Shown in pieces: positions 1 through 64,000 of a stretch of DNA of 64,000 nt (position 1 is its first letter; every line of letters begins with the position of its first letter). The DNA is from Maribacter algicola (GTDB taxonomy: Bacteria; Bacteroidota; Bacteroidia; Flavobacteriales; Flavobacteriaceae): contig NZ_QUSX01000001.1 in the NCBI RefSeq assembly GCF_003933245.1, positions 1,922,001 through 1,986,000 on the forward strand, given 5' to 3'. The notes below the pieces were generated by a model, which was given only the letters and a program-made list of their open reading frames with translations, did not search any database and was not told where the DNA came from. A program made the translations under genes and the position numbers.

Positions 1-1
1 G

Positions 2-1804
2 GGCGATGCGAAGGAAATCTACAAGGAAGTCCTTAAGAAACCTTTCGATTATTCGGAGAATGAAATTATAAGTATAAAATACGAGGATGAGCCATTCGCT
101 TCCAACAGGCAGGAATTAATGGAACGCTGGAGGAAACAACTCAAATATGCTACTTTGGGTACTTATGACTCCAAAATCGCACATGCTGAGAAGCCAGCTG
201 ACGAGGCTATTTCAGATGACCATGACCATAGTGCCCATTCCCCGGAAGAGGCTGAAATAGAATCAAGGGAATCAACCGAAGCCACGTTGGATGAATTTTT
301 TGATTTTGTGGATGATTTGGAGCGAAAGGATTGGTTCGTACAGTATATCAACACCATAGTTGACGAGTTTGATCCGCACACATTTTATTTTGCTCCGGAC
401 GACAAGGAAAAATTTGACATGAATATGTCCGGCAAATTTGAAGGTATAGGTGCTAGGCTACAGAAAAAACCGGAAGGTGCCAAAATTGTTGAAATCATTT
501 CAGGGGGTCCGGTGTGGAGAGACCAACGGTTGGAAGTTGGCGATGAAATAATTAAAGTGGGCCAAAATGGCGAGGAACCTATCAACATAGTTGGCATGCG
601 TTTGGATGATGCCATAAAGTTGATTAAGGGCCCACAGGGAACGGTTGTTGACCTAACAGTACGAAAGGTAGATGGTTCTTTGGAGGAGATATCGTTGACT
701 AGAGATGTTGTGGAATTGGAAGAGTCCTATGCAAAATCTGCCAATATTATAAGAGGTGATGAAAAATTCGGGATTATAAATCTTCCAAAATTCTATGTGG
801 ATTTTGAGGATTACAACGAAAGAAATGCTGCCACAGATGTGGCCAAGGAAGTTGAGCGCCTAAAAGAAGAAGGTGTCGAAGGATTGATTTTGGACCTAAG
901 GGACAATGGGGGAGGTTCCTTAAAGACAGTTGTTGAAATGGCCGGTCTATTCATTAAAGATGGGCCCATCGTTCAAGTTAGGTCAGGAAACAAGCAAAAA
1001 GAAGTTTATGATGATAAGGACGAAAGAATACAGTGGGACGGACCTTTGGTGATACTCGTGAACGAACTTTCTGCATCCGCATCCGAAATTTTGGCCGCTG
1101 CCATGCAGGATTATAAAAGGGCCATCGTGATAGGAAGCAAGCAAACCTTTGGAAAGGGAACCGTACAAAACGTAATACCTTTGGACAACATCGTTAGAAG
1201 CAATGAACATGGAGATTTGGGTGCCATTAAATTGACTACCCAAAAATTCTATAGAATCAATGGAGGTTCAACCCAATTGGAAGGTGTTAAAAGTGATGTT
1301 GTGGTACCGGATAAATACAGTTATATCGATTTAGGAGAGCGAGATCAGGCAAATCCTTTAAAATGGGATAAAATTACACCTGCCGACTATGAAATCTGGG
1401 ATGGCTATCTTGATTATGAGCAAACGGTGGCCAAGAGTAAAAAGAGAATGGAAAGCAACCCACAGATAAAACTTATTGAGGAAAATGCAAAATGGTTGAA
1501 GTCTGAACAGGACGAAACCGAGATTTCCCTAAATTACAATACGTATAAAGAGGAGAAGGAAAAGGATAAGGAACAGTCCAATTATTTCAAAAGTCTAATG
1601 GACTATGATTCTAAATTGACTTTTAAGTCCTTGAAATATGAACAGGAATTATTTGCCCAAGATTCTGTGTTAAGGGAAAAAAGGGATAGATGGCATAAGA
1701 GTTTGGCTAAGGATGTATATGTAGAAGAAGCCGTCAATGTTCTTGAGGATTTAAAAATGAACAATCTTAAGAACCTTAAACTCGCCAGTAGCGTAAAAAA
1801 TTAA
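2..1804 (+). CDS. Tail-specific (C-terminal processing) protease, 5' end outside window
   Basis: Periplasmic S41-family serine protease of the Prc/Tsp type, which degrades or trims proteins by recognising their C-termini. The frame is open from base 2, so the gene begins upstream; the first ATG inside the window (119) is internal. In order: the end of the N-terminal TSP domain with a His/Asp/Glu-rich insert (about 180-280), a PDZ domain (about 430-680), the S41 core with LDLRDNGGGSL (about 890-930), then a long charged C-terminal region as in Prc rather than the shorter CtpA. The Ser-Lys dyad is visible: the middle Ser of SASASE (codon 1076-1078) and the Lys of TFGKGTVQ (codon 1154-1156), spaced as in E. 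coli Prc plus one residue. It converges on msrA across a shared terminator. Family assignment is firm; the substrate is unknown. Confidence 0.93.
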   Translation, partial: GDAKEIYKEVLKKPFDYSENEIISIKYEDEPFASNRQELMERWRKQLKYATLGTYDSKIAHAEKPADEAISDDHDHSAHSPEEAEIESRESTEATLDEFFDFVDDLERKDWFVQYINTIVDEFDPHTFYFAPDDKEKFDMNMSGKFEGIGARLQKKPEGAKIVEIISGGPVWRDQRLEVGDEIIKVGQNGEEPINIVGMRLDDAIKLIKGPQGTVVDLTVRKVDGSLEEISLTRDVVELEESYAKSANIIRGDEKFGIINLPKFYVDFEDYNERNAATDVAKEVERLKEEGVEGLILDLRDNGGGSLKTVVEMAGLFIKDGPIVQVRSGNKQKEVYDDKDERIQWDGPLVILVNELSASASEILAAAMQDYKRAIVIGSKQTFGKGTVQNVIPLDNIVRSNEHGDLGAIKLTTQKFYRINGGSTQLEGVKSDVVVPDKYSYIDLGERDQANPLKWDKITPADYEIWDGYLDYEQTVAKSKKRMESNPQIKLIEENAKWLKSEQDETEISLNYNTYKEEKEKDKEQSNYFKSLMDYDSKLTFKSLKYEQELFAQDSVLREKRDRWHKSLAKDVYVEEAVNVLEDLKMNNLKNLKLASSVKN

Positions 1805-1830
1805 CTACTGATATAATGTATGTAGTAAAA

Positions 1831-1857
1831 AAAAGCCCCGTTTATACGGGGCTTTTT
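1831..1857. terminator. Bidirectional intrinsic terminator between protease gene and msrA
   Basis: AAAAGCCCCG and CGGGGCTTTT form a perfect 10-bp stem around TTTATA, flanked by A-runs on the left and T-runs on the right, so it can end transcription from both sides. It lies between the convergent protease and msrA stop codons. Confidence 0.9.
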
Positions 1858-1859
1858 TA

Positions 1860-2399
1860 TTATTTGATTTTAGTGGCATACAACTTTTTTAGCTTGGCAA
1901 GTTTAGGATTAATGACGACTTGGCAATACCCTTGTGAGCCATTATTTTTATAGTAGTCTTGATGATAGTCCTCAGCCTCATAAAAAATGCCAAGCGGGGA
2001 TACTTCCGTAACAATGGGATTTTCATAGAGTGGTGCTACATCCGCCAGTATATTTTCCGCAATTTTTTTCTGATAATCGTCTCTATAGTATATTACGGAG
2101 CGGTATTGTGTTCCTACGTCCGCACCCTGCCTGTTCAAGGTGGTAGGGTCATGCGTTGTCATAAAGATTTGTAAAAGGTCGTACACGGTAATCATGGTAG
2201 GGTCATAGGATATTTTTACAACTTCGGCATGACCGGTCAGACCGGAACAAATCTCCCTATACGTGGGTTTACCGGGTGCATTTCCACCCGTATATCCTGA
2301 TATAACGGATTGTACTCCTTTGATTTCCTGAAATATGGCTTCAGTACACCAAAAACAGCCTCCGCCCACTGTGATGGAATCTAAATTTGATTTATTCAT
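1860..2399 (-). CDS. msrA: Peptide-methionine (S)-S-oxide reductase MsrA
   Basis: Reduces the S-epimer of methionine sulfoxide in proteins, and free Met-S-O, using thioredoxin. The 179-residue protein has the family signature GGGCFWCTE, with Cys15 as the catalytic cysteine, followed by the conserved GYTGG and the Tyr/Glu/His-rich stretch around HAEVV and QYRS. No signal peptide is evident, so it is probably cytoplasmic. Its start overlaps the end of msrB by 8 bp, so the two are translated from one message in the order msrB-msrA. The pair covers both sulfoxide epimers. Length is normal for the family. Confidence 0.96.
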
Positions 2400-2853
2400 T
2401 GATCGCCTCCTTAATCATTTTCATGGATTCCGAATTGATACAATATCGTAATCCGCTTGGAGGAGGACCATCAGGAAAAACATGGCCTAGGTGGGCATCA
2501 CATGTATTGCAAAGAACTTCTACCCGTACCATTCCAAAAGAGGAGTCCTTTATATACTTTATGGCATTTTCTTTTATGGGCTGCGTAAAGCTTGGCCATC
2601 CTGTTCCAGACTCAAACTTAATGCTCGAGTCAAATAAAAGGGTACCACAACAAATACAACCATATTTTCCGGCATCGTGAACACTACATAAGGCGCCTGA
2701 ATGGGGAGCTTCCGTTCCCTTCTTTCTGGTAATCCTAAATTGCTCTGGGGTCAATAGTTGTTTCCATTCACTTTCCGATTTTTCTACGCGCGTGTCCGGA
2801 GTGGGATTTCCTTTAACAGAAAAATGAATTATATCTTTCCAAGTAAGTGCCAT
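2392..2853 (-). CDS. msrB: Peptide-methionine (R)-S-oxide reductase MsrB
   Basis: Reduces the R-epimer of protein-bound methionine sulfoxide. The 153-residue protein shows two zinc-binding CxxC pairs (Cys66/Cys69 and Cys115/Cys118), the WPSF substrate-binding motif and the catalytic Cys138 in RYCINS. It is the zinc-containing, cysteine (not selenocysteine) form. It is the first gene of the msrB-msrA operon and overlaps msrA by 8 bp. The 87-bp gap upstream is shared with the divergent nuclease gene. There is no clear signal peptide. Confidence 0.96.
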
Positions 2854-2928
2854 AAATTTCCTTTCGTCTTATGATTATTAGATACTCTATCCGTCGTAAC
2901 AATACTATACATCTTACAGAATTGTGAC

Positions 2929-2936
2929 TAACTTTG
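2929..2936 (+). promoter_or_regulatory. Bacteroidota -7 element in front of the nuclease gene
   Basis: TAACTTTG matches the Bacteroidota -7 consensus TAnnTTTG exactly. It ends only 4 bp before the ATG at 2941, so if used the mRNA would be nearly leaderless. No convincing -33 TTG lies at the usual spacing, so confidence is modest. Confidence 0.4.
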
Positions 2937-2940
2937 AAAA

Positions 2941-3753
2941 ATGTCCGTATATCGTAAAAATAGTACTATTTACTCCATTTTAATAGTGATTTGTATCGTT
3001 GGGTTTTGGGTATTTGAGAACTTTTACACCCCGGATACCTATTCAAAAAAGAATGATGAAAATAACGCAAGTTCTTTTCCTTTGGAGTATTTGCCCAGTT
3101 CCACTACCGGGGATATCGTGCATCATTCCTATTTTTCATTATCGTATAATGAGCCGTTTGAACAAGCGGAATGGGTCGCCTATGAATTGGAAAAAAAACA
3201 TTTGACTTACGATGATCGCAATAGGCCCTATTTCATTGAAGATCCTTGGGTAAAATCCAAGTCGGCAGACTGGCGAAACTATAAGGGTTCAGGTTATGAC
3301 AGGGGACATTTATGTCCAGCTGGGGACCGTAGGTTTTCGGAACAAGCTTATAATGAAACATTTTATACGAGTAATATCAGTCCGCAGGACAAGGACTTTA
3401 ATGCCGGTGTTTGGAATAGGTTGGAGATGCAAGTGCGCCAATGGGCAAAACGTTATGGAAAAGTGATCGTTATAACGGGTGGTGTTCTGGAACAGGGATT
3501 ACAAGAAATAGGGGAGGAGGATGTGGATGTTCCCAAGAAATTTTATAAGATAGTTGCTCGTAAGGAAGGGAAAAAATTCAAGGTTTTGGGCTTTTTACTT
3601 CCCGGAGCGGAACAGCAAAGACCCCTACAAGACTTTTGCATTCCTATAGATAGTATAGAAGCCCTAACCGGAATCGACTTTTTTGGACAAATGGATGTTG
3701 GACTTCAGAAAGAATTGGAAGGCAAGGTGGATACGGAAGATTGGAGGTTCTAA
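2941..3753 (+). CDS. DNA/RNA non-specific endonuclease, membrane-anchored or secreted
   Basis: Member of the NucA/EndA (beta-beta-alpha metal) nuclease family, which cuts DNA and RNA without sequence preference using Mg2+. The catalytic DRGH motif is at residues 120-123, followed by HLCPAGD and the metal-binding Asn region in NISPQDKDFNAGVWNRLE. An N-terminal hydrophobic segment (about residues 10-25) acts as signal anchor or signal peptide, so the enzyme works in the periplasm or outside, probably in nutrient acquisition from nucleic acids. Length (270 residues) is normal. Its stop overlaps the end of convergent rodA by 4 bp, with no terminator between them. Confidence 0.92.
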   Translation: MSVYRKNSTIYSILIVICIVGFWVFENFYTPDTYSKKNDENNASSFPLEYLPSSTTGDIVHHSYFSLSYNEPFEQAEWVAYELEKKHLTYDDRNRPYFIEDPWVKSKSADWRNYKGSGYDRGHLCPAGDRRFSEQAYNETFYTSNISPQDKDFNAGVWNRLEMQVRQWAKRYGKVIVITGGVLEQGLQEIGEEDVDVPKKFYKIVARKEGKKFKVLGFLLPGAEQQRPLQDFCIPIDSIEALTGIDFFGQMDVGLQKELEGKVDTEDWRF

Positions 3754-5030
3754 AAATTTTCCTTCAATCGATTTGTGTCCAATTTCAAAAAAATAAAAAG
3801 CAATAGGGTAAAGAAAAGTAGCCCGGAGCCGCCGTAGCTAAAAAAAGGTAATGGGATTCCAATGGTAGGTAAAATTCCTATTACCATACCTATATTTATA
3901 AAATAGTGGATCAGGAGGACAGATATGACACCATAGCCATACATTCTTGAAAACGCATTTTTTTGCCGTTCCGCCAGGTAAATCAATCTCAAAAAAAGAA
4001 TGGAAAAAAGGATAATTACCGTAGCCGTTCCTATAAAACCCCACTCTTCACCTATCGTTGTAAAAATATAGTCAGTATCCTGTTCAGGTACAAAATCGCC
4101 TTTGGTCCTTGTACCCTCTAAAAATCCCTTTCCTGAAATCCCACCTGATTCTATAGCTTTTTCGGACTGATAGGTGTTATATCCGATAGTTTTTCTAATC
4201 TGTTCCAATTTTTCAGGGTCTTTTTCCAAACGAAGCCACAAGCTGAACCGATCCCGATGTCGTTGTTCAAAAAGATTGTTAAATACAAAATTCACTGATA
4301 GCGAGAAGAGAATTATTGCAATTGAGCCAATAACGATAGGAAGTATGGAAACCTTTAAGGACTTACGTTTTAGAAGAAAAAACAGGGCTATCAAAAGTAA
4401 TAATCCAATTGTCAGCCAAATAGTTCCGAACATTAAGGTTGTTATAAAGATTAAAATCAAGGTAAAAACAATACCTAAGTAATAGAGAGGCAATCCTTCC
4501 CTAAAAATCACGAATATCAAGGAAAAGAACACCAGAGCGCTTCCAGGATCCGGTTGGGGTATGATAAGCAGGGCTGGAATTAGTATAATCAAGAGTGCGT
4601 ACAATTGGTCCTTTACGCGCCTTAGGTCGGTTTGGATGTCACTCAGGTATTTCGCAAGGGCCAGAGCAGTGGCTACCTTTGCCAATTCAGACGGTTGAAA
4701 GTTAAAAAAACCTAAGTCGTACCAAGATGTTGCTCCTGCGATAGTCTTACCAAACAGGAACAATCCTATCAGAGAAAGTATGGTAAGGAGGTAAAATAGG
4801 CTTGCAAAGCGTTCATAAAAGTTGGCTTCCAGGGCAAGAATCACAATTATCGTTACAAAACTTACAATGATAAAAAAGAGCTGTTTCCCCGATCGCGTAG
4901 TTAAATCCAGTAGCGAGGTTTGTTCATCAGTAAACGTACTTGAATAAATATTGGTCCAACCTATGAGGACCAGTGCCATGTAAATAAGAATCGTAAGCCA
5001 ATCTATGCGTCTTAGAACTTTACCAAACAC
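3750..5030 (-). CDS. rodA: Rod-shape determining peptidoglycan glycosyltransferase RodA
   Basis: SEDS-family peptidoglycan polymerase of the elongasome, working with PBP2. The 426-residue protein is almost entirely hydrophobic, with about ten membrane segments. SEDS landmarks are visible: LGFFNFQPSELAKVA, PQPDPGSALVF, the long periplasmic loop with GISGKGFLEGTRTKGDFVPEQ and DTDYIFTTIGEEWGF, and the C-terminal PLPFFSYGGSGL. It overlaps upstream mrdA by 11 bp and closes the mreB-mreC-mreD-mrdA-rodA operon. RodA is preferred over FtsW because of this operon context. Confidence 0.95.
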   Translation of the reverse strand: MFGKVLRRIDWLTILIYMALVLIGWTNIYSSTFTDEQTSLLDLTTRSGKQLFFIIVSFVTIIVILALEANFYERFASLFYLLTILSLIGLFLFGKTIAGATSWYDLGFFNFQPSELAKVATALALAKYLSDIQTDLRRVKDQLYALLIILIPALLIIPQPDPGSALVFFSLIFVIFREGLPLYYLGIVFTLILIFITTLMFGTIWLTIGLLLLIALFFLLKRKSLKVSILPIVIGSIAIILFSLSVNFVFNNLFEQRHRDRFSLWLRLEKDPEKLEQIRKTIGYNTYQSEKAIESGGISGKGFLEGTRTKGDFVPEQDTDYIFTTIGEEWGFIGTATVIILFSILFLRLIYLAERQKNAFSRMYGYGVISVLLIHYFINIGMVIGILPTIGIPLPFFSYGGSGLLFFTLLLFIFLKLDTNRLKENF

Positions 5031-6888
5031 GTTCGTTTATTTTAAATTCCTCACCACTAAATGGTTTGGCGTATTCGTGTTCCAGTGTTTTTTCCAACAT
5101 TTTCTTCTCCAAATCCTTTCTGGTGATATCACCTTTTAAGTATTTTTCGATCATCAAAGACGCTATATGACCGGCATATCTGGACCCAAAATACCCATTC
5201 TCGATGTATACGGCTATGGCAATTTTTGGATTCTCAACCGGTGCAAAGGCTATGAACACGGAGTGGTCCGTTAATTGGGTGCGTACACCGTTGATTTTGG
5301 TGAAATTTTCGGCAGTACCTGTTTTCCCAGCTACCTCAATACCTGGTATTTGCAACCATCTTGCGGTTCCCTTTCTGTAAACATCTGCCATTCCTTGAAC
5401 GACGGGCTCAAAATGTTCCTTGTCTATTGTGGTGCGCTTGGGTTCGGTGAACTTGGGGTCCGTAATTTCCTTACCTTCGATTTTTTTTAGGATATGGGGT
5501 GTATAATAAAATCCCCTATTCGCTATAGCAGCCGTCATATTCGCCAATTGCACGGGAGTTGCCAATACTTCACCTTGCCCTATGGAATTGGATATGATGA
5601 AAGAGGAGCTCCATCTGTTGTCACCGTACCATTTGTCATAGTATTCTTTACTTGGTATTCTCCCTTTTTGACCAAACGGCAAGTCATAGCCTAGATAATC
5701 GCCAAGGCCAAAACTTTTCATATGTTTCTCCCAGACATCCATGGCCTCGTCCGTAGTATCAAATTTTTCAAAGATTTTTCTGAAAGTGCCTGCAAAATAA
5801 GCATTGCAGGATTGGTAGATGCCACTATTTAGATTTCGGAGACCTCCACCACAGTGGCATCCCCGTTTCTTTTTTCCTACATAAAAACCGTTAAAACATC
5901 TAATGGTTGTTGATTCGTCCAACACACCTTCCTGCAAGGCGATAAGGGCATTTAAGGTTTTAAAGGGTGATCCTGGTGGTTGTTGGGCATGAATAGATCG
6001 ATCCCATGTAGGATTTGCAATGGTGTCATTGTAAAGTTCTGTATAGTTTTTGGAACGTTCCCTGCCTACAAGGAGTGAGGGGTCATAGGTGGGCCCTGAA
6101 ATCATACTTAAAATTTCACCAGTGGCGGGTTCCAGCGCCACGATACCCCCTCTTTTACCCACCATCAAGCGCTCTCCATATTCCTGAAGGGTCTTGTCCA
6201 AGGTTATACTAATCTGTTTTCCTTGTTCTGGAAGTGTATCCAAGGAACCATTTTTATAGGGACCTATATCTCTGTTAAATCTGTCTTTCTGAATATACTG
6301 AACACCCTTTCTTCCCCTTAAGAGTTCCTCATAGTATCTTTCAACCCCTGTTCTTCCCCTTAGTTCCCCTTGAATGTAATACTTATTTTTTGCCAGATCC
6401 CCTTCATTTACCTCGCTTATATAGCCCAATACATTTGCAGCACTTGGGGTGTCATAATATCTTAGGGATCTCTTTTGTATGTAGAATCCTTTATATTTCC
6501 TCATCTTCTCCTGCAACTTGGCATAGTCCTCTTTCGAGAGCTGCGGAACTAGTACCGATGGTAACCTAGGGGAATATACCCTAGCCTTAGTGAGCTTTTC
6601 AACAAATTTCTCCTTGTCTATACCTAACATTCCACAAAACTCCAAGGTATCCAAAGGTTGGACTTCCCTTGGTATTACCATTACATCATAGGCAGGATCA
6701 TTGCCTACCAAGAGATTTCCGTTTCTATCATAGATATAACCCCTTTCAGGATAGGTGTACACCCTTTTTATACTGGGATCTTCAATAACTTGATCGGGCG
6801 AGAAGCTGAATATCTGCAAATAGGACAACCTACCCAAAAAGGTAATTCCTATTATTATGATAATCAATGAAAGTAATATTCTTCTCAT
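5020..6888 (-). CDS. mrdA: Penicillin-binding protein 2 (elongasome transpeptidase)
   Basis: Class B PBP that cross-links the glycan made by RodA during lateral wall growth. It has an N-terminal membrane anchor (residues 3-27), a dimerisation domain beginning near PERGYIYDRNGNLL (48-60), and the transpeptidase domain with the active-site tetrad S307-P-F-K310, S360-C-N362 and K522-T-G524. Cys331, Cys344, His345, Cys346 and Cys361 cluster around the SxN motif and could bind a metal; a metal site in this part of PBP2 is known in E. coli, but here it is inference. It overlaps mreD by 4 bp and rodA by 11 bp, indicating coupled translation. Length (622) is normal. Confidence 0.95.
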   Translation of the reverse strand: MRRILLSLIIIIIGITFLGRLSYLQIFSFSPDQVIEDPSIKRVYTYPERGYIYDRNGNLLVGNDPAYDVMVIPREVQPLDTLEFCGMLGIDKEKFVEKLTKARVYSPRLPSVLVPQLSKEDYAKLQEKMRKYKGFYIQKRSLRYYDTPSAANVLGYISEVNEGDLAKNKYYIQGELRGRTGVERYYEELLRGRKGVQYIQKDRFNRDIGPYKNGSLDTLPEQGKQISITLDKTLQEYGERLMVGKRGGIVALEPATGEILSMISGPTYDPSLLVGRERSKNYTELYNDTIANPTWDRSIHAQQPPGSPFKTLNALIALQEGVLDESTTIRCFNGFYVGKKKRGCHCGGGLRNLNSGIYQSCNAYFAGTFRKIFEKFDTTDEAMDVWEKHMKSFGLGDYLGYDLPFGQKGRIPSKEYYDKWYGDNRWSSSFIISNSIGQGEVLATPVQLANMTAAIANRGFYYTPHILKKIEGKEITDPKFTEPKRTTIDKEHFEPVVQGMADVYRKGTARWLQIPGIEVAGKTGTAENFTKINGVRTQLTDHSVFIAFAPVENPKIAIAVYIENGYFGSRYAGHIASLMIEKYLKGDITRKDLEKKMLEKTLEHEYAKPFSGEEFKINERVW

Positions 6889-7394
6889 TCCTTCCTAGTA
6901 CTGAACAATGAACTAAACAATAAACATAATAGTATGGATGCTGCCCCAATAGTGATACTTTTTTTGAAGATCAGAAGTACATTCGCAAAACTAAAAATCT
7001 CCAGCGTAAAATATATAACGTGATGGGTTACAATTAATAACGCTAAAAATGTGAATTGTTGTGCCTTGGTGGAGCTATTTAACTTAAAGCTTTGAAACTC
7101 ATAATTCACCCCAAAAACGAACCGCATGATGGATGGCCTTAAGTAAGCGATAGTAACTGTAGCTGCTGCATTTAGGGCTAAGGTATCCGAGAAAATATCG
7201 ATCAAAAGCCCAAGTAGGAAGCAAATCAAAATAAAGGTTGTTCTATTCTTCTTTATAGGGTACCAATAAAGAAACAAAACATATACCATGGGATTTATAT
7301 AGCCAAAGAAGTTTAACCTGTTGAATACAAGTACCTGAACCAGGATCAATAGGACAAACCTTAGTACGTTTATAAAAAAGGTGTTATTGATCAT
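6885..7394 (-). CDS. mreD: Rod-shape determining protein MreD
   Basis: Small polytopic inner-membrane protein (169 residues, about five or six hydrophobic segments) that modulates MreC and PBP2-RodA activity in the elongasome. Sequence identity across MreD is always low. The call rests on the membrane pattern, length, and position between mreC (11-bp overlap) and mrdA (4-bp overlap). A polar helix boundary with GLLIDIFSDTLALNAAA resembles the GLxxDxxxxxxxG segment common in MreD. Confidence 0.9.
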   Translation of the reverse strand: MINNTFFINVLRFVLLILVQVLVFNRLNFFGYINPMVYVLFLYWYPIKKNRTTFILICFLLGLLIDIFSDTLALNAAATVTIAYLRPSIMRFVFGVNYEFQSFKLNSSTKAQQFTFLALLIVTHHVIYFTLEIFSFANVLLIFKKSITIGAASILLCLLFSSLFSTRKE

Positions 7395-8205
7395 TTGTTT
7401 CCGTTGATTCCTGTAGTTCCAAGATTTCCTGCCTATTCAGGTTTTTTATTATGTAGACATTGTTGATGTTCGTCATATCATTAAAAAGGGAAACATCTAT
7501 ACGGTAAAAACTTTTGGAGGTATCCAAATCGAATTTTTTAATGGTCCCAATGGGAATATTTTCGGGGAAAATACTGCTCATGGCTCCCGTAACTATAGTG
7601 TCTCCTATGGTAAGTTGCACCAATCTGGGAATGTCCATCAGTTGCACGGTCTTGTAATCCTTGGTATCCCAAATCAAAGAACCAAAATGATTGGAATTCT
7701 TGATTTTGGCATTTATGTTGGATTTTTCGTTGAGTATGCTTTGTACCGTTGCGAAACCATTGGAGGTGTTTTCTACAATACCCAGAATACCTTTTGACGT
7801 AATTACGCCCATATCTTGTTCAACACTATCTTTTTTGCCTTTGTTTATGGTAATATAGTTACGTTGGTCTGAGTAACTGTTTTTGATTACCTTGCCCCTT
7901 ACCACCAAATAATTGCTCTCTAATGAATCCAAGGCTTGTGCCCCGTTATTTGTCTTGTTATATAGTTGATACCGTAACCTTTGGTTTTCCTGTACCAGTT
8001 TTTCGTTTTCCTCCCTCAGGTCAAAATAGGAGGTAGTATTGTCGAAAAAAGAATAAATGCTTCCCGAAACATAATTGGCAGAGTTTAGGAATCTGGATTG
8101 ATGGTAGGAGTGCGATTGAAAAGTAAAAATTAACGAAATGAATAGTAGCAGAAGGTATAATAGGAAGATTTTATACCGAATCAGAAAATTTATTATCTGT
8201 TGCAT
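7384..8205 (-). CDS. mreC: Rod-shape determining protein MreC
   Basis: Bitopic inner-membrane protein whose periplasmic beta domain activates PBP2-RodA. It has one N-terminal membrane segment (about residues 11-28), a coiled coil (about 58-85, ENEKLVQENQRLRYQL) and a beta-rich domain with the typical NSYSDQRNYITINKG, GVITSKGILGIVE and DIPRLVQLTIGDTIVTG. The 273-residue length is normal. It lies 39 bp after mreB and overlaps mreD by 11 bp. Confidence 0.94.
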   Translation of the reverse strand: MQQIINFLIRYKIFLLYLLLLFISLIFTFQSHSYHQSRFLNSANYVSGSIYSFFDNTTSYFDLREENEKLVQENQRLRYQLYNKTNNGAQALDSLESNYLVVRGKVIKNSYSDQRNYITINKGKKDSVEQDMGVITSKGILGIVENTSNGFATVQSILNEKSNINAKIKNSNHFGSLIWDTKDYKTVQLMDIPRLVQLTIGDTIVTGAMSSIFPENIPIGTIKKFDLDTSKSFYRIDVSLFNDMTNINNVYIIKNLNRQEILELQESTETNDQ

Positions 8206-8244
8206 TCACTTCTAAATTTTCATTACAGGAATCTATGTGTGGTA

Positions 8245-9273
8245 TTACTTGATAAGTATGCTCTTATATCTTTCCAAGTTTTTAAGGGCAATACCCGTTC
8301 CACGAACGACCGCTCTCAAAGGATCTTCCGCTATGTAAACCGGCAAATCCGTTTTTTGCGAAAGTCTTCTGTCCAATCCCCGTAGCATGGATCCTCCACC
8401 AGCCAGGTAAATTCCCGTATTGTAAATATCCGCGGCTAATTCCGGTGGTGTTTGCGACAACGTTTCCATAACCGCGTCCTCAACCCTTAAGATAGATTTA
8501 TCGAGGGCCTTTGCGATTTCCCTATATGAAATTTGTACCTGCTTCGGTTTTCCCGTTAAAAGGTCCCTACCTTGAACCGACTTTTCCTCAGGAGGGGATT
8601 GTAAATCCTCAGTGGCTGACCCTATTTCAATTTTTATGGCTTCGGCAGTACTTTCGCCCACATAGAGATTGTGTTGTGTGCGCATGTAATAAATAATATC
8701 GTTGGTAAAAACATCCCCCCCAATTTTTACGGATTTGTCACAAACAATACCTCCCAATGCTATAACTGCAATTTCAGTCGTACCCCCGCCTATATCAACG
8801 ATCATATTACCCTTGGGCTGCATGATGTCCAATCCTATACCGATAGCGGCGGCCATTGGTTCGTGTATTAAATAAACCTCCTTGCCGTTCACCCTTTCTG
8901 CAGACTCCTTTACGGCCCGCATTTCCACTTCAGTAATACCTGATGGAATACAGATAACCATTCTCAATGCCGGTGGGAACCATTTTTTCTTTAGGGCTGG
9001 AATGTTCTTTATGAACATGTTGATCATCTTTTCCGATGCATCAAAATCCGCAATTACACCATCCTTCAATGGTCTAATGGTCTTAATGTTTTCATGGGTT
9101 TTTCCTTGCATCATGTTGGCTTCCTTTCCAACCGCGATGATTTTTCCACTAACCCGATCCCGTGCTACGATCGATGGACTGTCTACAACGACTTTGTCAT
9201 TGTGGATTATTAAGGTGTTAGCAGTACCTAAATCAATTGCTATTTCCTCGGTCAAGAAGTCAAAAAATCCCAT
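8245..9273 (-). CDS. mreB: Rod-shape determining actin-like protein MreB
   Basis: Bacterial actin that organises the elongasome under the inner membrane. The 342-residue protein has all actin-fold ATP motifs: phosphate 1 at EIAIDLGTANTLI (about residues 10-22), the MVICIPSGITEVE connect region, phosphate 2 at MIVDIGGGTTEIAVI, and the adenosine motif GIYLAGGGSMLRGLD near the C-terminus. It is the first gene of the shape operon, with its own promoter-like box in the 56-bp gap after purH. It is normal in length and composition. Confidence 0.97.
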   Translation of the reverse strand: MGFFDFLTEEIAIDLGTANTLIIHNDKVVVDSPSIVARDRVSGKIIAVGKEANMMQGKTHENIKTIRPLKDGVIADFDASEKMINMFIKNIPALKKKWFPPALRMVICIPSGITEVEMRAVKESAERVNGKEVYLIHEPMAAAIGIGLDIMQPKGNMIVDIGGGTTEIAVIALGGIVCDKSVKIGGDVFTNDIIYYMRTQHNLYVGESTAEAIKIEIGSATEDLQSPPEEKSVQGRDLLTGKPKQVQISYREIAKALDKSILRVEDAVMETLSQTPPELAADIYNTGIYLAGGGSMLRGLDRRLSQKTDLPVYIAEDPLRAVVRGTGIALKNLERYKSILIK

Positions 9274-9315
9274 ATGATAATGTTTGGTTATGGATTAGGG
9301 GGTGCAATACATCGA

Positions 9316-9323
9316 CAAAAGTA
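9316..9323 (-). promoter_or_regulatory. Promoter (-7 box) of the mreB operon
   Basis: On the minus strand TACTTTTG matches TAnnTTTG exactly, 43 nt before the mreB start and inside the short gap after purH. The same octamer occurs in front of purH. It suggests the shape operon has its own start and does not depend only on read-through from purH. Confidence 0.55.
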
Positions 9324-9329
9324 GTAAAA

Positions 9330-10862
9330 TTAATGCTTAAAATGACGCGTGCCTGTCATCACCATAGAAATTCCATTTTCGTTGCAATAATCTATACTTA
9401 ATTGGTCTTTGATGGAGCCACCGGGTTGTATGACGCTGGTTATTCCGGCGTTGGCCGCGATTTCAACGCAATCCGGGAATGGGAAGAAGGCATCGCTGGC
9501 CATTACGGCACCCTTTAAATCGAAATTGAAGGAGTTCGCCTTGTGAACGGCTTGGTTTAATGCATCTACCCTAGAAGTCTGGCCCGTGCCACTCGCACAA
9601 AGCTGTTTGTTCTTGGCCAAGACTATGGTGTTCGATTTTGTATGTTTACAAATCTTGGATGCAAACAACAAATCTTGCAACTCTAGTTCACTTGGTTTGG
9701 TGGAAGTGGCATGGCTCAAATCCTCGAAAACATCGGTCTTATAATCTTTTTCCTGTAGCAGGATACCGTTAAGGCAGGTACGTACTTGCATTTCGGGCAT
9801 AGCCACGTCATTTTGCACCAAAATGATACGGTTCTTTTTTCCTTTTAATATGTCCAAGGCATCGTCAGAATAACTTGGGGCAATGACTACCTCACAAAAG
9901 AGTTCATGGATCTCTGTGGCGGTAGCCTTATCAATTTCCTTGTTACTGATCAAAACACCTCCAAAAGCGGAAACAGGATCGCCAGCCAATGCATCAATAT
10001 AAGCCTTATGCAGCGTATCCCTTTGTGCCAATCCACAGGCATTGTTATGTTTTAAAATAGCGAAGGTAGGAGCCTCGTTTTTAAATTCGAGCATTAAGTT
10101 CACGGCCGCATCTACATCTAGCAAGTTATTGTAGGAGAGTTCCTTACCATGCAACTGTGAAAACATGGCATCAAAATCTCCAAAGAAAAACCCTTTTTGA
10201 TGTGGGTTTTCCCCGTATCTTAAAACTTTTCCTTTGGTCTCGCTCACTTTTAAGGCGGCGATATCATGGTTTTTATTGAAGTAATTGAAAATGGCGGAAT
10301 CATAATGAGAGGAAACATTGAAGGATTTGGCGGCAAATTTCTTTCGCTCCTCTAAAGTAGTCTCACCAGCGTTTTTAGAAATAATATCCAAGAATTCCGC
10401 ATAATCCTCCATAGAGGATACGCACATTACATCATTATAATTTTTGGCTGCGGCCCTGATCAGGGAAATCCCTCCAATATCTATTTTTTCAATAATATCC
10501 TGTTCCGATGCCCCACTGGCCACTGTTTTTTCAAAAGGGTATAAATCAACGATGACAATATCCAATTGAGGGATGTCAAATTCTTCCAATTGGGCAACAT
10601 CGCTTTCATTGTCTTGTCTATTAAGGATACCACCAAAAACCTTGGGATGTAAGGTTTTTACCCTTCCGCCCAATATCGATGGATAGCTTGTAACGTCCTC
10701 AACCGGTATGACGTCGATTCCCAAATCCTTAATGAATTTCTCGGTTCCTCCCGTGGAATAGATAGTAATACCGAGTTCTTGAAATTTTTTTACGATGGGT
10801 TCCAGACCATCTTTGTGGAATACGGAGATTAAGGCCGAGGAGGCTTTTTTTGAGCTACTCAT
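9330..10862 (-). CDS. purH: Bifunctional AICAR formyltransferase / IMP cyclohydrolase PurH
   Basis: Catalyses the last two steps of IMP synthesis: formylation of AICAR with 10-formyl-THF, then ring closure. The N-terminal IMP cyclohydrolase domain (about residues 1-190) begins with ALISVFHKDGLEPIV and contains STGGTEKFI and GGRVKTLHPKVFGGIL. The C-terminal transformylase domain has RYGENPHQKGFF, LKHNNACGLA and the closing SDAFFPFPDCVEIAANAGITSVIQPGGSIKD. Length (510) is normal. It stands alone, with a promoter-like box upstream and mreB downstream. Confidence 0.97.
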   Translation of the reverse strand: MSSSKKASSALISVFHKDGLEPIVKKFQELGITIYSTGGTEKFIKDLGIDVIPVEDVTSYPSILGGRVKTLHPKVFGGILNRQDNESDVAQLEEFDIPQLDIVIVDLYPFEKTVASGASEQDIIEKIDIGGISLIRAAAKNYNDVMCVSSMEDYAEFLDIISKNAGETTLEERKKFAAKSFNVSSHYDSAIFNYFNKNHDIAALKVSETKGKVLRYGENPHQKGFFFGDFDAMFSQLHGKELSYNNLLDVDAAVNLMLEFKNEAPTFAILKHNNACGLAQRDTLHKAYIDALAGDPVSAFGGVLISNKEIDKATATEIHELFCEVVIAPSYSDDALDILKGKKNRIILVQNDVAMPEMQVRTCLNGILLQEKDYKTDVFEDLSHATSTKPSELELQDLLFASKICKHTKSNTIVLAKNKQLCASGTGQTSRVDALNQAVHKANSFNFDLKGAVMASDAFFPFPDCVEIAANAGITSVIQPGGSIKDQLSIDYCNENGISMVMTGTRHFKH

Positions 10863-10893
10863 TATAGGATTCTTATGGGTTCGATTAAGGCAA

Positions 10894-10901
10894 CAAAAGT
10901 A
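10894..10901 (-). promoter_or_regulatory. Promoter (-7 box) of purH
   Basis: Minus-strand TACTTTTG, an exact TAnnTTTG match identical to the mreB box, lies 32 nt before the purH start codon. No clear -33 TTG stands at the usual distance. No purine riboswitch-like structure was seen. Confidence 0.5.
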
Positions 10902-10952
10902 CTTTTTTAGCAGTAAACTAAGGCCGACTTTATCAACAAAAACATCAAAGTT

Positions 10953-11402
10953 TTAAAGAATTTTGGCAACTTCCCCGTTTACGAATTCCAAAAACCTTTC
11001 ATCTTCTTCCGTGAATGGATCCAAAGTATTCGAGTCAATATCGATTTGCCCAATGTTTTCCCCGTTTACGAACAGCGGCACAACAATTTCAGATTTGACA
11101 GTAATGCTACAGGCGATGTAATTGTCCTGCGCCTTCACGTCGGGAACCACAAAGTTTTGGTTGCTTACCGCCACCTGTCCGCAGATACCCTTGCCAAAGG
11201 GAATAATGGTATGGTCTGTGGGAGCTCCTGCATAGGGCCCTAGCTTTAGTTCTTCCTTTTGACCGTTTTTAAAATAAAAACCAACCCAATCGTAGTGGTC
11301 CACTTTCTCTTTTAGAAGATCACAAAGTTCCTGTAGTTTTGAATCCAAATCCTTTTTAGATTCTAATATTGAGATTATTTGGGGTTTTAAAGTAGTTAAC
11401 AT
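10953..11402 (-). CDS. GAF-domain free-methionine (R)-sulfoxide reductase-like protein
   Basis: Single GAF domain of 149 residues matching the fRMsr (YebR) family, which reduces free Met-R-sulfoxide. Conserved landmarks are DWVGFYF, LGPYAGAP, IPFGKGICGQVA, IAC and SEIVVPL. By spacing to E. coli YebR, the cysteines equivalent to Cys94 (GIC) and Cys118 (IAC) are present, while the position of Cys84 is a His (HTIIPFGKGIC). The protein could therefore still use two cysteines, or cycle differently. With MsrA and MsrB it would complete methionine-sulfoxide repair in this window. The GAF fold is certain; the enzyme activity is likely. Confidence 0.82.
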   Translation of the reverse strand: MLTTLKPQIISILESKKDLDSKLQELCDLLKEKVDHYDWVGFYFKNGQKEELKLGPYAGAPTDHTIIPFGKGICGQVAVSNQNFVVPDVKAQDNYIACSITVKSEIVVPLFVNGENIGQIDIDSNTLDPFTEEDERFLEFVNGEVAKIL

Positions 11403-11627
11403 AATGGGTCTTTTTAGGCAATAAAATTGGGGTTAAACAATTTAAAATACAATGGTTTTCCATTAAATTTTACCATAAGATTTAAGGCACGTAAGTATCT
11501 ATATTTTAATACCTTAACTCTTAATTTGTTTCTGCTGATATCAATTTTAGTTAATATTTTCTTAACAAAAATATCATGGATCACTATCTGAAATACATTC
11601 GTGTAAATTTCTATAAATTAGATTTCA

Positions 11628-11726
11628 ATGGCACAAGCAAAATCAGCTGGTAAACCTGCTGCGAAACCTTCTCCTGCAAAGGCAGGTAAGAAGGCTGCTC
11701 CAAAAGCTGCTCCTAGAAAGAAGTAG
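11628..11726 (+). CDS. Tiny Lys/Ala/Pro-rich basic protein (histone H1-tail-like)
   Basis: A 32-codon reading frame starts MAQAKSAGKPAAKPSPAK and ends PKAAPRKK. Nearly every residue is Ala, Lys, Pro, Gly or Ser, with a strong net positive charge and no acidic residue. This resembles the disordered C-terminal tail of histone H1 and the small nucleoid-associated basic proteins of Bacteroidota. A role in nucleic-acid binding is inference. It is flanked by a stem-loop and a strong terminator on the same strand, which argues that it is a genuine single-gene transcript. Codon use matches its neighbours. Confidence 0.65.
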   Translation: MAQAKSAGKPAAKPSPAKAGKKAAPKAAPRKK

Positions 11727-11734
11727 TCTTGTTG

Positions 11735-11753
11735 GGACCTATGGGATAGGTCC
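11735..11753 (+). other. Stem-loop after the small basic protein gene
   Basis: GGACCTA and TAGGTCC form a perfect 7-bp stem with loop TGGGA, 8 bp past the stop codon. There is no T-run after it, so it is more likely an mRNA-protecting or processing hairpin preceding the true terminator at 11771. Confidence 0.6.
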
Positions 11754-11770
11754 TTACCTTTGGAAAAAGA

Positions 11771-11805
11771 AACCACCTTTTGTAAAGAAAGAAGGTGGTT
11801 TTTTT
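11771..11805 (+). terminator. Terminator of the small basic protein gene
   Basis: AACCACCTT and AAGGTGGTT make a 9-bp stem followed by TTTTT. It ends the short plus-strand transcript carrying the 32-codon gene. Confidence 0.85.
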
Positions 11806-11819
11806 ATGAGCTAAAATAA

Positions 11820-11849
11820 AAAAGCTGCCCAATTTTTTAGACAGCTTTT
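11820..11849 (-). terminator. Terminator of groES-groEL
   Basis: AAAAGCTG and CAGCTTTT pair across a T-rich loop. Read on the minus strand the stem is followed by a T-run, placing a standard terminator 43 bp after the groEL stop. Confidence 0.75.
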
Positions 11850-11891
11850 CACTTTAGTTATCTAAGTCCCCTCTTGTGATTTGGGGGATTA

Positions 11892-13526
<1,635 letters not shown>

Positions 13527-13637
13527 TTAATTTTTTAGTTTTTTCGGCCTTTCGCTCTACGCATATGGCCATAATTAATTTTCTTATAAATCTTTTTGGA
13601 TTGGGCTATAGGCCAATGGCCTGCAGCTAAACGATTT

Positions 13638-13916
13638 TTAAATGATCGCTAAAATGTCACTCTCACGCATCATTAGGTAATCAGAACCATCCAACTTTAA
13701 TTCTGTACCGGCATATTTTCCATAAAGAACGGTATCACCAACCTTAACAGTAACTTTTTCGTCCTTGGTTCCAGGTCCTACGGCAACCACTTTACCTCTT
13801 TGAGGTTTTTCCTTTGCCGTATCTGGAATATAAATCCCCGACGCAGTTTTTGTTTCAGCTGCCATTGGCTCAATAAGTACTCGGTCTGCCAATGGTTTGA
13901 TATTAACTTTAGCCAT
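13638..13916 (-). CDS. groES: 10-kDa co-chaperonin GroES
   Basis: Lid of the GroEL chamber; 92 residues, the family's normal length. It contains [12 protein letters not shown], the mobile loop [26 protein letters not shown] and the closing [12 protein letters not shown]. It is first in the operon. The region upstream has a sigma-54-type promoter match, suggesting control different from the housekeeping genes. Confidence 0.97.
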
Positions 13917-13960
13917 AATATTAAAATTTTAAATTGATTTTTTAAGTTTCACACTTTAAA

Positions 13961-13976
13961 GGCAGAAATTATGCCA
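13961..13976 (-). promoter_or_regulatory. Sigma-54-type promoter in front of groES-groEL
   Basis: Minus strand TGGCATAATTTCTGCC has the invariant GG (-24) and GC (-12) at exactly the sigma-54 spacing, within TGGCA-N7-TGC. It would start transcription about 34 nt before groES. Directly upstream are TGTCAG (ending at 13993) and the small palindrome CACAATGTG, a possible activator site. A sigma-54 activator gene lies about 2 kb away. No TAnnTTTG box fits this gap well. Confidence 0.55.
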
Positions 13977-14008
13977 TTACCTAAAAACTGACACATTGTG
14001 AAAGCAAA

Positions 14009-14036
14009 AATGCCAGCTTGTCATTAAGCTGGCATT
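14009..14036. terminator. Terminator after secG
   Basis: AATGCCAGCTT and AAGCTGGCATT form an 11-bp perfect stem with a 6-nt loop. On the minus strand a T-run follows, so it ends the lptE-TPR-secG transcript and insulates the groESL promoter. Confidence 0.88.
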
Positions 14037-14061
14037 TTATATAGACTTTTAAGTTCTTAAA

Positions 14062-14421
14062 CTACAGACTGTCGTTCGTTGAACTATCATTTGTGACAGG
14101 TGGGGTCACTTCCTCGGGTAAAGTTTCCGGAACCGTGGTCTCGAAATCATCGCCCTGTAAAAGTTTGGAATCCGCATCTCCAAAGTTTCCTTTTAGAGCA
14201 ATATTGGAAGCTAAAATCAGTATGACCAAAAGTCCGGCCAATGTCCAAGTGCTTTTGTCCAAAAAGTCACCGGTCTTCTTGACGCCTCCTACGACCTGAT
14301 TTCCTCCGCCGCCAAAAGAAGATGATAATCCTCCGCCCTTTGGATTCTGTACCATGATTACCAATACCAATAAAAAGCAGACAATGATAATTAGTATCAG
14401 AAAAATTGAAAATGTACTCAT
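14062..14421 (-). CDS. secG: Preprotein translocase subunit SecG
   Basis: Small SecYEG partner that helps SecA-driven export. It has two hydrophobic segments (about residues 4-22 and 52-72) separated by the family's conserved MVQNPKGGGLSSSFGGGGNQVVGG loop (only its start MVQNPKGGGLS is diagnostic). A Thr/Pro/Asp-rich C-terminal tail of about 40 residues extends past the core, as is common in Flavobacteriia. It follows the TPR-like gene by 5 bp. Confidence 0.92.
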   Translation of the reverse strand: MSTFSIFLILIIIVCFLLVLVIMVQNPKGGGLSSSFGGGGNQVVGGVKKTGDFLDKSTWTLAGLLVILILASNIALKGNFGDADSKLLQGDDFETTVPETLPEEVTPPVTNDSSTNDSL

Positions 14422-14426
14422 TTTAC

Positions 14427-15323
14427 CTACTTGTTTTCTTGTTGAATTTTATGTACCGATTTTATTCGGTCTGCAAAGAAACTACTTTTTTCCGGATATT
14501 TCAAACTTAAAATTTTGTAGGCCTGTATGGCCTTTTTGTATTTTTTTTGCTCCAGATAGACCCTTGCCAAGGTTTCCGTCATTAACTCGTTTTTGTCGAT
14601 TTTAACCGAGTCTTTTGGATTGAAGGTGACCTTGATATTTTCCTTGGGAACTATTTTTGGGTTCTCAGCAATGAACTTATCTATGCGGTCGAACTTCTGT
14701 TTCTTGCGGTCGGGATTTCTGGATTGTTTTTTTTGTGCCGTTCCCTTCGTTTTTTCATTTAAAGAATCCCCGTTTTCTTCCCGTTCTATTTTTTTCTTTG
14801 AAGCGAGTTGAAGCCATTCTGTAAAAGAATATTTTTCTTTTTTGTCAAAATCCAAAGGCTTTCCCAAATCCAAGGTATCAACCTCTTTTTTTATTTCCTC
14901 TGATGGTTTTTTGGAGGTGAAAATATCAGGATCCAGAATATGTTCGGCATCGTGGATGTCCTGTGGCAAAGGTTTGTCTTCTGATTCCTCGATGAGTTTT
15001 ATCTCCTTTTGGGTCAAGCTGGGCGCTTCGTCCGTAACAGGGTTTTCATCAACTTCTGGCGATGTGGGCAAATCGTATTGTAGAAAATCCTTGGAGGTAA
15101 TAAAATCGAAAAGAACATCACGGTCCGTGGTACAGGCCGCGGTAAGTTTCAACGCCTTATTGTACTTATAGCTATTGAGGTTTTTAAGTCCCTTTAAATG
15201 TAGGGCCCTTGCCGCTTGAAAATATGGATATTCCTTAATGATATCTTCCAATTGCTTCGTTTGCAAAGGATCTACAACTTTGTTGGGGTGTTCAAGGAAG
15301 TATGTAAAATCCGAAATAGTCAT
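14427..15323 (-). CDS. TPR-like conserved protein of the lptE-secG operon
   Basis: A 298-residue soluble protein with no signal peptide. The N-terminal part (about 1-80) resembles the start of a Bacteroidota-specific family (FLEHPNKV, EYPYFQAARALHLKGLKN), the middle is charged and low-complexity (about 95-230), and the C-terminal 60 residues hold a TPR-like hairpin pair (TETLARVYLEQKKYKKAIQAYK, of which YLEQKKYKKAIQAY is the repeat core, then LSLKYPEKSSFFADRI). The function is unknown. Tight packing between lptE (3 bp) and secG (5 bp) hints at a role near envelope biogenesis. Confidence 0.75.
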   Translation of the reverse strand: MTISDFTYFLEHPNKVVDPLQTKQLEDIIKEYPYFQAARALHLKGLKNLNSYKYNKALKLTAACTTDRDVLFDFITSKDFLQYDLPTSPEVDENPVTDEAPSLTQKEIKLIEESEDKPLPQDIHDAEHILDPDIFTSKKPSEEIKKEVDTLDLGKPLDFDKKEKYSFTEWLQLASKKKIEREENGDSLNEKTKGTAQKKQSRNPDRKKQKFDRIDKFIAENPKIVPKENIKVTFNPKDSVKIDKNELMTETLARVYLEQKKYKKAIQAYKILSLKYPEKSSFFADRIKSVHKIQQENK

Positions 15324-15326
15324 GGG

Positions 15327-15848
15327 TTACCAATCTGCTAAGGAAGCATTAAAAATATCTTGGGTTATACGTTCAAAAATGACTTCATGGGCCTCGTCCT
15401 TAATTGCCGACAATTGCACGTTTGCAGGATAGTCATAAAAAAAGGAAAAACTTTGATCAAAATCCGCATCGGGATCGTTACGGTTGTAGAAGCGGGCCTT
15501 TACCCTAATGGAAAGTCGGTTTTGGGCCGCTGTTTGTTGGGCTGTTGCGGCCATAGGTGAAATTCTATATTCTGTTATTTCCCCTTCATACAACAAATCG
15601 GCATTCCCATTGTTTACCAAATCCAAACTGGTCTGGTTCAGTATCCTGTTTTGCAAGGCCTGGGTAAAATCCCTGTCCATACCCGGTTCAAAGGTAGAAC
15701 CTGGACTCTGGGTTGCATAGTTTTGAAAGTAATTTACCTGAAAAGTATCTGCGTTTATGGGCCCGGCCCCCGTAAAATTGTATATGCCGCAGCTGATTGT
15801 CAAAAGCAGGGGCATGAGAATCAAGATTATTTTTTTTAGTGTGTTCAA
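15327..15848 (-). CDS. lptE: LptE-like LPS-assembly lipoprotein
   Basis: Outer-membrane lipoprotein that plugs LptD and helps insert LPS. It has a signal peptide ending in the lipobox LTISC (Cys20), then the typical LptE start GIYNFTGAGPI and a beta-alpha core in which LYEGEITEYRISPMA and the Gln/Asn-rich RLSIRVKARFYNR strand are visible. The length (173 residues) fits. LptE sequences diverge strongly; the call depends on lipobox, fold-like pattern and conserved neighbourhood (sigma-54 activator, TPR protein, secG). Confidence 0.82.
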   Translation of the reverse strand: MNTLKKIILILMPLLLTISCGIYNFTGAGPINADTFQVNYFQNYATQSPGSTFEPGMDRDFTQALQNRILNQTSLDLVNNGNADLLYEGEITEYRISPMAATAQQTAAQNRLSIRVKARFYNRNDPDADFDQSFSFFYDYPANVQLSAIKDEAHEVIFERITQDIFNASLADW

Positions 15849-15860
15849 GGGTTCAAAATG

Positions 15861-15909
15861 TTTCAGGTTTCGGGTTTTTTGTTGCAGGTTTCAAGTTTCG
15901 GGTTTTCGT
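15861..15909. repeat. Heptamer tandem repeat (consensus TTTCRGG) upstream of lptE
   Basis: Seven contiguous 7-nt units: TTTCAGG, TTTCGGG, TTTTTTG, TTGCAGG, TTTCAAG, TTTCGGG, TTTTCGT. The 7-nt register is unbroken. It fills the 92-bp gap between the sigma-54 activator gene and lptE, so it is transcribed into the lptE leader if the two share a transcript. It has no dyad structure. Confidence 0.75.
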
Positions 15910-15940
15910 TTCTTCAGTCGGCTTTCCTTGCTTTCTCAAA

Positions 15941-17224
15941 TCAAAGATCGTATTGCTTTATTTTTCTATATAACGTTCTTTCCGATATTCCAAGCTCAGA
16001 AGCTGCGGCCTTTCTTTTGCCCCTATTTCTATCCAGGGATTTCTTGATCAATTCAATTTCCTTTTCCTGTAAAGATAGGGTTTCCTCTTCTTCGATTTCC
16101 TCTGCAAAATGATATTTGTCCTCCTGGGGAGTAGGAGTGTAGGTCCTTTCTACCTTGGGCTCCGGAAGACTTAGCACTTCCAGGGAAGAGACTTCCTGTT
16201 CCTCTATTTCCTCCTCTTGTTTATCGCCATAGATCTTGCGTATGAGGTTTTCATTTTCCTTTTGCACTTTTTGGCTGTCATTGTTCTTCAAGAGTTCCAT
16301 GGTCAACTTTTTAAGGTCGTTGAGATCGCCCTTCATGTCGAACAACACTTTGTACAAAATTTCACGTTCATTGCTGAAATCGCTTTCGGACTTTTTATTA
16401 CTGACAACGGCCGGAAGGTTATTGCCCACATTTTGTGGCAGGTAACCATGGAGCGTTGCCGCATCTATGGAGCGGTTTTCTTCCAATACGGAGACCTGTT
16501 CCGCTATGTTTCTCAGTTGTCGGATGTTTCCCGGCCATCGGTATTTTAACAACAAATCTACGGCACTGTCCTCCAAACGGATGGTGGGCATCTTGTATTT
16601 TTGTCCAAAATCCGAAGCAAATTTTCGGAACAACAGATGGATATCCTCCTGCCGTTCCCGCAAGGGAGGAATATTGATTTCCACCGTACTTAACCTGTAG
16701 TATAGATCTTCCCTGAATTTTTCCTTTTTTATGGCCTCGAACATGTTCACATTGGTCGCGGCCACAATACGAACGTTGGTTTTCTGGACTTGGGAGGAAC
16801 CTACCTTCAAAAATTCGCCATTTTCCAAAACCCGAAGCAGTCTTACTTGTGTCGTTAAGGGGAGTTCACCAACTTCATCTAGGAAAATGGTACCTCCGTC
16901 CGCCACTTCAAAGTAACCGCTCCGGGTTTGTGTGGCTCCGGTAAATGCCCCTTTTTCGTGTCCAAAAAGTTCACTGTCAATCGTCCCCTCTGGAATGGCC
17001 CCACAGTTTACGGCTATATATTTGGCATGTTTCCTGTGTGACAGGGAATGTATGATTTTTGGTATTGACTCCTTCCCAACACCACTTTCTCCCGTAACTA
17101 AAACCGAGATATCGGTTGGTGCTACCTGTATGGCCTTTTCAATGGCCCTGTTCAGTTTGGGGTCCTGGCCTATGATTTCAAATCGTTGTTTTATACTTTG
17201 TATGCTTTCCATGTACTCGATCAT
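15941..17224 (-). CDS. Sigma-54 dependent transcriptional activator (no receiver domain)
   Basis: AAA+ bacterial enhancer-binding protein that opens sigma-54 promoter complexes with ATP. The 427-residue protein starts almost directly with the AAA+ domain: Walker A GESGVGKE (45-52), the sigma-54-contact loop GAFTGA (92-97), Walker B TIFLDEVGELPL, then an acidic linker (about 335-385) and a Fis-type helix-turn-helix at the C-terminus (KRKAAASELGISERTLYRKI). There is no phospho-receiver or sensor domain, so its control must come from partner proteins or constitutive activity. ATG5 is an alternative start. It lies upstream of lptE. Confidence 0.93.
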   Translation of the reverse strand: MIEYMESIQSIKQRFEIIGQDPKLNRAIEKAIQVAPTDISVLVTGESGVGKESIPKIIHSLSHRKHAKYIAVNCGAIPEGTIDSELFGHEKGAFTGATQTRSGYFEVADGGTIFLDEVGELPLTTQVRLLRVLENGEFLKVGSSQVQKTNVRIVAATNVNMFEAIKKEKFREDLYYRLSTVEINIPPLRERQEDIHLLFRKFASDFGQKYKMPTIRLEDSAVDLLLKYRWPGNIRQLRNIAEQVSVLEENRSIDAATLHGYLPQNVGNNLPAVVSNKKSESDFSNEREILYKVLFDMKGDLNDLKKLTMELLKNNDSQKVQKENENLIRKIYGDKQEEEIEEQEVSSLEVLSLPEPKVERTYTPTPQEDKYHFAEEIEEEETLSLQEKEIELIKKSLDRNRGKRKAAASELGISERTLYRKIKQYDL

Positions 17225-17326
17225 CGAGATTAAAAATACTCCGATTACTTATTTCGGAATAAAATTTGAATTTTTTATATGTGCCTCTAGGGCTCGCGAC
17301 AGTTTGGGTTATTGTCCCGCAGGTAC

Positions 17327-18772
17327 TCAGTTATTATGGGAATACCCCACGGCCTTGCCCAACAAGGTGGCAGAGGTACAGTCCTGCATTTCTACCATCA
17401 CAAAATCTCCAACATTATAATCCTCTTTTGGAAAAACGGCCACCGTATTCTGGGAGGTACGTCCCATCCAGTGGGTATCTGATTTTTTGGAAACGCCCTC
17501 TATCAATACTTCTTGGGTTTTTCCAAGATTGGCTTTTATACGTTCCAAGGAGTGTTGTCTCTGTAAGTCGATAATTTCAGTTAGCCTTCGTTTTTTTGTC
17601 TCTTCGGGTACATCGTCCCTTAGCTTACGTTCTGCCAAGGTTCCCGGTCTTTCAGAATAGGCGAACATGAATCCGTAGTCATATTTCACATATTCCATCA
17701 GAGTTAGGGTATCTTGGTGGTCTTCCTCGTTTTCCGTGGGGAATCCCGCGATCATGTCCTGTGAAATCCCACAATCGGGAATTATGTTCCTAATGTTATC
17801 GATGAGTGCAAAATACTCTTCCCGCGTATGCAGACGATTCATCGCTTTTAAAATCCGGTTGCTTCCGCTTTGTACGGGCAGGTGGATGTAATTGCAAATA
17901 TTCTCATACTTCGCCATGGTGTGGATAACATCCAAAGTCATGTCCTGCGGATTGGAAGTGGAGAATCTAATTCTCATTTTTGGCTGGGACAATGCCACTT
18001 TTTCCAATAGCTGGGAAAAGTTAACGGCCATGGCCTGCTCCATTTCGGAAGCTTTTCCAAAATCTTTTTTTAATCCCCCGCCGTACCAAAGATAACTGTC
18101 CACATTTTGACCCAATAAGGTCACTTCCCTGAACCCTTTGTTCCAAAGGTCGTTTACCTCGTTTATGATGGATTGGGGGTCCCGGCTTCTTTCCCTTCCA
18201 CGGGTAAAGGGGACCACACAGAACGTACACATATTGTCACAACCCCTTGTAATCGATACAAAAGCGGTAACTCCGTTCGAATTAAGCCTAACCGGGGCAA
18301 CATCCCCATAGGTCTCATCTTTAGAGAGAATGACATTTACCGCGTTTCTACCTTCATCTATTTCTTGGATGAGGTTGGGCAGGTCTTTGTAGGCATCTGG
18401 ACCTACGACCATGTCCACAATTTTTTCCTCTTCCAGAAATTGGTGTTTCAATCGTTCTGCCATACACCCCAATACCCCCACTTTTAGATGGGGCCTGTCT
18501 TTTTTTATGGCATTGAATTTTTCTAATCTTTTCCGAACCGTTAATTCGGCCTTTTCCCTAATGGAGCAGGTATTTACCAAGACCAAATCCGCGTCCTCCA
18601 AATTTTGCGTAGTGTTGAACCCTTCCTCAGCCAGGATAGAGGCCACGATTTCACTATCGGAAAAATTCATTTGACACCCGTAACTCTCTATATATAGGTT
18701 TCGCTGGTTTTGAATCTTACCTTCGGTCCTTAGTGCTGATCCCTGTATGCCTTCATCAATTGTTTTCTCCAT
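17327..18772 (-). CDS. miaB: tRNA-2-methylthio-N6-dimethylallyladenosine synthase MiaB
   Basis: Radical-SAM methylthiotransferase that converts i6A37 to ms2i6A37 in tRNAs reading U-starting codons. The UPF0004 domain has Cys51, Cys87 and Cys121 (numbered from the longest frame) for the auxiliary cluster. The radical-SAM motif CDNMCTFC has Cys196/200/203, and a TRAM domain closes the protein. The frame is open to 18826, but MEKTIDEG at 18772, preceded by GAAGG, matches the usual family start; 18790 is another option. It lies 102 bp before the sigma-54 activator gene. Confidence 0.94.
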
Positions 18773-19001
18773 AAAGCCTTCAATTGCCATTAAATATTGG
18801 GTGCGCAAAGATAACATTATATTCAAAAATATGACAAGATGACAGTTTATTTTAGCTTTATTTTATAGTTTGAATTGCCCAATAAAATTCTGTCATACTT
18901 AGGTAATACAAATAAAGCGGAGCAAAATATTTTTTCCAAGTTTACGCAACTTGGTTCACCATTTTTCATCTTAGGAAAGTAACTGATTTAACACTAACAT
19001 C

Positions 19002-20270
19002 ATGAAAAAGAATGTACTATTGTTTTTTTTGTGCTTCGTGATTCCTTTCGTCTCCTGTGATGACGACGGACCCTACGAGGACTATTTGGTGGCACGCCCC
19101 ATTTTGGAGGATGCAGTTTCATTCAAGGCCGAAGCTATAGATATTATCGACCCAATTCCCATACAGACATCGGGAAAAATTTATGCATACAAGAATTATA
19201 TTTTTATAAATGATGTGGGAAGTGGATTCCATGTAATCGACAATCAGAATCCTTCGAACCCTCAAAATATCGCCTTTTTCAAATTGGAAGGAAACAACGA
19301 TATTTCAATCAAGGACGAGAAGTTATTCGCTGATAGTTATGGGGATTTGGTGATTTTTGATATTTCCGATATCAATAACATTCAATTGACCAGCCGTATG
19401 GTAAACGCCATCTACAAGAACTATGATGTTTGGGTCCAAAATATAGAATTTCCCCAAGCAGATATTTATGATTATGGCGATATCGATTACGATAGGTATG
19501 TTGTGGTTGGTTGGGAAGTAAATATGGAACGCAGACCAGTATCTGAATATGAAGAACAATTCAGGTGCGATAACTGTGAGTTTAGGAATTTCGATAACGT
19601 TATAAACACTGCAGAAAGTAATGTGGGTCAAGGCGGCTCCATGGCCAGGTTCAAGATAGTGGGCGATTATCTTTATGTAGTAGATTACAGTGACCTAAAT
19701 ATTTTTGATATTTCAAATTTGGAAACCCCCACCACTTTGGACGATGTATCCGTGGCTTGGGATATAGAGACGATTTTTAACCAAGGTGATATTTTGTTCA
19801 TAGGGGGAAGACAGGGTATGTACATCTATGATATTAAAGACCCTGCCAAACCTGAATTCGTTTCTGAATTCAGACATGGAACGGCTTGTGATCCCGTGGT
19901 GGTAGATGGAAACTTCGCCTATGTGACCTTAAAAGGCGGGGATTTTTGTGGCAATACGGAGAGCGGTCTCTATGTGGTGGACATTTCTAATTTAAAAAAT
20001 CCTGAGTTGAAGGTTATCTACCCAATGTTCGGTCCAAATGGGCTAGGTATTAAAGGGGACAAACTCTTTATTTGTGATGGAAGCGATGGGCTGAAGGTCT
20101 TTGACAAGAGTAATGCCCCCAACATTACCCAACTCAACCATTTCCCTAATATCGAAGCCTATGATGTGATTCCTTTGGAAAATACCCTGTTGATGATTGG
20201 TGGAGGCACGTTACGGCAATATGAATATTTGGAAAATGATATCCAGTTGATAAGTACTTTTGAGTTGTAA
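19002..20270 (+). CDS. LVIVD-repeat beta-propeller lipoprotein, probably surface exposed
   Basis: The signal peptide ends at lipobox FVSC with Cys19. The next residues are DDDGPYEDY: an acidic run right after the lipidated Cys matches the Bacteroidota lipoprotein export signal that sends lipoproteins to the cell surface. The body has repeated blades of the LVIVD type (DLVIFDISDINNI, YLYVVDYSDLNIFDISN, GMYIYDIKDPAKPEF, GLYVVDISNLKNPEL, KLFICDGSDGLKVFD), which form a beta-propeller. No catalytic motif is visible, and the ligand is unknown. It stands alone between miaB and a bidirectional terminator. Confidence 0.85.
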   Translation: MKKNVLLFFLCFVIPFVSCDDDGPYEDYLVARPILEDAVSFKAEAIDIIDPIPIQTSGKIYAYKNYIFINDVGSGFHVIDNQNPSNPQNIAFFKLEGNNDISIKDEKLFADSYGDLVIFDISDINNIQLTSRMVNAIYKNYDVWVQNIEFPQADIYDYGDIDYDRYVVVGWEVNMERRPVSEYEEQFRCDNCEFRNFDNVINTAESNVGQGGSMARFKIVGDYLYVVDYSDLNIFDISNLETPTTLDDVSVAWDIETIFNQGDILFIGGRQGMYIYDIKDPAKPEFVSEFRHGTACDPVVVDGNFAYVTLKGGDFCGNTESGLYVVDISNLKNPELKVIYPMFGPNGLGIKGDKLFICDGSDGLKVFDKSNAPNITQLNHFPNIEAYDVIPLENTLLMIGGGTLRQYEYLENDIQLISTFEL

Positions 20271-20288
20271 TCACCTTACAATTAAAAT

Positions 20289-20319
20289 AAAAAGGGAAGC
20301 CAATAAAGCTTCCCTTTTT
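20289..20319. terminator. Bidirectional terminator between two convergent genes
   Basis: AAAAAGGGAAGC and GCTTCCCTTTTT form a 12-bp perfect stem with loop CAATAAA, ending transcription from the LVIVD lipoprotein gene and from the propeller protein gene. Confidence 0.9.
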
Positions 20320-20340
20320 ATTTAAAATAGTATGTAACGA

Positions 20341-23300
20341 TTATTCTAAGGAAATCATTTTGATTTTGCTTTCCTGCACCTTGTTATTTAGGTTTTCTAC
20401 GTATTCCTTCATCAATTTATTCAGGTTTTCGATTTCAACATTCAATTCTTTTGTAGCTACCTCAAAGAATTCTTTGGCCTGCTTTGTAGGAGGTTGATCA
20501 CCTCTTTGGGAATCGGCCAACAAAAATGCAAGCCGATTGTTTATACGAATGCCATAGTTCAAAGGGTCTTGTCGGCTTTGGTTTTTGGTCATATGTATGT
20601 TGTTCTCAATAACCGATAATTTCGACTCAAATTCGGTTATGAGTTCCTGCATTGCTGTATCCTCTTTGGTTTTTTCCTTCAAATAATCCAAATCGTTTTT
20701 CACCTTTCTGATGGAAATAATGGCATTGTTCGCACGGCTAACCTGATCCCGTACCTTGATTAGAAAATCGAACTGATCTTGTAATTCCTGTTGCGTGATA
20801 TCCAGCCTAGGGTCTTTCAAGATCGTAAAGTCCTTTTCCTGTACTTGCCCATTAAAAGTTAACCTTACCCTGTAATCCCCAGGCACCGCTTTTGGGCCAA
20901 TATTGGGCGATGAATAAAACACCATGCCTTTAAAAGCATCAAAACCGGGATATCTCATGTTCCAAACGAGTCGGTTTCCGCCGGGTTTTACTTTTAAAGT
21001 TTTAGTGGCCGAAGGATTCAAATTATCGGCAACGGCCTTGTTCGAAAAACGTTGTATAACCTTTCCATTGGTCTCCAGAATATCGATTTGTACGGAATCT
21101 GTTTCCTTAAGGTCTTTGAGGAAATAATTGATAATGGTACCATCTGGATGGTTTTCCCCTTCAAATTTGGCATCTCTATCGTCTGAATCGCCGGATTGAT
21201 ACATCCTATAGGATACATCGGGTTTGAATACATAAAAGTCACTAGTGGCAATTTCTTGGGATAATTGATGCAGTGGAGTGAGGTCGTCTATCATCCAAAA
21301 ACTTCTGCCGTGCGTTGCGGCGATCAGGTCGTTATCCCTTACATGAAGATCGCGTATGGAAGTAATGGGTAAATTAAGTTGAAAAGGGGACCAAGATTTG
21401 CCATCGTCAAAGGAAATGTACATGCCCCATTCCGTTCCGGCATACAGCAGACCTTCCCTCACTTTATCAGATCGAATGGCCCTAGTGTAATATTCTGCGG
21501 GGATACCGTTGGTGATGAGCTCCCAGGTTTTTCCATAATCCGTTGTTTTATAGAGATAGGGGGTGTAGTCGCCAAACTTATAGTAAGAGGCGGCTACATA
21601 TGCAGTTCCTTTTTTGAACGGACTCGCATCGATACAATTGATCATGTTCAGTTTTGGGGATATTTCTAAAGGAGGGGTTACGTTCTCCCAATTTTTTCCG
21701 TTATCCCTTGTTACATGGATAAGCCCGTCATCACTACCGGTCCATATTACCCCTTCTTCCAACGCCGATTCCGATATAACAAAAATGTTCGAATAGAATT
21801 CCGCACCTGTATTGTCTTGGGTAATGGGACCACCACTTGATTGTATGGTTTCAGGGAGACCTCTGGTCAAATCCGGCGATATGGTCTCCCAGGATTGTCC
21901 TCCATCCGTAGTCATGTGTAAATAGTTGGATCCCGCATAAAGTTTGTTTGAATCGTGCATACTGAAAGTCACGGGATAGTTCCAATTGAAGCGGTATTTC
22001 ATGACTTCGGCCCCGGATCCCGCAGGGTTGTCCGGCCATACGTTTGTAGACCTGGCTTGACCTGTGCTATGGTCCAATCTGTTCATGTAACCTTTGTAGG
22101 TCCCGCCGTAAACAATATTATTGTTCTTTGGGTCCGGTGCCAAATGAGCGCTTTCACCTCCCGCAGTAGGTTCCCAATCTCTTTCCGTAATGGCACTACC
22201 TACTGTTCTATGAGCTATACGTAAGGCGGTATTGTCCTGTTGGGCCCCGTATAGGCGATAGGGAAAAACACTATCCGTCACTACCCTGTAGAATTGGGCG
22301 GTTGGTTGGTTATGGTAGGTGGTCCAATTATTCCCGCCATCATTTGAGATTTGTGCTCCCCCATCATCGGCAATGGCCATTCTCATATTGTTATTGGGAT
22401 CTATCCATAGGTCATGGTGGTCCCCGTGCGGTGCATTTTTTAAGGTGAAAGTTTTTCCGCCATCCGTGGAAACCCCATAGCTTACGTTCATTACATATAG
22501 TTTATCCACATTTTGCGTATCCGCATATATTCGGGTGTAGTACCAGGCGCGTTGTCTAAGGGCACGGTTCTCGTTTATCTTGGCCCAAGTTTTTCCACCA
22601 TCGTCCGATCGAAAAAGACCGCCCTCCTTAGCTTCAATAAGGGCCCAAATCCTTTTGGAATCTATTGGGGATACCGTTATTCCAACAATGCCCCAAGGAA
22701 ATCCAGGTAAACCGGAATTTGTTGAGATGTCCGTCCAAGTATCCCCGCCATCGATACTTTTGTACATTTTGCTATCTGGCCCCCCACTGTCCATACGGTA
22801 GCCGTTTCGTTTCATTTCCCAAGTAGTGGCATACAAAATTCTTGGGTTATTGGGGTCTATGATAAGATCGCCTGCACCTGCCTTGTCGCTTATATAAAGT
22901 ATTTTTTCCCAGTTAGCGCCAGCGTCCAATGTGCGGTAAACACCCCTTGTTTCGTTTGGTTTCCACAAGTTTCCTAGAGCAGCCACATAAACAATGTCTG
23001 GATTTGTTGGATGTATCCTGATTCTCGCTATGTGTTCAGACCCTTCCAATCCTATAAATTTCCATGTTTCTCCAGCATCCAAACTTTTCCACATACCATG
23101 ACCCGAGGAAACGTTCCCCCGCAAAGTCTGTTCCCCTTCTCCTACATATATAATATTAGGATCGGACTCGGCTACGGCAACGGTCCCAATGGAACCTCCA
23201 AAAAAGCCATCGGAAATACATTCCCATGAATTGCCCGCATCGGAGGTTTTCCACACGCCACCACCTGCAGTACCCATATAATATAGGTTTGGGTCATTAA

Positions 23301-23502
23301 TAACGCCGGTTACGGTGCCTGCCCTTCCGCCACGAAATGGACCAACCAAACGCCATTCCATTCCCTCGTAAAGCGATTGGTCAAATTGCACGCCCTTGGC
23401 CTTATTGTTTTTTCGTTGGCCAAATACTTTGTTGGAAGGCAAGTAAATAAGCAAGCACAATGCCACTAGGAAGTAGTTTTTTTTCATCTTTGGTCGGTTC
23501 AT
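20341..23502 (-). CDS. Large secreted sortilin/BNR-type beta-propeller protein
   Basis: A 1053-residue exported protein; the signal peptide is clearest if translation starts at ATG6 (MKKNYFLVALCLLIYLPS, 23487). About eleven Asp-box motifs are visible (TSDAGNSWE, SLDAGETWK, TLDAGANWE, SIDGGDTWT, SDDGGKTWA, SNDGGNNWT, TTDGGQSWE, TRDNGKNWE, TTDYGKTWE, SFDDGKSWS and a weaker one), spread over two propeller units as in VPS10/sortilin-like and xyloglucanase-like folds. The last 250 residues are an Ig-like segment plus a helical, charged tail. No T9SS sorting domain is present. Such proteins are often annotated as glycosyl hydrolases, but no catalytic residues can be assigned here. Confidence 0.85.
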   Translation of the reverse strand: MNRPKMKKNYFLVALCLLIYLPSNKVFGQRKNNKAKGVQFDQSLYEGMEWRLVGPFRGGRAGTVTGVINDPNLYYMGTAGGGVWKTSDAGNSWECISDGFFGGSIGTVAVAESDPNIIYVGEGEQTLRGNVSSGHGMWKSLDAGETWKFIGLEGSEHIARIRIHPTNPDIVYVAALGNLWKPNETRGVYRTLDAGANWEKILYISDKAGAGDLIIDPNNPRILYATTWEMKRNGYRMDSGGPDSKMYKSIDGGDTWTDISTNSGLPGFPWGIVGITVSPIDSKRIWALIEAKEGGLFRSDDGGKTWAKINENRALRQRAWYYTRIYADTQNVDKLYVMNVSYGVSTDGGKTFTLKNAPHGDHHDLWIDPNNNMRMAIADDGGAQISNDGGNNWTTYHNQPTAQFYRVVTDSVFPYRLYGAQQDNTALRIAHRTVGSAITERDWEPTAGGESAHLAPDPKNNNIVYGGTYKGYMNRLDHSTGQARSTNVWPDNPAGSGAEVMKYRFNWNYPVTFSMHDSNKLYAGSNYLHMTTDGGQSWETISPDLTRGLPETIQSSGGPITQDNTGAEFYSNIFVISESALEEGVIWTGSDDGLIHVTRDNGKNWENVTPPLEISPKLNMINCIDASPFKKGTAYVAASYYKFGDYTPYLYKTTDYGKTWELITNGIPAEYYTRAIRSDKVREGLLYAGTEWGMYISFDDGKSWSPFQLNLPITSIRDLHVRDNDLIAATHGRSFWMIDDLTPLHQLSQEIATSDFYVFKPDVSYRMYQSGDSDDRDAKFEGENHPDGTIINYFLKDLKETDSVQIDILETNGKVIQRFSNKAVADNLNPSATKTLKVKPGGNRLVWNMRYPGFDAFKGMVFYSSPNIGPKAVPGDYRVRLTFNGQVQEKDFTILKDPRLDITQQELQDQFDFLIKVRDQVSRANNAIISIRKVKNDLDYLKEKTKEDTAMQELITEFESKLSVIENNIHMTKNQSRQDPLNYGIRINNRLAFLLADSQRGDQPPTKQAKEFFEVATKELNVEIENLNKLMKEYVENLNNKVQESKIKMISLE

Positions 23503-23558
23503 TAATTATTTCTTCTAAAAATAAGAAAACAAATCTTTCAAATTCATAGCTAAGTATG

Positions 23559-23590
23559 AATTCTTTGATATCAGGAAATTCTTTGATATT
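23559..23590. repeat. Direct repeat AATTCTTTGATAT between propeller gene and topA
   Basis: Two identical 13-mers (23559-23571 and 23578-23590) are separated by CAGGAA, giving a 19-bp period. They lie in the divergent promoter gap and could be an operator or a slippage duplication. No protein can be assigned. Confidence 0.5.
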
Positions 23591-23635
23591 ACCCTGAAAT
23601 AATAGAACTCAAATTTTAAAGTATAAATTTTAGTA

Positions 23636-23643
23636 TACATTTG
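23636..23643 (+). promoter_or_regulatory. Promoter (-7 box) of topA
   Basis: TACATTTG matches TAnnTTTG exactly and lies 19 nt before the topA ATG, implying a short leader. Confidence 0.5.
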
Positions 23644-23662
23644 TATCCATAAAAACCATTGC

Positions 23663-26020
23663 ATGGCCAAGAATTTAGTTATCGTCGAATCCCCGGCAAA
23701 AGCAAAAACCATTGAAAAGTTTCTAGGAAAGGATTTTAAGGTGGAATCCAGTTTTGGGCATATTGCAGATTTGCCGTCCAAGGAACTGGGAGTGGATGTG
23801 GAGAATGATTTTGCGCCAAAATATGTAGTTGACAAGGAGAAAAAGGCCTTGGTCAAAAAACTAAAGGATTTGGCCAACAAAGCGGAGACCATTTGGTTGG
23901 CAAGTGATGAGGACCGTGAGGGAGAGGCTATTTCCTGGCATTTGGCGGAGGAATTGGGCTTGGACAAAAAGAAGACCAAAAGAATTGTTTTTAACTCCGT
24001 TACCAAAGCGGCCATACAACGTGCCATTGAAAACCCCAGGGATATCAACTATAACTTGGTAAACGCCCAACAGGCAAGAAGGGTACTGGACCGTTTGGTA
24101 GGGTATGAGCTATCGCCCGTACTTTGGAAGAAGATAAAACCTGGATTGTCCGCCGGTCGAGTACAATCCGTAGCGGTCAGGTTGATCGTTGAACGGGAGC
24201 GCGATATCGAGGCTTTTACACCGGAAGCCTCGTTCAAGATTTCTGCGGAATTCAAAACTGAATCTGGCAGTGTCTTCCTAGCCAAGTTGGGTAAGGCCTT
24301 TGACTCCAAGGAAGAGGCGAATGCCTTTTTGAAACAAAATATTTCGGCTAAATTTTCGGTTGCCAAACTGGACAAAAAACCGGCCAAGAAATCTCCTTCG
24401 GCACCCTTTACAACCTCTACCTTGCAACAGGAAGCTTCGCGAAAACTTTATTTTTCAGTAGGAAGAACCATGCAGGTTGCACAAAGGCTCTATGAGGCTG
24501 GACTTATAACCTACATGAGGACAGATAGCGTGAATCTTTCCGGGGAGGCCATAAATTCGGCAAAAGAGGCCATAATCAACAATTACGGCGAGAAATATAG
24601 TAAGGTTAGAAACTTTACTGGAAAATCCAAAGGTGCCCAAGAAGCCCATGAGGCCATCCGACCAACCGATATGTCAAATCAATCACCTTCCCTTGAACGG
24701 GATCAGTCAAAATTGTATGACCTTATTTGGAAAAGAACGATAGCATCACAAATGAGCGATGCCGAGCTTGAGCGAACAAATGTTCGTATACAGGCCGATA
24801 AACATTCCGAGGAATTCACCGCCAATGGTGAGGTCATCAAATTCGATGGTTTCTTAAAAGTTTACTTAGAGGGTGTTGATGATGAGGATTTGGCCGAAGA
24901 ACAGGACGGTATGCTACCGGCCATGAAGGTAAACGAGGTCCTTTACAATAACTATATTACCGCAACGGAACGATTTACCAGACCCCCCTATAGATTTACC
25001 GAAGCTTCTTTGGTAAAAAAGTTGGAGGAATTGGGCATAGGAAGACCTTCTACCTATGCGCCAACAATTTCTACAATTTTAAATAGGGGTTATGTTGAAA
25101 AGGGAACCATAGAGGGTACGGAAAGAAAATATGCCCAATTGGTTCTCGAGGCGAATACTATAAAGGAAAAGAACCTAACAGAAAATGTAGGATCTGATAA
25201 AGGTAAAATGGTTCCAACCGATATCGGTACAATTGTAACCGATTTCTTGGTAAGCAATTTTGGAAATATCCTGGATTACAATTTTACGGCCCAAGTGGAA
25301 GAGGATTTTGATGAGATTGCCACCGGAGAGGAAGATTGGAAAAAAATGATGAAAAACTTTTATAAGGATTTTCATCCCAATGTCCTGGACGTAGAGGAAA
25401 ATGCAGATAGGGCCAGCGGTGAGCGTGTTCTGGGCAAAGACCCTAAAACGGGAAGGCAAGTTTCCGTTCGCCTGGGCAGATTTGGCCCCATGGTCCAAAT
25501 TGGAACGGTTGAGGAGGAGGAGAAACCGCTCTTTGCAAGTCTTTTACCGGATCAGTCCTTGAACACCATTACCTATGAGGAAGCCATGGATTTATTTAAA
25601 TTACCCAGAAAATTGGGTGTTTATGAAGGCGAGGAGGTGGAAGCAAACGTAGGAAGGTTTGGACCTTATGTCCGTTTTGGCAAGACATTTATTTCATTGC
25701 CCTCGGATGAGAACGCCTTGGAAGTGGAAATGGAACGTGCCATTGAGCTTATAAAAGAGAAGCAAAAGGCCGATGCCCCTATAACCAGTTATGAAGGTGA
25801 GGATGTAACAAAAGGAGTAGGGCGATTTGGTCCGTATATAAAATGGAACGGTATGTTTATCAATGTCAATAAAAAGTATGACTTTGATAATTTGTCCCAA
25901 GACGATATCGTAGCCCTTATTGAGGACAAAAAGCAAAAGGAACGGGAAAAAGTTGTGCAGAACTGGCCGGACCAAGGAATCAGGATCGAAAAGGCAAGGT
26001 GGGACGCCACCATATCATAA
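23663..26020 (+). CDS. topA: DNA topoisomerase I TopA (frame breaks near the C-terminus)
   Basis: Type IA topoisomerase that relaxes negative supercoils. It has the Toprim domain (NLVIVESPAKAKTIEKFLG, quoted by its first half NLVIVESPAKAK, and DEDREGEAI with the metal acidic residues), the catalytic Tyr284 in LITYMRTDS, and C-terminal RFGPYV/RFGPYIKW repeat domains. The frame ends after 785 residues in RWDATIS, an unnatural end. One base before, the -1 frame continues for 49 codons (26002-26151) with a family-like Lys-rich tail. The expected protein is therefore about 835 residues. One missing G in the GGG at 26001-26003 explains it. Confidence 0.93.
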   Translation: MAKNLVIVESPAKAKTIEKFLGKDFKVESSFGHIADLPSKELGVDVENDFAPKYVVDKEKKALVKKLKDLANKAETIWLASDEDREGEAISWHLAEELGLDKKKTKRIVFNSVTKAAIQRAIENPRDINYNLVNAQQARRVLDRLVGYELSPVLWKKIKPGLSAGRVQSVAVRLIVERERDIEAFTPEASFKISAEFKTESGSVFLAKLGKAFDSKEEANAFLKQNISAKFSVAKLDKKPAKKSPSAPFTTSTLQQEASRKLYFSVGRTMQVAQRLYEAGLITYMRTDSVNLSGEAINSAKEAIINNYGEKYSKVRNFTGKSKGAQEAHEAIRPTDMSNQSPSLERDQSKLYDLIWKRTIASQMSDAELERTNVRIQADKHSEEFTANGEVIKFDGFLKVYLEGVDDEDLAEEQDGMLPAMKVNEVLYNNYITATERFTRPPYRFTEASLVKKLEELGIGRPSTYAPTISTILNRGYVEKGTIEGTERKYAQLVLEANTIKEKNLTENVGSDKGKMVPTDIGTIVTDFLVSNFGNILDYNFTAQVEEDFDEIATGEEDWKKMMKNFYKDFHPNVLDVEENADRASGERVLGKDPKTGRQVSVRLGRFGPMVQIGTVEEEEKPLFASLLPDQSLNTITYEEAMDLFKLPRKLGVYEGEEVEANVGRFGPYVRFGKTFISLPSDENALEVEMERAIELIKEKQKADAPITSYEGEDVTKGVGRFGPYIKWNGMFINVNKKYDFDNLSQDDIVALIEDKKQKEREKVVQNWPDQGIRIEKARWDATIS

Positions 26021-26151
26021 AAGGGAAGACTAAGGTCGAATTGGCAAAAACGGTGGACGTTTCCAAAATATCATTGGAAGAAGCTACAGAACTGATAGAA
26101 AAAAAGACCCCCAAAAAAAAGACAAAAGGGAAACCCAAATCAAAAAAGTAG
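26002..26151 (+). pseudogene. topA: Out-of-frame C-terminal tail of topA
   Basis: Read from 26002 this stretch gives GRHHIIKGKTKVELAK, then SLEEATELIEKKTP and a Lys-rich end KSKK before TAG at 26149-26151. This is the natural continuation of RWG-type TopA C-termini in Flavobacteriia (from memory of the family). It directly abuts the premature stop of the main frame and has no start codon of its own. Either a real single-base deletion or a sequence error in the G-run at 26001-26003 separates it. Confidence 0.8.
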
Positions 26152-26219
26152 TATAATTTTGAAAGAAAGTGTAGGAGACCTCACTTTTAAACAATCAAAA
26201 TCAATACTTAAAAACCAAC

Positions 26220-27377
26220 ATGGCCTTTGATTTTTTAGTTCCTGTAGAGGATAGGGTGCTTGCCCACTGCGAACTATTGCCAGCCCAGGCAATAGGTAGA
26301 AATACCCATATACATACAGTAAAGGATGGCTTGCCCGTCTTGGCGAACGCTACCGTTGCGATCTTTGGCGTTAAGGAATCCAGAAATGCCTATGAGAAGA
26401 AACTGGAAATTTTGGACGTTTCTGCCATAAGGTTACAATTATACAAACTCATGTTGGGAAACTGGGACACTACTATCGTAGATCTTGGTGATTTGGAAGA
26501 GGGTGAAACGGTCGAGGACACCTATTTTGTAGTGAAGGAGGTTACAGCGGGCTTGTTGGAAGAAAATGTAATTCCTATCATCTTGGGAGCTACTCAGGAT
26601 ATTACCTACCCCATTTACAGGGCGTTCGACAGTATCAAGGATATGATAAATCTGGTCGCCGTGGACAGTAGGTTCGACTTTGGCATCGATGACGAACTTA
26701 TATCCTCCCACTCCTATATGAGCAAGATCATTACGGATAAGCCCAACAATCTTTTTAACTTTTCCAACATTGGCTATCAGAGTTATTTTAACGCCCAGGA
26801 AGAGGTGGATCTTATGGAACGCCTCTTTTTTGATTCCTACAGGTTGGGAGAAATTGCCAGCGATTTATCGCTGGCGGAGCCCGTGCTCCGAAACGCCCAT
26901 ATGGTCAGCTTGGATGCTAGGGCCATTAAGGCCAGTGAGATTGGATTTTCCGGAAATTTTTCCCCTAACGGATTTACCGGAAGGGAGATTTGTGCCATTT
27001 CAAGATATGCAGGTATCAGTGAGCGGGTCATGGCCTTTGGTATTTTCGAAATGGAAAATAACATTCAGTGCCAACAATTGTTGGCACAAATAATATGGTA
27101 CTTCATAGAGGGTATCAATTACAGGATCAAGGAGTCCCCTTATACTAAAACAGAGGACTTTACCAAATATAATGTTCCTAACGATGAAGAGGAACTCGTT
27201 TTCTACAAGAGTCTTCTGACCGAAAGATGGTGGGTAGAGGTGCCATCAATTTTTACTTCACATACTAAAGAAGGTACGCCAGCGTTATTACCTTGCACCG
27301 AGCAGGATTATTTGGACGCATGTGACCAAAAAATTCCCGAAAGGTGGTTTAAGGCCTATAAAAAGGGCTTTAATTAA
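26220..27377 (+). CDS. Arginase/formimidoylglutamase-fold protein with degenerate metal site
   Basis: A 385-residue ureohydrolase-fold protein of the type found next to gldK in Flavobacteriia. The three metal motifs are recognisable but altered: GGDHS is G123-A-T-Q-D127, DAHxD is D149-S-R-F-D153, and SxDxDxxDP is S230-L-D-A-R234. Three of the six Mn ligands (two His, one Asp) are thus replaced by Gln, Arg and Arg. Hydrolase activity is therefore doubtful, and a binding or structural role, perhaps with the gliding/T9SS genes downstream, is possible (inference). There is no signal peptide. It lies 68 bp after the topA tail and 120 bp before gldK. Confidence 0.8.
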   Translation: MAFDFLVPVEDRVLAHCELLPAQAIGRNTHIHTVKDGLPVLANATVAIFGVKESRNAYEKKLEILDVSAIRLQLYKLMLGNWDTTIVDLGDLEEGETVEDTYFVVKEVTAGLLEENVIPIILGATQDITYPIYRAFDSIKDMINLVAVDSRFDFGIDDELISSHSYMSKIITDKPNNLFNFSNIGYQSYFNAQEEVDLMERLFFDSYRLGEIASDLSLAEPVLRNAHMVSLDARAIKASEIGFSGNFSPNGFTGREICAISRYAGISERVMAFGIFEMENNIQCQQLLAQIIWYFIEGINYRIKESPYTKTEDFTKYNVPNDEEELVFYKSLLTERWWVEVPSIFTSHTKEGTPALLPCTEQDYLDACDQKIPERWFKAYKKGFN

Positions 27378-27497
27378 TTGAAAAATTAGTATTACATAAA
27401 ATTTATAATACAATAATTTATTCAAAACATAGTTTTAAGAGTTAGAATAACCTTATAGTATTTGCATTTTAACCATAATCGAAATTTAACCTAAAGT

Positions 27498-28862
27498 ATG
27501 AAGAAGCTATTGTTATCATCTATAGCGTTTGTTTTTTTGCTCACAAGTTGTGGGTCAAAGACTAAAGGAGAGCTAGTCGGCGTCCAGGGCAAAAAATGGT
27601 ATCCGGAAAAACCATATGGAATGGAACTTATCCCAAGGGGTTCTTTCATTATGGGTAAAAGTGAAGAAGATCAAGCCAAAGTATTAAACGCTCCTACCAA
27701 GACCGTTACAGTGCGTTCCTTTTATATGGACGATACTGAAATTACCAACAGCGAGTACCGTCAATTCGTGGAATGGGTAAAGGATTCAATTACAAGAACC
27801 CGTTTGGCCATTTTAGCGGATGAATTAGGATTAGGTCCAGAGGACGGGGGTATTGGCGATTATGCATTTAAGGATGCGGATACCACTAGAGCTTCGGTGT
27901 ACGATAAGTATATGTTGGACAACTATTCCGGTATGGGAGAGACCGGTTATGAAGGAAGGGCCTTAAACAAGGATGAAGACCTTATTTGGGACACTTCAGA
28001 CTATCCTGATGAATATTATGCCGAGGTTATGGATTCATTATACATACCAGAAGAGGAATCCTATAATGGTCAGCGAAGTATCGATGTTACAAAATTAAAG
28101 TACAAGTATAGCTGGATGGATATTGAAGCTGCAGCCCGTGCCGCCAAAAAAGGAAAGGGTAGTAGAAAGGATTTTATCCGCACGGAGGAGTTGGAAATTT
28201 ATCCTGACACTACGGTTTGGATTAGGGATTTTGAATACTCCTACAACGAGCCCATGCATAACGATTACTTTTGGCACGATGCCTATAGCGAGTACCCTGT
28301 AGTTGGAATCTCTTGGCAACAGGCAAAGGCTTTCTGTAATTGGAGAACAAAGTTCAAGAACGATGATCAAAAGAGTCGTGGGAAACAATTTGTAAACCAG
28401 TTTAGGTTACCAACCGAGGCAGAGTGGGAATATGCTGCCAGAGGTGGAATCGAAGGAGGAACTTATCCATGGGGAGGACCTTATGTAATAAGTGATACAG
28501 GTTGTTTTATGGCCAACTTTAAACCGCAGCGAGGTGATTATGCTGCAGATGCTGCGCTGTACACCGTAGAGGCAAAATCCTATGAACCAAACGATTTCAA
28601 CCTATATAATATGGCAGGTAACGTTGCGGAATGGACAAATTCCAGTTACGACCCAAGTGCATACGATTACGTATCCACTATGAACCCTAACGGAGGAGAT
28701 CAATCCAATACACGAAAAGTAATACGGGGAGGATCTTGGAAAGATGTCGCCTACTTCTTGCAAGTAAGTACAAGGGATTACGAATATGCAGATTCTGCAC
28801 GTAGCTACATTGGCTTTAGAACAGTACAGGATTACATGGGCGAGGAAGACTCAACACAGTAA
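27498..28862 (+). CDS. gldK: Gliding/T9SS lipoprotein GldK
   Basis: Lipoprotein of the periplasmic GldK-GldN ring of the type IX secretion system. The signal peptide ends in the lipobox LTSC (Cys19), with no acidic run after it, so it should remain periplasm-facing. The body is a formylglycine-generating-enzyme/SUMF1-like domain: MELIPRGSFIMGKSEED, RLPTEAEWEYAARGG, YPWGG, NMAGNVAEW and KVIRGGSWKD, ending in GFRTVQ. The catalytic cysteines of true FGE enzymes are not apparent. It opens the gldK-gldL-gldM-gldN operon. Confidence 0.96.
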   Translation: MKKLLLSSIAFVFLLTSCGSKTKGELVGVQGKKWYPEKPYGMELIPRGSFIMGKSEEDQAKVLNAPTKTVTVRSFYMDDTEITNSEYRQFVEWVKDSITRTRLAILADELGLGPEDGGIGDYAFKDADTTRASVYDKYMLDNYSGMGETGYEGRALNKDEDLIWDTSDYPDEYYAEVMDSLYIPEEESYNGQRSIDVTKLKYKYSWMDIEAAARAAKKGKGSRKDFIRTEELEIYPDTTVWIRDFEYSYNEPMHNDYFWHDAYSEYPVVGISWQQAKAFCNWRTKFKNDDQKSRGKQFVNQFRLPTEAEWEYAARGGIEGGTYPWGGPYVISDTGCFMANFKPQRGDYAADAALYTVEAKSYEPNDFNLYNMAGNVAEWTNSSYDPSAYDYVSTMNPNGGDQSNTRKVIRGGSWKDVAYFLQVSTRDYEYADSARSYIGFRTVQDYMGEEDSTQ

Positions 28863-28934
28863 ACAAGTAAACTATTCATATTAATTAATTATTAACCAAA
28901 TCTTTAGTATTAAACCTTAAATTAAAATTAAATC

Positions 28935-29585
28935 ATGGCACAGTCAAAATCAACAAAAAAATTATTCAACATGGCCTACGGGCTTGGAGCATCGGTAGTA
29001 ATCATTGGTGCATTGTTTAAAATTCTTCACTGGGAGTTTGGACCTCTAACAGGTGGTCTTTTATTGGCCATAGGTCTTATTACAGAAGCCCTTATCTTCG
29101 CTATTAGTGCATTTGAACCAGTAGATGACGAAGTGGATTGGTCTTTGGTATATCCGGAATTAGCGGGTGGAGAATCCAAAGGAAGAAAGAATGAAGTAGC
29201 CGAAGTTAAGGAGGCAGAGACTTCTTTGTCCAAAAAATTGGATGATTTATTGAAAGAGGCAGGTGTTGACGCCAGCCTAATGGAGAGCTTGGGATCTAGC
29301 ATCAGAAACTTTGAAGGTGCTGCAAAAGGTATTGCTCCTACTGTAGACGCAATGGAATCTACAAGAAAGTATTCCGAAGAAATGGTACAAGCAGCCGCGC
29401 AAATGGAATCTTTGAACAGTCTTTATAAAGTACAATTGGAAAGTGCTAGCAGACAAGCTTCCGTAAACGAGGAAGTAGTACAAAATGCAAGTGCACTTAA
29501 GGAGCAAATGGCTTCCCTTTCTACTAACCTTTCTTCTTTGAATGGTGTTTACGGTGGAATGTTGTCCGCAATGAACAGAAACTAA
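28935..29585 (+). CDS. gldL: T9SS/gliding motor protein GldL
   Basis: Inner-membrane stator-like component of the proton-driven GldL-GldM motor. Two membrane helices lie at about residues 12-30 and 38-60, with the helix-1 region KILHWEFGP. Glu51 in the second helix matches the conserved glutamate implicated in proton use. A cytoplasmic helical domain follows (about 65-216), rich in Ala, Ser and Glu. It lies 72 bp after gldK and 58 bp before gldM. Confidence 0.96.
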   Translation: MAQSKSTKKLFNMAYGLGASVVIIGALFKILHWEFGPLTGGLLLAIGLITEALIFAISAFEPVDDEVDWSLVYPELAGGESKGRKNEVAEVKEAETSLSKKLDDLLKEAGVDASLMESLGSSIRNFEGAAKGIAPTVDAMESTRKYSEEMVQAAAQMESLNSLYKVQLESASRQASVNEEVVQNASALKEQMASLSTNLSSLNGVYGGMLSAMNRN

Positions 29586-29643
29586 ATTGGATTTTAATAA
29601 AACCAAACCAAATCAGTATTAATTAAAATCTAATTAGAAAACC

Positions 29644-31203
29644 ATGGCAGGAGGAAAAGCAACACCACGTCAGAAGATGATCAACCTTATGTATTTGATC
29701 TTCATCGCAATGCTGGCGTTAAATATGAGTAAAGAGGTGCTAGCGGCATTCGGTATTATGAATGAAAAGCTGGAGACTTCTAACGAAAAGACAACCGCAA
29801 GTAACGAAGCGTTCTTGGGAAGTCTTGAAACGAAGGCATCAGAGGATGCGGCTAAATATGAAAAGCTGTACCAAGATGCGCAGAAGATTAAAACAATGTC
29901 CCAAGAGTACTTCGACTATTTGGAATCTCTAAAGGATGGTATGACAGAAGGATTGGAAGATCCAAAGGATTATGCCCGTATGGATAATTCAGATTATTTG
30001 GATCAGAAATTCTTTCAAGGTGACAATCTTTCAGAAGGTGGTCAAGAGTTTATGAAAAGACTGACTGACTACAGAGACCAAGTTGCCGCTATCGTACCAG
30101 CTACCCTAAAACAATCGGTAATCGATCGTTTTAAAACAGGTGATGAAAACGGTAAAGTGGAGAAAAGGGACGGTACAAAGCAAGATTGGATCAACTATCA
30201 TTATGAAGGGTATCCATTGGTCGCTTCTTTGGCCAAGTTGACTTCTTTGCAAGCTGATGTAAAGGCTACCGAAGAAGCTGCCTTAAAGTCAATGTTGGAA
30301 GGTGAGCTGACAAGTCAAGTGTCTCTTAAGAACTTTGCTACATCACTATCAGCAACAAAGTCTGCTTTTTACGCTGGTGAAAAGTACGATGGTAAGATCA
30401 TCATCAGTAAAACTGACAACACCTCAACACCGGTAAGGGCTGAATTAACTTTAGATGGTAGAAAACTTTCTGAAGGTACGGACTATAAATTGGAAGCCGG
30501 AGGCGTTAAAATGCTTATTGGTGCTGGTAATGCAGGTGATCATAAAGTAGAAGGAGCTATTTATTTTAAGCAGGATGGTGAGGAAATCGAGGTACCGGTA
30601 AGTAACTCTTTTGCTACTATCTCCAAGCCGAACGCGGCTTTGATCGCTGCGGATAAAATGAACGTGGTATATCGTGGAGTTGCTAACCCAATGTCTATCT
30701 CCATACCTGGTATCCCAAATAACAAAGTAAGTGCATCCGCACCTGGTTTGAAGTCATTAGGGGGTAGCAATTATGTAATGAACCCAGGAACAGGTAGAAC
30801 GGTAACGATTTCTGCTTCGGGTACTTTGCCCGATGGGCAAACAGTTTCCTCTAAATCGGAATTTAGAATTAAGGACATTCCAAGACCTGAAGGTACGATT
30901 AGCAAACAGTCCGGTAGTCTTAAATTACCAAGGGCCAACGTTGAGATCGCAACTATTGGTGCTATGTTGGATGAGTTTGATTTTGACTTGAATCTTGCCG
31001 TAAGTGGATTTAAATTCAAAGTACCAGGACAACCAACGGTTAGCGTAAACGGTAACAAGTTGGATGCTAAAGCCAAAGCGGCATTGAGACGAGCCGGAAG
31101 AGGTGATGTGGTACAGATCTTCGATATCGAGGCGTACATTACAAATAACAAAAGTTACAAGTTGAAGAAAGTTTCTCCGGTAGTTGTGGAGATAACAAAC
31201 TAA
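29644..31203 (+). CDS. gldM: T9SS/gliding motor protein GldM
   Basis: Rotor/shaft partner of GldL that spans the periplasm to the GldK-GldN ring. It has a short cytoplasmic start MAGGKATPRQKM with the conserved Arg9, one membrane helix (about residues 13-32), a helical domain D1 (to about 220), and then three beta-rich domains ending in the D4 region (KLRRAGRGD is not present as such; the visible marker is KAALRRAGRGDVVQIFDIEAY). Length (519) is normal. A strong hairpin separates it from gldN. Confidence 0.96.
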   Translation: MAGGKATPRQKMINLMYLIFIAMLALNMSKEVLAAFGIMNEKLETSNEKTTASNEAFLGSLETKASEDAAKYEKLYQDAQKIKTMSQEYFDYLESLKDGMTEGLEDPKDYARMDNSDYLDQKFFQGDNLSEGGQEFMKRLTDYRDQVAAIVPATLKQSVIDRFKTGDENGKVEKRDGTKQDWINYHYEGYPLVASLAKLTSLQADVKATEEAALKSMLEGELTSQVSLKNFATSLSATKSAFYAGEKYDGKIIISKTDNTSTPVRAELTLDGRKLSEGTDYKLEAGGVKMLIGAGNAGDHKVEGAIYFKQDGEEIEVPVSNSFATISKPNAALIAADKMNVVYRGVANPMSISIPGIPNNKVSASAPGLKSLGGSNYVMNPGTGRTVTISASGTLPDGQTVSSKSEFRIKDIPRPEGTISKQSGSLKLPRANVEIATIGAMLDEFDFDLNLAVSGFKFKVPGQPTVSVNGNKLDAKAKAALRRAGRGDVVQIFDIEAYITNNKSYKLKKVSPVVVEITN

Positions 31204-31216
31204 AATAGTGAATATT

Positions 31217-31244
31217 ACCGGGTAGCCTTATAAGGTTGCCCGGT
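31217..31244 (+). other. Strong stem-loop between gldM and gldN
   Basis: The 28-nt segment folds on itself almost without a loop: ACCGGG pairs with CCCGGT, and AGCCTTA with TAAGGTT apart from G-T wobbles. Only a weak TTAATTTT follows. It may protect the 3' end of the gldKLM portion, or partly terminate and so set the GldN level. Confidence 0.75.
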
Positions 31245-31264
31245 TAATTTTAAAGTTAACAAGA

Positions 31265-32152
31265 ATGAATTGGAAAAATGTATTAATAATGGGTGCGGTT
31301 ACTTTATTGCCCGCCTCCATGATGGCCCAGGCCAATATCTTGAACGCTAAAAAACCACAGGAAATAGGTGTTCGTACGGAAGAGCAAAAGGCCGTAGATA
31401 ACGACGCTCCCTTGGAATATGGTTACGTGGATGATAGGGACATTCTTTGGTCCAAAACACTTTGGGAAACCATAGATTTGGATGAAAGGGTAAATTTTCC
31501 ACTATATTATCCTACGGATACTATGGACATTGGTAAAAACAGAAGGTCCCTATACCATGTTTTGATAAAAAGCCTTAAGGAAGGTAAGTTGGAAGCCTAT
31601 GCGGATTCCTATTTTACAGAAAAAAGGACCTACAATGATCTTGCCGGTGCGTTACAATCCGTAGATACATTGGATTACGGATATGAACAAATGAATGCCG
31701 GTGAGCAGGTTTCTGCCGAATATATTACCCGTAGGAATATCACCGCCGGGGAAATTGAGGAATACCATATCAAAGGTATGTGGTACTTTGACAAAAGGCA
31801 GGGAGAGTTAAAATATCGTTTATTGGGGATAGCCCCGGTTGCTCCGGACGTAAACTTCATCGACGATGAAAACCCTGATATGGTTGAACTTTTCTGGATA
31901 TGGTACCCAGATGCCCGTGAAATATTGCATGAGGCCAAGGTCTTTAACCAGCAAAATTCCGCACAACCCATCTCTTTTGATATGTTGTTGAACGCAAGAA
32001 GGTTTAATGCTGTCATCTATAAAGAAGATAATGTGCATGGTGACCGTAAGGTCAGTGATTACATTGCGGACAATGCGCTTTTCCAATTATTGGAAGCAAA
32101 ACGTATCAAAGAAACCATTAGGGACAGGGAACAAGATATGTGGGCCTACTAA
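31265..32152 (+). CDS. gldN: T9SS/gliding protein GldN
   Basis: Periplasmic partner of GldK, forming the ring under the outer membrane. It has a Sec signal peptide (MNWKNVLIMGAVTLLPASMMAQ, cut after about residue 22; quoted by its core VLIMGAVTLLPA). Family landmarks include DDRDILWSKTLWETIDLDER, of which DILWSK is diagnostic, and the conserved FLGIAP-like RLLGIAPVAPD. Length (295) is normal. It is the last gene of the operon, ending at a terminator 30 bp downstream. Confidence 0.95.
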   Translation: MNWKNVLIMGAVTLLPASMMAQANILNAKKPQEIGVRTEEQKAVDNDAPLEYGYVDDRDILWSKTLWETIDLDERVNFPLYYPTDTMDIGKNRRSLYHVLIKSLKEGKLEAYADSYFTEKRTYNDLAGALQSVDTLDYGYEQMNAGEQVSAEYITRRNITAGEIEEYHIKGMWYFDKRQGELKYRLLGIAPVAPDVNFIDDENPDMVELFWIWYPDAREILHEAKVFNQQNSAQPISFDMLLNARRFNAVIYKEDNVHGDRKVSDYIADNALFQLLEAKRIKETIRDREQDMWAY

Positions 32153-32181
32153 GGCAAAAGAAAATTCCAATTCAATAATAT

Positions 32182-32208
32182 AAGCTCCGATATATGTCGG
32201 AGCTTTTT
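32182..32208 (+). terminator. Terminator of the gldKLMN operon
   Basis: AAGCTCCGA and TCGGAGCTT form a 9-bp stem with loop TATATG followed by TTTG. It contains the codon at 32194 that would be the longest possible start of the next gene, which argues for the downstream start at 32230. Confidence 0.85.
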
Positions 32209-32229
32209 GTTTATGGCTATTTTTGCCAA

Positions 32230-33282
32230 ATGATGGATTATATTGTTGTGGGCCTTGGATTGGCGGGTGCCGCTTTTTGCGAAACCCTTAGGCGTAATCA
32301 TAAAAGATTTTGTGTCATAAGCGACCAATCCCAGACATCCTCCAAAGTAGCTGCAGGATTGTCCAATCCCGTAATTTTAAAACGGTTCAACCTGGCTTGG
32401 AAGGCCAACGAACTAGTGCCCTTATCCAAAAGTTTTTATGAGGAAATGGAGGAAGAATTGGGTGAAAAATTACTGATTGATCTACCTATTTTGCGAAAAT
32501 TTAGTTCCATAGAAGAACAAAACCTATGGTTTGAAGCTTCGGATAAGGACTATTTAAATCGATTTTTATACCCACGACTTATTAGAAACACAAACGAGGC
32601 ATTGAATGCGCCCTATGATTTTGGAAGTTTACAAGGAGCCTATCGACTAAAAACCGAGGCATACTTGAATGGGTTTCAAAAGAAAGTACTTTCGCCGTCT
32701 ACCTTTCTGCAAGAGTCATTTGATCACGTCTCTTTGAAGGTGATGAACGATGGTGTGGAGTATAAGGGAATCAGGGCCAAGAATGTTGTTTTCGCCGAAG
32801 GATATGGTATTAAGCATAACCCATTTTTCAACTATCTTCCTATGCAAGGGTCCAAAGGGGAATATTTAATCGTTGAAAGCCATCAACTACAGGAACAGCG
32901 TGCCATTAAGTCCTCCATTTTTGTTATACCCATTGGAAAAAACCTTTATTTGGTTGGGGCGAACTATAATTCCGTTGATAAGGACAATATACCTTCAGAA
33001 AGTACCAAGCGGGAGTTGCTATCAAAATTGGAAAGGATAATTAAATGTCCGTATCAAGTGGTTGGACACATTGCAGGTGTTAGACCAACTGTAAAGGACA
33101 GAAGACCCTTAATTGGAACGCATCCCATTTATAAGTGCCTTCACGTTTTAAATGGTTTTGGATCCCATGGCGTAATGATCGCACCTTGGGCGGCTACGGA
33201 ATTGTTCGCATCTTTGGAAACGGGGGCTTCTTTGGAGGATGAGGTATCCGTAGCTAGATATCAAAAATTGTATTACAGTTAA
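32230..33282 (+). CDS. FAD-dependent oxidoreductase (DAO family)
   Basis: Flavoprotein of the D-amino-acid/glycine oxidase family. The N-terminal Rossmann motif is VVGLGLAGAAFCETL (GxGxAG), and the C-terminal FAD-closing region has GVRPTVKDRRPLIGTHP and NGFGSHGVMIAPWAA. The open frame extends to 32194, but that codon sits in the terminator of the gld operon. MMDYIVVGLG at 32230 or 32233 directly precedes the Rossmann strand and is preferred. About 350 residues, no signal peptide. The substrate cannot be read from the sequence. Confidence 0.85.
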   Translation: MMDYIVVGLGLAGAAFCETLRRNHKRFCVISDQSQTSSKVAAGLSNPVILKRFNLAWKANELVPLSKSFYEEMEEELGEKLLIDLPILRKFSSIEEQNLWFEASDKDYLNRFLYPRLIRNTNEALNAPYDFGSLQGAYRLKTEAYLNGFQKKVLSPSTFLQESFDHVSLKVMNDGVEYKGIRAKNVVFAEGYGIKHNPFFNYLPMQGSKGEYLIVESHQLQEQRAIKSSIFVIPIGKNLYLVGANYNSVDKDNIPSESTKRELLSKLERIIKCPYQVVGHIAGVRPTVKDRRPLIGTHPIYKCLHVLNGFGSHGVMIAPWAATELFASLETGASLEDEVSVARYQKLYYS

Positions 33283-33443
33283 AACTACTGCGCATAAAAG
33301 TATCTACAATTTAGGTTATCAGATCTTCTTAGAAATACCGTCGACTTCTTGTCCTTTTTTTTGAACTTTGCAAATCCAAAAAGGGAAACGGTCAATTAGT
33401 TAATTTCATTGGTTTCCTGTAGGTTTAAAAACAAAAAAATAGC

Positions 33444-35354
33444 ATGCTAAACATTCATAATTTATCCGTTTCATTTGGCGGGGAATATTTATTTGAGGAA
33501 ATATCTTTTCGGTTGAATGCCGGTAATAGGGTAGGGCTCGTTGGCAAGAATGGAGCTGGAAAATCCACATTGCTTAAGTTGTTGGCCAAGGATATGTCCA
33601 TAGATTCCGGGACTATTGCCGTTGAAAAGGACATTAAAATCGGTTTTCTCCGTCAGGATATCGATTTTGAATTGGGCAGGACGGTTTTAGAAGAAGCTTA
33701 TCAAGCATTTAAGGAGCTAAAGCACTTAGAGGCAAAGATGGATGAAATAAATCATCAATTGGCGGAAAGAACGGATTACGAGAGCGAGGCATACAATCAG
33801 CTTATAATCGATTTGAGCGATGTCACTTCCCACTATGAAATATTGGGTGGGTATAACTATCAAGGTGAAACGGAGAAAATTTTACAGGGTTTAGGCTTTA
33901 AGAGAGAAGATTTTGACAAGAAGACCGAAACCTTTTCCGGGGGTTGGCGTATGCGCATTGAACTGGCCAAATTATTGTTGCAAAGTAACGATGTACTGCT
34001 TTTGGATGAGCCTACCAACCATTTGGATATCGAGTCCATTATTTGGTTCGAACAATTTTTAAACAATTATACAGGAGCGGTCATGATTGTTTCACACGAT
34101 AAAATGTTCTTGGATAATGTTACCAATAGAACCATTGAAATATCATTGGGTAGGATATATGATTACAATAAACCATATTCCAAGTATTTGGTATTACGCG
34201 ATGAAATAAGGCAGCAGCAATTAAGTGCACAAAAAAACCAAGATCGTGAAATACAACAAGCGGAACGTTTGATAGAGAAATTCAGGGCCAAATCCACCAA
34301 GGCCTCCATGGCCCAATCCCTTATAAAAAAACTCGATAAGATCGAGCGCATTGAAGTGGATGAGGATGACAATAGTGTAATGAGCCTTCGTTTTCCGGTA
34401 TCCGTTACACCGGGTAAGGTTGTGGTGGAAATGGAGAACCTTACCAAGGCCTATGGGGAAAAAAAGGTCTTGGAAGGCATTAATTTATTGGTTGAGCGCG
34501 ACAGTAAAACCGCTTTTGTTGGACAAAACGGACAAGGAAAATCCACCTTGGCCAAAATAATTGTAGGGGAACTCGAGCATAAAGGCCATCTTAAGCTAGG
34601 GCACAATGTGCAAATTGGCTATTTTGCCCAAAACCAAGCGGAGTACTTGGATGGCGACAAAACCATTTTGGATACGATGATAGATGCCGCCAATGAATCC
34701 AACCGAAGCAAGGTTCGAGATATATTGGGCTCCTTTTTGTTTCGGGGAGATGATGTTGAAAAATACGTAAAGGTGCTTTCAGGAGGGGAGCGTAACCGTC
34801 TTGCCCTGGCCAAAATGCTATTACAGCCCTTCAATGTACTGGTGATGGATGAGCCAACGAATCATTTGGACATAAAGTCCAAAAACGTGCTGAAACAGGC
34901 CTGTTTGAATTTTGAGGGAACACTAATCCTAGTCTCCCATGATAGGGATTTTCTGCAAGGTTTGACAAATAAAGTATATGAGTTTAAGGATAAAAAGATC
35001 AAGGAATATTTAGGGGACATCGATTTTTATCTAGAACAGCGAAAAGTCAATGATTTTAGAAGTATAGAAAAACGGGAGGAAAAAAAGCAGGAGAAACCTG
35101 TTGAAAAAAAGAATGCCTCCTTTGAAGACCAAAAGCAATTGAAGAGTCTGAAAAATCAGCTCAGCGGATTGGAAAGTGAAATAGCGACACTTGAAAGGGA
35201 AATTAAAAAAATAGATCATGATTTATTGATGAATTATGATGCCACGATCGCCAAGCCAAATTTCTTTGATGACTATCAAAATAAAAAGGCAAGATTGGAA
35301 AAACATATGGAAAAATGGGAGGCCCTTACATTGGAAATTGAGAGTATCCAATGA
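33444..35354 (+). CDS. ABC-F family ATPase (EttA/Uup type)
   Basis: Soluble twin-ATPase that acts on ribosomes rather than as a transporter. The first domain has Walker A GLVGKNGAGKST, signature FSGGWRMRIELAK and LLLDEPTNHLD. The second has AFVGQNGQGKST, LSGGERNRLALAK and LVMDEPTNHLD. A charged linker (about residues 240-320, the P-site tRNA interaction motif region) joins them. A coiled-coil C-terminal extension (about 545-636, KKASF... to the end) makes it closer to Uup than to EttA. No membrane segments are present. A role in translation under stalled or stressed conditions is known for the family; the exact subtype is uncertain. Confidence 0.9.
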   Translation: MLNIHNLSVSFGGEYLFEEISFRLNAGNRVGLVGKNGAGKSTLLKLLAKDMSIDSGTIAVEKDIKIGFLRQDIDFELGRTVLEEAYQAFKELKHLEAKMDEINHQLAERTDYESEAYNQLIIDLSDVTSHYEILGGYNYQGETEKILQGLGFKREDFDKKTETFSGGWRMRIELAKLLLQSNDVLLLDEPTNHLDIESIIWFEQFLNNYTGAVMIVSHDKMFLDNVTNRTIEISLGRIYDYNKPYSKYLVLRDEIRQQQLSAQKNQDREIQQAERLIEKFRAKSTKASMAQSLIKKLDKIERIEVDEDDNSVMSLRFPVSVTPGKVVVEMENLTKAYGEKKVLEGINLLVERDSKTAFVGQNGQGKSTLAKIIVGELEHKGHLKLGHNVQIGYFAQNQAEYLDGDKTILDTMIDAANESNRSKVRDILGSFLFRGDDVEKYVKVLSGGERNRLALAKMLLQPFNVLVMDEPTNHLDIKSKNVLKQACLNFEGTLILVSHDRDFLQGLTNKVYEFKDKKIKEYLGDIDFYLEQRKVNDFRSIEKREEKKQEKPVEKKNASFEDQKQLKSLKNQLSGLESEIATLEREIKKIDHDLLMNYDATIAKPNFFDDYQNKKARLEKHMEKWEALTLEIESIQ

Positions 35355-35376
35355 ATTAAAACATACAGTTTTTGCT

Positions 35377-35409
35377 GTTTCACAACAACTTAGGGCATTT
35401 TCACAACAA
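35377..35409. repeat. Direct repeat TTTCACAACAA, 22-bp period, upstream of LRR gene 1
   Basis: Two identical 11-mers (35377-35387 and 35399-35409) are spaced 22 bp apart, i.e. two helical turns, as expected for a dimeric regulator binding one DNA face. An 8-bp inverted repeat AACGATAA/TTATCGTT (35423-35449) follows immediately. Both sit in the 154-bp gap before the LRR gene. Confidence 0.55.
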
Positions 35410-35422
35410 TAGCTTTCCTTTA

Positions 35423-35449
35423 AACGATAATTTTTGGTGGTTTATCGTT
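35423..35449. promoter_or_regulatory. Inverted repeat AACGATAA...TTATCGTT upstream of LRR gene 1
   Basis: A perfect 8-bp inverted repeat with an 11-nt spacer, without a following T-run. It fits an operator better than a terminator and lies 60 bp before the LRR start. Confidence 0.45.
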
Positions 35450-35508
35450 CTTATAGGAAATTTGTAGGATAATTCTTAGTTTTATAGTATCAACTAACTT
35501 CACGGTAT

Positions 35509-36384
35509 ATGAAAAAGCTTCACCTAATTCTTTCGGTATTTATGTTGATTTCGAGCCTTGGTATAGCCAAAGTTTCCAAAACCGAAAAAAAGGCTTTGAT
35601 GGCGCTTTACAATAGTACAAACGGTGCTCACTGGATAAGAAAGTGGGATTTGAAAAAACCAGTTTCAGAATGGTACGGGGTAAAGGTAGTAGAGGATAAG
35701 GTAGTTGAAATCAATTTATTCCATAACAATTTAATGGGTCCTTTGCCGTTGGGAATGTCAAAATTGGAAAATCTCAAGGTTCTGAACTTGGCCTTTAATT
35801 CCATTACCGGGGAATTACCAGAGGACTTGGCCCTCTTAACAGGCCTAAAGACACTAAAGTTGGAGATGAACAGGCTAAAGGGAGAGTTGCCACACAACAT
35901 AGGCGGACTTTCAAGTTTGGAGGAACTCACTGCATTTAACAACTTTTTATCAGGAGGTATTCCAGAAAGTATTGGGGATATAAAGAATTTAAAGGTTTTA
36001 AACCTATCAAGTAATTCCTTAAAGGGGGCTATTCCAAGTTCACTCGGTCAGTTGACCCAACTAGAGACGCTTGGACTTTTTGAAAATACGTTGGAAGGGT
36101 CTATACCTGGAGAATTAGGCCACTTGACAAAATTAAAGGAATTGGTATTGGCCAATAATAGCCTCAACGGGGAAATTCCAGAGGAATTCAATCAATTGGC
36201 GAGCCTACAAATTTTTCAAATACAGAACAATAATTTTTCCTCATTTAAGAATCTTGAAAAACTTAAGACAAGGGAATATTTGGTTTTTGATCATGACGGA
36301 TTTGACAAAAAGTACGAGTTCAAGGAGCTAAAACTTGAAAGAACCAGAATGGCCGATACAAAATACGAAGACATAGAAAATTAA
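35509..36384 (+). CDS. Secreted leucine-rich-repeat protein 1
   Basis: Sec signal peptide (about residues 1-20, ending near GIAK), then an N-terminal cap (EKKALMALYNSTNGAHWIRKWDL, recognisable by NSTNGAHWIRKW), which is the plant-type LRR start, and about seven 24-residue repeats of the LxxLxLxxNxLxGxIPxxLGxL type (about 70-235). After the repeats comes a short tail ending RTRMADTKYEDIEN, almost the same as in the next gene. There is no membrane anchor or T9SS sorting domain. Adhesion or ligand binding outside the cell is plausible, but the function is unknown. It is followed by its own terminator. Confidence 0.88.
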   Translation: MKKLHLILSVFMLISSLGIAKVSKTEKKALMALYNSTNGAHWIRKWDLKKPVSEWYGVKVVEDKVVEINLFHNNLMGPLPLGMSKLENLKVLNLAFNSITGELPEDLALLTGLKTLKLEMNRLKGELPHNIGGLSSLEELTAFNNFLSGGIPESIGDIKNLKVLNLSSNSLKGAIPSSLGQLTQLETLGLFENTLEGSIPGELGHLTKLKELVLANNSLNGEIPEEFNQLASLQIFQIQNNNFSSFKNLEKLKTREYLVFDHDGFDKKYEFKELKLERTRMADTKYEDIEN

Positions 36385-36417
36385 GAGTAGTTTACACTTT
36401 TAGTTAGTTTGGTTAAG

Positions 36418-36445
36418 AAAGGGGCGTTGGTAGCGTCCCTTTTTT
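36418..36445 (+). terminator. Terminator of LRR gene 1
   Basis: AAAGGGGCG and CGTCCCTTT form a 9-bp stem with one G-T pair and loop TTGGTAG, followed by a run of T. Confidence 0.85.
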
Positions 36446-36554
36446 GGTTTTTGAAATAAAATAAATATACATTCTTCTCGTTATTTACAGGTGCTTTGTA
36501 GTTATAAAAGTATACGGGTATATATTTACTACCATGCGCCTAAAAAACAATTGA

Positions 36555-37442
36555 ATGAACAAAATCTTGTTTAAGGTTGGTTTAGTAATTAGCCTCATAG
36601 TCTCAAACAATTTTATCGTTGCCCAAGTTCCTTTGAAGGAACGACAAGCCTTGGAGGAGCTACATGCCCTTACTTCAGGTTCATCTTGGATTAATAAATG
36701 GGATTTAAACGAAACGGTGTCTTCCTGGTATGGGGTTCAGGTAAGGGAGGGCCATGTAGTGTCCATCAATTTGCACCATAACGGACTAGCGGGCGAATTA
36801 CCTGATAATTTTAAGGATTTACCCTATCTGGAAGAATTGAATCTAGCTTTTAACCAACTGAAAGGTAAGCTTCCCCCGTCCCTTTTCAAAAATTCAAGGC
36901 TGCAAGTAGTAAGGCTTGAAATGAATTCCCTTTCAGGGACATTGCCCAAGGTGTATGCTTCAGAATCCCAATTGAGAAAATTAAGCTTGTTCAACAATCA
37001 ATTGGAAGGAGAGATTCCTAGTGAAATCGCACACGCAAAAGCCTTAAAATCATTAAACCTTTCCAGTAATTTTCTAATAGGTTCCTTGCCGGAAAGTCTT
37101 TCCGGTCTTACACAATTGGAACATTTGGAGCTATTTGGCAACAAACTTTCCGGGGAAATCAAACTTGAATTAGGTAACATGGTAAACTTAAAGGAATTGG
37201 TTTTGTCCTATAATAGTTTTGAAGGAAAGCTTCCTAGTAGTACCGCAAATTTGGAGCACTTGGAATTGGTACAATTGCAAGGCAACAACTTTAGTTCTAT
37301 AAGGGCTTTGAGATATTCAAAATCCGAAGGTCTGGCTACCTTTGACAGTGATGACTTGATAATGAACAGTCAATTTAAGGATAAGAGCGGGTTTCGCAAC
37401 ACACGCATGGCCGATACAAAATTTGAGGATTCAGAAAATTAA
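36555..37442 (+). CDS. Secreted leucine-rich-repeat protein 2 (paralogue of 1)
   Basis: 295 residues with the same architecture as the preceding gene: Sec signal (about 1-24, ending FIVAQ), cap with GSSWINKWDLNETVSSWYG, about seven plant-type LRRs, and the C-terminal tail NTRMADTKFEDSEN. The tail is better conserved between the two proteins than parts of the repeats, suggesting a specific function. The tandem arrangement points to gene duplication followed by divergence. It has its own promoter gap and terminator, so the two are separate units. The ligand is unknown. Confidence 0.88.
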   Translation: MNKILFKVGLVISLIVSNNFIVAQVPLKERQALEELHALTSGSSWINKWDLNETVSSWYGVQVREGHVVSINLHHNGLAGELPDNFKDLPYLEELNLAFNQLKGKLPPSLFKNSRLQVVRLEMNSLSGTLPKVYASESQLRKLSLFNNQLEGEIPSEIAHAKALKSLNLSSNFLIGSLPESLSGLTQLEHLELFGNKLSGEIKLELGNMVNLKELVLSYNSFEGKLPSSTANLEHLELVQLQGNNFSSIRALRYSKSEGLATFDSDDLIMNSQFKDKSGFRNTRMADTKFEDSEN

Positions 37443-37463
37443 TTTTCAAGATACATTTTATTC

Positions 37464-37493
37464 AAAAGAGGTGCATAAAGCACCTCTTTTTTG
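37464..37493 (+). terminator. Terminator of LRR gene 2
   Basis: AAAAGAGGTGC and GCACCTCTTTT form an 11-bp perfect stem with loop ATAAA, followed by T-rich sequence. Confidence 0.9.
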
Positions 37494-37857
37494 TTAATGG
37501 GTCAATTACTTTTAAACCACTTTACCCAGCATCAATGTTTGCAATTCAAGTTTTATGAAATTTTTAACCTCCTTCAGAGAATACATGGCAGGCGATTTTT
37601 TGTAGTTTCGTCCTCTTAAAGAGCTTAATTTTCATCTAATACATTGATTTTTATTCAGTTAACTTTTTTGATGAGTTTTCTTTTGATGTTTTGGATGGTA
37701 GAGTGCATCTCTTGGATTGTTACCTAAAAGTTAAGGAATACTTCAGGTCGTTTCAAGAATTAATTTGGACGTTTCACTTACATAATGGAAGTATTGGAAA
37801 TATACAGGGCTATATTTGTAGCCGTTTTAAAAATCAATAGTTAAAACCAAAACCACA
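37494..37857 (+). promoter_or_regulatory. Regulatory region of the RND efflux operon
   Basis: About 360 bp without a convincing gene. It contains TATATTTG at 37811-37818, an exact TAnnTTTG -7 match 39 nt before the first start codon. Two CGTTTCA copies (37749-37755 and 37770-37776), spaced 21 bp (two helical turns), lie just upstream and could be a regulator site. No regulator gene is adjacent to the operon. The rest is AT-rich with no clear structure. Confidence 0.5.
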
Positions 37858-38988
37858 ATGCGAAAAATCATCTTTACCGGACTAGGTATCGTATTAATAT
37901 TGGCTTCATTTTTCTTGGCGAAAGTGATTATAGACAATAAAAAGGTCTTTAAACCAAGAGCCCAAAAAGTAGTGAAAACCGTTTTTACCGAAGTCGTTCA
38001 GAACAAGACCATTCCAATTGTTGTAACGGCCAATGGTAATTTAACGGCCAAACAGAGAATGGAGTTGTATGCAGAAGTACAGGGAGTTTTTAAAACCGGG
38101 AGTAAACTCTTTAAGGAAGGACAGTCGTACAGACAGGGTGAGACCATTATCAGTATTAATGACGATGAATATGCCGCCAGTGTTCAATCTGCCAAAAGTA
38201 ATCTTTATAATGAGCTGACCTCTATTATGCCGGATTTGCGGTTGGATTATCCTGATTTCTATTCCAAATGGCAAAAGTATCTGAACGGATTTGATTTGTC
38301 AAAAAGTACCCCAAAGTTACCTGAAATGACCTCGGAAAGTGAGCGTTTCTTTATTACAGGCAGGGGTATTTTATCCAGTTATTACAACGTGAAAAATTTG
38401 GAACAACGGCTTTCAAAATATAGGATCATCGCGCCTTTCACCGGTGTATTGACCGAAGCACTTGTAACCGAGGGGACCTTGGTAAGATCTGGTCAAAAAT
38501 TGGGAGAGTTCATTAATCCCGGTGTTTACGAATTGGAGGTTTCGGTGAGTAAATCATTTACTGATTTGCTAAAGGTAGGGGAGTCCGTGGAATTGACAAG
38601 TCTGGGTGGCGATGAAACATATACCGGAAAGGTTACTAGAATAAATGGTAGGGTTGACCAGGCTTCCCAAACTATCAAGGCCTATATTGAGGTGGACAAT
38701 AATAAGTTGCGTGAGGGTATGTATCTAGAAGCGAAATTGGATGCCAGAAAAGAGGAGAACGCCATAGAAATAGATAGAAGCTTACTGTTGGAGGGCGATA
38801 AGATTTTTGTAGTTAGGGATTCTGTATTGGATCTTATTGATGTAAAGCCTGTTTATTTTTCAGAGAAAAGCGTGGTGTTAAAGGATGTTCCCAATGGAAT
38901 GACGATTATGTCCAAACCTTTGATCGGTGCCTATACGGGTATGGCAGTCAAGGTATATGAAGACCAACCAGATAACTCTAAAGGATAA
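37858..38988 (+). CDS. RND efflux periplasmic adaptor (membrane fusion protein)
   Basis: Links the inner-membrane pump to the TolC channel. It has one N-terminal membrane segment (about residues 5-25), the first half of a lipoyl domain (ITVVTANGNLTAKQRMELYAEVQG region; VVTANGNL is visible), a short and poorly coiled hairpin (about 100-185), the second half of the lipoyl domain (APFTGVLTEALVTEGTLVRSG), and a beta-barrel domain. The 376-residue length fits the HlyD/AcrA class. The stop overlaps the pump start as TAATG, so translation is coupled. Confidence 0.92.
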   Translation: MRKIIFTGLGIVLILASFFLAKVIIDNKKVFKPRAQKVVKTVFTEVVQNKTIPIVVTANGNLTAKQRMELYAEVQGVFKTGSKLFKEGQSYRQGETIISINDDEYAASVQSAKSNLYNELTSIMPDLRLDYPDFYSKWQKYLNGFDLSKSTPKLPEMTSESERFFITGRGILSSYYNVKNLEQRLSKYRIIAPFTGVLTEALVTEGTLVRSGQKLGEFINPGVYELEVSVSKSFTDLLKVGESVELTSLGGDETYTGKVTRINGRVDQASQTIKAYIEVDNNKLREGMYLEAKLDARKEENAIEIDRSLLLEGDKIFVVRDSVLDLIDVKPVYFSEKSVVLKDVPNGMTIMSKPLIGAYTGMAVKVYEDQPDNSKG

Positions 38989-41900
38989 TGCGAAAAATTA
39001 TTGAATACTTTATAAGGTACCATGTTGCTGTCAATGTGGTGGTTATTGCCTTTGCCCTTTTTGGAATCGTGGGGTACAAATCCTTAAAATCCTCTTTCTT
39101 TCCATTATCGGATTCCAAGAACATATCTATATCCATAACATATCCAGGTGCTTCACCTCAGGAAGTTGAGGAAGGTATCGTTCTCAAGATCGAGGATAAT
39201 TTAAAGGGCTTGGAAGGTGTTGATCGTGTCACTTCTACTTCAAGGGAAAACAGTGGTACCATCAATATAGAAATTGAGAAAGGAAGGGACATTGATTTTA
39301 TGCTGCTTGAGGTTAAAAACGCAGTGGATAGGGTACCCACCTTCCCAACTGGTATGGAACCCTTGGTGGTTTCCAAATTGGAGGCGGTTCGTCAAACTAT
39401 TTCCTTTGCCATTAGTGGCGAAAATATACCCTTGGCCACTTTAAAAAACGTTGGCAGGCAGATAGAGAACGACTTAAGGGCCATTCCAGGTATTTCCCAG
39501 ATAGAAATTTCAGGGTTTCCACAGGAAGAAATTGAGATCGCGGTAAACGAAAATAGTCTATTGGCCTATGGTATTTCCTTTCAGGAAGTGGCCACTGCGG
39601 TTGGAAATGCCAACATTTTGGTCACCGGTGGTAATATAAAAACGGAGGCTGAGGAATACTTGATCCGTGCCAACAATCGGTCATATTACGGGGATGAACT
39701 TTCCAATCTTATTATAAAGGCGGACCCATCCGGGAGTACGGTGCGTTTAAAGGACGTAGCGGATATTAAGGACCGCTTTGCCGAAGATCCAAATGCCAGT
39801 TACTTTGACGGTAATTTGGCGGTAAACGTGTCCATAACCAGTACGAATACGGAGGATTTGATCCAATCTGCCAATGACGTAAAGTCCTATGTGGAGGAAT
39901 TCAACCAAAAATATACCAATGTGGAATTGGATATTGTTTCGGATCAGTCGGAAACATTGGTGCAAAGAACCGAATTGTTGGCTGAAAACGCCATCATGGG
40001 GATGATTCTGGTATTGATATTTCTGTCACTTTTCTTGAATACCAGGCTAGCGTTTTGGGTAGCCTTTGGATTGCCGGTAGCCTTCCTTGGAATGTTCGTA
40101 TTTGCCGGATTTTTCAATGTCACCATCAACGTACTATCCTTGTTCGGGATGATCATCGTAATCGGCATATTGGTGGATGATGGTATCGTGATTGCGGAAA
40201 ACATCTACCAACATTACGAAAAGGGAAAATCGCCTGTGCAAGCTGCCGTAGATGGCACCATGGAAGTATTGCCCCCAATTATTTCGGCAATTATTACAAC
40301 CATCTTGGCCTTCTCCATCTTTCTGTTCCTTGATAGCCGAATAGGGGAGTTTTTTGGCGAAGTTTCCGTTATCGTAATCCTTACGTTGGTAGTTTCCCTC
40401 GTTGAGGCACTGATTATCCTGCCTGCGCATTTGGCGCATTCCAAAGCTTTGCAGCCGCTGGATGAAAAACCCAAAAAGGGTTTGGCAAGTGCTTTTGCCA
40501 AACTAAGGATCATCAATGATTTTGGAGATAAGATTATGGTTTGGATGCGTGACAAATTGTACGCTCCATCCTTGCGTTTCGCCATGCGTTACAAAATTCT
40601 CACCTTCAGCTTTTTTGCCATGGCCTTGGTGCTCACTTTTGGTTCTTTGGGAGGAGGTATCATACGAACCGCTTTCTTTCCAAGAATAGCCAGTGACAGG
40701 GTAAGTATTGAACTTCAAATGCCCAATGGTACCAACGAAAAAGTTACGGATTCTATCATAAGCCTTATAGAGGAAAAGGCCGAAATCGTAAATCAGGAAC
40801 TTACCAAGGAATACTTATCCAACTCGGATAAAATGATGTACGAGAACATGATTCGTAGACTTGGCCCTGGATCTTCAACGGCGCAATTGACTATTAACCT
40901 TTTACCAGGGGAAGAACGGCCGGATGAAGTGGTGGCCGATGTGGTAACGAGGAGAATCGAGGAGCTGGTTGGTCCTGTTATAGGTGTGGAAAGTCTCATT
41001 TACGGTTCCGGAGGAAATTTTGGAGGCTCACCCGTATCCGTTTCTTTGCTGGGTAACAATATTGAAGAGCTCAAGGCGGCCAAGAATGAACTTAAGGGAA
41101 TTCTACAGAACAATACCCGTTTAAAGGATATTTCTGATAACGACCCCGCTGGTATCAAGGAAATCCGATTACAATTGAAGGAAAATGCCTATTTGTTGGG
41201 ATTGGACCTACGAACGGTAATGAACCAAGTGCGGGCAGGATTCTTTGGTGTACAGGCCCAGCGTTTTCAAAGGTCACAGGACGAGATCAGGGTTTGGGTG
41301 CGATATGACCGGGAAAACAGGTCATCCATTACAAATTTGGACGAGATGCGTATTGTAACGCCCTCCGGAGACCGTGTGCCTCTAAAGGAAATTGCCGAGT
41401 ATTCCATAGAGCGCGGTGACGTAGCAATCAACAGGTTGGAAGGCCGTAGGGAAATACAGGTATCTGCAGATATGAAGGATATTAAGGATAGCCCCACGGA
41501 AATCATGGCTGAAATCCAAAATGTGATCATGCCGGACATTCAGTCCAAATATCCTACGGTTTCCGCTTCCTACGAAGGTCAGAACAGGGAATTGGGCAAG
41601 TTGACCGGTTCACTTAAAGTTGTTGGTCTTTCCGTTTTACTTCTCATTTATATTACCATTGCTTTTACTTTTAGGAGTTTTAGTCAGCCCTTAATGTTGC
41701 TGCTATTGGTTCCCTTTAGTTTTACGGCGGTCGCTTGGGGACACTGGATCCACGATTTCCCCCTCAATGTACTTTCAATCTTGGGAATTATCGCCTTGAT
41801 AGGCATCATGGTAAACGATGGCCTGGTACTGATTGGCAAGTTCAACACGAACTTAAGGGAAGGAATGACCTTCGATGCGGCCATTTATGAAGCTGGAAAA

Positions 41901-42263
41901 TCGAGGTTCAGGGCTATTTTCCTCACCTCGGTAACTACCATTGCCGGTTTGGCGCCCCTTATGGCGGAAACTAGTAGGCAAGCGCAGTTTTTAAAGCCTA
42001 TGGCCATTTCAATCGCCTATGGTATTGGTATCGCAACCATTTTAACACTTTTGATGCTGCCTTTGTTTCTATCCTTTGGAAATAAATTGAAATCCAAAAA
42101 CAAAATGTTGGCCAGCGGTCACAAGATTACCAAGGAAGAGGTGGAAAGGGCCATCTTGGAGCAAAGGGAAAAAGAACATTTGGAAGGACAAAAGAATCAT
42201 GGCCCCAACGGAAATCTATTGGAAGAAAAACCATATCATAAAGAATTAGAAGAAACCTTATAA
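38988..42263 (+). CDS. RND family efflux pump permease
   Basis: Proton-driven inner-membrane exporter of the HAE/AcrB superfamily, 1091 residues with twelve membrane helices in two six-helix blocks and two large periplasmic loops. The helix-4 proton-relay acids are visible in GILVDDGIVIAENIYQHYEKG (core VDDGIVIAEN), and the paired motif in the second half is MVNDGLVLIGKF. N-terminal landmarks are SFFPLSDSKNISISITYPGASPQEVEEGI (core TYPGASPQEVE). It is the middle gene of a three-gene operon with TAATG overlaps on both sides. The substrate range is unknown. Confidence 0.94.
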   Translation: MRKIIEYFIRYHVAVNVVVIAFALFGIVGYKSLKSSFFPLSDSKNISISITYPGASPQEVEEGIVLKIEDNLKGLEGVDRVTSTSRENSGTINIEIEKGRDIDFMLLEVKNAVDRVPTFPTGMEPLVVSKLEAVRQTISFAISGENIPLATLKNVGRQIENDLRAIPGISQIEISGFPQEEIEIAVNENSLLAYGISFQEVATAVGNANILVTGGNIKTEAEEYLIRANNRSYYGDELSNLIIKADPSGSTVRLKDVADIKDRFAEDPNASYFDGNLAVNVSITSTNTEDLIQSANDVKSYVEEFNQKYTNVELDIVSDQSETLVQRTELLAENAIMGMILVLIFLSLFLNTRLAFWVAFGLPVAFLGMFVFAGFFNVTINVLSLFGMIIVIGILVDDGIVIAENIYQHYEKGKSPVQAAVDGTMEVLPPIISAIITTILAFSIFLFLDSRIGEFFGEVSVIVILTLVVSLVEALIILPAHLAHSKALQPLDEKPKKGLASAFAKLRIINDFGDKIMVWMRDKLYAPSLRFAMRYKILTFSFFAMALVLTFGSLGGGIIRTAFFPRIASDRVSIELQMPNGTNEKVTDSIISLIEEKAEIVNQELTKEYLSNSDKMMYENMIRRLGPGSSTAQLTINLLPGEERPDEVVADVVTRRIEELVGPVIGVESLIYGSGGNFGGSPVSVSLLGNNIEELKAAKNELKGILQNNTRLKDISDNDPAGIKEIRLQLKENAYLLGLDLRTVMNQVRAGFFGVQAQRFQRSQDEIRVWVRYDRENRSSITNLDEMRIVTPSGDRVPLKEIAEYSIERGDVAINRLEGRREIQVSADMKDIKDSPTEIMAEIQNVIMPDIQSKYPTVSASYEGQNRELGKLTGSLKVVGLSVLLLIYITIAFTFRSFSQPLMLLLLVPFSFTAVAWGHWIHDFPLNVLSILGIIALIGIMVNDGLVLIGKFNTNLREGMTFDAAIYEAGKSRFRAIFLTSVTTIAGLAPLMAETSRQAQFLKPMAISIAYGIGIATILTLLMLPLFLSFGNKLKSKNKMLASGHKITKEEVERAILEQREKEHLEGQKNHGPNGNLLEEKPYHKELEETL

Positions 42264-43579
42264 TGATAAGATTTAGATTAACAATTTTCCTAGTACTTGT
42301 CTCTTTTTTAAGTGGAGCACAGGAAAACCTACTTTCCAAGCAAGAAGCGATTGCGAAAGCATTGGAGAATAATTTTGGCATTTTGGTGGCCAACAACAAT
42401 TTAAGGATTGCTGAGAATAACAAAAGCCTTATGAATTCAGGTTTTTTGCCTTCCTTAACAGGAAATGCCGGTGCATCCTATGATAAAAACAATCAAGAGG
42501 CCACTTTTCAGGATGGTAATGTTAGGGCCATTGATGGTGCAGAAACCACAAGGTACAATGCGTCCTTAAACATGAACTATACACTTTTCGACGGTCTGGG
42601 AAGAATGTATGATTTCAAAAGACTCAAGGAAGAATATAATTTGAGTGCCCTAGAGACAAGGGAAACTATTGAGACTACCATGCTCCAATTGTTTACGGTC
42701 TATTTTGAGGTAGCAAGACTTACCGAGAATATTAACGTATTGGAAGAAACTTTTTCCAATACCAAAAACAGATTGCAAAGGGCGGAATATAGCTTTGAAT
42801 TCGGTCGTACAAATAAATTGGATGTCTTGAACGCAGAAGTTGACTTGGTCAACGATAGTATAAACCTTATGAACGAGCGGCAAACGCTCAGGAATACTAA
42901 AAGGGATTTGAACCTCTTGTTGAACCGTGAGCTACTTACCACTTTTGAGGTGGATACGGTCGTGACTTTTTCCAATCCTATTAGACTCGAGGAATTTCTT
43001 GGGCTTGGAGTTGAAAACAATGTGCGGATTCTCCAAATGAAACAGAATATTAAAATTAACGACTTCACCTTAAAATCCAGCAAATCGGTCTTTTTGCCTA
43101 CCGTTGGGCTAACAGGATCATATGGTTGGAACCAAGGTAATTTCCCCGCAACCAATTTCTTGGCGTCAAATGTATCTACGGGGGTTTCCGCAGGTCTAAA
43201 TTTAACTTGGAACTTGTTCAATGGAGGAACAAGTATCACCCAAGTAAAGAACGCCAAGATTTTATTGGATAACCAAGAGATATTGGAAAATCAGACCATT
43301 CAAGAAGTGAAACGGGATATCGAAAACGCCAAGGACGATTATAGAAACCGACTTGATATACTGGCACTGCAAGAGAAGAATGTAATAACGGCGCAAAATA
43401 ATTTTGATCGATCTAACGAGCAATATAAACTAGGGCGAATTACCTCCGTAGAACTAAGACAGGCACAGATCAATTTATTAAACGCCCAAACCAATAAAAA
43501 CTTCGCCAAATACGATGCTAAATTGGCGGAATTACAATTACTCCAACTCACTGGGCAGTTACTAAATGTTGAAATATAA
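42263..43579 (+). CDS. TolC-family outer-membrane efflux channel
   Basis: Outer-membrane exit duct of the RND system. It has a Sec signal peptide (about residues 1-19, ending SGAQ) and then two OEP repeats built of long helices (about 25-210 and 240-430), with the typical YDLFDGLGR/LFNGGTSITQVKNA strand-turn positions (NYTLFDGLGR and TWNLFNGGTSI). Length (438) is normal. Coupled to the pump gene by a TAATG overlap, it completes adaptor-pump-channel in the order of assembly. Confidence 0.93.
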   Translation: MIRFRLTIFLVLVSFLSGAQENLLSKQEAIAKALENNFGILVANNNLRIAENNKSLMNSGFLPSLTGNAGASYDKNNQEATFQDGNVRAIDGAETTRYNASLNMNYTLFDGLGRMYDFKRLKEEYNLSALETRETIETTMLQLFTVYFEVARLTENINVLEETFSNTKNRLQRAEYSFEFGRTNKLDVLNAEVDLVNDSINLMNERQTLRNTKRDLNLLLNRELLTTFEVDTVVTFSNPIRLEEFLGLGVENNVRILQMKQNIKINDFTLKSSKSVFLPTVGLTGSYGWNQGNFPATNFLASNVSTGVSAGLNLTWNLFNGGTSITQVKNAKILLDNQEILENQTIQEVKRDIENAKDDYRNRLDILALQEKNVITAQNNFDRSNEQYKLGRITSVELRQAQINLLNAQTNKNFAKYDAKLAELQLLQLTGQLLNVEI

Positions 43580-43611
43580 ACGGCACAGTTCAAATTATAA
43601 AATAGCGTACC

Positions 43612-44283
43612 ATGTACAAGGATAAAACGGACAAAGAACTTTTGGAGGTGTTGGAACAGTATTCCCAATTGACATTCGAGTCCCAACTAATATTAAAGGA
43701 CGAGATCAATAAGAGAGGACTTATTGCTGATACCTCGGAACTTGATGCCGCTATCGACGATAAAATTGCACGCATCAAAAATTTTGAATTTTTGAAGGAT
43801 TTTGGTTTTAAGGCCGAAATGACCGACAATAAATTTTTGGTAACCAGGACCCAAAGCGCGACCTTGACCGATGTCTTTGCGGTCATTTTGGGGCTCATTA
43901 TTTTCTTCTTGGGCGTCAACGGAGTCGTAAATCTTGTAATGACCTTTGTAAATGGTGAAGAAATCGATGTGTTTACCCTTGCCGTCAAGTTTGCCATGGC
44001 GGGACTCGTTTTTGTTGGCATCAAATTCTTTAGTGGCCTAAAACGATTGTTCGACTATAGTGGTTTTGAACTGGCGCGCACGGATGGCGATATTACCTTA
44101 AAAAAGCGCTTCGATATTAAACTTGAGGAAATCAGGGCAAAAGCTTCAGACCTGTTCTTGGATAGGGAGGAGGATGAATTGGAGCTTAAATTGGGGAATC
44201 AGGTTATTTTCAGTTCCAATGCGGAAAGTTTGGTGCAACGGATGACCTTGGAAGAATTGACCAAAAGACTTAAAGGGAATTAA
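43612..44283 (+). CDS. Membrane protein of unknown function downstream of the efflux operon
   Basis: A 223-residue protein with an N-terminal acidic helical segment (about 1-75: ELLEVLEQYSQLTFESQLILKDEIN-like, core EVLEQYSQLTFESQ), two membrane helices (about 85-105 and 120-145) and a soluble C-terminal domain (LKRLFDYSGFEL...EELTKRLKGN). No domain was recognised. It lies 32 bp after tolC, so it may be co-transcribed, and 12 bp before a CPXCG zinc-ribbon gene. Confidence 0.7.
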   Translation: MYKDKTDKELLEVLEQYSQLTFESQLILKDEINKRGLIADTSELDAAIDDKIARIKNFEFLKDFGFKAEMTDNKFLVTRTQSATLTDVFAVILGLIIFFLGVNGVVNLVMTFVNGEEIDVFTLAVKFAMAGLVFVGIKFFSGLKRLFDYSGFELARTDGDITLKKRFDIKLEEIRAKASDLFLDREEDELELKLGNQVIFSSNAESLVQRMTLEELTKRLKGN

Positions 44284-44295
44284 TCGTACCAAGTT

Positions 44296-44478
44296 ATGTA
44301 CGAGCACTTTTTTCAATGTCCGTATTGCTGGGAAGAGGTTTCCATGCTCATGGACCCTTCCATTTCCAAACAGACCTATATAGAAGATTGTGAAGTATGC
44401 TGCAACCCCATTGAAGTGACCCCCGAATTTCAAGGAGATGAATTGGTTGGTTTTGAAGCTAGGGAAATTGGACAATAA
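44296..44478 (+). CDS. CPXCG-motif cysteine-rich protein
   Basis: A 60-residue protein with CPYC (Cys8-Cys11) and CEVC-C (Cys32, Cys35, Cys36), a rubredoxin-like zinc-ribbon pattern found in many proteobacterial and Bacteroidota genomes. The role is unknown. It is convergent with the GIN-domain gene, which starts one base after its stop, leaving no room for a terminator. Confidence 0.85.
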   Translation: MYEHFFQCPYCWEEVSMLMDPSISKQTYIEDCEVCCNPIEVTPEFQGDELVGFEAREIGQ

Positions 44479-45174
44479 CTAATCCATTTCTTGAATCTTA
44501 CCCCCAAAGACTTTGTCCCTTTTCACATTCTTCGGTTTTCCATAGATGTAAATGGATCCACCGGCCTTCACTTTGGCATTTACTTCCTCCGTGGCTCTGA
44601 CATCGGCCCTACCCCCTGCCATCACGGTTACTTCTGTAACCTCCGTATTCAAATCCTTGCAATAGGCCTTTCCGCCCGTATTCACGGAAACCTCCTGTTT
44701 TTTACTGCTTCCCGTTAGGTTTATTTCACTTCCGGATACGGAGCGTACGTAGACTTCCTCCAAATCGACCTTTAGGTCAATGATTCCACCTTCCTGTCCT
44801 TTAATTTCGACTTTGGAACCCTTGAAGGTTTCTTCGGAAATAATTTTTGCATTTTCATTGACATCCAACAAGGTCAAGTCTTCTGAATAGTATAAGGTGC
44901 CCTTGGCCTCATCGCCGTCCATGAAATTGCCAAACTCCATCTTGATTTTTAGAAGTCCGTTTTTATTGGATATTTCCACTTCGTCACGGTCGTCTCCCGT
45001 AATGACCAATTTGTTCTCATTGCTTTTTACCAAGGAAACTACAATTCGGTCGTAGACCTTCAGTTCCGTAAACTTTTCAAGGGTTTTGGTATTTGCCTTT
45101 TGGGCGAATGTTAACGAGCCGATACATAAAGTGATGGCGAAAGTATATAACTGTTTCATTTCTAAGATGTTCAT
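44479..45174 (-). CDS. Secreted GIN-domain (DUF2807) protein
   Basis: Exported beta-helical protein. The signal peptide is best read from ATG6 (MKQLYTFAITLCIGSLTFAQ, 45159), cut near residue 20. The rest is the GIN/DUF2807 repeat pattern of short beta strands (KVYDRIVVSLVKSNENKLVITG region, DLTLLDVNENAKI, VYVRSVSGSEINLTGS, VSVNTGGKAYCKD, EVTVMAGGRADVRAT, VKAGGSIYIYGKP), as in auto-transporter-adhesin-like head domains. No catalytic residue is expected. It is often adhesion- or binding-related in Bacteroidota, but the ligand is unknown. Confidence 0.85.
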   Translation of the reverse strand: MNILEMKQLYTFAITLCIGSLTFAQKANTKTLEKFTELKVYDRIVVSLVKSNENKLVITGDDRDEVEISNKNGLLKIKMEFGNFMDGDEAKGTLYYSEDLTLLDVNENAKIISEETFKGSKVEIKGQEGGIIDLKVDLEEVYVRSVSGSEINLTGSSKKQEVSVNTGGKAYCKDLNTEVTEVTVMAGGRADVRATEEVNAKVKAGGSIYIYGKPKNVKRDKVFGGKIQEMD

Positions 45175-45249
45175 TAGCTGAGTTTTTCAAAGGGTAATTT
45201 AAGACTATTTACGCAAAGTTAATAACGTGTTTTTTACAACGGAAAACTG

Positions 45250-46095
45250 CTATTCAAAACTCTTTTTGTAGGAAGATGGGGATATGCCTTTTAGGGCCTT
45301 GAATTGTCTATTGAAATTGGACTGATTTTGAAAACCATAGGTCTCTTCGATTTTACTAATTGATAGGCTGTTTGACAACACCAATTGCTGGCACGCATGG
45401 GACACCCTATATTCGATTAAAAAGTCCATAAAACTTTTGTTGGTATGTTTTTTAAAGAACCGACAAAAGGAATTTTTGGTCATATGGCTTAAAGAAGCTA
45501 CTTCTTCCAGTGGTAAGGGCCTATGAAAATTTTGGATTACCAGATCAAAAATGCGCTGCAACCGTTCCCCTTTGTCCAGACTTCGCATCTTTGCGGTGGC
45601 CGATAGCGAGAGCGTCTGGCTAGGAAGGCCACATAACTTGCTCAGTAGCTGCAACAATCCTAGAAATCGGTCGAATCTATTTTTATGTTCCATCCCCTTT
45701 ATAAATTGACCGAGTTCTTTTTGTTGTTCCAACACCCTAAACCCATGTTGCGCCTTGTCAAAAAACATCCGTACATCTTGAAGTTCCAATAAATGGAAGA
45801 AATTTTCACCAAAGGAATCCTTGGTAAAAAACAGCGTGTACCTTTTAGATGGTATCTTGCCGGTATCCTCACTTTTAAACAGGTGGGGAATGGTACTTCC
45901 TATAACAAAAAGCTCATCGGAGCTGTATGGATGAATTCCGTCTATAAAGATCAGTTTTCCGGTACCCCGCTCAATATAACTTATCTGTATTTCCTCATGT
46001 TAATGGAGCTTGTCATAGAACCGGATTTCCTCATCAACCTGGAATACCAAATTCTCCGAGGGCGATTTTGGGATTACGAAGGGCAGTACTTTCAT
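45250..46095 (-). pseudogene. AraC-family regulator interrupted by an in-frame TAA
   Basis: Read from ATG at 46095 the frame encodes an N-terminal cupin sensor (MKVLPFVIPKSPSENLVFQ, then FYDKLH-stop-HEEIQISYIERGTG) and a C-terminal double helix-turn-helix (about residues 175-281, with LPLEEVASLSHMTKNSFCRFF and SISKIEETYGFQNQSNFNRQF). Codon 32 is TAA (46000-46002); the family context expects Gln here, so a single C-to-T change in CAA would explain it. Both sides remain open and well conserved, so the loss looks recent. The part after the stop could make an HTH-only protein from a TTG at 45789. Divergent to the hydroxyproline operon, it is its likely regulator. Confidence 0.85.
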
Positions 46096-46235
46096 TTTTT
46101 AAGATTAGTTCAAAATATCCGTAAAATGCTAATTATTTTCAAATATAAGGGTAATATAATACTGAAACTGGATAAGATGCAATTAGGGCTTTTTACATTG
46201 TCTATGTAATTTTATGAAAACAAAATTATTGAGTT

Positions 46236-47165
46236 ATGGTATTTTCATGGCGTGGGGTAATGCCTGCGGTTACTACAAAATTTACAAAGGACGGAGCATT
46301 GGATTTGAATATGTTCCAAGTGAACATCGAGGCACAGGTAGCTGCCGGGGTAAACGGCATTATCCTAGGGGGCACCTTGGGTGAGGCGAGTACCTTGACC
46401 GGACCCGAAAAGGAGACCTTGTTAAAAAGGACGATCGATATCGTGGATGGAAAAGTCCCGGTAATTTTAAATATTGCGGAACAGACGACCCAAGGAGCTA
46501 TAGATGCCGTGAAAGCGGCTGAAAAGAATGGCGCATCAGGTCTTATGATGCTACCGCCCATGCGTTACAAGGCCAATGATTTTGAGACGGTGACCTATTT
46601 TCAGGAGGTGGCACGTAGTACAGATCTGCCTATCATGATCTACAACAACCCAATCGATTATGGGATTATGGTGACCCTGGATATGTTCGAGATCTTGTTG
46701 GATGAAAAAAACATCACCGCCGTTAAGGAAAGTACGCGTGACATTTCAAACGTTACCCGGATAAAGAATCGGTTTGGTGACCGACTCAAAGTATTGACCG
46801 GGGTGGATACCCTTGGTCTTGAAAGTTTGTTGATGGGTGCCGAAGGATGGGTTGCCGGACTGGTTTGTGCTTTTCCCGCGGAAACGGTTGCCATTTACAA
46901 ATTGGCAAAAGCCGGAAGGATCAAGGAGGCCCTCGAAATCTACCGATGGTTCCTACCCTTACTGGAATTGGACATCAACCCACAGTTGGTACAGAATATT
47001 AAGTTGGCCGAAGTTGCCACGGGCATAGGCACAGAAAACGTTAGGGCTCCCCGACTGCCTTTACAGGGAGCGGAGCGGGAAAGAGTACTGAAGATTATCG
47101 AGATCGGAATGGCAAACAGGCCCCAATTGCCGGATTATTTGCATTTGGAAGAAGCAATTTTTTAA
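46236..47165 (+). CDS. DapA-superfamily lyase, probable 1-pyrroline-4-hydroxy-2-carboxylate deaminase
   Basis: Class I aldolase-fold enzyme. The Schiff-base Lys164 (ITAVKESTRD), Tyr136 (IMIYNNPID) and the GGTLGEASTLT loop are in place. In the trans-4-hydroxyproline pathway this family removes ammonia and water from Pyr4H2C to give 2-oxoglutarate semialdehyde. The call over dihydrodipicolinate synthase is contextual: it is operonic with a proline-racemase-like epimerase and a D-amino-acid dehydrogenase. Length (309) is normal. It starts the operon, divergent to the broken AraC gene. Confidence 0.85.
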   Translation: MVFSWRGVMPAVTTKFTKDGALDLNMFQVNIEAQVAAGVNGIILGGTLGEASTLTGPEKETLLKRTIDIVDGKVPVILNIAEQTTQGAIDAVKAAEKNGASGLMMLPPMRYKANDFETVTYFQEVARSTDLPIMIYNNPIDYGIMVTLDMFEILLDEKNITAVKESTRDISNVTRIKNRFGDRLKVLTGVDTLGLESLLMGAEGWVAGLVCAFPAETVAIYKLAKAGRIKEALEIYRWFLPLLELDINPQLVQNIKLAEVATGIGTENVRAPRLPLQGAERERVLKIIEIGMANRPQLPDYLHLEEAIF

Positions 47166-47173
47166 ATACAGGG

Positions 47174-48901
47174 ATGATGGCAATACAAACTGTTAGGAGA
47201 ATTTTAATCTTGGTTTTTGGCATTGTATTGTATGCAAGTCCGATGTTTGCCCAAAAGCAAGCCTTGGAAAAAATCATCGGGGAGGTGGAGGCGTTTGAAC
47301 TGTATGACCGGAACGAATTCCCCCTTGGCCGATACCTTCCCGAAGTTTTTAAAAAGAATGCCAATTTTGCCCAGGAACAACTAGCAAAACTGGAATCAGT
47401 TGGAACGGAAGGTTTTTCCGAAACCGAAATGATTTCCCTAGAACTGCTGAAATTTAGTCTCCAAAACAGGGTGGACGAGTACAAACACGGACTCTACCTA
47501 AACCCGATCCAGGCCGATCAGGGTTTTCATCTCAGTCTCAATTATCGTATTCGGCCAATACGGGATTATGAAAGTGCCAAGCATTATTTGAACGTGCTCA
47601 ATGATATGCCCCGCTTTGCCGAGGAGCATTTTCAAGTGTTGCGAATGGCCCTCAAAAGAAAGGTTTCACAACCCAAGGTAATTTTTGAGGGATATGAATC
47701 CACCTACAACCAGCATATCACTGACAATGTTACGGACAATGCATTTTACGGTCCCTTTAAGGATCTGCCATCATCGCTAACATCCGCACAAAAGGATTCC
47801 ATTCTTGGTGTAGCCAAAATGGCCATTGAGGCATCGGTCGTGCCAACCTTCAAAAAAATAAAGAACTTTTTTGAATCGGAATACTTGCCCAATACCCGGA
47901 ACACGTTTGGTATTTCCGATACGCCCGGAGGAGCGGAACTCTATCAGAACAGGGTAAATTATTATACCACGACGGATACATACACCGCAGAGGACGTGCA
48001 TCAAATCGGTCTAAAAGAAGTAGCTCGGATTCGTTCCGAAATGCAGGAAATCATAAAGTCCGTCGGTTTCAAGGGAAGTTTTGCCGACTTTCTGGAGTTT
48101 CTCCGAACCGACCCCCAGTTTTACGTGACCGATGGCGAGGACTTATTAAAAGAGGCTCGAAACATTGCAAAGCAAATCGACGCGAAATTACCTGCCTATT
48201 TTTCCACCTTGCCCAGAAAACCCTACGGGGTCATAAAAGTACCCGATGCACTGGCACCCAAATATACGGGAGGTAGGTATTCCGGCTCTCGCAGTCCCAC
48301 AGAACCCGGGTATTATTTGGTAAACACCTATAAATTGGACAGCAGGCCATTGTATGTATTGCCGTCCTTGACCCTTCACGAAGCGGTTCCCGGCCATCAT
48401 TTGCAGGGGAGTCTCAATCAGGAAATGTCCGATAGTATACCCCAATTCAGAAGAAATATGTACCTCTCCGCCTTTGGGGAAGGATGGGCCCTGTATACCG
48501 AGTTTTTGGGCGATGAAATGGGCATGTACAAGACACCGTATGAAAAATTTGGGAAGCTCACGTATGAAATGTGGCGTGCAACCCGTTTGGTCGTGGATAC
48601 GGGCATTCATGCCAAGGGATGGACAAAGCAACAGGTCTTGGACTTTATGAAGGACAATACGGCGCTGTCGCTCCATGAAATCAATACGGAAACCGACCGT
48701 TATATCGCATGGCCCGGACAGGCCCTATCCTACAAAATGGGTGAACTGAAGATACGGGAGTTGAGATTCAAAGCTGAAACGGAACTTGGTCCCGACTTTA
48801 ACATCCGGGAGTTTCACGAAGTTATTTTGGGCCAGGGTACGGTTACCTTGCCCATTTTGGAAAGAAGGGTGAACGATTATATTAAAAGTAAAAAGTCCTA
48901 G
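47174..48901 (+). CDS. Secreted DUF885 metallopeptidase-like protein
   Basis: A 575-residue exported protein with a Sec signal peptide (about 1-26, ending PMFAQ). The DUF885 zinc signature is H402-E-A-V-P-G-H-H, followed by FGEGWALYTEFLGDEMG with the probable third ligand Glu. Family members are thought to be zinc carboxypeptidases or oligopeptidases, but few are characterised. It lies 8 bp after the lyase gene and inside a hydroxyproline operon, so release of hydroxyproline from collagen-type peptides is a reasonable inference. It would work in the periplasm. Confidence 0.82.
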   Translation: MMAIQTVRRILILVFGIVLYASPMFAQKQALEKIIGEVEAFELYDRNEFPLGRYLPEVFKKNANFAQEQLAKLESVGTEGFSETEMISLELLKFSLQNRVDEYKHGLYLNPIQADQGFHLSLNYRIRPIRDYESAKHYLNVLNDMPRFAEEHFQVLRMALKRKVSQPKVIFEGYESTYNQHITDNVTDNAFYGPFKDLPSSLTSAQKDSILGVAKMAIEASVVPTFKKIKNFFESEYLPNTRNTFGISDTPGGAELYQNRVNYYTTTDTYTAEDVHQIGLKEVARIRSEMQEIIKSVGFKGSFADFLEFLRTDPQFYVTDGEDLLKEARNIAKQIDAKLPAYFSTLPRKPYGVIKVPDALAPKYTGGRYSGSRSPTEPGYYLVNTYKLDSRPLYVLPSLTLHEAVPGHHLQGSLNQEMSDSIPQFRRNMYLSAFGEGWALYTEFLGDEMGMYKTPYEKFGKLTYEMWRATRLVVDTGIHAKGWTKQQVLDFMKDNTALSLHEINTETDRYIAWPGQALSYKMGELKIRELRFKAETELGPDFNIREFHEVILGQGTVTLPILERRVNDYIKSKKS

Positions 48902-48969
48902 GAGCGAACCATAAATTTGAGCGAACTTCGGAGTACAAATTCCAGCATATCCAACAAAATAGAAATTGA

Positions 48970-49977
48970 GTGAAAGAGCATGTTTTTAAGTGTATTGACG
49001 GACATACCTGTGGGAACCCCGTAAGGCTGGTCGTTGAAGGTGCGCCTACCTTGGAGGGGGCGAATATGAGCGAAAAGCGACTCCATTTTATGAAGGAGTA
49101 TGATTGGATCAGAAAAGGTCTTATGTATGAGCCTAGGGGCCATGATATGATGAGCGGTGCCTTTTTATATCCTCCTTCAAATCCTGATAACGATTTTGGC
49201 ATTGTCTTTATAGAAACAAGTGGTTGCCTTCCCATGTGCGGGCATGGCAGCATCGGCGTGATAACAATGGCCATTGAAGAGGGCGTTGTGGTTCCCAAAG
49301 AGCCCGGCAAGATTAGAATGGAAGCGCCTGCTGGATTGGTGGAGGTGACCTACCAACAGAACGGAAATAAAGTGGAGTGGGTAAAACTGGTCAACGTAGG
49401 TTCTTACTTGGCGGCATCGGATTTGACAGTTTCCTCCAGTTACTTGGGAGAACTTGTTTTTGATGTGGCCTATGGCGGAAATTTCTACGCGATTTTTGAC
49501 CCACAGAAAAACTTTTCTGGATTGCAGGATTGTTCGGCCTCCCAATTGATAGAAATGGCGAGGGAGCTCAGACAGAATATCAACTTGAAATATCCAGAAA
49601 AATTTGTACATCCAGAGAATCCATCCATCAAGGATGTGAGCCATGTCCTTTGGACGGGCACGACCATTTCAACCGATGCTACGGCAAGAAACGCTGTGTT
49701 CTACGGCGATAAGGCCATTGATCGTTCCCCTTGTGGTACCGGTACCTCGGCCCGCATGGCCCAGTGGTATGCCAAGGGCAAATTGGGCCTTGGAGCGGAG
49801 TTTGTGCATGAAAGTATTATAGGCTCAAAATTCATAGGGATGGCTGAAAAGGAATGTAAAATTGGTAATTTTACGGGCGTAATTCCCAGCATAAAGGGTT
49901 GGGCGAGAAAGTATGGTTACAATGAAATTACCATTGATGAAGCAGACCCTTATGCCTTCGGCTTTCAAGTAATATAA
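48970..49977 (+). CDS. 4-hydroxyproline 2-epimerase (proline racemase family)
   Basis: Interconverts trans-4-hydroxy-L-proline and cis-4-hydroxy-D-proline. The start codon is GTG. Both catalytic cysteines are present: Cys90 in PMCGHG and Cys255 in DRSPCGTGTS. The Cys-Cys pair fits a racemase/epimerase and argues against the trans-3-hydroxyproline dehydratase, whose second residue is Thr. The 335-residue length is normal. It ends 1 bp before the dehydrogenase gene, so translation is probably coupled. Epimerase over proline racemase is chosen from context. Confidence 0.9.
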   Translation: MKEHVFKCIDGHTCGNPVRLVVEGAPTLEGANMSEKRLHFMKEYDWIRKGLMYEPRGHDMMSGAFLYPPSNPDNDFGIVFIETSGCLPMCGHGSIGVITMAIEEGVVVPKEPGKIRMEAPAGLVEVTYQQNGNKVEWVKLVNVGSYLAASDLTVSSSYLGELVFDVAYGGNFYAIFDPQKNFSGLQDCSASQLIEMARELRQNINLKYPEKFVHPENPSIKDVSHVLWTGTTISTDATARNAVFYGDKAIDRSPCGTGTSARMAQWYAKGKLGLGAEFVHESIIGSKFIGMAEKECKIGNFTGVIPSIKGWARKYGYNEITIDEADPYAFGFQVI

Positions 49978-49978
49978 T

Positions 49979-51238
49979 ATGGCGGAAAAGAAAAGGACTT
50001 TGATTATCGGCGCTGGTGTAATGGGGCTTTGTTCGGCCTATTACCTGCACAAAAAAGGGCATCAGGTCACGGTTTTGGAACAGTCCATGGGCGGCCAAGG
50101 GGCTTCATATGTAAATGCAGGTTATCTCACGCCCAGTCATATCGTACCTATGGCGGCACCCGGGGTGATTACCAAAGGATTGTCCATGATGATGGATAGT
50201 AAAAGCCCGTTTTACATCAAACCACGTTGGGATGTCGATTTCTTTAAATGGGCCTGGGCCTTTCATAAATCTTCCACTAAAGAAAAAGTAGATAGGGCCG
50301 CGCCCATCATAAAAGACATCAATCTTTTAAGTTCCAAATTGTACGATGAAATTAAGGAATCCGGGGATTTGGGGGACTTTCATTTGGAGAAAAAGGGGCT
50401 TCTCATGATTTATCAGACCGATGCCTATGGCGATGCCGAGAAAAAAGTGGCGGCAACCGCCAAAGGCTTTGGCTTGGAGGTTACCCATTTGGAAACCGAT
50501 GCATTAAAGAAGCTGCACGGGGACACGGAAGTTATTGGGAAGGGAGCCCTTCATTATTTTTGCGATTCCCATACCACGCCCACCGTCTTCATGGCCAAAA
50601 TGAAGGAATATCTATTAAAGAACGGTGTTCAAATAAACTATGGCGAAGCGGTAACGAAGTTCCAATCGTCAAACGGAAAAATCAATACCGTTCAATCCAA
50701 CAAGGAAACCTACCAACCTGACAACGTGGTTTTGGCTTCTGGGTCCTGGAGCAATGATTTGGTAAAACAACTGGGCCTAACCCTTCAGGTACAAGCTGGA
50801 AAAGGGTATTGCATCGATGTGCATCGGCCTACGGGAATAAAACTCCCAGCCATTTTAATGGAGGCAAAAGTGGCGATTACGCCAATGGACGGATTTACCC
50901 GGTTTGCCGGAACCATGGAGTTTTCGGGCGTAAACTATGATATAAATTTGAATAGGGTAGAGGCCATTGCAGAAGCCGTAAAGAAATTCTACCCAACCAT
51001 AGAAATAACCAAAGCCGAAATCAACAGTGCCAAATGTGGTTTGCGGCCCGTCTCTCCTGATGGTCTGCCCTATATAGGCAAGATGAAGGCCTTCGATAAC
51101 TTTTTCATCACTACGGGCCATGCCATGATGGGCTGGAGTTTGGGACCTGTAACCGGCAAACTCATTTCAGAAGTCATGGAAGCCGAGGAGACCTCTATGG
51201 ATATTGCGCCTTTTGACCCGGAAAGGAAGTTTGGATAG
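49979..51238 (+). CDS. FAD-dependent D-amino-acid (D-hydroxyproline) dehydrogenase
   Basis: DadA-like flavoenzyme of 419 residues. The FAD Rossmann motif is LIIGAGVMGLCSAYYL (Gly11-x-Gly13-xx-Gly16), and the C-terminal DAO signature includes GLRPVSPDGLPYIGKM and TGHAMMGWSLGPVTGKL. It would oxidise cis-4-hydroxy-D-proline to Pyr4H2C, passing electrons to the respiratory chain. It starts 1 bp after the epimerase gene, giving the order lyase-peptidase-epimerase-dehydrogenase. The last enzyme of the pathway (2-oxoglutarate semialdehyde dehydrogenase) is not in this window. Confidence 0.88.
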   Translation: MAEKKRTLIIGAGVMGLCSAYYLHKKGHQVTVLEQSMGGQGASYVNAGYLTPSHIVPMAAPGVITKGLSMMMDSKSPFYIKPRWDVDFFKWAWAFHKSSTKEKVDRAAPIIKDINLLSSKLYDEIKESGDLGDFHLEKKGLLMIYQTDAYGDAEKKVAATAKGFGLEVTHLETDALKKLHGDTEVIGKGALHYFCDSHTTPTVFMAKMKEYLLKNGVQINYGEAVTKFQSSNGKINTVQSNKETYQPDNVVLASGSWSNDLVKQLGLTLQVQAGKGYCIDVHRPTGIKLPAILMEAKVAITPMDGFTRFAGTMEFSGVNYDINLNRVEAIAEAVKKFYPTIEITKAEINSAKCGLRPVSPDGLPYIGKMKAFDNFFITTGHAMMGWSLGPVTGKLISEVMEAEETSMDIAPFDPERKFG

Positions 51239-51247
51239 GTTACATAT

Positions 51248-52096
51248 TTAATGCCTATTGTAGTACCAAACGTTCATGCTCTCCATTGCGTCCCTAACGA
51301 AAGCGTTGTTGGTAAGAGTGCCGGCAAACTTAAAACCATGTTTGCTATACGTAATGTTCAACCCGTACGAAGTGGCTCTTGCCAACGCGTAAATCGTGGT
51401 GCAATTCTCAACGTTCATGAGTTTTTTGATTTCCTGCACTAGGTAATAGGAAAGGTTTTGGCCCCTATAGTCAGGATGCGTTGCAAAATCTACAATCTCC
51501 AAATTTGCCTCTGTCGTATGTACCCTCAAAATAGCGGATACCAAAAGTTCATCGTTAACGAACAGCCCATGAAATTGATGGTCCATTTCCTCCAATCCCT
51601 CAAAATCGTGTACTTTTTTTATATGCTTTGGATGGTATTTATAGGCCATTTCATGTAAGGTAGCCAAAGAGGAAAAATCCTTTTTCCACAGTTTACGTAT
51701 CGTATAGTCTTTTGGTATGCCCATGTGTGGATTTTCATTGGGCTTGTTGGCGGCCATCGCTATTCTCTTTACGGTTTCAATGGTCTTCAACTGTTTTTCA
51801 TCACATTGGAGCCTGTTCTTGTTCAAATAGTCCGCTAAAAAATAGCCCGTGGTCTTTCCATTATATAATCCGGGTATTTTTGCCTCTATTGTATAGCCGC
51901 TGGATTTGAAATGCGTGATGGCATTTTCCGGGACTAGCCCCAAGATTTTATCATACTTCTTCCGTTTTGCCAGTTCCGTCATTTTTGGCAAAATCGCATC
52001 GATTTTTGCAGAATTTATTTCGGATAAGTAAACTCTATTATGGATCTCCCCATGATATATGGTCGCTCCCTCAATAGTCTCTATTGTTTCAAACAT
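51248..52096 (-). CDS. ablB: AblB-like beta-lysine N-acetyltransferase (GNAT)
   Basis: A 282-residue GNAT protein that matches the AblB family in layout: an N-terminal domain with IYHGEIHNRVYL, IPGLYNGKTTGYFLADYLNK, and a C-terminal GNAT domain with EIVDFATHPDYRGQNLSYYLVQEI carrying the acetyl-CoA loop. AblB makes the compatible solute N-epsilon-acetyl-beta-lysine from beta-lysine. Its usual partner AblA (lysine 2,3-aminomutase) is not nearby. It lies between the hydroxyproline operon and proA, convergent to the former. If the substrate differs, the GNAT assignment still holds. Confidence 0.78.
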   Translation of the reverse strand: MFETIETIEGATIYHGEIHNRVYLSEINSAKIDAILPKMTELAKRKKYDKILGLVPENAITHFKSSGYTIEAKIPGLYNGKTTGYFLADYLNKNRLQCDEKQLKTIETVKRIAMAANKPNENPHMGIPKDYTIRKLWKKDFSSLATLHEMAYKYHPKHIKKVHDFEGLEEMDHQFHGLFVNDELLVSAILRVHTTEANLEIVDFATHPDYRGQNLSYYLVQEIKKLMNVENCTTIYALARATSYGLNITYSKHGFKFAGTLTNNAFVRDAMESMNVWYYNRH

Positions 52097-52148
52097 TGTG
52101 TAGGATTTATTAGGTATTTGAGTTAGAATTTAAGCTTGATTCTTTTCC

Positions 52149-53348
52149 TTATTCCCTTATTTGACCGTCGCCAAAGACATAATATTTGTTGGTGACCAAT
52201 TGTTCCAATCCCAAAGGTCCCCTGTGGTGCAGCTTGTCCGTACTGATGGCAAGCTCCGCACCTACGCCCATTTGACCGCCATCGGTAAATCTTGTGGAAG
52301 CATTTTGATATACCGCCGCGCAATCAACTTCTTCCATAAACTGTCTGGCAATTCCCTTGTCATTGGTCATAATGGTGGCGGAATGCCCTCCGGAATACTC
52401 GTTTATTTTGGAAACTGCTTCGGTCAACGAATCTACTGCCGCCAAGCAGCATTTCATAGCAAGGAACTCTTCCTTCCACATGGATTTATCTTGAATAGGC
52501 TTGGCCGTTATCAAGGTTTTACCAACGGTTTCATCTACACATGTTTCAACACCATTGAAGCTCAATAGATTGTACAACTCCGTGAGTTTTTGTTCGTAGT
52601 TATCGATTTTCTGACTGATCAGTATTTTGTCCAACGCATTACACGCCGAAATTTTATCGGTCTTGGCATTCATGATGACCTTGATACTTTTTTCCCAATC
52701 TGCATTTTCATCCACATACAGGAAATTATTACCTCTACCGCTTACAAGTACGGCGCAATTGGCATGTTCTTTTACGAAATTGATCAACCTTTCCCCACCT
52801 CGTGGAACGATGAGGTCCAATTTTTCCGTGGGATTTTTTAGGAATTCTTGGGTTTCCTGTCTATTCAAGGTCATCAATTGGATATAATCTCTGGGAAGGT
52901 CGTTTTCCTCTAAGGCTTGGTGCCAAAGCTCGGTAAGTATAGTATTGCTACGAAGGGCTTCCTTACCTCCTTTTAATAATATTTTGTTACTGGCTTTAAA
53001 AGCCAAAACCGCTGCTTCAATGGTCACATCTGGTCGCGATTCATAAATGATCATAATGGTGCCGAAAGGGGCCGTTTTATTGATTATTTCCAGCCCATTA
53101 TCCAGAATTCGAGATGAAATGGGTTGGTTTACAGGATCTTCCTGGCTCTGAACCTCTCGTATCGATTGTATCATACCATCGATTTTGGTATTGGTAACAA
53201 TAAGTCGGTCATACATAGCCTGGTCCTCTTTCTGGAATAGGTCCAAGTCCTTTTTATTTGCTTTGATGATACTTTCCCTGTTTTTATCCAGAAGTCGCAT
53301 CATACTGTCCAATACCTTATTTTTTATGTCTGTAGTCAATAATTTCAT
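52149..53348 (-). CDS. proA: Gamma-glutamyl phosphate reductase ProA
   Basis: Second step of proline synthesis, reducing gamma-glutamyl phosphate with NADPH to the semialdehyde. The 399-residue aldehyde-dehydrogenase-fold protein has IMIIYESRPDVTIEAA, FKASNKILLKGGKEA, LIVPRGGERLI and a catalytic Cys region (AKTDKISACNALDKIL). Slightly shorter than the E. coli enzyme (417). It is the last gene of proC-proB-proA, 77 bp after proB. Confidence 0.94.
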   Translation of the reverse strand: MKLLTTDIKNKVLDSMMRLLDKNRESIIKANKKDLDLFQKEDQAMYDRLIVTNTKIDGMIQSIREVQSQEDPVNQPISSRILDNGLEIINKTAPFGTIMIIYESRPDVTIEAAVLAFKASNKILLKGGKEALRSNTILTELWHQALEENDLPRDYIQLMTLNRQETQEFLKNPTEKLDLIVPRGGERLINFVKEHANCAVLVSGRGNNFLYVDENADWEKSIKVIMNAKTDKISACNALDKILISQKIDNYEQKLTELYNLLSFNGVETCVDETVGKTLITAKPIQDKSMWKEEFLAMKCCLAAVDSLTEAVSKINEYSGGHSATIMTNDKGIARQFMEEVDCAAVYQNASTRFTDGGQMGVGAELAISTDKLHHRGPLGLEQLVTNKYYVFGDGQIRE

Positions 53349-53425
53349 TTGTTTCTTAAACTCTTTTTTATGGGAACATCTATTTCTTTATTTCAAGCTT
53401 TTAAAGCCATCCTAATTAAGATGTT

Positions 53426-54214
53426 CTATTTTACTAATTCTTCTTCCAAGGTTACCATTGTCCCTACATTTTTACCTTCAATGATGTCGATGATGGTATT
53501 CTTCTTTTTACCGTTGGCAATATAGGTAGGTATACCCTTGGCTGCCGCCTGCTGTGCGTAATCCAGTTTGGAACCCATGCCTCCTCGGCCTTCCTCCTCT
53601 TTTTTATTATTGTCCGTGATATACTTGTCCAAATTTTCCTCAGGTTTTACATGTTGGACCAAATCACTATTCTCTTCGTTGGGGTCACCTGTGTAAAGTC
53701 CATCGATATCGGTCAGGATAATGAGCTTGTCCGCATTCAAAAGCTGAGCAATTAAGCTTGCCAATTCATCATTATCGGAAAACATGCTCATAGTTACAGA
53801 TACAGCGTCATCCTCATTGGCAATGGGAATAACACCTTCAGACAATAGGCCTTCACAACAGTTGACCATATTTTGTCTATGTACGCCAGGACTGAAATCC
53901 CTTTTGGTGGGAAGTACCTGGGCACATTTCATTCCGTAATCATGGAAAATATTGTAATAAAGGCGCATCATTCTGGGTTGTCCAATGGCAGAATATACTT
54001 GGCGTCTTTGGGTCCTATCCTCGATGTTGGATTTTCCCAAAACCTCTTTACCAGCGATGACTGATCCGGAAGAAACCAATACGGTAATAATATCCCTTTC
54101 GTACAATTTTGCGATTTGCTCTACTAGGTTTCGTAATACAGGTCTAACAATTCTATTGTCTTTGTTGGTCATTACATTGGTACCAACTTTCACCACTATT
54201 TTTTCTTTATACAT
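53426..54214 (-). CDS. proB: Glutamate 5-kinase ProB (without PUA domain)
   Basis: Phosphorylates glutamate in the first, feedback-regulated step of proline synthesis. The amino-acid-kinase domain is complete: KIVVKVGTNVMT, VLVSSGSVIAG, FSDNDELASLIAQLLNAD, LTDIDGLYTGDP and GGMGSKLDYAQQAAAKGI. The protein ends right after this domain (about 262 residues), lacking the C-terminal PUA domain of E. coli ProB. The frame is open to 54259, but MYKEKIVVKVG at 54214 is the natural start and overlaps the proC stop by 8 bp. Confidence 0.92.
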   Translation of the reverse strand: MYKEKIVVKVGTNVMTNKDNRIVRPVLRNLVEQIAKLYERDIITVLVSSGSVIAGKEVLGKSNIEDRTQRRQVYSAIGQPRMMRLYYNIFHDYGMKCAQVLPTKRDFSPGVHRQNMVNCCEGLLSEGVIPIANEDDAVSVTMSMFSDNDELASLIAQLLNADKLIILTDIDGLYTGDPNEENSDLVQHVKPEENLDKYITDNNKKEEEGRGGMGSKLDYAQQAAAKGIPTYIANGKKKNTIIDIIEGKNVGTMVTLEEELVK

Positions 54215-55022
54215 ACGATTTCTCTTTTCCAAGTTCAATGGCACGTTCAAATGCTGCAAAGGCAGCTTCCTTAATTAGTTCACCTACCTTGTTATTATCC
54301 ATACTATCCAAAGCTGCACGGGTAGTACCTCCTTTGCTGGCTACCTTGTCCATCCAAGAATTGGGTGAAAGGTCGTTCTGATTGAAAAGTTCAATGGCAC
54401 CTGTAAAGGTCTGGCTTACGAGCACTTTGGAGACATTTTTGGAAAAGCCCATTTTTAGGGCCGCCTCCATCATACTTTGCATAAAATAAAACACATAGGC
54501 CGGACCGCTTCCGGAAATACCTGTAGAAGCATCGATAAAATTTTCGTCGCTTACCAAAATGGACTTGCCTGTGGTATCCAATAAACTTTCAATGGTTAAA
54601 AGTTCTATTCTGGATACTTCTTCCGATGCTACAAAAGAGGTTAGGCCTTTGCCTATTTGGGCTGGAAGGTTTGGCATGGCCCTTACAACTTTACTTAGGC
54701 CGGTAAGGACCTTAATCGTTTTTATGGTTACGCCTGCCATAATGGAAATTACAATCTGCCCTTTGTTTACGAGAGGTTCCATTTTCATCATCAAGCCCTC
54801 TGCATGATATGGCTTAACGGCAATAAAAATAATATCTGCCTGTGGAACACAATCTGCCAATTCCTTAAAAGTATCAAATTTGGCCTCTTTCCTAAGCGCT
54901 TCTAATTTTTCTTCGGAGGTATCCAACACCATAATGTTTCTTCTTTTCAATAGTTTGGATTTGGACATTCCTTCCGCGTAGGTGAGTCCCATGTTTCCTG
55001 CTCCGATAACTAAAATCTTCAT
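54207..55022 (-). CDS. proC: Pyrroline-5-carboxylate reductase ProC
   Basis: Last step of proline synthesis. The N-terminal NAD(P) Rossmann motif is ILVIGAGNMGLTYAEGM, followed by VVRAMPNLPAQIGKG. The C-terminal dimer domain has the family signature GSGPAYVFYFMQSMMEAALKMG and ASKGGTTRAALDSMD. Normal length (271). It is the first gene of the proC-proB-proA operon, and its stop overlaps the proB start. The three genes supply the complete route from glutamate to proline. Confidence 0.95.
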   Translation of the reverse strand: MKILVIGAGNMGLTYAEGMSKSKLLKRRNIMVLDTSEEKLEALRKEAKFDTFKELADCVPQADIIFIAVKPYHAEGLMMKMEPLVNKGQIVISIMAGVTIKTIKVLTGLSKVVRAMPNLPAQIGKGLTSFVASEEVSRIELLTIESLLDTTGKSILVSDENFIDASTGISGSGPAYVFYFMQSMMEAALKMGFSKNVSKVLVSQTFTGAIELFNQNDLSPNSWMDKVASKGGTTRAALDSMDNNKVGELIKEAAFAAFERAIELGKEKSYV

Positions 55023-55067
55023 AAAATAGTTTTGTTGTTTATTAAAATTTAAAGGTGATTGTTTAGT

Positions 55068-55286
55068 TTAAACGAATAGCATTTTTTCTACTCTGTTATT
55101 TTTTTTCGTGAAAAAAGTATGTGTGTATTTGTGCATGGTTTTGAACGGCATTCCTAGAAAATATTTTTTAATATAAGTTACCTTCCAGTTCAAATGCCCT
55201 AGACTTGTTCTATATACTTCTCTTACATTGCTTTCTCTTTTTACATAAATAATCTTCATTCTTCGGTTTTTGTAAGTGCATAACAT
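55068..55286 (-). CDS. Small conserved-looking basic protein of unknown function
   Basis: A 72-residue frame, more natural from ATG10 (MKIIYVKRESNVREVYRTS, 55259). It is basic and rich in Tyr, Lys and Trp, with KVTYIKKYFLGMPFKTMHKY. No domain was recognised. It lies on the same strand between the S21 gene and proC, with a 147-bp gap before it and 45 bp after. Sequence composition looks coding, but confidence is limited. Confidence 0.45.
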   Translation of the reverse strand: MLCTYKNRRMKIIYVKRESNVREVYRTSLGHLNWKVTYIKKYFLGMPFKTMHKYTHTFFTKKNNRVEKMLFV

Positions 55287-55432
55287 AAGATTCTGAACGG
55301 TCTTTACAAATTGACCATGTTAAGCTTATGTTATTTTGATTATCAAGTAGTTAATCCTTAATTCGCACCAATTCTTATTAAGGTATCGTTAGATTTGACA
55401 CCCATTAAGAGCCATATTGGTAATCCCAAAAA

Positions 55433-55630
55433 TTATTGGTCTTCGTTCTCTAAAATATATTGTTGCCTATATTCCGCCTTTTGAAGGGCCTCTCTCCTTT
55501 CAGTGGATTGTTTTTTGTAATGTTTATTCTCTTTTATTTGGTCCAGCACCTTTGTTTTTCTGTATTTTCTTTTGTAACGTTTTAAGGCTCTCTCAATGGA
55601 TTCTCCTTCTTTTACTTCTATTTTTAACAT
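55433..55630 (-). CDS. rpsU: Ribosomal protein bS21 (divergent form)
   Basis: Small 30S protein that in Bacteroidota helps hide the anti-Shine-Dalgarno end of 16S rRNA. The core SIERALKRYKRKYRKT is typical. The rest (VLDQIKENKHYKKQSTERREA and an acidic end LENEDQ) differs from the usual Flavobacteriia S21 as I remember it, so it may be a second copy. It lies 15 bp after an RpoD-like sigma gene. No strong Shine-Dalgarno precedes its ATG, unlike the autoregulated rpsU known in Flavobacterium. Confidence 0.85.
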   Translation of the reverse strand: MLKIEVKEGESIERALKRYKRKYRKTKVLDQIKENKHYKKQSTERREALQKAEYRQQYILENEDQ

Positions 55631-55645
55631 GTTTCTTTTTTTGGA

Positions 55646-56506
55646 TTATAAATAACTTCTCAATACTTTATTTCTGGACTTTTTTCTTAATGCACGCAGT
55701 CCTTTTTCGCGTACTTGTCTCACTCGCTCCCGGGTAATATCAAATAAATCGCCTATTTCTGAGAGGCTCATTGGAGGTTCCTTGCCTATACCATAAAACA
55801 GGCGGATTACATCGCGCTGTCTTTCAGGTATTGTTTCCAAGGCTTGATGTATGTCTGTTTGCAACGATTCTTTCATCATTTTTTCATCCGGTTTATCCGC
55901 GTCCTTGGAGGAAAGTACGTCATAGAGGTTGGATGATTCTTCCTCCTTAAAGGGAGCATCCAATGAAAGTGACCTCCCAGAAATTTTGATAGAACTTTCC
56001 ACCTTTCTTTCGCTCATATCCAATTCAGATGCTATTTCCGATGGATTTGGTGCACGTTCCAATTGCTGTTCCAATGAAGAATACACCTTGTAGATTTTGG
56101 TGTTCGTCGCAATTTTGTTTTGTGGTAATCGGATAGATTTTCCATTCTTGGACAGAGCCTGTAAAATAGATTGACGGATCCACCAGACGGCATAGGAAAT
56201 AAATTTAAAGCCCCGTGTTTCGTCAAATCGCTTTGCTGCCTTGACCAGTCCCAAATTTCCTTCGTTGATCAAGTCTGTTAAACTTAATCCCCTATTTTGA
56301 TATTGTTTGGCAGCAGAAACAACAAATCGTAGGTTGGCATTTACCAATTTTTCCAAAGCTTTTTGGTCTCCCTCTTTTATTCTTTGGGCTAGTTTCACCT
56401 CTTCATCAGCCGTAATCAGTTCGATTTTGCTTATCTCTTGAAAGTACTTTTCAAGTGACTTGGTGTCACGGTTCGTAATTTGCTTTGTAATTTTTAGTTG
56501 ACGCAT
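55646..56506 (-). CDS. RpoD/SigA-like sigma-70 family factor
   Basis: A 286-residue sigma factor with regions 1.2 (LEKYFQEISKIELITADEEVKLAQ), 2 (NLRFVVSAAKQYQNRGLSLTDLINEGNLGL and KFISYAVWWIRQSILQAL), 3 and 4 (SLSEIGDLFDITRERVRQVREKGLRAL), and no long N-terminal 1.1 region, as in Bacteroidota. Compared with the usual RpoD of the phylum, region 3 has SKNGKSIRLPQNKIATNTKIY where I expect QSRIVRLPLNQVGSLNKI. A secondary RpoD-like factor is therefore likely, but this could be the main one. It forms a two-gene unit with S21. Confidence 0.85.
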   Translation of the reverse strand: MRQLKITKQITNRDTKSLEKYFQEISKIELITADEEVKLAQRIKEGDQKALEKLVNANLRFVVSAAKQYQNRGLSLTDLINEGNLGLVKAAKRFDETRGFKFISYAVWWIRQSILQALSKNGKSIRLPQNKIATNTKIYKVYSSLEQQLERAPNPSEIASELDMSERKVESSIKISGRSLSLDAPFKEEESSNLYDVLSSKDADKPDEKMMKESLQTDIHQALETIPERQRDVIRLFYGIGKEPPMSLSEIGDLFDITRERVRQVREKGLRALRKKSRNKVLRSYL

Positions 56507-57183
56507 AAAGTGTTTTGGGTTATGACTTACATATAACCTACACCTTTTATCAAAAAATCCAAATTAAGGATCAAAAACCTTCGGTTTTTAATGAAATCAG
56601 TCAATATTTTGCTGAGAATCATTCAATATAGGCAGATAATGAATGATTATACTCGAATCCAATAGATACATAAAATGGGAACTCCAGGCAGCCCCAGTTC
56701 ATTTCTAAGTGCATTTGGGTAATAGGACTACCTTTTTATCTAATAAATTTTCTGTCCTGTACTTTGAATTACATTTATTGAAAAACTTCATAATGACATT
56801 TTATTTGTTAAAATATTTAAGATGTAATATTTATATTGCACAAATAGTATCAATTTAATACATTGGATTTGTTAGGTGTGTAAAATACAATTATTGAATG
56901 GGAGTGATGCCTAATTTAAAAGATATATCCTAAGATTCTAATTACCTATCCATTGGAAAACCCAAGCAAAATACTTCTGGAGAAATTGTTTTTGGAACAT
57001 TATAAACAATGGGGTTTATGAACCGTTTGCCTTTTTTGGAATATTGATATGTTCTACCGCAAAAATAGCCTTTTAACAACGAAATCTTCAACAAGCGGTT
57101 TCTAGAATGGGACCTGATAATTTGGATACCAAAGTAAGGTGGGACGTGGATTAACAAGTATACAAGTTTAATAATAGATAAGA
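56507..57183. other. Intergenic region (677 bp) between sigma gene and sugar-acid cassette
   Basis: No convincing gene. It is AT-rich. A short hairpin AAAAACC/GGTTTTT sits at 56573-56589, and a GAACT/AGTTC imperfect hairpin at 56679-56700. Several near matches to TAnnTTTG lie around 56700-56880, none exact with a good -33. An 83-codon minus-strand frame (56942-57193) overlaps the cassette start and has unnatural composition. The region probably holds the divergent promoters of the sigma/S21 unit and the cassette. Confidence 0.6.
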
Positions 57184-58683
57184 ATGAAATCAATTCTAAA
57201 ACAGATCATAGAGAAGAACAAACTGGAAGAGAAGCATCTTTTTCAATCTAGAAAGTCGGAACTTGAAAACCCTAAGACCCCGGACGAAAGAAGAAACTTC
57301 CTAAAGAAGACGGCTTTGGGTGGAATAGCGATGACCGGAATGATCGGACTTGGGATAGAGGATACAATAGCCCAAACGACTTCTAAGGTTAGCCGTATGT
57401 CCGCACCTTCAGACCTCAAGATAACTGACATGCGATATGCCTTGACCAATGTCATGGGTGGTACCGCTATTATAAAAATAGAAACCAATCAAGGTATCTA
57501 CGGTCTGGGTGAGGTTAGGGATGCGGCTGATGTTCGCTATGCTCTTTTTCTTAAGAGCAGAATCCTTGGGGAAAACCCTTGTAACGTCGAGAAGATATTT
57601 AAGAGTATCAAGCAATTTGGGGGTCCCGCAAGACAAGCGGGCGGTGTCTGTGCCGTAGAAATGGCCCTCTGGGATATTTGCGGAAAGGCCTACAACGTTC
57701 CCGCTTGGCAACTGCTTGGTGGAAGATATAGGGACAAGGTTAGGCTATATGCGGATACACCCGAAGCATCATCCCCCGAAGAACAAAAAAGATTGATAGA
57801 CTTTAGGGTAAATGAGCAAGGATATACTTGGTTGAAAATGGATGTTTCTATAGGGGAGCTCAGGGGAAAACCTGGAACCGTTGTGAATGGTAAGTTTTGG
57901 GAAAATGATAAGGGTGTTTTGGCTCAATGGGGAGATCGAAGAAATATGATGTCCTACGGAAATACGATGCATCCTTTCACGCAAATCCAAATCACTGAAA
58001 AAGGTTTGGAAGAATTGCAACAGGTAGTTGAGGATGTTCGTAATATGGTGGGCTATGAGATTCCTATTTCCACGGACCATTACGGACACTTTGATTTGAA
58101 CAACGGTATTCGATTGGCAAAGGCATTGGACAAATACAGATTGGCCTGGTTTGAGGATATGGTACCATGGCAGTACAATGAACAATGGCGCACTATTACG
58201 GATGCTATAGAGACGCCAACAACGACTGGTGAGGATATTTATCTTTTAAAGGATTTCCTTCCCTTGATCCATAACAGGGCCGTGGATATTATACATCCGG
58301 ATTTGGCCTCTTCTGGCGGGCTTTTGGAAACTAAACGAATTGCCGACTATGCCGAGGAATATGGTATAGCCATGGCCATGCATCAGGCTGGTACGCCGGT
58401 TTCATTTATGGCCAATGTGCATTGCGCTGCCGCCACTCAAAACTTTTTGGCATTGGAACACCACTCGGTTGACGTTCCCTGGTGGGAAAGTCTGGTAAAA
58501 ACGGTGGGAGGTTTTAAAATGATAGATAAAGGTTTTGCCACCGTACCACTCACTGCACCAGGTTTGGGTATCGAGTTGGATGAAGAAGTGGTTAAGGCCC
58601 ATTTGCATCCATCTGATAAGACATTCTTTAAATCCACAGAGGAATGGAATGAACTTAGATCACATGACAGAACATTTAGTTAA
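57184..58683 (+). CDS. Tat-exported enolase-superfamily sugar-acid dehydratase 1
   Basis: A 499-residue mandelate racemase/galactonate-dehydratase-type enzyme that should dehydrate an aldonate to a 2-keto-3-deoxy acid. The twin-Arg signal is DERRNFLKKTALGGIAMTG, unusually preceded by a 35-residue charged segment. The N-terminal cap (MRYALTNVMGGTAIIKIETNQG, core TAIIKIETNQGIYGLGE) and the barrel follow. The metal acids are Asp in STDHYGHFD, Glu in AWFED and Glu in TTGEDIYL, and a base His lies in MAMHQAGTP. The exact sugar acid cannot be read. First gene of the cassette. Confidence 0.87.
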   Translation: MKSILKQIIEKNKLEEKHLFQSRKSELENPKTPDERRNFLKKTALGGIAMTGMIGLGIEDTIAQTTSKVSRMSAPSDLKITDMRYALTNVMGGTAIIKIETNQGIYGLGEVRDAADVRYALFLKSRILGENPCNVEKIFKSIKQFGGPARQAGGVCAVEMALWDICGKAYNVPAWQLLGGRYRDKVRLYADTPEASSPEEQKRLIDFRVNEQGYTWLKMDVSIGELRGKPGTVVNGKFWENDKGVLAQWGDRRNMMSYGNTMHPFTQIQITEKGLEELQQVVEDVRNMVGYEIPISTDHYGHFDLNNGIRLAKALDKYRLAWFEDMVPWQYNEQWRTITDAIETPTTTGEDIYLLKDFLPLIHNRAVDIIHPDLASSGGLLETKRIADYAEEYGIAMAMHQAGTPVSFMANVHCAAATQNFLALEHHSVDVPWWESLVKTVGGFKMIDKGFATVPLTAPGLGIELDEEVVKAHLHPSDKTFFKSTEEWNELRSHDRTFS

Positions 58684-58762
58684 GGTTTTAAAATTGTAAT
58701 TAATAGAACTGAGAAAGAATGTATGAACATTGAAATTTAGAATTTGAGTTAGTTTAAGTTAG

Positions 58763-58799
58763 GCTGGAGAACACTTCCTTTTTTGGAAGGGTTCTCAGC
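58763..58799 (+). other. Stem-loop between dehydratase 1 and RraA-like 1
   Basis: GAGAAC pairs with GTTCTC and CTTCC with GGAAG around a T-run loop, with one mismatch between. No T-run follows. A processing or stability hairpin is more likely than a full terminator, since the cassette continues. Confidence 0.55.
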
Positions 58800-58863
58800 T
58801 TGCTTACAATGGTATCTAAATTTTGTAATACTATAAATCAAGAGAACTTTAATAATTGTAAAA

Positions 58864-59802
58864 ATGAAAAATTTCAAAATTGTAATGGTCTTATGTTGTT
58901 TAACATACCATTTCCAAGGCGATGCTCAAGGGGTTACAGGTTCTGCGGAATATATCAAGGAGCTGACTTCCCAATGGAAAGGGGAGCGCTTTGATGATGG
59001 AAGACCCAAGGTGTCCGATGCCCTATTAAGTAGAATGAAGAATATACAGATAGAAGAGGCCTGGGGCTTTTTAAGAAGTAGGGGCTACAACAACCAATAT
59101 GAAGGGGAATGGGAAATAATCCATCCAGAAGGTGTGATGACAGGAAGAGTGGTCACTGCCCAGTATATGCCGTTAAGACCGGACTATCAAAAATTAATAA
59201 AAATAAAGGGAGCCGAGGAAAAAAGAGATACCATTGGAGGTAGTAATTCTTGGCCTATTCAACAATTGGTGCCAGGAGACGTTTACGTTGCGGATGGTTA
59301 CGGTAGAATTATTGATGGGACCCTTATAGGTTCCAATTTGGGGAATGCCATTTATGCCAATTCACAGAACGGGGTCATTTTTGATGGCGGCGTGAGGGAC
59401 GTTGCGGGCCTTTTGGATATTGAAGGTTTCAATGGATGGCATAAAGGAGCGGACCCATCGTATCTTCAAGAGGAAATGTTAACGTCCATTAATGTGCCCA
59501 TCCGAATTGGAAGGGCAACGGTATTGCCTGGCGATGTTGTATTGGCCAATAGGCATGGAACCATATTTATTCCTTCCTATTTGGCTTCGGAATTGGTGAT
59601 TTCCTCTGAAATTGTAGGCTTACGGGATGTTTTCGGATTTCAAAGATTACGGGAAAAGAAATATACAGCGGGTCAAATCGATACCCGTTGGACCGATGAG
59701 ATCAATGCTGATTTTGAAAACTGGTTAAAATCATATCCCGACAGCAAATTACCTATGACCAGAAAGGAGCTTAACGATTATATGGCTTCCAGAAAAAAAT
59801 AA
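58864..59802 (+). CDS. Exported RraA/HMG-aldolase-like protein 1
   Basis: A 312-residue member of the RraA-like family, which includes class II pyruvate aldolases and oxaloacetate decarboxylases. Unlike cytoplasmic RraA it has a Sec signal peptide (about 1-21, ending GDAQG) and a family-specific N-terminal part with RFDDGRPKVSDALLSRM. The active-site segment is VIFDGGVRDVAGLLD, with the metal Asp and catalytic Arg-Asp of the family, then GDVVLANRHGTIFIP. The acid often found four residues after Arg in active aldolases is Gly here, so activity is uncertain. Next to dehydratase 1. Confidence 0.82.
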   Translation: MKNFKIVMVLCCLTYHFQGDAQGVTGSAEYIKELTSQWKGERFDDGRPKVSDALLSRMKNIQIEEAWGFLRSRGYNNQYEGEWEIIHPEGVMTGRVVTAQYMPLRPDYQKLIKIKGAEEKRDTIGGSNSWPIQQLVPGDVYVADGYGRIIDGTLIGSNLGNAIYANSQNGVIFDGGVRDVAGLLDIEGFNGWHKGADPSYLQEEMLTSINVPIRIGRATVLPGDVVLANRHGTIFIPSYLASELVISSEIVGLRDVFGFQRLREKKYTAGQIDTRWTDEINADFENWLKSYPDSKLPMTRKELNDYMASRKK

Positions 59803-59820
59803 ATACCAAACCATTAAATA

Positions 59821-60291
59821 ATGAGGAATATGATATCAATGAAGTTGAGATTACATTTCAAGGTTGCCCGTGGACTAGTATTTATTACACTTTTGGGCCT
59901 TACTTCTTTAACATCGGCGCAGGGCCCAAATAAGAATGTTTCGGAAATTGAAAAAACAGTTGCGGAATTATATTCGGCCATGGTGGACAAGGATAAAGAA
60001 GTTCTGGAGCAATTGACCTCGGAAAAATTGACATATGGCCATTCCAGCGGCTCTTTGGAGAACAAATCTCAATATGTAAACGGGGTACTCAATGGTGCCT
60101 TTCAGTTTTCTTCCATTACCCCAAAGGACCAGACCGTTTCGGTAACCGGTAAAGTAGGCGTGGTTCGGCATATTTTTGAAGCCCAAGGAACCAATAATGG
60201 TAAACCAGCCGATGTAAGGATTGGCTGTCTATTGATATTTAAAAAAGAAGGCCGATGGAAGCTATTGGCAAGACAGGCTTATAAATTATAA
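59821..60291 (+). CDS. Exported NTF2-like (DUF4440) protein
   Basis: A 156-residue protein with a Sec signal peptide (about residues 1-33, ending LTSAQG; ATG4 and ATG7 are alternative starts) and a cone-shaped NTF2-like domain (VAELYSAMVDKDKEVLEQLTSEKLTYGHSSG and ending RWKLLARQAYKL). Such domains bind small molecules or act as isomerases or lyases. It may assist the sugar-acid enzymes, but no specific role can be read. It lies 18 bp after RraA-like 1 and 11 bp before the transporter. Confidence 0.8.
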   Translation: MRNMISMKLRLHFKVARGLVFITLLGLTSLTSAQGPNKNVSEIEKTVAELYSAMVDKDKEVLEQLTSEKLTYGHSSGSLENKSQYVNGVLNGAFQFSSITPKDQTVSVTGKVGVVRHIFEAQGTNNGKPADVRIGCLLIFKKEGRWKLLARQAYKL

Positions 60292-60302
60292 CACATATTA
60301 CC

Positions 60303-61409
60303 TTGGGAAAAATTACTATTTATTCAATTTCTATAGGATTGGCAGCAGCACTTTTTCTTGTTGTCATAGGTATGATAATTACTGGGAACCTAGACAAGGC
60401 CGGCCCATTTATTTTAGGCTTCTTTGCGTTGTTGGCTTTCGGCTTCAATGGTTACGTAAAACTGAGTGGGTTAATTTTTACAACCATGATTTTTGCTGGC
60501 GTTACGGCCGCGCTCTATTATCCATCCTATTTTACCAATATTGGGAATTTCAAATTGACCGTTCTTATAATTCCACTTATACAGATTATCATGTTCGGTA
60601 TGGGAACCACCATGAGTCTTAAGGATTTCGCAGCTGTTTTTCAATCGCCAAAAGGAGTGGTCATAGGAGTATCTGCCCAATTGCTCGTAATGCCATTAAT
60701 TGGCTACTTTTTGGCGCAGATCAGTAATTTTCCACCTGAAATTGCCGCGGGTATCGTTCTTATAGGCTGCTCTCCCAGTGGTGTGGCTTCCAATGTAATG
60801 GCTTTTTTGGCCAATGCGAATGTAGCTTTATCCATTACCATCACCTCCATAGCCACCCTCTTGGCGCCTTTTCTCACCCCACTTATGATGAAAGTATTTG
60901 CCGGCGAGTTCATAGAAATCGATGTGCTTTCCATGATGTGGAGCATAATTAAAATGATTATTCTACCCATTGGAGCGGGACTAATTGTAAATAAGATTTT
61001 GGGTAAAAACGCAAATTTTATAGGAAAAGCCATGCCGTTGGTATCCATGTTGGCCATAGGTCTGATTATCACCATTATTACTGCTGCAGGAAGGGACAGT
61101 TTATTGGAAATAGGGGGTATACTTATGTTATTGGTACTAATACACAATATTTTCGGATACTTCCTGGGGTATTGGTATGCCAAACTATTTAAGATGTCTG
61201 AAGAGGATGCAAGGACAATAGCAATTGAAGTAGGAATGCAAAACGGAGGTTTAGCTTCGGGTATCGCGAACAGTCTAGGTAAAATTGCCACCATGGGGCT
61301 GGCCCCGGCAGTTTTTGGGCCGTTAATGAACGTAACTGGATCTATATTGGCTTCTTATTGGCACGGAAAACCTACGGTAAAGCAACCCAACACAATAAAG
61401 GTCAATTAG
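60303..61409 (+). CDS. BASS-family (bile acid:sodium symporter-like) transporter
   Basis: A 368-residue inner-membrane protein with about ten hydrophobic segments. Family landmarks are MFGMGTTMSLKDFA, LIGCSPSGVASNVMAFLANANVALS and EVGMQNGGLASGIA. BASS carriers import bile acids, pyruvate and other organic anions with Na+. No ATG suits the start; TTG at 60303 is chosen, since the first ATG would remove the first membrane helix. Inside this cassette the cargo is plausibly a 2-oxo acid such as pyruvate (inference). Confidence 0.85.
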   Translation: MGKITIYSISIGLAAALFLVVIGMIITGNLDKAGPFILGFFALLAFGFNGYVKLSGLIFTTMIFAGVTAALYYPSYFTNIGNFKLTVLIIPLIQIIMFGMGTTMSLKDFAAVFQSPKGVVIGVSAQLLVMPLIGYFLAQISNFPPEIAAGIVLIGCSPSGVASNVMAFLANANVALSITITSIATLLAPFLTPLMMKVFAGEFIEIDVLSMMWSIIKMIILPIGAGLIVNKILGKNANFIGKAMPLVSMLAIGLIITIITAAGRDSLLEIGGILMLLVLIHNIFGYFLGYWYAKLFKMSEEDARTIAIEVGMQNGGLASGIANSLGKIATMGLAPAVFGPLMNVTGSILASYWHGKPTVKQPNTIKVN

Positions 61410-61444
61410 CAAAGAAAAACGATGTAAAAAAATCAAAAGAACCA

Positions 61445-62725
61445 ATGAAAAATTCAAGAAGATCTTTTATCTCCAAATCCCTAATGGCCGGTGCCGGATT
61501 GGGTATGGTATCAAGTACGTATGGTAACGAGTATGTAACGGCGATTGATAAAAATCCAAAACTTTCCTCACCCTCTGACTTAAAGATTACCGATGTAAAA
61601 TGCGGTTTTATTCGTCGGGGTAGTGGACTGTTTGTAAAAATATATACCAACCAAGGAATTTATGGATGCGGAGAGGGTGTTGATGCCGTACCCGGAACCT
61701 ACCATTTGGTCAAAAGAATGGGACACTTTTTAAGGGACCAAAGTCCGTTCAATGTCCATAAAATATTTGAAGATATTCGCCGCGCAGGTCATTTTGGAGG
61801 TGCGCAGTCTGGAACTTATGTAGCTGTGCTTTCCGCTATAGAGACCGCTTTATGGGACTTGGCCGGCAAAGCATTGGATTTACCGGTTTATAAGTTGCTG
61901 GGTGGTAAATTCAGGGATAAGGTAAGAGTGTATTGTGATACCGCGCTTTATCGAGTTCGTTTTCCTTCTCCGGATGATTTTGCCACTGCGGCCAGAGATG
62001 CCATTAGTAATTGGGGCTTTAACGCATTGAAATTCGATTTGGATTATGCGAGCGATCCTGATAAATATGATCGCTATAATTGGACCGCCAGTCCGGGTGA
62101 GATTATACGAATGTATGATCAACTTGCTGCGGTTAGGGAAGCGGTAGGACCAAAAATAGATTTATGTGTGGATATGCATGGACGATATGATCATGTGACC
62201 GCCCAGACCATTGCCAAAAAAGTAGAAGATTTAAATCTAACTTGGTTGGAAGAGCCTATTCCAGCAGAAAATTTTGACGCATTCAAAACACTTGCGGAGG
62301 AAACAAGCACACCCATTTCAGCGGGTGAAAACGTATACTTAGGTCACGGATTTAAACAATTGCTGGACAATGGAGTGGACATCATCATGCCAGACCTTCA
62401 AAAATGTGGGGGCCTAGGGGAAGGACAGCGCATTGCCAACCTCGCCAATTTATACTATGTACCCTTCTCACCACATATGGTGGCTTCCTTCTTGGGTGCC
62501 ATGGCATGTGCCCATGTGTGTGCCTCGGTTCCCAATTTCCATTTAATGGAATGGCAATCCTACTTCCACACAGACCCTATGTTCAAGGAAATAGTGACCT
62601 ATGATGAAGCGGATTGGGTGAAGGACAGTTTTGTGAAGGTTTCCGATAAACCAGGTATTGGAGTGGATATCAATGAGGACGCCATGCGAAAGTATGCCCC
62701 CGAAGGCATTCCATTTTTTGAATAA
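61445..62725 (+). CDS. Tat-exported enolase-superfamily sugar-acid dehydratase 2
   Basis: Paralogue of dehydratase 1, about 426 residues. The frame is open to 61358, inside the transporter gene, but MKNSRRSFISKSLMAGAG at 61445 starts with the twin-Arg signal and is the right start. The metal acids are Asp in LCVDMHGRYD, Glu in WLEEPIP and Glu in AGENVYLG, with a base His in PFSPHMVAS, as in galactonate-type dehydratases. The pair DMHGR/SPHMV differs from dehydratase 1, so the two probably act on different sugar acids. It precedes RraA-like 2 by 27 bp. Confidence 0.88.
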   Translation: MKNSRRSFISKSLMAGAGLGMVSSTYGNEYVTAIDKNPKLSSPSDLKITDVKCGFIRRGSGLFVKIYTNQGIYGCGEGVDAVPGTYHLVKRMGHFLRDQSPFNVHKIFEDIRRAGHFGGAQSGTYVAVLSAIETALWDLAGKALDLPVYKLLGGKFRDKVRVYCDTALYRVRFPSPDDFATAARDAISNWGFNALKFDLDYASDPDKYDRYNWTASPGEIIRMYDQLAAVREAVGPKIDLCVDMHGRYDHVTAQTIAKKVEDLNLTWLEEPIPAENFDAFKTLAEETSTPISAGENVYLGHGFKQLLDNGVDIIMPDLQKCGGLGEGQRIANLANLYYVPFSPHMVASFLGAMACAHVCASVPNFHLMEWQSYFHTDPMFKEIVTYDEADWVKDSFVKVSDKPGIGVDINEDAMRKYAPEGIPFFE

Positions 62726-62752
62726 TCAATAACACATAAAATAGAGACGATT

Positions 62753-63688
62753 ATGTTACAAAGAAAGTATATGCTGTTAGTGGTGCTGATCGGTTTGGCG
62801 ACCCAGATGATGGGGCAACAGATTAGTAAGGAAGAACTTATTTTTTTAACTCCACAGTGGACAGGAGAACGCTTTGAGGATGGAAGACCCAAAGTGTCCG
62901 ATGCCTTATTGGAAAGGATAAAGTCTGTTAGTGTGGAGGAGGCCTGGGCCGTAATGAAAAACGAAGGCTATCGGTATCAAATTGCCGAAGACTGGAAACT
63001 GATCAATCCCGATAGTGTTTTGGTAGGTCGCGCGGTCACCGCAACGTTCATGCCCGGCCGCCCAGATGTTTGGAAAGCCATTGATGACCGGGGAAAAGCA
63101 CAGGGAAAACGTGGTCAAAACACCTGGCCCGTGGATATATTGGTAAATGGCGATGTGTACGTTGCAGACCAATTTGGTGCGGATAAGGACGGACCTACCA
63201 TTGGGGACAACGTAGGCAATGCAATTTATGCAAAGACCGGAAATGGAATTGTTTATGATGGAGCTTTAAGGGATGTTGAGGGACTCATGGAAATAGGAGG
63301 TTTTACTTCCTATTACACCAGTTATGACGCTTCCCACCATAATCCACCGGGTGATTTGAACACGATGCTCATAGGAATCAATCAACCTACGAGAATCCGT
63401 ACTGTAACCGTAATGCCCGGTGATGTAGTATTGGGAAAAATGGGTGTGGTAACTTTCATACCACCGCATTTGGCCGAGAAGGTGGCGACGACCTCAGAAG
63501 TTGTTCGTTTGCGCGATATGTTCGGACATCAACGTATAAAGGAGGGTGTTTATACTGCGGGCCAAATCGATACTCGTTGGGCCGATGAAATTGAAAAGGA
63601 TTTCAGCAAATGGCTCAATGAACATATTGATGAATTACCTGTTTCCAGGGAACAAATCCAAGAAATATTGAAGAAGAGAACTTGGTAA
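62753..63688 (+). CDS. Exported RraA/HMG-aldolase-like protein 2
   Basis: A 311-residue paralogue of RraA-like 1, with Sec signal peptide (about 1-21, ending MMGQ), the shared RFEDGRPKVSDALLERI, the active-site segment IVYDGALRDVEGLME (metal Asp, Arg-Asp) and GDVVLGKMGVVTFIP, ending TAGQIDTRWADEIEKDF. The Arg-Asp pair is intact. As in copy 1, the acid two residues later is not at the expected place (a Glu is one earlier, in DVEG). Role as aldolase or decarboxylase on the dehydratase product is inference. Confidence 0.82.
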   Translation: MLQRKYMLLVVLIGLATQMMGQQISKEELIFLTPQWTGERFEDGRPKVSDALLERIKSVSVEEAWAVMKNEGYRYQIAEDWKLINPDSVLVGRAVTATFMPGRPDVWKAIDDRGKAQGKRGQNTWPVDILVNGDVYVADQFGADKDGPTIGDNVGNAIYAKTGNGIVYDGALRDVEGLMEIGGFTSYYTSYDASHHNPPGDLNTMLIGINQPTRIRTVTVMPGDVVLGKMGVVTFIPPHLAEKVATTSEVVRLRDMFGHQRIKEGVYTAGQIDTRWADEIEKDFSKWLNEHIDELPVSREQIQEILKKRTW

Positions 63689-63720
63689 GATCTAGAACAA
63701 TCTAATAAGATTAAGTTGCC

Positions 63721-63746
63721 ATGGCGAATATTCTATATTTCGCCAT
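63721..63746 (+). other. Stem-loop after RraA-like 2
   Basis: ATGGCGAA and TTCGCCAT form an 8-bp perfect stem with a 10-nt loop and no T-run. It separates RraA-like 2 from the PQQ dehydrogenase gene. Confidence 0.6.
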
Positions 63747-63772
63747 AGTATGCTTTACTTGCATTATACACC

Positions 63773-64000
63773 ATGTCAACTAAACAATTATTGAATAAAT
63801 TATCTGTACTAATTCTCGTACCATCCTTTTTAAGCGTCATGGTAGGATGTCAAACGAAGACAGAGAAAACAACCCGGCACACTACCTGGTCCCAATATGG
63901 TGGAAGCCCTGACCAATCCAAATACTTTGAATCACCAATCATTACCAAAGCCAATGTGGGTGAATTGGAACTGCTTTGGAGCTATCCTTCTGGAGATGAC
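63773..64000 (+). CDS. PQQ-dependent dehydrogenase lipoprotein, 3' end outside window
   Basis: The first 76 codons of a quinoprotein dehydrogenase. The start MSTKQLLNKLSVLILVPS leads to the lipobox VMVGC (Cys near residue 25), then TWSQYGGSPDQSKYF and ANVGELELLWSYPSGDD, the typical first strands of the PQQ propeller in membrane-bound glucose-type dehydrogenases. It would oxidise aldoses to lactones or aldonates on the outside of the inner membrane, feeding the dehydratases upstream. The rest of the gene lies beyond base 64000. Confidence 0.8.
   Translation, partial: MSTKQLLNKLSVLILVPSFLSVMVGCQTKTEKTTRHTTWSQYGGSPDQSKYFESPIITKANVGELELLWSYPSGDD

Follow-up and report, generated by a model that had tools for sequence, protein, structure and literature searches.

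A Probable Reduced Sugar-Acid Operon in Maribacter algicola with Candidate Exported Enolase-Superfamily and RraA-like Proteins and a BASS Carrier

The window, that is, the whole stretch of 64,000 nucleotides of Maribacter algicola DNA analysed here, ends in a gene cassette that is probably, though by no means surely, a reduced form of a Bacteroidota sugar-acid operon, in which enolase-superfamily proteins (D1 and D2) and their RraA-like partners would act in the periplasm before a carrier of the bile acid:sodium symporter family (BASS) imports the product. The gene set, the protein families, the export signals, the conserved pairing and the scars are established from the sequence. Dehydrative breakdown of sugar acids is taught as a cytoplasmic process. 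In the available portions of the open-licence literature (including PMC8563752, PMC5065237, PMC11036162 and PMC9529869), no precedent was found for exported enolase-superfamily dehydratases together with RraA, and since the literature covered is open-licence, this is weak evidence of absence. If true, exported sugar-acid breakdown would alter the models of sugar-acid uptake in Bacteroidota, and the exported RraA proteins would gain a function.

Gene Organization of the Cassette

The cassette and the DNA just upstream of it contain the following features:

56792-57018, + strand: scar of a sigma-factor-like gene, namely its first bases and the region before them (labelled by eye)
57083-57154, + strand: scar of the 3' end of a SusD gene
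57184-58683, + strand: D1, MR_MLE protein (PF13378 1.1e-45, PF02746 2.9e-11) with Tat-like signal, D-x-aromatic enolase-superfamily type
58864-59802, + strand: RraA1 (PF03737), Sec-like signal, Ser at the Asp-102 position
59821-60291, + strand: exported DUF4440/NTF2-like protein (PF14534 4.2e-15), hydrophobic, Sec-like N-terminus
60303-61409, + strand: BASS carrier (PF01758 1.3e-38), nearest curated model PanS
61445-62725, + strand: D2, MR_MLE protein (PF13378 2.4e-55) with Tat-like signal, galactonate-dehydratase-like with DxH
62753-63688, + strand: RraA2 (PF03737 5.4e-14), Sec-like signal, Asp at the Asp-102 position
63773-64000 (ORF to 64231), + strand: PQQ dehydrogenase lipoprotein gene, N-terminal remnant only, 152 aa

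The six complete genes from D1 to RraA2 lie on the same strand (+) with gaps of 11-180 bp and are presumably co-transcribed; their identity and order are those of the initial annotation, namely two Tat-type enolase-superfamily proteins, two RraA-like proteins, a DUF4440 protein and a BASS carrier. The start of D2 is placed at the ATG at 61445, the family searches for this protein having started one codon upstream, at 61442. Both the N- and the C-terminal MR_MLE domains are found in D1 and D2, and the RraA-like domain in RraA1 and RraA2, the RraA fold being taken from the model for RraA1. The BASS protein reaches 133 bits against PF01758 (cut-off 24.3), and the NTF2-like protein has no match in PHROGs.

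Conserved Clustering and Export Signals

Clustering of D, RraA and BASS genes across Bacteroidota is strongly supported; a lack of such clustering had been named in the initial annotation as a ground for refutation. The named survey consists of the best 80 of at least 555 confirmed stretches (at least 595 pattern matches), all of them Bacteroidota by title. Among these best 80 of at least 555 loci, the record titles spread over Flavobacteriaceae, Cyclobacteriaceae, Chitinophagaceae and Bacteroidales, SusD directly adjoins D or RraA in 27 loci, and BASS is absent within 8 kb in 37 loci, some of them on short contigs. A D gene adjoins 90 of 103 RraA genes. The gap between RraA and D has a median of 47 bp over 115 pairs, with some organisms counted twice. 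BASS is present in 14 of 14 genomes with an exported RraA versus 4 of 135 without one (Fisher p 1.9e-16), and sugar-acid genes neighbour the cassette in the loci checked. In a sister cluster, the exported RraA is paired with a DgaE-type ammonia lyase in place of the dehydratase.

Export of the D and RraA proteins across Bacteroidota is likewise strongly supported by the predicted signals, which were called with our own pattern script (twin-Arg plus a hydrophobic stretch) rather than SignalP or TatP. By this script a Tat-like signal is carried by 93 of 93 D proteins, so that the export signals noted in the window are borne out at large, which bears on the cytoplasmic location of the dehydratases that the initial annotation had named as a further ground for refutation; among 115 RraA proteins, 109 have a hydrophobic N-terminus and 2 a Tat-like one. 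The signal of D1 is RRNFLKK after a 35-residue extension and that of D2 is SRRSFISK; with TIGR01409, D1 scores 16.9 against a cut-off of 16.7 and D2 is not listed. Neither signal type is found in enzymes of the cytosolic type (KdgK 10/10, Eda 6/6, UxuA 5/5), and TatC is present in all 14 genomes with exported RraA.

Reduction of the Window Copy

The operon of close relatives is longer and runs sigma/FecR-SusC-SusD-D1-RraA1-NTF2-BASS-D2-RraA2-PQQ; judged by alignment, the window copy is a deletion-reduced form from which sigma-FecR-SusCD and most of the PQQ gene are gone, with DNA scars left behind. Across 235 alignment columns, the scar at 56792-57018 is 69% identical at the DNA level to L048:1066-1297 of Maribacter flavus, with a tblastn match of 32 aa at 47% and a stop in frame; that at 57083-57154 matches the very end of the Allomuricauda aurea SusD gene (L049:8191-8262) with 86% identity across 72 bp of DNA. 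SusC and SusD are present in both of these loci, and those of Maribacter flavus have no tblastn match across the window and the 19 kb next to it.

What had been read as a PQQ dehydrogenase lipoprotein is just a 152-aa N-terminal remnant, the ORF of which ends at 64231, beyond the window edge. It matches profile positions 1-109 of 595, the beta-propeller domain being incomplete, and of the 771 aa of the Maribacter flavus protein, about residues 16-172 can still be recognised, the rest being gone. Since the gene is a remnant, the cassette here is without a complete periplasmic sugar dehydrogenase, and the proposed periplasmic oxidation finds no support in this genome. A PQQ-family ORF of 646-813 aa lies within 8 kb in 4 of the 80 named loci (best 80 of at least 555).

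The sigma and SusD scars and the truncated PQQ gene would also suit a decaying, functionless relic. This is considered improbable: the six ORFs are complete, and dN/dS against Maribacter flavus is 0.008-0.061 for D1, D2, RraA1 and RraA2 (in the same comparison, BASS and the PQQ remnant have a saturated dS), although dN/dS spans both lineages and would thus also fit a recent loss of function.

Active-Site Residues

The D/E/E set and the His-Asp pair, which we take to be the metal ligands and the dyad, are invariant throughout the 94 D proteins aligned. The beta-3 position, where DxH presumably marks the His of galactonate dehydratase, is His in D2 and Tyr in D1 (29 His, 44 Tyr, 17 Phe and 4 Trp in the 94 proteins). 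Since D1 is without the beta-3 His, its dehydration is less sure. With the curated model NF010624 (cut-off 311 bits), D2 scores 237.6 and D1 185.7, both below the cut-off, and the reaction and substrate of the D proteins are putative assignments.

For the RraA proteins, the equivalents of Arg-123/Asp-124 (R178/D179) are invariant in 21 and 52 aligned sequences; that is to say, the alignments indicate that the enolate-stabilising Arg and the metal Asp of the known aldolase are kept. The equivalent of Asp-102 is Ser in RraA1 and Asp in RraA2, and among 124 RraA proteins this position is Asp in 103, Ser in 20 and unread in 1. A further motif, D/G-X20-R-D-X2-E/D, was dropped as a criterion, the E/D position being Gly-182 in the exported proteins and Thr in 3noj. 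The proposed chemistry is supported in part. The RraA reaction is putative, and a retro-aldol split would be the most likely single guess for it, albeit a tentative one. In sources, exported RraA proteins are named, for instance, 'RraA family protein', 'regulator of RNase E activity RraA' or 'dimethylmenaquinone methyltransferase'.

Proposed Pathway and Alternative Explanations

In relatives with the longer operon, SusC/SusD would bring the sugar acid into the periplasm; alternatively, in relatives, the sugar would be imported and then oxidised to the sugar acid by an exported PQQ dehydrogenase. The Tat-exported D enzymes would dehydrate the sugar acid in the periplasm, and on the 2-keto-3-deoxy acid so formed the exported RraA-like partner would act via a metal-bound enolate. 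BASS would then carry the 2-oxo acid that this step yields through the inner membrane. The cytosolic finish would be provided by KdgK and Eda in several relatives and perhaps by a FAH-family protein in the window genome. The FAH-family gene (C1:1986362-1987567) is the next gene outside the window; its product is without a recognised signal, is related to 2-keto-3-deoxy acid dehydratase and shows 84.5% identity over 393 residues. FAH was rejected as a constant operon part, the same type occurring in 3 of 101 loci, in one of which it lies on the far side and on the other strand, and because of this rarity no weight is put on it.

KdgK and Eda act on the uncut 2-keto-3-deoxy acid. Since BASS adjoins KDG kinase genes in several loci, it would more likely import the uncut acid than pyruvate; the former cargo is slightly more probable than not, and the latter, which had been proposed initially, is less likely than claimed and would be an unlikely cargo, some BASS genes adjoining KdgK and Eda. 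Among the 45 BASS-bearing named loci (best 80 of at least 555), BASS adjoins KdgK on the same strand in six (L051, L054, L057, L071, L083 and L094). It also adjoins KdgK in two loci without RraA; of the RraA-free loci, G102 (L216) has KdgK-Eda-BASS contiguous and G086 (L215) has Eda-KdgK and BASS divergent. In the six RraA-free BASS loci, KdgK or Eda is found in L215, L216 and L218 and neither in L214, L217 and L219. KdgK is present in 14 of 14 exported-RraA genomes versus 67 of 135 in the background (p 1.2e-4). Since it is common (81 of 149 overall) and serves uronate pathways, its adjacency is suggestive only. Eda is also present in 14 of 14 exported-RraA genomes, and since both enzymes thus reach 14 of 14, their genome-wide presence was discarded as a means of telling periplasmic cleavage from import.

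Cleavage of the product by RraA would make cytosolic KdgK, Eda or FAH needless for the route; import of the uncut acid by BASS would leave RraA in need of a different task. In the latter case the periplasmic D product would enter whole via BASS and pass to KdgK/Eda or FAH, and RraA would be a non-lyase that prepares the substrate by enol-keto, ring-open or epimer interconversion. The KdgK-Eda neighbours of BASS in the RraA-free L215 and L216, the six BASS-KdgK adjacencies and the excess of KdgK in exported-RraA genomes argue for it, as does PanS as the nearest curated carrier, the ketopantoate cargo of which we take to be a 4-hydroxy-2-oxo acid too. However, RraA-D pairing is stricter than BASS-D pairing, 3 of the 6 RraA-free BASS loci contain neither KdgK nor Eda, and we know of no RraA-family member with any such interconversion activity, which leaves this explanation possible but rather doubtful. 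Somewhat less likely still is that dehydration and retro-aldol cleavage both end in the periplasm, with pyruvate imported by BASS and the aldehyde entering separately: BASS adjoins KdgK-Eda in some loci, including RraA-free ones, RraA1 has Ser in place of Asp-102, small products might be lost by diffusion, and FlDet, a Flavobacterium RraA-family KDGR dehydratase/decarboxylase, is reported to be inactive on KDG and KDPG. The boldest reading, a complete periplasmic non-phosphorylating pathway through C-C cleavage in Bacteroidota, where two unrelated entry reactions, dehydration (enolase superfamily) and ammonia elimination (DgaE-type lyase with RidA), would both lead to exported RraA aldolases and then to a BASS carrier of 2-oxo acids, is equally unlikely.

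FlDet also suggests that D might act on aldarates and RraA might dehydrate and decarboxylate the product to alpha-ketoglutarate semialdehyde. The FlDet-like protein in L220 and RraA1 have Ser in common at the Asp-102 position, and in L085 the neighbours of RraA-D pairs include a tartronate-semialdehyde reductase and GarL-, GudD- and GntP-like genes. But greater length and distance set the exported RraA proteins apart (28% identity between the L220 protein and its best exported match), 103 of 124 RraA proteins have Asp rather than Ser, and aldarate-type genes were identified in L085, the one locus searched for them, so that this is the least probable of the explanations considered. The preferred reading is still that of periplasmic D and RraA steps followed by BASS import.

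Comparison with Known Systems

The De Ley-Doudoroff/semi-phosphorylative pathway, which is cytoplasmic and consists of galactonate dehydratase, KDG(al) kinase and KDP(G/Gal) aldolase, resembles the present system in its enolase-superfamily dehydratase and in the KdgK and Eda of several relatives' loci, whereas the D proteins here carry Tat-like signals. In the window genome (L222), a D-like gene, Eda and KdgK also lie side by side, all without signals. KdgT is a 2-oxo acid uptake carrier, and the likeness to uptake of the KdgT/PanS type is that the carrier gene adjoins KDG kinase in several loci; the window BASS, however, scores 234.9 bits with the PanS model (NF047939), below its cut-off of 400. 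The SusC-SusD and FecR/sigma genes upstream in relatives are a likeness to polysaccharide utilisation loci (the SusD checked has PF12771 and PF12741), while the window copy is without SusC/SusD, and no glycoside hydrolase or lyase was recognised by eye in the L048 and L049 operons.

With the RraA family (HMG/CHA aldolase 3noj, RraAS2 5x15 and FlDet), the exported proteins share the fold, the invariant Arg and the metal Asp, but they have a signal peptide, about 312 residues and N- and C-terminal additions, and RraA1 has Ser at the Asp-102 position. Finally, the sister clusters resemble the DgaE/DgaF D-glucosaminate pathway in their DgaE-family lyase (below cut-off) and amidohydrolase/deacetylase (above cut-off), and differ from it in that several of their components have export signals and RraA takes the place of the aldolase.

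Gene Set and Export Signals

The row described in the initial annotation (two dehydratase-like, two RraA-like and one exported NTF2-like protein with a BASS carrier, on one strand with short gaps) was recovered as follows:

57184–63688, + strand: six complete ORFs (dehydratase-like D1 and D2, RraA1, RraA2, the small NTF2-like protein and the carrier BASS), with gaps of 180, 18, 11, 35 and 27 bp
61445, + strand: ATG taken as the D2 start; the alternative TTG 61358 gives the longest ORF and would overlap BASS by 52 bp
63773: start of a truncated PQQ dehydrogenase ORF

In Pfam, D1 and D2 carry the MR_MLE N and C domains, RraA1 and RraA2 the RraA-like domain PF03737, the small protein DUF4440 and the carrier SBF (PF01758). 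Against NCBIfam, D1 and D2 score best with galactonate dehydratase (NF010624) and BASS with PanS, in each case below cut-off. RraA1 shares 95% identity with a protein of Maribacter aurantiacus. In addition, the exported RraA proteins align to the C-terminal half of NF009399/PRK12764 (a 501-aa model, "fumarylacetoacetate hydrolase family protein"), a match which suggests that FAH-RraA fusions exist elsewhere.

Export was called by a pattern script (twin-Arg motif plus hydrophobic stretch, or hydrophobic N-terminus), not by SignalP. By this script, all 93 complete, distinct D proteins show the twin-Arg pattern with its hydrophobic stretch, and 111/115 RraA proteins are positive (109 with a hydrophobic N-terminus, 2 with a Tat-like motif), three of the four misses evidently coming from over-long ORF starts; the predicted export of both families is thus upheld at this level. 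NTF2 proteins are positive in 17/19 cases and SDR proteins in 3/13. None of the cytosolic controls is positive (KdgK 0/10, Eda 0/6, UxuA 0/5, FGGY 0/6, two alcohol dehydrogenase clusters 0/6 and 0/10), and TatC is present in 14/14 genomes with exported RraA. Moreover, the same Maribacter genome holds, at C2:74–77 kb (L222), a D-like gene adjoining Eda and KdgK, all without signals, which is by sequence the ordinary cytoplasmic counterpart for comparison.

Distribution and Clustering

Exported-type RraA (E ≤ 1e-20) was found in 14 of 149 sampled genomes of the family, and not in the sole same-genus genome of that sample. A close BASS (E ≤ 1e-60) occurs in 14/14 of these genomes versus 4/135 others (Fisher p 1.9e-16), located away from RraA in G104 and, for one of two copies, in G108. 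Six of the seven D2 orthologues above 500 bits adjoin RraA, the exception being G110:C12:630445.

In a scan of named genomes, the best 80 of 555 confirmed stretches (L048–L127) were compared, with protein clusters defined by BLAST thresholds; these loci are non-independent samples because they were picked by RraA similarity. Their titles cover Flavobacteriaceae, Cyclobacteriaceae, Dyadobacter/Spirosoma, Chitinophagaceae, Bacteroidales, Lewinella and Saprospiraceae. Including the window, D is the immediate same-strand neighbour of 90/103 RraA genes, so the conserved clustering on which the initial annotation depended is borne out; 6 of the 13 remaining genes lie at contig ends.

Genes within 8 kb of RraA in the best 80 loci
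Family: loci of 80
D: 69
BASS: 43
SusD: 34
SusC: 33
FecR: 23
NTF2: 15
sigma: 14
KdgK: 9
Eda: 6
PQQ: 4

A Longer Operon in Relatives

Maribacter flavus (L048) and Allomuricauda aurea (L049) share the gene order sigma-FecR-SusC-SusD-D1-RraA1-NTF2-BASS-D2-RraA2-PQQ-cupin (sigma and cupin labelled by eye), with full PQQ proteins of 771 and 775 aa and, in L048, a following FAH gene. The oxidation step had been assigned to a PQQ dehydrogenase in the window, but that ORF stops after 152 residues, beyond the window edge, and covers only profile positions 1–109 of 595. At the DNA level, similarity to PQQ breaks off roughly 415 bp into the ORF; an unmatched stretch of about 165–190 bp separates this point from the FAH region. 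Just upstream of D1 lie two remnants: one of the sigma region, 69% identical across 235 columns, and one of SusD, whose final 72 bp are kept at 86% DNA identity. That is to say, judged from these remnants, the copy in the window is a trimmed version of the longer operon, and the simplest reading is two deletions, one of which would have taken sigma-FecR-SusC-SusD, the other most of PQQ plus the cupin gene. Against M. flavus, dN/dS is 0.033 for D1, 0.061 for RraA1, 0.008 for D2, 0.017 for RraA2 and 0.22 for NTF2, the BASS value being not computable.

The next gene after the PQQ remnant encodes a 401-aa FAH-family protein with no recognised signal, whose closest PDB entry is 9kkt (3.5e-108), followed by 2-keto-3-deoxy-D-arabinonate dehydratase (7.9e-22). 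An exported cupin-like protein (by eye; L048:17201–18412), missing from the window genome's locus, lies between PQQ and FAH.

Substrate Class

The neighbour genes point to sugar acids as the substrate class, and they converge on no single substrate. A gluconokinase-like FGGY kinase directly adjoins RraA in L090, L096, L103 and L106 (family check in L106 only: TIGR01314, 455.8 vs 648.55), and L090 also encodes an L-arabinonate-dehydratase-like protein (855.9 vs 882). L085 encodes a tartronate-semialdehyde reductase (346.5 vs cut-off 340.75) alongside GarL-, GntP- and GudD-like proteins whose scores stay under their cut-offs. L057 (4796–8289) has, between its SusD and D1 genes, a tandem of three proteins with Tat-like N-termini; the first was tested and matched UxuA/mannonate dehydratase models below cut-off.

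RraA Reaction and BASS Cargo

RraA may, as originally proposed, perform aldol cleavage in the periplasm, with pyruvate as the BASS cargo. In keeping with cleavage, in seven sister loci (L036–L041, L122) the row containing RraA also encodes an amidohydrolase/deacetylase and a DgaE-like lyase together with a RidA-like protein, and six of the seven include BASS as well; in the D-glucosaminate pathway, according to PMC9529869, the aldolase DgaF acts next after the lyase. These sister clusters look like export-side amino-sugar-acid breakdown. The L039 deacetylase scores 451.6 against a cut-off of 371 (NF006689), its DgaE-like lyase 198.7 against 385.3 (TIGR01437, below cut-off), and DgaE-like proteins are Tat-like in 6/11 only by the pattern script. 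A GSDH-cytochrome c protein is often found in them, and in L098 both cluster kinds meet, an RraA-D-BASS set adjoining deacetylase, RidA-like and DgaE-like genes.

However, cleavage as the sole fate is opposed by the company of BASS, which is same-strand and adjacent to KdgK in 6/45 named BASS loci (L051, L054, L057, L071, L083, L094). Among six fetched BASS loci without RraA alongside, BASS is contiguous with KdgK-Eda in G102, KdgK-Eda is divergent from BASS in G086, an Eda gene lies near BASS in G104, and neither was seen near BASS in L214, L217 and L219. The chemistry also argues against it. FlDet of Flavobacterium is the sole RraA-family enzyme of a related bacterium found in the open-licence literature for which a sugar-acid reaction has been measured; according to PMC8563752, it converts 2-keto-3-deoxyglucarate by dehydration and decarboxylation and is inactive on KDG, KDPG, DEHU and 4-hydroxy-2-oxoglutarate. 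RraA1 shares Ser at position 102 with a FlDet-like protein of L220. Taken together, BASS beside KdgK/Eda, the FlDet chemistry and the shared Ser favour a reading in which a 2-keto-3-deoxy acid would be both the cargo of BASS and, on the periplasmic side, the target of some RraA reaction. The L220 protein (12040–12759) has no signal, lies near a KdgK gene and resembles the published FlDet at its N-terminus.

Comparison with the Known Pathway

On sequence grounds, the gene set is real and conserved, its signals mark it as exported and its neighbours tie it to sugar acids; its novelty relative to the known sugar-acid pathway lies in the compartment.
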